From positions 1-20,055 of the IMG/VR virus record IMGVR_UViG_3300046616_000043: a DNA stretch of 20,055 nucleotides. One strand, given 5' to 3'. A program made the position numbers and the translations under genes. Below the pieces are notes generated by a model. It was given only the letters and a program-made list of their open reading frames with translations, did no database searches and was not told where the DNA came from. This document shows, piece by piece, positions 1-20,055 of this stretch. Within the stretch, counting starts at the first letter, position 1. Every line of letters begins with the position of its first letter. The stretch is from a virus.

Positions 1-36
1 ATAGGCTTCTTCGATATTCACTTCTGTGATCTTCAT
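1..36 (-). CDS. Start of an unknown protein, cut by the window edge
   Basis: Only the first 12 codons are inside the window (MKITEVNIEEAY); the frame is still open at base 1. An ATG at 36 follows a strong ribosome-binding site (GAGGAG, 7 bases before it) that overlaps the end of the preceding 59-residue gene. It is the second gene of the short operon led by the promoter at 265-298. Too little is visible to suggest a function. Confidence 0.6.
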   Translation of the reverse strand, partial: MKITEVNIEEAY

Positions 37-47
37 CTCATTTCTCC

Positions 48-227
48 TCAGAGCGATTCGACGTGGAGTGTGCAGTAGATGCCGTTGTCGTCGGGATTGC
101 AGTAGCCATTTTCGATCATGCGATCCATGTGACGGTTGGCCTTTTCCAGGGTGGCGAGTTCAGCTACAGACTCGACTTCGATTTTCTCGTTCTTCGAGTT
201 GTAGGTAGTTTCGATGATTGCAAACAT
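48..227 (-). CDS. Small unknown phage protein, 59 aa
   Basis: The reading begins MFAIIETTYNSKNEK and ends GIYCTLHVESL. The ATG at 227 sits 8 bases after the GGAG of the conserved leader (CCACGGAGACTTCAA) that follows the recurring minus-strand promoter at 265-298, which fixes the start. It is acidic, with two cysteines near the C-terminus (residues 43 and 52) and no membrane segment. As first gene behind an early-type promoter it is likely expressed soon after infection (inference). I do not recognise the family. The coding reading is convincing because start, leader and stop agree and the next gene begins 11 bases after the stop. Confidence 0.75.
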   Translation of the reverse strand: MFAIIETTYNSKNEKIEVESVAELATLEKANRHMDRMIENGYCNPDDNGIYCTLHVESL

Positions 228-264
228 TTGAAGTCTCCGTGGTTTGGTTTTGGTTTATGAATTC

Positions 265-298
265 AATCTAAACCAAACTTGAGGAAACGTAAACAAGA
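265..298 (-). promoter_or_regulatory. Early-type promoter of the recurring family
   Basis: On the minus strand TTTTCTTG precedes a -35 TTTACG (288-293), then 17 bases, then a -10 TAGATT (265-270). The leader that follows carries CCACGGAG before the ATG at 227. A 9-bp inverted repeat (TTTGGTTTA / TAAACCAAA) straddles the -10. The same layout recurs at seven or more other gaps. The boxes resemble host sigma70 sites. Confidence 0.72.
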
Positions 299-317
299 AA
301 ATTCAAGTTTCGGAAAC

Positions 318-593
318 TTAATGGACGCTGTCCGCCAGAACGACGTACCCACTCTTGACCATGTGATCGAGAAAAATCTCAGCTTCAGTCTGGACCGAAT
401 TAACTTCGTAGACAACCTTCGAAACAGTCGTGCACAAGTTCTCGATGTAGTAGACCTCAGAAATGCGACCGTTGAGAAGCCCGACGAAGTACATGTAGCT
501 GACCATGTACGAATCTTTGTCGCGACCTTCGATACTCTTTTTCCAGAGCTCGAGTCCGACTTCGATTAAGCCGAGTGCTTCTTCGTATCTCAT
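318..593 (-). CDS. Unknown phage protein, 91 aa
   Basis: Second gene of a two-gene operon behind the promoter at 884-917. I chose the ATG at 593 (MRYEEALGLIEVGLELWKKS) because a GGAG lies 6 bases upstream, just after the stop of the previous gene at 604; a longer upstream extension would overlap that gene. The sequence looks helical and acidic, ending SGYVVLADSVH. No motif, signal peptide or membrane segment is evident. A weak hairpin (305-319) followed by T-rich sequence overlaps the stop and might end transcription. Function unknown. Confidence 0.75.
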   Translation of the reverse strand: MRYEEALGLIEVGLELWKKSIEGRDKDSYMVSYMYFVGLLNGRISEVYYIENLCTTVSKVVYEVNSVQTEAEIFLDHMVKSGYVVLADSVH

Positions 594-603
594 TCTGGTC
601 TCC

Positions 604-852
604 TTATCGTATGACTGTGAACTTGGAACCATCCTTGAAGGTAAGGATGAAGCGATCGCATTCGAAGATCTGAGATTCTTTCAGTTCGAACTTGTATTCG
701 GACTTCAGAGCTTCGAAGATGTAGATGTTGAAGATGTCTGTGTCCGGAGTCTCGAATTCGTACTTCATGATCATGTCATGATAGTATGCGAGATCTGCAA
801 CGGTTGTCTTGGAACCGAAGATTTCAGAGGAATTGTCGATGATGATTTGCAT
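604..852 (-). CDS. Unknown phage protein, 82 aa
   Basis: First gene behind the promoter at 884-917; the ATG at 852 follows the conserved leader CCACGGAGAGTACA, which fixes the start. The protein starts MQIIIDNSSEIFGSKTTVAD and is rich in acidic and aromatic residues, with a probable beta-strand C-terminus (FILTFKDGSKFTVIR). It has no recognisable motif. The next gene starts 11 bases downstream with its own GGAG, so the two are probably co-transcribed. Likely an early host-interaction protein, by position only. Confidence 0.75.
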   Translation of the reverse strand: MQIIIDNSSEIFGSKTTVADLAYYHDMIMKYEFETPDTDIFNIYIFEALKSEYKFELKESQIFECDRFILTFKDGSKFTVIR

Positions 853-883
853 TGTACTCTCCGTGGTTTTTGTTTATGGAATC

Positions 884-917
884 AATCTATCAAACAGTTT
901 CGAAACTGTAAACAAGA
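884..917 (-). promoter_or_regulatory. Early-type promoter of the recurring family
   Basis: Minus strand: TTTTCTTG, -35 TTTACA (907-912), 17-base spacer, -10 TAGATT (884-889), then leader ATAAACAAAAACCACGGAG before the ATG at 852. This copy is closest to the sigma70 consensus. The spacer holds a perfect short palindrome, AGTTTCGAAACT. Confidence 0.75.
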
Positions 918-933
918 AAATGCACTAGACAGC

Positions 934-965
934 ACAAAAGAACAGAGGCTGGCGGGCCTCTGTTC
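934..965 (-). terminator. Rho-independent terminator (minus strand)
   Basis: A perfect 10-bp stem, GAACAGAGGC (940-949) and GCCTCTGTTC (956-965), encloses a 6-base loop. In the minus direction it is followed by CTTTTG. It ends the transcript of the 149-residue gene (994-1443) just before the promoter at 884-917 starts the next unit. Confidence 0.82.
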
Positions 966-993
966 TATGATCACTCAGAGTGAGATAATCAGG

Positions 994-1443
994 TTAGTGT
1001 TGCTTTGTTTCGACGATCTCGATTACACTCGTAATCCTTCGACGTGTACCTTGCTTGTTCGGAACTACCCAGACCGGGTCGATAACTTCTCGGTTCTTGA
1101 TAGTCCAGACATGGTTCCGGTTGGTGACGATGTACGTTTTACCTTCCGGAGCCGTTTTCAGGAACTCGTTTTCAGTGATGTGCTGATGCAGTTTGGAATC
1201 TCCGCCAGAATTGAGTTCTGCCATTTTGGAAACATCCTTGTGCTTCACACCGAGTTTCTTCAAAGTTTTCTTGATTTCGTCGGTGGAAAGTCCTCGTTTG
1301 GGGTTTTCCGAGACCTCCAGTACTGCCGAGAGAATTTCAGTTTCGTCTTTTCCAGTTGCCTTTCGGATGGCAATAGGAGCATCGATTCCTCTCGATTGTA
1401 CGAGGAGAGGAAACTCGGTCTTAACGATGGACAGTTCCTGCAT
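994..1443 (-). CDS. Unknown phage protein, 149 aa
   Basis: A monocistronic unit: promoter at 1492-1525, ATG at 1443 behind GGAG (8 bases), and a clear terminator at 934-965. The protein starts MQELSIVKTEFPLLVQSRGI. Its middle (about residues 35-70) reads like a helical region (ILSAVLEVSENPKRGLSTDE, then KKTLKKLGVKHKDVSKMAEL), compatible with a winged-helix or other DNA-binding fold. The C-terminal part (about 95-145) looks beta-rich (TYIVTNRNHVWTIKNREVI). I do not recognise the family; the helix reading is inference. Its separate promoter and terminator suggest individually tuned expression. Confidence 0.8.
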   Translation of the reverse strand: MQELSIVKTEFPLLVQSRGIDAPIAIRKATGKDETEILSAVLEVSENPKRGLSTDEIKKTLKKLGVKHKDVSKMAELNSGGDSKLHQHITENEFLKTAPEGKTYIVTNRNHVWTIKNREVIDPVWVVPNKQGTRRRITSVIEIVETKQH

Positions 1444-1491
1444 GTTACTTCTCCTGTTTTTTATCTCGACATCTTATTTGTCGATAATTGA

Positions 1492-1525
1492 TAAATAAAT
1501 CAAACGCCCTCATACGTAAACAATA
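1492..1525 (-). promoter_or_regulatory. Divergent member of the recurring promoter family
   Basis: Minus strand: TTATTGTTTACG with -35 TTTACG (1515-1520), 17-base spacer containing GCGTTTGATT, and a weaker -10 TATTTA (1492-1497). The transcript leader holds a small hairpin (TCGACA / TGTCGA at 1466-1484) and AACAGGAGAAGTAAC before the ATG at 1443 instead of the usual CCACGGAG leader. Bases 1444-1547 hold nothing else apart from the unassigned upstream region of the plus-strand gene. Confidence 0.55.
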
Positions 1526-1547
1526 AAAGTTTCAACTGGTACTACAG

Positions 1548-2000
1548 ATGTCCCAAGTTTCAAATCTATTCGATTCAGTATTCGATATTCGCGAAGAAGC
1601 TGCTACAGATGTACTAGCGAACCTTTCCAGACGAGACGTTTACGGAGTAGTCTCTAGTACAGGAGAATTCGTTACCAATCCTGTTCCTTACTCTTTCGCA
1701 CTCAGTCAGTTGAAGACTAAGTACGACATCATTGACCCACCTGAGCGTAGTCCTTTCTACAACCTCGAGAACGTTGAAACACGTCTGATACACACAGACC
1801 AGCGACTCGTGAAGCATGACAAAGTTCGAAACATCGTCTTGAACTATGCATCTATCACGAAACCAATTCTTGTCGCTAGATTTGAGGAGCATCCGTTTTT
1901 CCTGGTTCTCAACGGAAATCATCGTCTTTCCTCTGCTTACCTTCTGAAGCAAGATATGGTGTCTGCTTACGTAATCGACATCAGGGTAAGCTTTCTATAA
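1548..2000 (+). CDS. ParB/sulfiredoxin-like domain protein, 150 aa
   Basis: This is the only convincing gene on the plus strand. The second half contains PFFLVLNGNHRLSSAYLLKQ (about residues 116-135). It matches the G-x-HR-x3-A signature of the ParB/sulfiredoxin fold, found in ParB partition proteins and in phage ParB-like nucleases and kinases, preceded by a beta-strand and a charged helix as expected. The rest (residues 1-100) is not recognised. At 150 aa it is too short for a full ParB; no partner ParA or parS repeat is nearby, so partitioning is unlikely. No good ribosome-binding site precedes the ATG at 1548, so the exact start and expression level are uncertain. It is divergent from the 149-aa gene and convergent with the minus-strand operon ending at 2048. 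The opposite-strand reading has shadow-like composition. Confidence 0.7.
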   Translation: MSQVSNLFDSVFDIREEAATDVLANLSRRDVYGVVSSTGEFVTNPVPYSFALSQLKTKYDIIDPPERSPFYNLENVETRLIHTDQRLVKHDKVRNIVLNYASITKPILVARFEEHPFFLVLNGNHRLSSAYLLKQDMVSAYVIDIRVSFL

Positions 2001-2002
2001 TG

Positions 2003-2036
2003 AAAGTATCACCTCTGATGCCGATAGTAAACAAAG
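2003..2036 (-). promoter_or_regulatory. Possible family promoter directed antisense to the ParB-like gene
   Basis: Minus strand: CTTTGTTTACT with -35 TTTACT (2026-2031), 17-base spacer, weak -10 TACTTT (2003-2008). The upstream part matches the recurring TTTCTTGTTTAC block, but the CCACGGAG leader is missing and no minus-strand gene starts downstream before 1443. If active, it would make RNA antisense to 1548-2000. Confidence 0.33.
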
Positions 2037-2047
2037 ATGATTAATCC

Positions 2048-2284
2048 TTATGAATTATCATCTGCTCGTTTCTTGGCTTCCTCGTAGCCGATCCACGTAT
2101 TGACGCCTCTCCACTCGAGAGCAGTGAGAAGAGCATCACGCTTCAGAAGACGCGTGTAGTCTTCGAACGGAAGAGTGACGTTGTTGAAAGGAGCGTCAAC
2201 TTCCAGCGTCAGTTCGAACGATTCGTCGATCGTAGCGAAGAGAACTTCACCTGGTGCAGGAATGTACGGTTTCTTCTCAGTCAT
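2048..2284 (-). CDS. Unknown phage protein, 78 aa
   Basis: Last gene of the operon running from the glycosyltransferase. Its ATG at 2284 overlaps the end of the GapR gene by 8 bases (ATGACTGA), so the two are translationally coupled. It begins [20 protein letters not shown] and ends [20 protein letters not shown]. The first half looks beta-rich with a helical C-terminal tail. No known motif. Co-expression with GapR hints at a DNA-related role but does not show one. Confidence 0.78.
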
Positions 2285-2537
2285 CGATCGGGTCCTTAGC
2301 GATCATGCCGAGAGCAGCGAGATACGTGTCGAGGATTGCTTCCTCTTCCATGCGCTCCTGCTCGTCCTTCTTGCGGATGTTGATCACCTTCTTCAGGATC
2401 TTGGTATCGAAGCCGTTTCCTTTGGCATCGCCGTATACGTCCTTGATGTCATTGCCGATCGTCTTCTTCTCTTCTTCGAGACGCTCGATACGCTCGATGA
2501 AGCCGCGCAGTTGATCGCGTGTTACACTGTCAGTCAT
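2277..2537 (-). CDS. gapR: GapR-like DNA-binding protein (DUF2312)
   Basis: The 86-residue protein is nearly all helix and follows the GapR/DUF2312 pattern: [17 protein letters not shown] (about residues 9-25), then [20 protein letters not shown] (31-50), then the [14 protein letters not shown] helix and a C-terminal YLAALGM. In Caulobacter GapR is a nucleoid-associated protein that forms tetramers around overtwisted, AT-rich DNA and helps replication and transcription run ahead of positive supercoils. The length equals that of the bacterial family, so it appears complete. The start is set by AAGGAG 7 bases before the ATG at 2537. It overlaps the next gene by 8 bases. The family is essentially alphaproteobacterial, so the gene was probably acquired from such a host; the phage may use it on its own replicating DNA or to compete with host GapR (inference). 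Confidence 0.9.
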
Positions 2538-2549
2538 TCGTATTCTCCT

Positions 2550-3062
2550 TTAGAAAGACCAGAACTTCCTGTCCTGGTATACGGCAGATCCGTAACGATC
2601 ATAGCCGCTGATTATCTCGAGAACTTTCGCTATGATAAGCTTCTTCCCGAGAACGTATTCATGATGCTCTGTGACGACTTTCAGCGTCCAGATGAAGTTT
2701 TCGTTTCCTTTTCGTACTACCTCTTTGGCACCGTTCTTGATGTCTTTGGCAAGAATGCCTACAGCATTGCCAGAGACTGCGTGGATGTAGTACGGAATGT
2801 TCGTCATGAAGACGGCATTCTTCTCATTGCAAAACAGATTGAAAGAGACGAATGCTCCTTCGACATCGATGTTGTGCGTGGAAAGACTGCTGATGAGGAT
2901 CTGACGATCGTATCCGTCGTCGAGAACGTAGACCTGCTGAGGAACAGAAGAAAACGTTTCCTTCACTCTTTGAGTCAACGCGTCGACAACAGGATCTCGA
3001 TTGTCGAGTTCCTCTTTTCTATTCGTCCTAAACTTCTCGATAAGCGATGCAAAGAATTTCAT
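2550..3062 (-). CDS. Unknown phage protein, 170 aa
   Basis: It starts MKFFASLIEKFRTNRKEELD behind AAGGA (6 bases before the ATG at 3062), 9 bases after the glycosyltransferase stop, and ends RYGSAVYQDRKFWSF. A helical N-terminus is followed by alternating beta-like stretches (QVYVLDDGYDRQILISSL; NAVFMTNIPYYIHAVSG; FIWTLKVVTEHHEYVLGKK). No transmembrane segment or catalytic motif is recognised. It lies between the glycosyltransferase and GapR in one operon, so a role on modified or replicating DNA is conceivable but unsupported. Confidence 0.78.
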   Translation of the reverse strand: MKFFASLIEKFRTNRKEELDNRDPVVDALTQRVKETFSSVPQQVYVLDDGYDRQILISSLSTHNIDVEGAFVSFNLFCNEKNAVFMTNIPYYIHAVSGNAVGILAKDIKNGAKEVVRKGNENFIWTLKVVTEHHEYVLGKKLIIAKVLEIISGYDRYGSAVYQDRKFWSF

Positions 3063-3071
3063 GACGGTTCC

Positions 3072-4259
3072 TTAGAAAATGTCTAGCTTTTGTTTCTTGC
3101 TCGTCTGCGGTACAAGAGACATGAACTCGTTGTACCAGGCTTCGTGCGACAGAGCGGTTCGTGCTATGTGAGCTATATCTTCACGTTCAGCCAACGTGTC
3201 GAACGAATGTCGTTTGACATCGTCCTTTATTCGTTCAGCGAGATCTGGAGCATCTATCGGAATGCTGTCAGAAAGGTAGATGTTCGTCTTCTCGAGGATC
3301 CGATTAGCGAACGTCCATGCAGCATTCGGTTCTGTTTCTGATAGACCGATCGTAATCGGAAGAGAACCGAGACACATCATTTCATAGTTGAAGATGCCTA
3401 CCGTCTCGTGCAGGTAGGCCATGATGTGACATCCGGCTCTCCGCATCACGTCGATAGTTTGACCTCGTGTCAGATTGAAATGAGTTTCTGTAGTCTTGGA
3501 CTCTCTGAGCTGATCCCAGATCTTCGGATGATTGCCTGATACGATAGCAGTCATCGGTATGCCTAGCTTGTCGATCTTGTGGATGTTCTTGCCGGTGAAC
3601 TTCGGATCGTATCGTCCAACCATCAGAGGAAGTCCGTCGGAAGGTTTGATCTCCGAAGTCAGGAACTTCTCATCCAGAGGAGCATTGACGAACTGATAGA
3701 CTGACGTGATCGGTTCTTCCAGGAGATGCCAGTACTTGTCGTCCTTTGTCCTTGTCATGAAGTCTTTGGCGAGTTCTCGTTGAAGCTTCTCTGCGAAGTA
3801 GCTGTTGTAGACAGTTCCGCCTCGCTTGATCACCTTCGACAGACCACGTAGACGCATGACTGCGTACATGGCATTCTGATTGACTTCGTGTACGTGATGG
3901 ATCGTAGGAAATTCGAGAGCGAATTCCGAAGACGTACCAGGAGAAGGAATGTGACTCCAGACCAGATCAGGTTCGATCCGATGCAAGCATGACATCACAT
4001 TCTTGTAGTAAGATCTCGTGAGGTTCATTCTCGCCTGTTTCGAGTCGAGTTGTTCCACTGTAGCAGTTACGAGACTGTGAACGTTGACGCTCTTTCTCCA
4101 GTCTTCGTGTGCAAAGCCAGCGCAGATGACGTGGATCTCGTGGCCGTACTTCTGGAGAATAGGAATTGCTTTCACGACGATAGCGTCTAGTCCGTTGGTA
4201 ACCCTGGTCGGGTCAGCCAACGTCGGCGTGAAATGGGAAGTGACGATAGCAATTTTCAT
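3072..4259 (-). CDS. GT-B glycosyltransferase, possibly DNA-modifying, with clamp-binding-like tail
   Basis: A 395-residue protein with the two-domain GT-B layout. The N-terminal Rossmann strand is MKIAIVTSHFTP, with the KYGHEIHVICAG turn at about 38-49. The C-terminal nucleotide-sugar domain begins near 212 (LMVGRYDPKFTGKNI) and carries HETVGIFNYEMMCLGSLPIT at 284-303, the GT4-type E-x7-E/G-x-P-I signature. No signal peptide or membrane segment, so it is cytoplasmic. The last residues are KKQKLDIF, matching the LDIF end of this phage's polymerase. T4 phages use glycosyltransferases to sugar-coat hydroxymethylcytosine; this enzyme could do a similar job on a modified base, though no base-modification enzyme is visible here. 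Capsule or LPS modification is the alternative. The ATG at 4259 follows AAGG by 7 bases. There is no family-type promoter upstream. Confidence 0.85.
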   Translation of the reverse strand: MKIAIVTSHFTPTLADPTRVTNGLDAIVVKAIPILQKYGHEIHVICAGFAHEDWRKSVNVHSLVTATVEQLDSKQARMNLTRSYYKNVMSCLHRIEPDLVWSHIPSPGTSSEFALEFPTIHHVHEVNQNAMYAVMRLRGLSKVIKRGGTVYNSYFAEKLQRELAKDFMTRTKDDKYWHLLEEPITSVYQFVNAPLDEKFLTSEIKPSDGLPLMVGRYDPKFTGKNIHKIDKLGIPMTAIVSGNHPKIWDQLRESKTTETHFNLTRGQTIDVMRRAGCHIMAYLHETVGIFNYEMMCLGSLPITIGLSETEPNAAWTFANRILEKTNIYLSDSIPIDAPDLAERIKDDVKRHSFDTLAEREDIAHIARTALSHEAWYNEFMSLVPQTSKKQKLDIF

Positions 4260-4302
4260 GAACAGACCTTATCACAAATTCGTCAAATGAGAAACGTTAA
4301 AG

Positions 4303-4593
4303 TCAGACAACGATCCTGTTGTCGCGATTTTCGACTACGAGCCGTTCGAGAACCAACGTATAACTGTAGTGGAAAATCTCGTGTGTGAAATCAGGATCCA
4401 ACTCGAACTTGTCGCAGTCGTTGATCAAGCCCTTGGTATTCAGATAATCGTAGACGATCTGAGAAACAAGACTATGAGGAATTGTCAGAGTGTCCTGGAC
4501 TACTTCCTTCGTCACGAGGATCTCTCGTTCGCGAGTTTCGGACTGAGTCCATTCAATGCCGTTATCGAACTTTCTGATAGGTCTGTTACCCAT
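4303..4593 (-). CDS. Unknown phage protein, 96 aa
   Basis: It begins MGNRPIRKFDNGIEWTQSET and ends VLERLVVENRDNRIVV. The middle is helical (VQDTLTIPHSLVSQIVYDYL). Only a weak ribosome-binding site (GAAAG) precedes the ATG at 4593. The 73-base gap upstream contains the palindrome TTGAACGTTCAA. No known motif; acidic overall. It lies 43 bases before the glycosyltransferase and may share its transcript. Confidence 0.68.
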   Translation of the reverse strand: MGNRPIRKFDNGIEWTQSETREREILVTKEVVQDTLTIPHSLVSQIVYDYLNTKGLINDCDKFELDPDFTHEIFHYSYTLVLERLVVENRDNRIVV

Positions 4594-4638
4594 TGGACGA
4601 CTTTCGTTTGAGTTACTTCTTATGTATTACTAACAAAA

Positions 4639-4650
4639 TTGAACGTTCAA
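4639..4650. promoter_or_regulatory. 12-base perfect palindrome in a promoter-like gap
   Basis: TTGAACGTTCAA is fully self-complementary. On the minus strand it is followed by TTTTGTTAGTAATACAT, which gives a -35-like TTGAAC and -10-like sequence 17-18 bases apart, before the gene at 4593. The AACGTT core recurs upstream of the glycosyltransferase (4293-4298) and the polymerase (16439-16444). It could be an operator or a middle promoter element. Confidence 0.3.
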
Positions 4651-4666
4651 GAGAAACTGATTTGAC

Positions 4667-4915
4667 TCAAGTTTGGACACATTCTACACAGACAGGGATG
4701 AGTTTGCCTGTATCTGCTTCTTCACTATTGAAGAACCACCAGTTGCATTTGTCGCAATTGAATGCGTTGTCGTCGAGCTCTCTGAGGAATTCGATATCGT
4801 CTTCAGCGTCTTCCATATCCCACTGAGCCAACGCTTTTTCTAACGAGTCGCATGTTCCTTCGAGAAACTCTGCGATTTGTTTGGCGGTTCTCAGGTAATC
4901 TCTCTTGTAGCTCAT
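4667..4915 (-). CDS. Small zinc-binding-type protein, 82 aa
   Basis: The N-terminal half is helical and acidic (KQIAEFLEGTCDSLEKALAQ at about residues 12-31). The C-terminus has two cysteine pairs, CDKC and CVEC, separated by a short WWFFNSEEADTG-type linker, the layout of a small treble-clef or zinc-ribbon finger. This suggests a protein-protein or nucleic-acid contact module, but no partner is visible. The ATG at 4915 has only a weak GAAAG upstream. The 81-base gap before it holds a hairpin (4964-4985) rather than a family-type promoter. Family not recognised. Confidence 0.72.
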   Translation of the reverse strand: MSYKRDYLRTAKQIAEFLEGTCDSLEKALAQWDMEDAEDDIEFLRELDDNAFNCDKCNWWFFNSEEADTGKLIPVCVECVQT

Positions 4916-4963
4916 GAGTTCTTTCAGATTGACACAGTTGAAGGGTGGTAGCTTTCTAGAACT

Positions 4964-4985
4964 CCGATTAATAATCTATAATCGG
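4964..4985. other. Hairpin-forming inverted repeat in a gene gap
   Basis: CCGATTA (4964-4970) and TAATCGG (4979-4985) form a perfect 7-bp stem around an 8-base AT-rich loop. There is no T-run, so it is a poor terminator. On the minus strand the loop contains TATAGATT, the same -10 as the recurring promoters, but no -35 at a proper distance. It sits in the 81-base gap between two minus-strand genes. Confidence 0.4.
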
Positions 4986-4996
4986 AAAGAGAATGG

Positions 4997-5407
4997 TCAC
5001 TGCCCGTTCCACCTGATGGCGATGTCAGCTGCAGTTTTGCCGTCTCGCTTGCAATCTTTCAGAACCCACTGACACAGTTTGTAAGCGAATTGCGAATTGG
5101 GTTCATCACGTGGATGATACTGATCGTAGTTCGATTGACGATAACGTTCGAGATAACCATCTTCGAAAAGCTGCTTGAGAACACGTCGGAGATTGATAGA
5201 CGAGCGAACATGGTTCGAATCCGGCTTACGCGGAGGAAACAATTCCTGGAATGCAGCGACGAAATCGAGATCATCGTCGTACGTAGTGCATCCGCTCAGT
5301 GACGGAGTCGAGTACGTTCCATCGCCGTACGTACCTGCGCTACGCTTAAGGAGATAGTCGAAAACGAACTCGGCTTGTTTTGTCTTCTTGGATTTGATTT
5401 CGATCAT
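4997..5407 (-). CDS. Unknown phage protein, possibly winged-helix, 136 aa
   Basis: It starts MIEIKSKKTKQAEFVFDYLL behind AAGGA (8 bases) and overlaps the preceding gene by ATGA. Residues about 65-90 read SSINLRRVLKQLFEDGYLER, the helix-turn-helix-then-wing pattern common in small DNA-binding regulators, preceded by a helix (KQAEFVFDYLLKRS). A glycine/serine/threonine-rich stretch (about 25-45) may be a loop. It is the last gene of the operon from the promoter at 6253-6288. The winged-helix reading is inference; no family was recognised. Confidence 0.75.
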   Translation of the reverse strand: MIEIKSKKTKQAEFVFDYLLKRSAGTYGDGTYSTPSLSGCTTYDDDLDFVAAFQELFPPRKPDSNHVRSSINLRRVLKQLFEDGYLERYRQSNYDQYHPRDEPNSQFAYKLCQWVLKDCKRDGKTAADIAIRWNGQ

Positions 5408-5646
5408 TTCGGATGTCCTTCGTGAAGATCGAGATCGCCTCGATTACGCCAGTTCTCGACTGAGTCGGGATGATCGGAGCAATCGACGAACTCACCACCC
5501 CAGCAGGCAACTGAAATTGGGATAATCGGCCAGGATCCATCATCGATCATGACCATGGCGATCTTCTTCGTCGATCCATCCTTCATGGTCACTTTGCCGT
5601 AGACGAGACCTGTTACTCCGTCGAACTTCTCTCTCACTGGCTTCAT
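5404..5646 (-). CDS. Unknown phage protein, 80 aa
   Basis: I chose the ATG at 5646 (MKPVREKFDGVTGLVYGKVT), one base after the stop of the previous gene; the longer in-frame extension upstream would overlap that gene entirely and has no ribosome-binding site. The sequence suggests a small beta-barrel-like fold with alternating strands (TGLVYGKVTMKDGSTKKIA) and ends RNRGDLDLHEGHPK. Function unknown. It overlaps the next gene by ATGA. Confidence 0.72.
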   Translation of the reverse strand: MKPVREKFDGVTGLVYGKVTMKDGSTKKIAMVMIDDGSWPIIPISVACWGGEFVDCSDHPDSVENWRNRGDLDLHEGHPK

Positions 5647-5647
5647 T

Positions 5648-5875
5648 TCATTCGTCCCATTCGAAGTAGACATCGGTCTTGATGGAGAAGCTAGGAGCAG
5701 AGATGTTTTTGAAGCCTCGTCTCTCCAGCTCACTCACGATGTTATGTCGAAAACTGTCGTCGTGGTAGATGCGCATGTATGCACCATTTCCTTGACGATG
5801 ATTTTGAACAGCATATTCGATTCTCTCGTCGAGATCGTTCTGGCCGCTCTTTCGAGCGTCGTCAGCGGTAAACAT
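5648..5875 (-). CDS. Unknown phage protein, 75 aa
   Basis: It begins MFTADDARKSGQNDLDERIE with AAGGAG 10 bases before the ATG at 5875. The first 50 residues are helical, followed by a RRGFKNISAPSF turn and a strand ending TDVYFEWDE. This resembles many small phage proteins that pair a helix with a short beta-hairpin, but I cannot name a family. Middle gene of the operon behind the promoter at 6253-6288. Confidence 0.75.
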   Translation of the reverse strand: MFTADDARKSGQNDLDERIEYAVQNHRQGNGAYMRIYHDDSFRHNIVSELERRGFKNISAPSFSIKTDVYFEWDE

Positions 5876-5880
5876 CGTCT

Positions 5881-6219
5881 TTATTCTCCTTTGACTTCTT
5901 CAATCTTGGCGATCACTTCGTCGCAGTTGTCATTGAACTGATCGATATCGAACGAAGAAGCGATGGAGTCGATCATACCGTAGACTTCCTGAATTCCGTC
6001 GATTTCGTCCTGGTGTTCGGAACCGTTATCGCCTTCTTTCCAGCGTTCGGATTTCTCGTCGAAGTAGTCCTGATGGAAGCTCTGGATCTCTTCGACGGAG
6101 TCTCGCATAGCTTCGAGCTTCTGGGAGAAATCTCTGATGATCGCTTCGGCTTTCGCTTTGAAAGCGATGATCTCGTCCTGGATGCCGTTGAGTTGCTTAC
6201 GATGATTTCTGTGTTTCAT
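5881..6219 (-). CDS. Predicted coiled-coil protein, 112 aa
   Basis: First gene after the promoter at 6253-6288; the conserved leader CCACGGAGACTTCGAA sets the ATG at 6219. The protein is strongly charged and helical throughout, with heptad-like spacing in KQLNGIQDEIIAFKAKAEAI (about residues 8-27) and SQKLEAMRDSVEEIQSFHQ (32-50). A C-terminal helix ends EVIAKIEEVKGE. No membrane segment. Probably an oligomeric or antagonist-type early protein; function not known. Confidence 0.77.
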   Translation of the reverse strand: MKHRNHRKQLNGIQDEIIAFKAKAEAIIRDFSQKLEAMRDSVEEIQSFHQDYFDEKSERWKEGDNGSEHQDEIDGIQEVYGMIDSIASSFDIDQFNDNCDEVIAKIEEVKGE

Positions 6220-6252
6220 TTCGAAGTCTCCGTGGTTTGTGGTTATAGAATC

Positions 6253-6288
6253 AATCTATCAAACTGTGAACGAAACGTAAACAAGAAA
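6253..6288 (-). promoter_or_regulatory. Early-type promoter of the recurring family
   Basis: Minus strand: TTTTCTTG, -35 TTTACG (6276-6281), 17-base spacer, -10 TAGATT (6253-6258), then a leader ending CCACGGAGACTTCGAA at the ATG at 6219. It lies directly after the stop of the 256-residue gene and has no separate terminator. Confidence 0.73.
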
Positions 6289-6290
6289 AT

Positions 6291-7061
6291 TCAGACTGCT
6301 CTGAAGTGAGAGATCTTCGTAGTCTTGATGCCGTCTCGTTCATCGTGACGCTTGATCCGTGCACGGAACTTCAGTTCGTCTCCTACTTCTCCGATCTTCT
6401 TTCCTGTATGGACGAGAATGTCGTCTCCGATCAGGATCTTCGTGAAGTACCACGGATTGGAGTACTCGTCATTGTGGAATGAAGAGACAACGATCTTTCC
6501 TTCGAAGTTCAGACGTTGGAATTGGATGCCGATGTGGTTGGACTTGAGGTCCTGTTCTTTCCACTCAGCTCTTTTCTTGTCACGGATCTCGAAGAGGTTT
6601 CGATCCATGGCTACGCCTATCGCTACAGACGAGAGGGTCTGCATAATAGCATCGGTGTCTGGCTTCTTCGATTGATCAGAGAGCCAGAGGATGTATCCGT
6701 CAGGAAGTTCGTTGATCTTCTGTCCACGGTTCTTGCCGAACGGGATGATACCGGACTCGATCGTTTCTAGTTGAACTGTCTTGTGAGCAGAGAGTCTTCC
6801 ACGACGCTTGATGATCTCGTCGACTTCGGGTCCGAGGTAGTTGACCTTGCAGTGTTCGTCTTCGACTCGAGACTTGAACTCTTCGACTCGAAGCATCGCT
6901 TTGCGTTCTGCTTCTTCGAGGTTCGTCGAGAGGTTCTTGATGTAGCGATCTGAGTCGAACGGATTGCCATCAGTGAAGCGGTGACAACGGAGAGTGAACA
7001 TCGCGTTGCCTCCACCAGAGGAGATGTAGAAGTTGAAGAAGGTTTTCTGGACGTTCATCAT
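6291..7061 (-). CDS. ExoX-C/DUF3820-like domain protein, 256 aa
   Basis: The centre (about residues 104-130) reads IPFGKNRGQKINELPDGYIL followed by WLSDQ. This is the signature of the DUF3820 / ExoX C-terminal-like segment seen in phage and bacterial nucleases and DNA-processing proteins. The N-terminal 100 residues include a long charged helix (about 45-68). The C-terminal region (165-256) is beta-rich and ends GDELKFRARIKRHDERDG and KTTKISHFRAV, resembling the strand pattern of small OB-like nucleic-acid-binding modules (inference). No DEDD exonuclease core is present, so it is probably a DNA-binding accessory and not a nuclease. The ATG at 7061 has GGAG 5 bases upstream and overlaps the previous stop by ATGA. 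Confidence 0.8.
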   Translation of the reverse strand: MMNVQKTFFNFYISSGGGNAMFTLRCHRFTDGNPFDSDRYIKNLSTNLEEAERKAMLRVEEFKSRVEDEHCKVNYLGPEVDEIIKRRGRLSAHKTVQLETIESGIIPFGKNRGQKINELPDGYILWLSDQSKKPDTDAIMQTLSSVAIGVAMDRNLFEIRDKKRAEWKEQDLKSNHIGIQFQRLNFEGKIVVSSFHNDEYSNPWYFTKILIGDDILVHTGKKIGEVGDELKFRARIKRHDERDGIKTTKISHFRAV

Positions 7062-7261
7062 TCGGACTCCTCGTTAAGCTTGGCGAGAACTCTTTCGAGA
7101 GCAGGAGACGTCTTACCAGATCGAAGAATGCCTTGGCGATTAATTGCCATCATGTGCTGTTCGAATTTGATGATGAAGAGTGGAGCACCGAGTGCTCGAA
7201 GACGCTTGAGAGTTTGGAGTCGTTCGATGGACTTTCTTTTGGCTCGGACTTTAGCAGTCAT
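7058..7261 (-). CDS. Small basic unknown protein, 67 aa
   Basis: First gene after the promoter at 7293-7328; the ATG at 7261 follows CCACGGAGACTTCAA. The protein is very basic and helical at the N-terminus (MTAKVRAKRKSIERLQTLKR), so contact with nucleic acid or the ribosome is plausible. The C-terminus is ALERVLAKLNEESE. No family recognised. It is coupled to the DUF3820-like gene by an ATGA overlap, and the two make up the whole transcription unit. Confidence 0.77.
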   Translation of the reverse strand: MTAKVRAKRKSIERLQTLKRLRALGAPLFIIKFEQHMMAINRQGILRSGKTSPALERVLAKLNEESE

Positions 7262-7269
7262 TTGAAGTC

Positions 7270-7313
7270 TCCGTGGTTTTGTTTATGAAACGATACTATT
7301 CCAAAACCACGGA
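7270..7313. repeat. 12-bp perfect inverted repeat across promoter and leader
   Basis: TCCGTGGTTTTG (7270-7281) and CAAAACCACGGA (7302-7313) are exact reverse complements separated by 20 bases that include the -10 box. On the minus strand one arm lies in the -35/-10 spacer and the other is the CCACGGAG ribosome-binding site. The upstream arm is probably not transcribed, so a DNA operator is likelier than an RNA hairpin. Confidence 0.6.
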
Positions 7314-7328
7314 AACGTAAACAAGAAA
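7293..7328 (-). promoter_or_regulatory. Early-type promoter of the recurring family
   Basis: Minus strand: CTTTCTTG, -35 TTTACG (7316-7321), 17-base spacer, -10 TAGTAT (7293-7298), leader ATAAACAAAACCACGGAG, ATG at 7261. The upstream block starts immediately after the TGA of the 131-residue gene at 7332. Confidence 0.73.
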
Positions 7329-7331
7329 GTT

Positions 7332-7727
7332 TCAGTCGGGTGGATGGTTGGCGAAGTACGGGATTTCGAAGACATCGAAGCCTCGACCAGCAATCTTGAT
7401 CGCTTCATCGAGCATGGACAGTGTGCTCTCCTTCGTCGTATCCGGATGATCGTCAAAATCGAACAGATACATCGGGCGACTCGTAACGTTCTGGATTGCC
7501 TGCATTACGATCTCTTGGATGCAGATGAACATTGCCACAGTGACACGACGCTTGTGTGAAGCTCGATACAACGCACCTTGCATCGTGAACGAGCATGCCT
7601 GACGATCGAGCCAATCGAAACCGTGACCATCCTTGTTTCGAGCGAGATTTCCTCCTTGATGCCAGCCGTTTCTGACATACGCTCTAGTCTGTTCGATAAC
7701 TTCCTTCGGGATGTTCGGTTCAGTCAT
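7332..7727 (-). CDS. DUF6197-like phage protein, 131 aa
   Basis: Residues about 21-55 contain GWHQGGNLARNKDGHGFDWL, then RQACSFTMQGALYRA. This is the W-x-QG-x3-AR ... C-x5-GAL-x-RA pattern that I associate with DUF6197, a family of small actinobacterial and phage proteins of unknown role. The central helix is VTVAMFICIQEIVMQAIQNV. The ATG at 7727 has GAGGAA 5 bases upstream and overlaps the previous gene by 8 bases (ATGACTGA). It is the last gene of the operon that starts at ligase. Family assignment is from pattern memory only. Confidence 0.77.
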   Translation of the reverse strand: MTEPNIPKEVIEQTRAYVRNGWHQGGNLARNKDGHGFDWLDRQACSFTMQGALYRASHKRRVTVAMFICIQEIVMQAIQNVTSRPMYLFDFDDHPDTTKESTLSMLDEAIKIAGRGFDVFEIPYFANHPPD

Positions 7728-8007
7728 CGATTTCCTCGGTCTCGATTTCCTCGTACGAGTCCTTGATGATCTTCACATCGAACTCGTTCAGATCTCCGTA
7801 ACCTTCGAGAAACATGTCGCCGTTCCACCAGTTCTCGAGAGCGTGATGCTCAGCGATGTTCTGGAGATGTTCTTCAGGAGTTTCTCCTTTGTTTGTGATC
7901 ATGCTGTTGTACTCCGAGATGAGCTCTGGAGTCAGCTTGTCCAGATCGATCTCGATCGTGACTGTTTTGATGATCGTAGTTCGAAATGATTTCCGTATCT
8001 TGGTCAT
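7720..8007 (-). CDS. Unknown acidic phage protein, 95 aa
   Basis: It begins [20 protein letters not shown] and ends KDSYEEIETEEIDD. A basic N-terminal strand is followed by an acidic helical body, with HHALENWWNGDMFLEGYGDL at about residues 54-73. The ATG at 8007 has GGAG 6 bases upstream and overlaps the DHFR stop by ATGA. No motif of known function. Co-transcribed with ThyA and DHFR. Confidence 0.77.
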   Translation of the reverse strand: MTKIRKSFRTTIIKTVTIEIDLDKLTPELISEYNSMITNKGETPEEHLQNIAEHHALENWWNGDMFLEGYGDLNEFDVKIIKDSYEEIETEEIDD

Positions 8008-8399
8008 AGAGATCTCCAGTCGGTTTCAGGGAAGTAGGTGTCTGCTGGACCGTTGTAGTTGATGTGTGCGATGTAGAAGCGATCTACGTACGGTATCCAG
8101 CGTTCGTAGATCTTAGCACCTCCGATGATGAAGACTTCTTCGTGGCCGAGGGCATCGGCTTGCTCTCGAAGATAAGACGGAGTCTGACCATGGAATGCAC
8201 AGGCTAAAGTCCGTCTAGACTCCTTGAGTTCGATTTTTCCGACGATCGAATCGTAGGTGTGACGACCAGCAAGCATGAAGCTGCCAGTCGTCATCTTCTT
8301 GAACCAACGAAGATCATCGCCGTTTCTCGGCCAAGGGAGCTGTCCGTTCAAACCGAGCTGTCCGTTGTTGCCGATTGCTGCGATGAGATTGATCTTCAC
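8004..8399 (-). CDS. Dihydrofolate reductase, C-terminally short
   Basis: DHFR reduces dihydrofolate with NADPH and regenerates the cofactor used up by the adjacent thymidylate synthase. The family pattern is clear: [20 protein letters not shown] (residues 2-21), the [18 protein letters not shown] catalytic/folate segment with acidic D29, the AGRHTYDSI nucleotide-binding turn, [10 protein letters not shown] and [11 protein letters not shown] start at the GTG at 8399, which overlaps the ThyA stop (GTGA) and places KINLIAAIG at the N-terminus; a longer upstream reading would lie inside thyA. At 131 aa it is shorter than E. coli DHFR (159 aa) and stops right after ETDWRSL, so the final beta-strands are missing. 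The stop overlaps the next gene cleanly by ATGA, so it does not look like a recent frameshift. Confidence 0.87.
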
Positions 8400-9238
8400 T
8401 TGGACACCGGAGCCTTGATGGTAGACATCGGATTGTAGTTGACGAGTTGGAAGTCTTCGTAAGTCAGATCGAACATGCTCTTGTCGGAATTGACGAGCAT
8501 CGTCGGTTGGTCCAGATGCACGCACTGATCGTAACGAGATAGCTGTTCTTTCACAGCATCTTCGTGCGTATCGTAGATGTGCGAGTTACCGAAGGTATGA
8601 ACGAAGTCACCGAGCCCGAGCCCGCATTCACGAGCGATGAGCTGTGTGAGAAGTGCGTACGAAGCAATGTTGAACGGAACGCCGAGGAACCAGTCTGCCG
8701 AACGCTGATACAGCTGACAAGACAGACGCTTCTTCGAGTCGACATGGAATTGGAACATCATGTGACACGGAGGAAGTGCCATGCCATCGACTTCAGCAGG
8801 GTTCCATGCAGTGACGATGTGTCGGCGAGAATGCGGAGACTTCTTGAGGTCATCGATCACTCGACGGATCTGATCGATCGGTTCGTCTACGATTTCGTCT
8901 CTAGAATAACAGACGAGGTTCGTCCAGGACATCCACTGCTTGCCGTAGACAGGACCGAGGTCACCATTCGCATCAGCCCATTCGTCCCAGATCTTGACGT
9001 TATGATCATGGAGATACTTGATGTTCGTATCGCCTTTGAGGAACCACAGGAGTTCGACGATGATCGACTTCAGATGAAGCTTCTTGGTCGAGAGAAGAGG
9101 AAAGCCTTGAGCCAGGTTGAAGCGCATCTGGTGACCGAAGATGGCTTTCGTTCCGCCATTCCGCGGGTTAATGTGATCTCCGTTGAGATAGATTTCGTTC
9201 ATGTGACGAAGATATGAGATGTCGACTTGACTGGTCAT
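8396..9238 (-). CDS. thyA: Thymidylate synthase
   Basis: ThyA methylates dUMP to dTMP using methylene-tetrahydrofolate. The 280-residue protein is full length (E. coli 264) and has all key parts: RTK-like N-terminal region [20 protein letters not shown] (34-53), the catalytic [12 protein letters not shown] with C158, the [20 protein letters not shown] block and [12 protein letters not shown]. The [11 protein letters not shown] segment (137-147) includes the phosphate-binding arginines. The ATG at 9238 overlaps the stop of the HAD gene by ATGA, and DHFR follows by GTGA. The phage thus encodes the whole thymidylate cycle except dUMP supply. T4 has the reverse order (frd before td). Confidence 0.97.
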
Positions 9239-9825
9239 GAAATAGTCCTTTTGCTGTTGAGGAGTCGTTGCTTAACACGGTATGCAATGGTCTTTGTCAC
9301 ACCATATTCCGGATCTGTCTGGCAGTGAAACTTTTTTTGATGATCGAAGAAATCTCCGTCATCGTCGAGAATGCACATCGTAATCGTCTGATCACGGAAG
9401 TACTTGAAGAGAAAGTCTTCGATCTCCAGTCCTCTGTATCCGTGGCTGAATTTCTCTGTTCGACCGATGATCTTCTTGGAGTGTTCGTCGAGAACAGACT
9501 CGAGACATTTCATCAGAAGAGGATCTGTTCGCCATGTTGAAGAGATTACGATTTTGGTATCTGGAACTGCGTCGAGTACGTTCTTCAAAAGACCGACACA
9601 TTTTGGATCGAACGAACCGATGAAGAAATCAGCTCCGTCGCCTTCGGAGAAGTAATCGACAGGATTTTTCCACACCTCATTGTTGAGAACGCCGTCAACA
9701 TCGAGAAACAAGAGTCTCGGTTCGTCGACGATCTTCTCAGCGATGCCATGAGTGAACAGTTCTTCGAGTTGTTCGTACGGCATGATCGTCTCGAGTTGTT
9801 CGAGTGGGATGCGGACGTCTGTCAT
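9235..9825 (-). CDS. HAD-family phosphatase, 196 aa
   Basis: HAD motif I is [12 protein letters not shown] (38-49; nucleophile D42, acid D44). Motif II is IVISSTWR (92-99), and the late acidic motif is [12 protein letters not shown] (151-162). The [15 protein letters not shown] segment before it is typical of the HAD group once described in Swiss-army-knife RNA-repair proteins. The 35-residue N-terminal extension ([20 protein letters not shown]) is unrelated to the fold. A 5'-nucleotidase or polynucleotide 3'-phosphatase role are both possible. The position directly before thyA, with ATGA overlap, favours nucleotide metabolism (inference). Start ATG 9825 overlaps the previous stop by ATGA. 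Confidence 0.87.
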
Positions 9826-10211
9826 TCACTGAATTCCTTGCTGAGTGCGTCTTCTGTTGTGACGTCGAGTTTGTCTTGAAGTTCTCCGAGAATTCGTTGA
9901 GCCGATTGTGTGATCCGTTCGATGATCTCCGGATCGAAAGCAGAGACTTCACGAACGCTGTTCGGATACATCGAACCCCATTCTGAGTTGAGCCTCATTT
10001 TCGCGATGATTCTTTCTCCGTCGGTCTTCGCTTCACGGATCTCTCCGTAGACTCTCTCAGCGAATTCTCGTCTGAAGTCTTTCGTTCCAGTGAGCTTGCC
10101 GTAATCCCAGTTGATGTTAGGATACAGATCGATCATCGTAAGATCGAGACGTTCGACAGGATTGACCGGAACCAGAGAGTTCTCGATCGTGCGATCCTCA
10201 ATGATGCTCAT
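9822..10211 (-). CDS. Unknown phage protein, 129 aa
   Basis: I chose the ATG at 10211 (MSIIEDRTIENSLVPVNPVE), which overlaps the previous stop by ATGA and has GGAG 5 bases upstream; a longer reading would run into the previous gene. The central part is helical and charged (DFRREFAERVYGEIREAKTD, about 47-66). The C-terminal helix reads IERITQSAQRILGELQDKLD. No known domain. It lies just before the HAD phosphatase. Confidence 0.75.
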   Translation of the reverse strand: MSIIEDRTIENSLVPVNPVERLDLTMIDLYPNINWDYGKLTGTKDFRREFAERVYGEIREAKTDGERIIAKMRLNSEWGSMYPNSVREVSAFDPEIIERITQSAQRILGELQDKLDVTTEDALSKEFSE

Positions 10212-10537
10212 GCGAGCTCCGATGCATGTTCGCAGACTTCGATTACCACCTTGCATCCTCGAAGTCGAGCAGCGTTCGCAAGGAGAGTGGATGCAGTCTT
10301 GTCGAAGTACGTGTGGATGACGACCTTCTCATCCTTCGAAGTCTCGATGAGTTCCTTGCACTTGTTGAACGGAGTGCTTCGAGCATCAATGTAAAGATAC
10401 GACGTACTCTTCTTGACGAATTCTCCGAAGTTCGAGTTGCGAGGAAGGTACCAGAAAGTGCGTGGATCCACTTTCGCACGGAGCTCGGACGTCTTCACGA
10501 TCTGGTCGTAGAAGTCGTAGTATTCGTACACAGCCAT
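10208..10537 (-). CDS. Unknown phage protein, Rossmann-like pattern, 109 aa
   Basis: It starts MAVYEYYDFYDQIVKTSELR with GGAGG 9 bases upstream; its ATG overlaps the previous stop as TGATG. A strand-helix-strand arrangement is visible: SYLYIDARS, a helix, EKVVIHTYFD, a helix LLANAARLRG, then CKVVIEVCEHASELA. Toprim- or NYN-like folds look similar, but no full catalytic set is seen, so no function is assigned. Confidence 0.73.
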   Translation of the reverse strand: MAVYEYYDFYDQIVKTSELRAKVDPRTFWYLPRNSNFGEFVKKSTSYLYIDARSTPFNKCKELIETSKDEKVVIHTYFDKTASTLLANAARLRGCKVVIEVCEHASELA

Positions 10538-10902
10538 CAGTAGTAACCTCCGTTGTATTCTTCGTCGTCTTCGATCTTCGAGATCGTCTGTGTTTCAGCG
10601 TCGTATCGAGTTTCATCTTTGTGGAAACCGAGAGTCTCGATCTCGACGGTGTTCGAGAAGCCTCGTTTCATGAGAAACTTGCCGATACCGTGGGTGAATG
10701 GTCGCATGTGTCTTCCAGATCCTCCGTAAGATCCAGTGACGACGATGACGTAACCTGTTGGAGAATCGTATCGAGTCGGAGAGTGTTTCTCGCCTTCGAG
10801 GTACCAAGGACACGTGGAGTTGTCAGGAAGCGAGTCGACGTACTCTTGAAGAAGGTCCTTTCGGACAGCCTCGACAGTTTTGACGTAATTCGTGTATCCC
10901 AT
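10537..10902 (-). CDS. Unknown phage protein, 121 aa
   Basis: It starts MGYTNYVKTVEAVRKDLLQE (ATG 10902, 5 bases after the preceding stop) and ends ISKIEDDEEYNGGYY. A glycine/serine-rich central turn, VVTGSYGGSGRHMRPFTHG (about residues 54-72), is the most distinctive part and could be a binding loop. The C-terminal tail is acidic. I do not recognise it. Confidence 0.75.
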   Translation of the reverse strand: MGYTNYVKTVEAVRKDLLQEYVDSLPDNSTCPWYLEGEKHSPTRYDSPTGYVIVVTGSYGGSGRHMRPFTHGIGKFLMKRGFSNTVEIETLGFHKDETRYDAETQTISKIEDDEEYNGGYY

Positions 10903-10906
10903 CAGA

Positions 10907-11065
10907 TCACGCCGGCTTGACGAAAGCGATGAGAAGAATGAGGACGATCGCCATGATCCTCATGAAGAGATTGACGTGTTTGTTCACGTCGACGAAGTAG
11001 ACGATAGATGCACCGAAGCACCAGAAGAGTTTCCGTGCGACATCGATGTCGAAAACGATAGTCAT
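10907..11065 (-). CDS. Small membrane protein, 52 aa
   Basis: This short gene reads MTIVFDIDVARKLFWCFGAS at the start and LFMRIMAIVLILLIAFVKPA at the end. Two hydrophobic stretches (about residues 12-26 and 33-49) suggest two short membrane segments or one clear C-terminal helix. It fills the 160-base space between the genes at 11062 and 10902, with an ATGA overlap upstream, so the coding reading fits the operon. A small membrane-acting early protein is likely; precise role unknown. Confidence 0.7.
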   Translation of the reverse strand: MTIVFDIDVARKLFWCFGASIVYFVDVNKHVNLFMRIMAIVLILLIAFVKPA

Positions 11066-11328
11066 TTCTTGAACTCCGAGGCTAGGACAAAGCGGATTGC
11101 TACGTGTCCGGGTTTTTCGTAGACTCCGAGAAGAAAGATCTGATCTCGAACGTCGGTGAAGAGAAGATAAGGATCGCAGCCTTCAGGAGCAGCATAGGAC
11201 TTCACGAGTCCGGTTCCTAGATCTTCTCGATAAAGCAGAGGAGCTTTGACTCGTTCGACTATGAAGCCGTTGTCTTCGAGAGTCTTCTGGAACTCGTCTG
11301 TGGCGATTGCGTTGAATTCCATACTCAT
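11062..11328 (-). CDS. Unknown phage protein, 88 aa
   Basis: I start at the ATG at 11328 (MSMEFNAIATDEFQKTLEDN), which overlaps the previous stop by ATGA; AGGA lies 9 bases upstream. A second ATG two codons on is an alternative. The C-terminal half has beta-like stretches (YLLFTDVRDQIFLLGVYEKP; HVAIRFVLASEFKK). No family recognised. Longer in-frame readings overlap the previous gene and are rejected. Confidence 0.75.
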   Translation of the reverse strand: MSMEFNAIATDEFQKTLEDNGFIVERVKAPLLYREDLGTGLVKSYAAPEGCDPYLLFTDVRDQIFLLGVYEKPGHVAIRFVLASEFKK

Positions 11329-11546
11329 CGAAAATGATCCTGGAGAAAGAGAGGGACAGATACAGTTCCTGTCGAACTTACGATAACGGAGCAAGTTCTT
11401 GTCGGATACTCGTGGAGGTAGATTATCACAGGCAAAATCTCGTTCGGACGAGCTCTGTATTGCTCGCTCGGTGTCGGAAGAGTGCTAGTGAAATCTTTAT
11501 CGTTAGTGTACTGCTTGTACAACCAATCGAATTCATCGATATTCAT
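11325..11546 (-). CDS. Unknown phage protein, 73 aa
   Basis: It starts MNIDEFDWLYKQYTNDKDFT one base after the ligase stop, with GGAG 6 bases upstream. The N-terminus is helical and the second half beta-rich (ILPVIIYLHEY; TCSVIVSSTGTVSVPLFLQ). It is coupled to the next gene by ATGA. Function unknown. Confidence 0.75.
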   Translation of the reverse strand: MNIDEFDWLYKQYTNDKDFTSTLPTPSEQYRARPNEILPVIIYLHEYPTRTCSVIVSSTGTVSVPLFLQDHFR

Positions 11547-11547
11547 T

Positions 11548-12807
11548 TCACGCTCCAGTCGGGTTCATGTCATCTTTGTCGAGGCGGATCTTGGAAAGAC
11601 GAGAGTGACGGAACACTCCAGACTCAGTACGTTCCATGAACTTCACTTCACAGATGGAGTTCTCGTATTCGTCCCAGTTGTCCCAGATCTCTTGACGAAG
11701 TTTATCAGTCATACCGGATCCGACTCGGGAGATAGCACCCGTGTAGTCTTGGACGATCAGAGCACCAACTCTTCCGACGTGTTTCGTCTTCGGATTGCCT
11801 TCTTCCTTGCCGATGATTCTCGCTTCGATCGTTTCGAGAGGTTTCACCTTCTGCCATGTGACGTCTCGATCGAAGTTATAGGTTCCATAGGCGGTCTTGA
11901 CGATAACACCTTCGCCGCCTTGAGCTCTGACTCGATGATAGACAGCTTCTGCTTCTTCGATCGAGTTGACAATTTCGTGTTCAGCTATGAGATCGAAGAG
12001 GAAAGGATTGTTCGACCATTGAGACTGGAGATTGTTGTAGCGCATGAGATAAGGAACAGAGTACTTACGAGCGAAGAATGCGTCGTAAGGAATTGCATCG
12101 AAGACTCGGAGAGTGAGTTTGATGTTCGAACCGGATTTGGTTGCTCGAGAGATGCCAGAGGTCTTCTGGAATTTCGCAATGGAGTCTGCTTCGGAATCGA
12201 ATACCCATCCTGGATACTTCGAGAGTTCTTCTTCGATACGAGGATCGATGTTGACGACTGGTTTGCCATTACGAGACAGATAAGTCACGTTACCGTCATA
12301 GTCGACGATTGATACACACCGAATACCATCGAATTTCGTTTGTGCGTAAGAGCCGTGTTTGAAATTGTCAGGATCCCATGTAGCACAGAGCTGAACAGCG
12401 AAGGTCTTGTACGAACCAGGGAAGCATTCGAGGAACGATGCACCTTTGACTCCAGGCTTCCAGTCTTGGAAACCGTCGAAGATGCCGTTGATGATCTTCG
12501 CTTGGAGATCAGTAAGCATCTTTCCGCGACGATTGAGTTCGCGTCCGTTGCCTTGATCGAGGAGAGTGAAGATGATGGACCAGTCTATACCTTCGCCACC
12601 ACCAGCTTCCTTAAGCTTCGAGATGCCGAAGCGAGCGAATGGATCGAGATGCAGAACGTAGCACTTGTAGGTGAATTCGGAAATCTTCGCGAGTTCAACC
12701 TTCTTGGCGTTGGTTCCTTTGGAGTCGGCGATTGCTTGAAGATCACTGTCGATGATATTCGAGACAGTGTTTATTTCGTTTGTATCTTCAGAAAAGATGT
12801 CTAACAC
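11548..12807 (-). CDS. ATP-dependent DNA ligase
   Basis: The enzyme seals nicks in DNA by way of a lysine-AMP intermediate. Nucleotidyltransferase motifs are in order: motif I YAQTKFDGIR (K158), motif III WVFDSEAD (E206, with S in place of the usual G), motif IV GGEGVIVK (297-304) and motif V TWQKVKP (K320, K322). An OB-fold region follows (ARIIGKEEGN onward). At 419 aa it is somewhat shorter than T4 gp30 (487). The start is a GTG at 12807 behind CGGAGG (5 bases). It gives the N-terminus MLDIF, which matches the clamp-binding-like LDIF ends of the polymerase and glycosyltransferase. It leads a long operon behind the promoter at 12838-12873. Confidence 0.94.
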   Translation of the reverse strand: MLDIFSEDTNEINTVSNIIDSDLQAIADSKGTNAKKVELAKISEFTYKCYVLHLDPFARFGISKLKEAGGGEGIDWSIIFTLLDQGNGRELNRRGKMLTDLQAKIINGIFDGFQDWKPGVKGASFLECFPGSYKTFAVQLCATWDPDNFKHGSYAQTKFDGIRCVSIVDYDGNVTYLSRNGKPVVNIDPRIEEELSKYPGWVFDSEADSIAKFQKTSGISRATKSGSNIKLTLRVFDAIPYDAFFARKYSVPYLMRYNNLQSQWSNNPFLFDLIAEHEIVNSIEEAEAVYHRVRAQGGEGVIVKTAYGTYNFDRDVTWQKVKPLETIEARIIGKEEGNPKTKHVGRVGALIVQDYTGAISRVGSGMTDKLRQEIWDNWDEYENSICEVKFMERTESGVFRHSRLSKIRLDKDDMNPTGA

Positions 12808-12837
12808 AAATGCCTCCGTTGAGATTTGATTAAAGAA

Positions 12838-12873
12838 ATCTTATCACAACAGAAGCATCGTGTAAACAAGAAA
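12838..12873 (-). promoter_or_regulatory. Early-type promoter before ligase
   Basis: Minus strand: CTTTCTTG, -35 TTTACA (12861-12866), 17-base spacer, -10 TAAGAT (12838-12843). The leader is divergent (AATCTCAACGGAGGCATTT) and leads to the GTG at 12807. It starts directly after the TAA of the 73-residue membrane protein gene. It probably drives the ligase-to-7332 operon. Confidence 0.72.
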
Positions 12874-12874
12874 G

Positions 12875-13096
12875 TTATGCTGGAGTCAAATCGTCGTCAT
12901 CATCATTGAACAGTTCGTTCGACGCTCTGTAAAGAGAGTAGATGACAATTCCGATGGAAATGACGAAGCCTATGAAGTACAGATACCGAAGCTCCATCGA
13001 GAGCTCCGGCTGGTTCAGCAGATCGTCAAACAACGATCCGGATAAGATACCGACGATGATTATGATGAAATCGATCACGATCTGCTTCCAAGTCAT
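12875..13096 (-). CDS. Small two-helix membrane protein, 73 aa
   Basis: Two hydrophobic segments are evident: IVIDFIIIIVGILSGSLF (about residues 6-23) and YLYFIGFVISIGIVIYSLY (39-57). They are separated by a short polar loop and followed by a very acidic tail (NDDDDDLTPA). This is an inner-membrane topology compatible with both ends in the cytoplasm. The ATG at 13096 overlaps the previous stop by ATGA but has no clear ribosome-binding site, so it may rely on coupling. Phage proteins of this size often act in superinfection exclusion, lysis control or membrane attachment; nothing chooses between these. Confidence 0.77.
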   Translation of the reverse strand: MTWKQIVIDFIIIIVGILSGSLFDDLLNQPELSMELRYLYFIGFVISIGIVIYSLYRASNELFNDDDDDLTPA

Positions 13097-13866
13097 AACT
13101 TATTTACGAGATAGGCAGGCTTGCCTACTCGAAGATCGTACGCAGAAGCAGAGAACACTTCTGGTCCATTTGGAGAGTCGACCACTGTCATCTTGAACGA
13201 TACGTTCTTCGTTCCGTGTTCGTTGTACTGTGGATGACGAGGACGAATGTGAAGGCTCTCGAACTTGTCGATGATATTTTGGACAAAAGGAGCGAACTTC
13301 TCCTCGTGGTAGCCCAGGATCTTCGAGTCTTCGACATTATACGTATGGTAGAGCACGTCGCCTACGTACACGAACTGGACCAGGAAGATGTACTCAGGGT
13401 TCGGAGACAGATACTGTGCGATCCGAAGAGAGTCATCGACATTCACACGATCGTATGCAGTCAGTCCACGCTTGAGACCAGGATATCTGTTGCCGTCGCC
13501 GAGCTGAGTGAGAGTATTGGTAGCGACTCCGACGTCAGTACGGACGAAAACCTTCTGTCCACTCTTCGTCTGAACATCCATGACCTTCCGGCACAGACGA
13601 CCGATGTCTCGAAGCTTCCTGTGTTCGATCACCGACGACTGTACCTTGCCGATAGGCTGGAACGGTGTGAGCGGAACTTCGATCATGTCCAGAGCATTCT
13701 TCCAGGAGATCATCGACATTGCGTCGAACATGAAGTCCTTTCGATCTGCTCCGCTTCCTCCGTAGATGTATTCTTCGATTTCCGAAGTAGCATCCGTGAA
13801 GTATCTGTCGAGATCCTCCTCGGTCATGTTCCTCAGATTTGCAGTCTTGATTTCTGGATCTAGCAT
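13093..13866 (-). CDS. Unknown phage protein, 257 aa
   Basis: It starts MLDPEIKTANLRNMTEEDLD behind AAAGGAG (5 bases), 10 bases after the DNA polymerase stop. The N-terminal 50 residues are helical and acidic. A central beta-rich stretch includes YIFLVQFVYVGDVLYHTYNV (about 161-180), and the C-terminus ends SAYDLRVGKPAYLVNKL. No transmembrane segment, nuclease or nucleotide-binding motif was recognised. Its position directly after the polymerase suggests a replication-time role. I do not recognise the family. Confidence 0.8.
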   Translation of the reverse strand: MLDPEIKTANLRNMTEEDLDRYFTDATSEIEEYIYGGSGADRKDFMFDAMSMISWKNALDMIEVPLTPFQPIGKVQSSVIEHRKLRDIGRLCRKVMDVQTKSGQKVFVRTDVGVATNTLTQLGDGNRYPGLKRGLTAYDRVNVDDSLRIAQYLSPNPEYIFLVQFVYVGDVLYHTYNVEDSKILGYHEEKFAPFVQNIIDKFESLHIRPRHPQYNEHGTKNVSFKMTVVDSPNGPEVFSASAYDLRVGKPAYLVNKL

Positions 13867-13876
13867 AGTCTCTCCT

Positions 13877-16417
13877 TTAAAAGATGTCGAGTTCTTTAGA
13901 AACGTGTGGATTGATACCGCAGATCGAATAGATCGAGTCGAGCGGCTTGCTGAATGCTTTGAAGAAGTGAGTGTTCCAGTCTACGTAGTCCTTGATCTTC
14001 AAGCGATCGTAGTACTCCGGCCAGGTGTCTTTCCAAGCTACGACGTTCTCGTTCATCAACGGGTTTGGAACTCGAAGAGGAAGCATCTTGATCTTCTCTC
14101 CGTTCTTGATCGGTTCAAGATATGCTTTCGCTTTCTCGTCCTTCGAAATCATTCGATTGTAGACGATTGCTGCTCGAGCATTGATGTGGACACCTTTGCC
14201 GTAGCCTCTGTAAGAGTCTTCGTCTGCTTTCGAGATGATGTCTGAAACCGAAGCATTGGAAGCGATTTCGTCGATCGGAGCTTCTCTGTACTTCGACTCG
14301 ATGTCTGACATGTAATCGATCGACTCTTGCACTTCACCGTTCAAGAATAGTTCGAAGAAGTGCTTCATCTTGTCACGGAAGAAGCCTGGAGTTGACGACT
14401 TCTTCGCAGCAAGACCGACGACCTTGATCTTCGGCTTCTTGTATCGAACGCCTTCCATGTCAGACAGAGCGATCGCATACATCTTCTTCTTGAGGAACAC
14501 TGCTCGTCGTGCTACTGCTTCGCGGTCAGCTTCGAAACGAGATGGATCGAAGACGTTAAGAATTCCAGATCCACGTTCGTTGGCAATCTTCACTACCTTC
14601 TTCATCGGACCGTCTACGTAACCGCAGAGCCACTCGATGCGTTCGTGTTCGTCAGCATCGGAGTTCTCGAATTGCTTCTCGACAATGTTCTGGAAGCTGA
14701 TGTAAGCAGAGTCGGTATCGTTAGCGATGATGTATCGACCGGAGCCATAGTTCTTCGAGAGGACCTTAGTGAACACTTCTGAGAGATTTCGTACCATGAA
14801 CTGACCAGTCATCGTAATCGACTCAGCCATGTCAGGATCGTAGAAGTGGAAGTTCTTTTCAGCGAGAGCACCGTAGAACGAATTCAGAATGGTCTTCTGA
14901 GACTTATCGTAGTTGTCCCAGAGGTTGGCGATCTTCGAGATTGCCTTCTTCTTGATCTCGTCTTGTTCTTCCTGCTCTTCTTTCTGGTACTTGATCTTCA
15001 GTGCTTTGTATTCTTTACGCTTCTTGTAGCCTTCGTCGATGAGTTCAACGAAGAAGCTGACTTTGTCTTTTCGATAGCACTGTCCATTGGCACCCATCGA
15101 CAAGCCTTCAGGAGCTCTGATGTCTCCTTGAAGAAGTCTATCGACCGAAACTCCTGGAACCTTGATGTCCTTCGTATCTGGACCCAAGTTCAGAGCCATC
15201 ATCGTATTCGGATACAGAGAAGCAAAGTCGAACGATCCGACGTATTCATGAAGACCAGGATAATGACATGCAACGAAGCCACCTTCGATCTTCGCGTAAG
15301 TCTTTCTCTCTGGACGGAATTCGAAGTATTGGTTCCGCTTGTCCAAGAAGTCGTAGATCAGGTTCATCCATAGACGAGTGCTGAACACGACATCAGCCAC
15401 GTTGCTCTTCGTCACATTCGCGACGATGAATGCCAGATCGAGAATGCCTCGGACTTCATCGATTTCCTTCAGACGAAGAACGTCGACGATGTTGTATCGA
15501 AGACCGTCAGTAGGATAGTCATGGTACAGAAGATGTCCAGGAATTCCTGTCTCGTGCTGAAGCTTACCGACACCGAGTTCGACGTGAGCAATGTTGTCGA
15601 GAGAATATGACTCTCTCGCTTCATGTGAGAACTTCTTGTAGTACTGCAGATGGTCAACAAGCTGAACGCCAGTGATCTCTGCTGTCGTTACCTCTTCTCC
15701 GAAGTCGTCAGTGAACGTACGAGTGAACACCTCTCCGAACGGAGACAGCTTGCTTGCCCAGGACGAACCTAGCACCTTCGAGATACGATGAACGATGAAC
15801 GGAACGTCGAACCTCTCGGAGTGCCATCCGACGAATACGTCTACACGAAGAACATCAACGAAGATGTGAACGAAGTCTCTGAGCATGTCTGCTTCAGAAT
15901 TGAACATCTTCACTTGGAGGAACGGAAACTCCTCTTCGATCTCTTTTGCTCTGACTGAACATGTCGTCAGTGCGTAACCACGACGATCATCCTTCGGGAT
16001 CATCGTGATCATATTGATCGGTTCTTTTGCAGTAGCTGGATCAGGAAATCCGTCGTGGACCTCTGTTTCGATGTCGTAAAACACAGAACTGAAGAAGTCT
16101 GGCTGTGCATCAGCATAACCAGCTTGACAGATGTACTGAACCGAGTACTTACCGAAGCCCCATAGAGAAGCTGCAGAAGAGTCCAACTCCTTGACGAAGT
16201 TTCGCATCTCTCGGATCGACGACTTCTCGATCAGTTCGAGATTGATGCCACTGTACGAAGAATATCCAGTAGTCTTCTGAGTCGGCAAGAAGATCTTCGG
16301 TGCGAAGTCTCGTGCAACCCAGCTAGCAGTCTTCGTATCGTGATCGTATTCTTTGACGTAGATCTTGGATTTTCGCTCGAGGTAACCTAGAGCTGAGATT
16401 TTTGAATTGTCTTGCAT
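13877..16417 (-). CDS. 43: Family B DNA polymerase, T4 gp43 type
   Basis: Replicative polymerase with 3'-5' proofreading, 846 aa (T4 gp43: 898). Exonuclease motifs: FYDIETEV (D115, E117), HSERFDVPF (D204) and Y308-x3-D312. Polymerase motifs: A, SFDFASLYPN (D397); B, KTILNSFYGA (508-517); C, IIANDTDSAY (D567, D569). Motif C has N566 where T4 and most relatives have glycine. C-terminal blocks (KKMYAIALSDMEGVRYKKPK; KIKVVGLAAKKSSTPG; MLPLRVPNPL) follow T4 gp43 closely. The last residues, KELDIF, align in place with the T4/RB69 C-terminus that binds the sliding clamp. No family-type promoter lies in the 38-base gap upstream, so it is probably transcribed with the zinc-ribbon and Dam genes. Confidence 0.97.
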   Translation of the reverse strand: MQDNSKISALGYLERKSKIYVKEYDHDTKTASWVARDFAPKIFLPTQKTTGYSSYSGINLELIEKSSIREMRNFVKELDSSAASLWGFGKYSVQYICQAGYADAQPDFFSSVFYDIETEVHDGFPDPATAKEPINMITMIPKDDRRGYALTTCSVRAKEIEEEFPFLQVKMFNSEADMLRDFVHIFVDVLRVDVFVGWHSERFDVPFIVHRISKVLGSSWASKLSPFGEVFTRTFTDDFGEEVTTAEITGVQLVDHLQYYKKFSHEARESYSLDNIAHVELGVGKLQHETGIPGHLLYHDYPTDGLRYNIVDVLRLKEIDEVRGILDLAFIVANVTKSNVADVVFSTRLWMNLIYDFLDKRNQYFEFRPERKTYAKIEGGFVACHYPGLHEYVGSFDFASLYPNTMMALNLGPDTKDIKVPGVSVDRLLQGDIRAPEGLSMGANGQCYRKDKVSFFVELIDEGYKKRKEYKALKIKYQKEEQEEQDEIKKKAISKIANLWDNYDKSQKTILNSFYGALAEKNFHFYDPDMAESITMTGQFMVRNLSEVFTKVLSKNYGSGRYIIANDTDSAYISFQNIVEKQFENSDADEHERIEWLCGYVDGPMKKVVKIANERGSGILNVFDPSRFEADREAVARRAVFLKKKMYAIALSDMEGVRYKKPKIKVVGLAAKKSSTPGFFRDKMKHFFELFLNGEVQESIDYMSDIESKYREAPIDEIASNASVSDIISKADEDSYRGYGKGVHINARAAIVYNRMISKDEKAKAYLEPIKNGEKIKMLPLRVPNPLMNENVVAWKDTWPEYYDRLKIKDYVDWNTHFFKAFSKPLDSIYSICGINPHVSKELDIF

Positions 16418-16455
16418 GAATGCTTTCTATCAAATTTCAACGTTCTAGTGAAACG

Positions 16456-16671
16456 TCAAATTCCATGTTTCGAATTGAAACGTGCTGTGTTCTCGAGAAG
16501 ATGAACCTTATCGTTCTCGTTCGTGGTGCCGCATTGACGACACTGCCAAGCATACTTGCCACCGTTGTCGAGAGGATGAGGCATCTCGTATTGTAGATTT
16601 TCGCAGTGTCCGCAGATACACGCGTCGTGTTTTGAAAAGTCTCGTTCGATGGACGTATAAGTTTCGGTCAT
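16456..16671 (-). CDS. Zinc-ribbon protein, 71 aa
   Basis: Two cysteine pairs, C20-x2-C23 and C44-x2-C47 (in CICGHC and CRQCGTT), form a standard zinc ribbon, with a proline- and glycine-containing linker between. The N-terminus MTETYTSIERDFSKHDA is polar. The ATG at 16671 follows GGAG by 6 bases, one base after the Dam stop. Zinc ribbons of this size in phages are often transcription or replication adaptors, but no specific partner is shown. It lies directly before the polymerase. Confidence 0.8.
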   Translation of the reverse strand: MTETYTSIERDFSKHDACICGHCENLQYEMPHPLDNGGKYAWQCRQCGTTNENDKVHLLENTARFNSKHGI

Positions 16672-16672
16672 T

Positions 16673-17506
16673 TCAAATCTCCAGTTCGAACGAACCTGTG
16701 TCGAACTTTTTGCCGTAGATCAGGATCACGTCTTCCTTCTTCTCGACGTACGTCCCGGTCATTCTGTTAGTCTGGTAGCTGAGAACATGATCAGCTTTGG
16801 TCCATTCAGTGAGACCAGCATTTGGATAATTTTGATGGATGCATCGAATTCCGTTCTTCGCGTGCCATGCAAGGAGTTCGTCCAGCTCTCGCAGCTTTTC
16901 GTACGTCCATGTTCCGTCATATCCTGTCGACTCGATGTACGGAGGATCGCAGTAGATCAGATCGATCTTCTCTCGAACAGCGGAGCTCTTGAGAACGTCG
17001 ATAGCATCAGCATTCAGGATCTCCTCGAACTTGTCTGCGTATGCGAACATCGTCTTCATCCTCTGCTCGATCTCGTACGTGCGACCGTTCAGAAGGAACA
17101 GCTTGAACGGAGTGTTGAACCCATTAGGTCCAAATCTGATCATGGCTGCGTGACAGGAGAACAAGAGATAAATGAATATTAATGCGCGACGACGAGGGTA
17201 CGCACCCTGCTTCCAGAGTTCATTGTATTCACCTCTGAGCTCATAATAGGTGGACTCCAGGCGGTTCTCTTCCGACAACATCGTCTGACAGAACTTGATG
17301 AACTTTGGATCACGTTCCTTGATCATCGTCCAGATTTCAGCTATCTCCCACATCCCGTCGTTCACGATAGCTGACGAAGCGAACGTCCCACTGACGATCC
17401 CAGAACCGATGAATGGCTCTAGGATCCGGATGTTGTCCCTGATGAATGGCCGAAGCTTGCCTAGTTCAGCGCGCTTCGAACCTTGGTACGGAAACGGTGT
17501 TAGCAT
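16673..17506 (-). CDS. dam: DNA adenine methylase (Dam family)
   Basis: An N6-adenine methyltransferase of the D12/Dam class, 277 aa (T4 Dam: 259). It has TPFPYQGSKR (3-12), the AdoMet loop ILEPFIGSGIVSG (28-40), RFGPNGFNTPFKL (124-136) and the catalytic DPPY (187-190). Target recognition cannot be read from the sequence; GATC is the usual target of this class. With no restriction enzyme nearby it probably protects phage DNA from host nucleases or marks replicated DNA. The ATG at 17506 overlaps the previous stop (TGATG). Confidence 0.94.
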   Translation of the reverse strand: MLTPFPYQGSKRAELGKLRPFIRDNIRILEPFIGSGIVSGTFASSAIVNDGMWEIAEIWTMIKERDPKFIKFCQTMLSEENRLESTYYELRGEYNELWKQGAYPRRRALIFIYLLFSCHAAMIRFGPNGFNTPFKLFLLNGRTYEIEQRMKTMFAYADKFEEILNADAIDVLKSSAVREKIDLIYCDPPYIESTGYDGTWTYEKLRELDELLAWHAKNGIRCIHQNYPNAGLTEWTKADHVLSYQTNRMTGTYVEKKEDVILIYGKKFDTGSFELEI

Positions 17507-17688
17507 CAGCTCTTGAAGATCTTTCCGTAGAGTCCGATCGAGATCCCGTAGAGTTCGATCGAGATCGTTGTCGGGAATGCCCAGAACTTATCCCACCATG
17601 TAGCTGTCGGAACATCTTCGACGAACGCGACGTAGTGCGTAATCGAATAGATGCAGTAGAACATCAGGAAGAACCAGAAATTGATCAT
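17506..17688 (-). CDS. Small membrane protein, 60 aa
   Basis: It starts MINFWFFLMFYCIYSITHYV, a hydrophobic N-terminal segment of about 20 residues, followed by a loop (FVEDVPTATWWDKFWAF) and a second mildly hydrophobic stretch ending YGKIFKS. One or two membrane segments are likely. The ATG at 17688 follows CGGAG by 8 bases. It comes just after the terminator at 17703-17730 and is coupled to dam. Function unknown. Confidence 0.72.
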   Translation of the reverse strand: MINFWFFLMFYCIYSITHYVAFVEDVPTATWWDKFWAFPTTISIELYGISIGLYGKIFKS

Positions 17689-17702
17689 TGTCTTCTCCGT
17701 AG

Positions 17703-17730
17703 AAAATGGAGGAGATTGGTATCTCCTCCG
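17703..17730 (-). terminator. Rho-independent terminator (minus strand)
   Basis: A perfect 9-bp stem, GGAGGAGAT (17708-17716) and ATCTCCTCC (17721-17729), has a 4-base loop. In the minus direction it is followed by ATTTTCT. It closes the short unit of the 84-residue gene, so expression of dam and polymerase would need read-through or a promoter not recognised here. Confidence 0.78.
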
Positions 17731-17739
17731 TGTTGTTGA

Positions 17740-17994
17740 TCAGACGGTCATAAAACCGTGTTGCGAATAAACACCTACGTAACCACCATTGCGGAGGCGG
17801 AGAGAGCTGGAGTAGAAGACTGCTGTGAAGCGACCTTGGCGATTGCAAACAACAATGAATTGATCCATTTCGCGGGTGAAGCCGAGTTTGTTGATTGCTT
17901 TGTAGAGGTTATCTTCTGTCTTGTAAGACTTGCAGTTGTCGATGTTGAAGTAGGAGTTGTTTTCGATGGTGTGGGGTGTAGAGGATTTAGACAT
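17740..17994 (-). CDS. Unknown phage protein, 84 aa
   Basis: It lies between promoter 18025-18060 and terminator 17703-17730 as a single-gene unit; the ATG at 17994 follows CCACGGAGAGTACA. The protein begins MSKSSTPHTIENNSYFNIDN. A helix (NLYKAINKLGF) is followed by a beta-rich C-terminus: FIVVCNRQGRFTAVFYSSSL, then NGGYVGVYSQHGFMTV. This strand pattern is common in small phage early proteins, but I cannot name the family. Confidence 0.78.
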   Translation of the reverse strand: MSKSSTPHTIENNSYFNIDNCKSYKTEDNLYKAINKLGFTREMDQFIVVCNRQGRFTAVFYSSSLRLRNGGYVGVYSQHGFMTV

Positions 17995-18024
17995 TGTACT
18001 CTCCGTGGTTTTGTTTATGATTTC

Positions 18025-18060
18025 ATCCTAAACTTTTCCGCAGGAAAGTAAACAAGAAAA
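18025..18060 (-). promoter_or_regulatory. Early-type promoter of the recurring family
   Basis: Minus strand: TTTTCTTG, -35 TTTACT (18047-18052), 16-base spacer, -10 TAGGAT (18025-18030), leader ATAAACAAAACCACGGAG, ATG at 17994. A short dyad, GTTTA / TAAAC, brackets the -10. Confidence 0.72.
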
Positions 18061-18077
18061 TGCACGTTTCCTCAACT

Positions 18078-18191
18078 TTAAAATCTGACACAGTCTCCAA
18101 CACGACCTACTCGATAGAGAGGAGTCCAGATGCCACGGATGTCGATACCCATCCACCAGTATCCGTTGAGAGGTTTCGCATGCCACTTCAT
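18078..18191 (-). CDS. Very small unknown protein, 37 aa
   Basis: The gene reads MKWHAKPLNGYWWMGIDIRG, then IWTPLYRVGRVGDCVRF and TAA. The ATG at 18191 has GGAG 7 bases upstream, inside the end of the previous gene, and follows that gene's stop (18193-18195) by one base. It is unusually rich in tryptophan (4 of 37) and basic. Spacing and ribosome-binding site support translation. Function unknown. Confidence 0.65.
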   Translation of the reverse strand: MKWHAKPLNGYWWMGIDIRGIWTPLYRVGRVGDCVRF

Positions 18192-18192
18192 C

Positions 18193-18453
18193 TCACTTCT
18201 CCTTTCTCATCAGCCACTCGTCGATGAGAGCAGCTCCACGATTTGCAGCATCGTTTTCGTCGAGAACACCTTCGAAATGCCACATCATATCGAAGTTCAA
18301 ATTTCGAACACGGGTGTAGTTGACTCCAGCAAGACAAATGGTACTGACCGCGAACTTACCCACGAAATTCCCGTTGTGGTATCCGCGGATGATCAGACTT
18401 GCGCCGATAGGTTCGAGCTGCTGAAGTCGACGAGAGACGAATTCGCTGATCAT
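18193..18453 (-). CDS. Unknown phage protein, 86 aa
   Basis: It starts MISEFVSRRLQQLEPIGASL and is coupled to the previous gene by an ATGA overlap. The middle is beta-like (SLIIRGYHNGNFVGKFAVST), and the C-terminal helix ends ALIDEWLMRKEK. No motif recognised. It is the second gene of the three-gene unit led by the promoter near 18710-18745. Confidence 0.75.
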   Translation of the reverse strand: MISEFVSRRLQQLEPIGASLIIRGYHNGNFVGKFAVSTICLAGVNYTRVRNLNFDMMWHFEGVLDENDAANRGAALIDEWLMRKEK

Positions 18454-18674
18454 TGTTCGATCGCTCCGTTGATGAGATCGTTACGAAGAACGATTTCGCG
18501 CTTCACGGTGATGAGGACATTCTCGAGAGTTTCACGGACATCGTCGAGAGAGTTGCCGTGTTCTTCGATGAACGATCTCATCCAAGCTCCGAGAGAAGGA
18601 GAGTGGCAGAGAGCTTCGAGTATTGAGCTCTGTTCAGCGAATTCGATGATTGTCTTCTCAGAGATCTTCGTCAT
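18450..18674 (-). CDS. Unknown helical phage protein, 74 aa
   Basis: I start at the ATG at 18674 (MTKISEKTIIEFAEQSSILE) because it follows the conserved CCACGGAG leader; a TTG further upstream would lie inside the promoter. The protein is all-helical, with SLGAWMRSFIEEHGNSLDDV (about 27-46) and a helix ending VKREIVLRNDLINGAIEQ. Function unknown; probably early by promoter class. Confidence 0.77.
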   Translation of the reverse strand: MTKISEKTIIEFAEQSSILEALCHSPSLGAWMRSFIEEHGNSLDDVRETLENVLITVKREIVLRNDLINGAIEQ

Positions 18675-18675
18675 G

Positions 18676-18719
18676 TTGGTATACTCCGTGGTTTCTTTAT
18701 TGATTCTAGAGTATACCAA
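18676..18719. repeat. 11-bp perfect inverted repeat across promoter and leader
   Basis: TTGGTATACTC (18676-18686) and GAGTATACCAA (18709-18719) are exact reverse complements separated by 22 bases. One arm contains the -10 (TATACT on the minus strand) and the other the end of the ribosome-binding site and spacer before the ATG at 18674. This mirrors the arrangement at 7270-7313 with a different sequence, and suggests an operator. Confidence 0.6.
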
Positions 18720-18745
18720 ACTGACGGACGTGTAAACCAGAAAGT
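18710..18745 (-). promoter_or_regulatory. Variant promoter of the recurring family
   Basis: Minus strand: CTTTCTGG, -35 TTTACA (18731-18736), 15-base spacer, -10 TATACT (18710-18715), leader with AAACCACGGAG, ATG at 18674. The short spacer is atypical, but the flanking blocks match the family. The upstream block begins directly after the TAA of the 18745 gene. Confidence 0.65.
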
Positions 18746-18987
18746 TACGCTCGAGTGTCGAAATATTCCTCTTTGATATCAGGCATGCTGACAGGAACGC
18801 AGCTTCCGAAGACCTGGTCCTCGATGACTTGCACCTTGGCTACACATCGTCCTGCGTATCGAACGTGATGTTTCTTGAATTTCTCGACAGCTTCGACGTA
18901 GCTTCCAGCGAAATCGTAGATCTTATCTCGGCTCTCGTTGGTGATAACGAAGATGTAGCAATGGATCTTTGGCTGAATACTGAGCAT
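18745..18987 (-). CDS. Unknown phage protein, 80 aa
   Basis: I prefer the ATG at 18987 (MLSIQPKIHCYIFVITNESR), with GGTGG 8 bases upstream; a TTG two codons earlier (18993) overlaps the previous stop and is an alternative. A strand-helix-strand arrangement is visible: CYIFVITNES, AGSYVEAVEKFKKHHV, CVAKVQVIED. Ends IKEEYFDTRA. It is the last gene of the clamp-loader operon. No known family. Confidence 0.75.
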   Translation of the reverse strand: MLSIQPKIHCYIFVITNESRDKIYDFAGSYVEAVEKFKKHHVRYAGRCVAKVQVIEDQVFGSCVPVSMPDIKEEYFDTRA

Positions 18988-18989
18988 GA

Positions 18990-19382
18990 TCAACCCACCA
19001 GCCTGATAGCGAAGTCCAAGTGCATCTCAGTCTTTCGACGAAGCTCTTGGAAACGGTTCTGGAGATCCGTCATTTCGATCGAACCAGGAAGCGATTCGAG
19101 GAACAGCGAGAAATCGTAGAAGTCCTTCGCGATCGGATGCGAGTACAGCTGGTTCATTTTCACGTGATCGTTTGCACGCGCGAGATGAAGAGTAGCGAGG
19201 AGCGATTCGGTAATCTCTTCATTCGGACATCCGAGATTTCCGTTGAGATACTCGCAGTACTGAGTGACAGCTGCGATAGCCTCTTCTTCGGAACCATAGT
19301 AGCAGGACTCGTCACCTAGTTCGTCGATCCATATGAATTTGTCGCCTCGCTTGAATACGACCTTCTGTAAATTCGTCAGCAT
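18990..19382 (-). CDS. Unknown phage protein, 130 aa
   Basis: It starts MLTNLQKVVFKRGDKFIWID at the ATG at 19382, with AGGA 7 bases upstream; a GTG one codon earlier overlaps the gp62 stop (GTGA) and is possible. A beta-rich N-terminus (KFIWIDELGDESCYYGSEEE) is followed by helices and a C-terminus LRRKTEMHLDFAIRLVG. It occupies the place where T4 has regA, but shows no similarity to RegA that I can see. Function unknown. Confidence 0.77.
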   Translation of the reverse strand: MLTNLQKVVFKRGDKFIWIDELGDESCYYGSEEEAIAAVTQYCEYLNGNLGCPNEEITESLLATLHLARANDHVKMNQLYSHPIAKDFYDFSLFLESLPGSIEMTDLQNRFQELRRKTEMHLDFAIRLVG

Positions 19383-19792
19383 CACTTCTTCCTCTTCTTC
19401 TCTTCGACGTTAAACGGTTCCATGAACTGCTCGAGAAGACCTTTCTCCTGAAGCTGTTGATGAATGAACTTTGCATCTCCTGTCGAGACTTCGAATTGCT
19501 CAACGATCTTCTGGATCGTCTTCTTATCGAATTCTTCAACAGGCTTGATCCACTTGCTGAAACGATTTCGCTTCGGCTGGATCAGTGCATGCATCGAGTG
19601 GTAGACATACATGTCAGGCATGCCAGCATGGATGTTGATTTCGTCTGCATAAAGAACGGTGTCTTCGAAGGAGGAAAACGATCTCAAGAAGACGAAGGAG
19701 TTGAAACCTTTCGGTTCCAACTTTCCGCTGAGAACTTCATTCTCGATCGATGAAGATGCACTCTTCACGAAATCGAACGGTGATGAGCTCAT
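19382..19792 (-). CDS. 62: Clamp-loader small subunit, gp62-like
   Basis: In T4, gp62 joins four gp44 ATPases to load the gp45 sliding clamp. Residues about 63-117 (VYHSMHALIQPKRNRFSKWI, KPVEEFDKKTIQKIVEQFEV, STGDAKFIHQQLQEKG) follow the T4 gp62 region that has VPRGKRYGKWAK, a helix, RYQVNTNDAINYKSIL and TKNG. The protein is 136 aa against 187 in T4, and the C-terminus is a short basic tail (EEKKRKK). It directly follows the gp44-like gene with an ATGA overlap, as in T4. Similarity is from memory of the T4 sequence, so moderate to high confidence. Confidence 0.82.
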   Translation of the reverse strand: MSSSPFDFVKSASSSIENEVLSGKLEPKGFNSFVFLRSFSSFEDTVLYADEINIHAGMPDMYVYHSMHALIQPKRNRFSKWIKPVEEFDKKTIQKIVEQFEVSTGDAKFIHQQLQEKGLLEQFMEPFNVEEKKRKK

Positions 19793-20055
19793 GCCTTGAT
19801 GATCTCCACTTCTGCCATGATCTTCGTCAGAGTTGCGATGACAGACAGGAGCTTGTCAGGAACTCGAGTGAGTCGATCCTGTAGATCGTCGAGGAACACT
19901 GCGTAGTAAGGCAGCGACTTCTGTTCGACCTTCTCCTCGCCGATGTACCACAGTTCAGCAACGAACTGAACCGGATCAGACACGTTCTCCAGAGTCCACT
20001 TCGTCATGTCCTTGAAACGCTTCTGACGAAGAATTTCGAACAGACCGTCGATCGA
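19789..20055 (-). CDS. 44: Clamp-loader large subunit, gp44-like, C-terminus only
   Basis: The frame is open to the window edge, so only the last 88 residues are present: the segment begins SIDGLFEILRQKRFKDMTKW and ends VIATLTKIMAEVEIIKA. It parallels the C-terminal domain of T4 gp44 (AIDDVLESLKNKDVKQLRAL ... LAYLFIQLACEMQW), the collar helices that hold the clamp-loader ring together. The ATG at 20007 has AAGGA only one base before it and is probably internal. The AAA+ ATPase core lies outside the window. The adjacent gp62-like gene supports the call. Confidence 0.8.
   Translation of the reverse strand, partial: SIDGLFEILRQKRFKDMTKWTLENVSDPVQFVAELWYIGEEKVEQKSLPYYAVFLDDLQDRLTRVPDKLLSVIATLTKIMAEVEIIKA

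Follow-up and report, generated by a model that had tools for sequence, protein, structure and literature searches.

RL38JI is a generalized transducing phage that has been used in Rhizobium genetics. Glycosylated 5-hydroxycytosine was reportedly described by Lee et al. in 2025. In RL38JI (genome NC_070888), according to a later summary of the original chemistry (PMC7067960, citing Swinton et al., 1985), three distinct modified residues take the place of deoxycytidine, and a later table gives its Cyt as 5HmCyt, variably glycosylated (PMC5977210). The RB69 branch is described as yielding 5-hydroxy-dCMP and as having its sugars attached directly at C5; RB69 DNA was earlier misassigned as hmC, and Mosigvirus cytosine is mono- and di-arabinosylated in phages that have two putative transferases (PMC13390438). 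The proposed DNA arabinosyltransferase of RB69, ORF003c, has 366 residues and a homologue in JS09 (PMC6024577), and the cytosine of the Shewanella phage Thanatos bears an O-linked pentose (PMC12838424). The α-glucosyltransferase (α-GT) of T4 binds the sliding clamp gp45, β-GT does not, and the clamp interaction does not determine α-GT dominance (PMC13216743); the α-GT binding sets a precedent for tethering a DNA glycosyltransferase to the clamp.

The window analysed here, 20,055 nucleotides in length (positions 1 to 20,055 of IMG/VR record IMGVR_UViG_3300046616_000043), represents part of the genome of a Pootjesviridae phage. The glycosyltransferase gene under study (GT1), its motifs and its surroundings were as follows.

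3072–4259, minus strand: GT1, GT-B/GT4-like glycosyltransferase of 395 aa, proposed DNA-cytosine sugar transferase (from profiles, model and orthologues)
3585–3617, minus strand: GRYDxKFxxKN motif of GT1, residues 215–225, proposed donor-phosphate site
3381–3407, minus strand: EX7E motif of GT1 (E285–E293), typical of GT4-type retaining enzymes
3075–3086, minus strand: C-terminal LDIF tail of GT1, disordered in the model, proposed sliding-clamp-binding peptide
2550–3062, minus strand: 170-aa protein, function not known, phrog_32785, 9 bases downstream of GT1, in conserved synteny
2277–2537, minus strand: GapR-like DNA-binding protein (PF10073, 5.6e-34)
2048–2284, minus strand: small protein, annotated in relatives as a host RecBCD nuclease inhibitor
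8396–9238, minus strand: ordinary thymidylate synthase, ThyA (PFN, Asn177 type), not a hydroxymethylase
11548–12807, minus strand: ATP-dependent DNA ligase with N-terminal (V/M)LDIF
13877–16417, minus strand: family B DNA polymerase with C-terminus ELDIF (LDIF codons 13880–13891)
16673–17506, minus strand: DNA adenine methyltransferase (Dam), D12 class

The GT1 ORF had an ATG start, and its length and genomic place were unchanged in relatives. Full-length orthologues were found in 21 phage records, from phages of Rhizobium, Sinorhizobium and Agrobacterium, and every GT1-bearing record that was opened belonged to the Pootjesviridae. The orthologue in RL38J1, gp151, was 80% identical to GT1 of the window. 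A search of 84,980 bacterial and archaeal genomes yielded no confirmed relative, leaving GT1 in phages only, where it was annotated just as glycosyltransferase or hypothetical protein; PHROGs places the family under moron/host takeover.

With membership of the GT4-like class defined by a PF13439/PF00534 match above cut-off, window GT1 matched PF13439 at E = 2.4e-5 with 24.8 bits, below the cut-off of 28.5. The same profile matched 10 of 10 family members (E ≤ 0.1, best 7e-8), a GT4 signal that was weak and consistent. Searches of NCBIfam with GT1, and of PDB sequences with GT1 or its family profile, returned no meaningful match. The AlphaFold model (pLDDT 76, pTM 0.77) matched GT-B proteins in the PDB, GT4-type enzymes coming first (tll1591 and MshA, E ~ 1e-10). 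Both glutamates of EX7E (E285 and E293) were conserved across the family, as was GRYDxKFxxKN, whose proposed role at the donor phosphate is taken from GT4 enzymes. The highest 19-residue hydropathy was 1.15, indicating no membrane segment. GT1 is a soluble GT-B enzyme of GT4-like type, probably retaining. Residues 1–200 were nearer the RHph (Trinifflemingvirus) type, at up to 98%, and residues 200–395 nearer the AF3/RL38J1 (Innesvirus) type, with the switch lying near the GT-B domain boundary.

The order GT1, 170-aa protein, GapR and RecBCD inhibitor was tightly spaced and syntenic in relatives, and GT1 sat in a replication region with polymerase, ligase, ThyA, DHFR and Dam. A preliminary description, made from the sequence alone, had placed a GT-B glycosyltransferase free of membrane signals in an operon with GapR, within a replication region, and had given it a polymerase-like tail. 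The enzyme proved real on its GT4 profiles, GT-B model and EX7E motif, and the hydropathy, the 9-base spacing with its conserved order, the replication genes and the tail, found also on a second glycosyltransferase, bear out the remainder. A ParB-like protein (1548–2000, opposite strand) lies beside the GT1 operon and is kept in several relatives, and a protein of the HAD family, Swiss Army Knife RNA-repair type (9235–9825, PF18143), is encoded directly upstream of thyA. The window itself was mosaic: polymerase and ligase were 90–92% identical to Trinifflemingvirus N34, versus 72–76% to Innesvirus, GapR and its neighbours were nearer Innesvirus, and thyA was 94% identical to that of P10VF.

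GT1 and the DNA polymerase of the window shared an identical LDIF C-terminus, and the RL38J1 ligase began with MLDIF. The motif [LIMV]D[ILMV]F was tested on the 176 ORFs of at least 100 aa in the complete RL38J1 genome, counting it where it formed the very end of the protein; four tails were seen, whereas its frequency within those same proteins predicts 0.074 (P = 1e-6). The only four carriers were the polymerase, the RNase H/exonuclease gp56, GT1 (gp151) and a second glycosyltransferase, gp237 (GT2), and two carriers were left (P about 0.003) without the two motif-defining proteins. LDIF was present in 8/8 core GT1 orthologues, and it appears to be under selection because the codon differences within it were all synonymous. 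The LDLF tail of GT2 was invariant in 6/6 phages, with variable residues in the preceding linker. The GT1 tail was disordered in the model (pLDDT 34), and a gp45-type clamp was encoded by relatives (phrog_223, 2.6e-42). Taken together, these sequence patterns make it likely that the LDIF tail is a clamp tether.

The tail is not required for core function, because it was missing or degenerate in several orthologues: by translation, the GT1 ORF of Atu_ph04 ended in GGVK without LDIF, phiM9 carried VTPLDV in its place, with a homing endonuclease gene overlapping the 3′ end (L006:20001-21801), and the L015 and L016 orthologues had likewise lost or degraded it. The transferases of RB69 and Acj61 were also without the tail. 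Among complete genomes the tail and GT2 co-occurred, GT2 being confined to 17 records of the RL38JI/P10VF/RHph group. Other polymerase-type tails were observed on a phiM9 ORF ending in KLDVF (L006:36968-37603) and on an OLIVR5 exonuclease ending in DLDLF (L019:16303-17214).

Among predicted viral structures, the nearest to GT1 was the phiM9 orthologue, followed by a 369-aa glycosyltransferase of RL2RES, most likely GT2 judging by its length and phage, and then by a protein of 366 aa from Shigella phage SSE1 (Mosigvirus, JS09 species; E = 1e-12). Given the shared length and the JS09 homologue, the SSE1 protein would be of the RB69 ORF003c kind. Sequence similarity between GT1 and RB69 ORF003c was marginal (blastp E = 0.002 over 251 aa, hhalign E = 0.006); GT2 matched the RB69 family at E = 4e-4 and GT1 matched GT2 at 1e-4. 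The T4 α-GT profile PF11440 found no match in GT1 (control T4 AGT, 3e-260), nor did hhalign, and hhalign of T4 β-GT with GT1 gave 0.6% probability over 14 columns. Homology of GT1 to either T4 enzyme was thus ruled out by profile and sequence comparison.

Companion genes were observed in complete relatives, the window record covering 20 kb. No hydroxymethylase was found in the window, where the PFN (Asn177) signature ruled out that role for ThyA. RL38J1 encodes a second ThyA homologue, gp216, in which PYD replaces PFN, an Asn177-to-Asp change like the Asp of T4 gp42. It resembled RB69 p048 (30%, E = 6e-31) far more than T4 gp42 (E = 0.035), and every GT1-bearing phage had a homologue of this type, as did OLIVR5/6, IC12, IG49, LG08 and ORM_20. 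The complete relatives further encode a MazG-like pyrophosphohydrolase, a dCMP deaminase, a dNMP kinase and a UDP-galactopyranose mutase (UGM), the last occurring together with the hydroxylase gene in every Pootjesviridae genome found. The RB69 arabinose-donor genes p050–p055 (isomerase, NTP-transferase) had no tblastn match in RL38J1, which has UGM instead, and an arabinose donor route was ruled out. UGM was also noted in Aeromonas phages (phage 25 and 60AhydR15PP), where it could mark further furanose-modified DNA.

The gene order HM, phrog_3891, thymidylate-kinase-like was common to the relatives, Acj61, AbTZA1 and Thanatos, the third cassette gene of RL38J1 matching weakly (E = 0.0024). 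In every Pootjesviridae genome found, as in other T4-like phages, the phrog_3891 gene adjoins that of the hydroxylase; in RL38J1 it is gp215 (L004:30435-31466). Its product in P10VF was modelled with a GT-B fold (pLDDT 75, pTM 0.58); because UDP-xylose pyrophosphorylase activity has been reported for TH1_063, the Thanatos relative (PMC12838424), a transferase role for phrog_3891 is only putative. The GT-B genes formed a series, with phrog_3891 only in OLIVR5, GT1 in addition in phiM9 and Atu_ph04, and GT2 in addition in the RL38JI group; a count rising to three there would fit the three modified residues of RL38JI.

These results point to cytosine in the DNA of this Rhizobium phage itself as the likely target of GT1, and the preliminary suggestion of sugar-modified DNA is well supported by the modified cytosine of RL38JI and the pathway genes of relatives, the part of GT1 in it being putative. 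The phage UGM suggests UDP-galactofuranose as donor, which on that gene we put just short of an even chance. The relationship of the ThyA homologue indicates that the modified base is probably 5-hydroxycytosine rather than 5-hydroxymethylcytosine, so that, of the hydroxymethylated cytosine raised in the preliminary description, the modified cytosine stood and the hydroxymethyl group probably did not. That description had also judged the enzyme not obviously either of the T4 glucosyltransferases, seen an ordinary ThyA and no hydroxymethylase, and suggested that GT1 could be a new lineage of DNA or host-protein glycosyltransferase. The first was sustained by the searches and by viral folds nearest to GT2 and a Mosigvirus protein, and the second by the PFN signature; of the third, the proposed enzyme assignment alone is new, because modified cytosine in these phages was reported in 1985. 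The checks it proposed gave PDB matches to GT-B proteins led by GT4-type enzymes, a gp216-type ThyA homologue and a MazG-like pyrophosphohydrolase in complete relatives, and no surface-glycan cluster beside GT1 in the relatives opened.

In the proposed pathway, the ThyA-family enzyme encoded elsewhere would, by its relationship to RB69 p048, hydroxylate dCMP to 5-hydroxy-dCMP; MazG-like and kinase enzymes would remove dCTP and raise the modified nucleotide, which the polymerase would incorporate. GT1 would then move a sugar from a UDP-sugar to new DNA, where the acceptor would be the hydroxylated cytosine or a sugar that it bears by then. On the best reading GT1 would be one of two or three DNA glycosyltransferases acting in series; between them the GT-B proteins would attach one to three sugars, with gp215/phrog_3891 perhaps acting before GT1 and GT2. 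The disordered LDIF would dock GT1 on the sliding clamp, as the tail of GT2 would dock GT2, and glycosylation would follow the fork. The fullest form of the proposal is tentative, possible more than probable: Pootjesviridae would convert cytosine to 5-hydroxycytosine bearing one to three galactofuranose residues, through a nested GT-B series in which GT1 and GT2 ride the clamp. If true, it would be a furanosyl-hexose DNA modification built by clamp-tethered glycosyltransferases.

Several other readings were weighed. The bacterial β-clamp consensus is QL[SD]LF, and LD(I/L)F is also similar to it, so the partner of the tail could be the host clamp (DnaN) and not that of the phage, or the tail could be a neutral remnant. 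The same tail on the phage polymerase, the gp45-type clamp of relatives and the exclusively synonymous codon changes argue against both, and we consider this unlikely. A GT1 docked on the clamp might instead glycosylate a protein of the host or the replisome, as the tail and the replication neighbourhood would also allow; we know of no precedent for protein glycosylation by a clamp-docked enzyme, and the cytosine modification of RL38JI together with the pathway gene set makes this most improbable. The normal role of UGM is to supply surface-glycan synthesis with UDP-Galf, and the cytoplasmic GT4 enzymes of that synthesis likewise lack signal peptides. Both points would suit modification of a host surface glycan (LPS/EPS) by GT1 and UGM, in superinfection exclusion or host takeover, as would the PHROGs category and PDB matches that are general GT4 enzymes with many small acceptors. 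However, the relatives opened had no surface-glycan cluster beside GT1, the tail is of polymerase type, the nearest viral folds include the RB69 DNA arabinosyltransferase kind, and the nucleotide-modification gene set is full and accompanied by the RL38JI chemical data, leaving a surface role very unlikely.

The remaining alternative keeps DNA as the target. GT1 would be a T4-like glycosyltransferase of the hydroxymethylcytosine type using host UDP-glucose, and UGM would be unrelated. The table entry of RL38JI as variably glycosylated 5HmCyt (PMC5977210) agrees with this, and several of the top PDB matches use UDP-glucose. It has to contend with a ThyA homologue on the RB69 branch, whose product is described as 5-hydroxy-dCMP, with the hmC misassignment once made for RB69 itself (PMC13390438), and with a UGM kept throughout the group; we consider it somewhat unlikely. 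The preferred reading, transfer of a sugar to hydroxylated cytosine in phage DNA, supplies candidate genes for the RL38JI base modification of 1985, for which no assigned enzymes were found in the literature. GT1 would be a further candidate lineage of DNA sugar transferase, a class with few known members, and an uncommon sugar donor is predicted; glycosylation is proposed to be coupled to replication through the polymerase-like tail, and the nested glycosyltransferase series predicts the sugar number per phage.

Compared with known systems, T4 β-GT is like GT1 in being a phage DNA glycosyltransferase of GT-B fold, and unlike it in sequence and in not binding gp45. T4 α-GT (PF11440) shares these likenesses and adds its gp45 interaction; it differs in having no sequence or profile match to GT1, in being absent among the PDB matches listed and in its tail sequence, and the hydroxylase of T4 is of gp42 type, whereas that of the GT1 phages is of RB69 type. 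The GT4 enzymes MshA and tll1591 share the fold and EX7E, but at 13–15% identity and with small-molecule acceptors. The RB69 ORF003c type (Mosigvirus and Acinetobacter phages) comes closer, with a GT-B fold that is the nearest viral one after the orthologue and GT2, and with genomes that also hold an RB69-type ThyA homologue and phrog_3891; it is set apart by its marginal sequence similarity to GT1, by the UGM in place of an arabinose-donor module in RL38J1 and by the polymerase-type tail of GT1. For the modified DNA of RL38JI, the chemistry, as later papers cite it, was published without genes (Swinton et al., 1985), and the same genome holds gp151, at 80% identity to window GT1, together with GT2, UGM and the RB69-type ThyA homologue.
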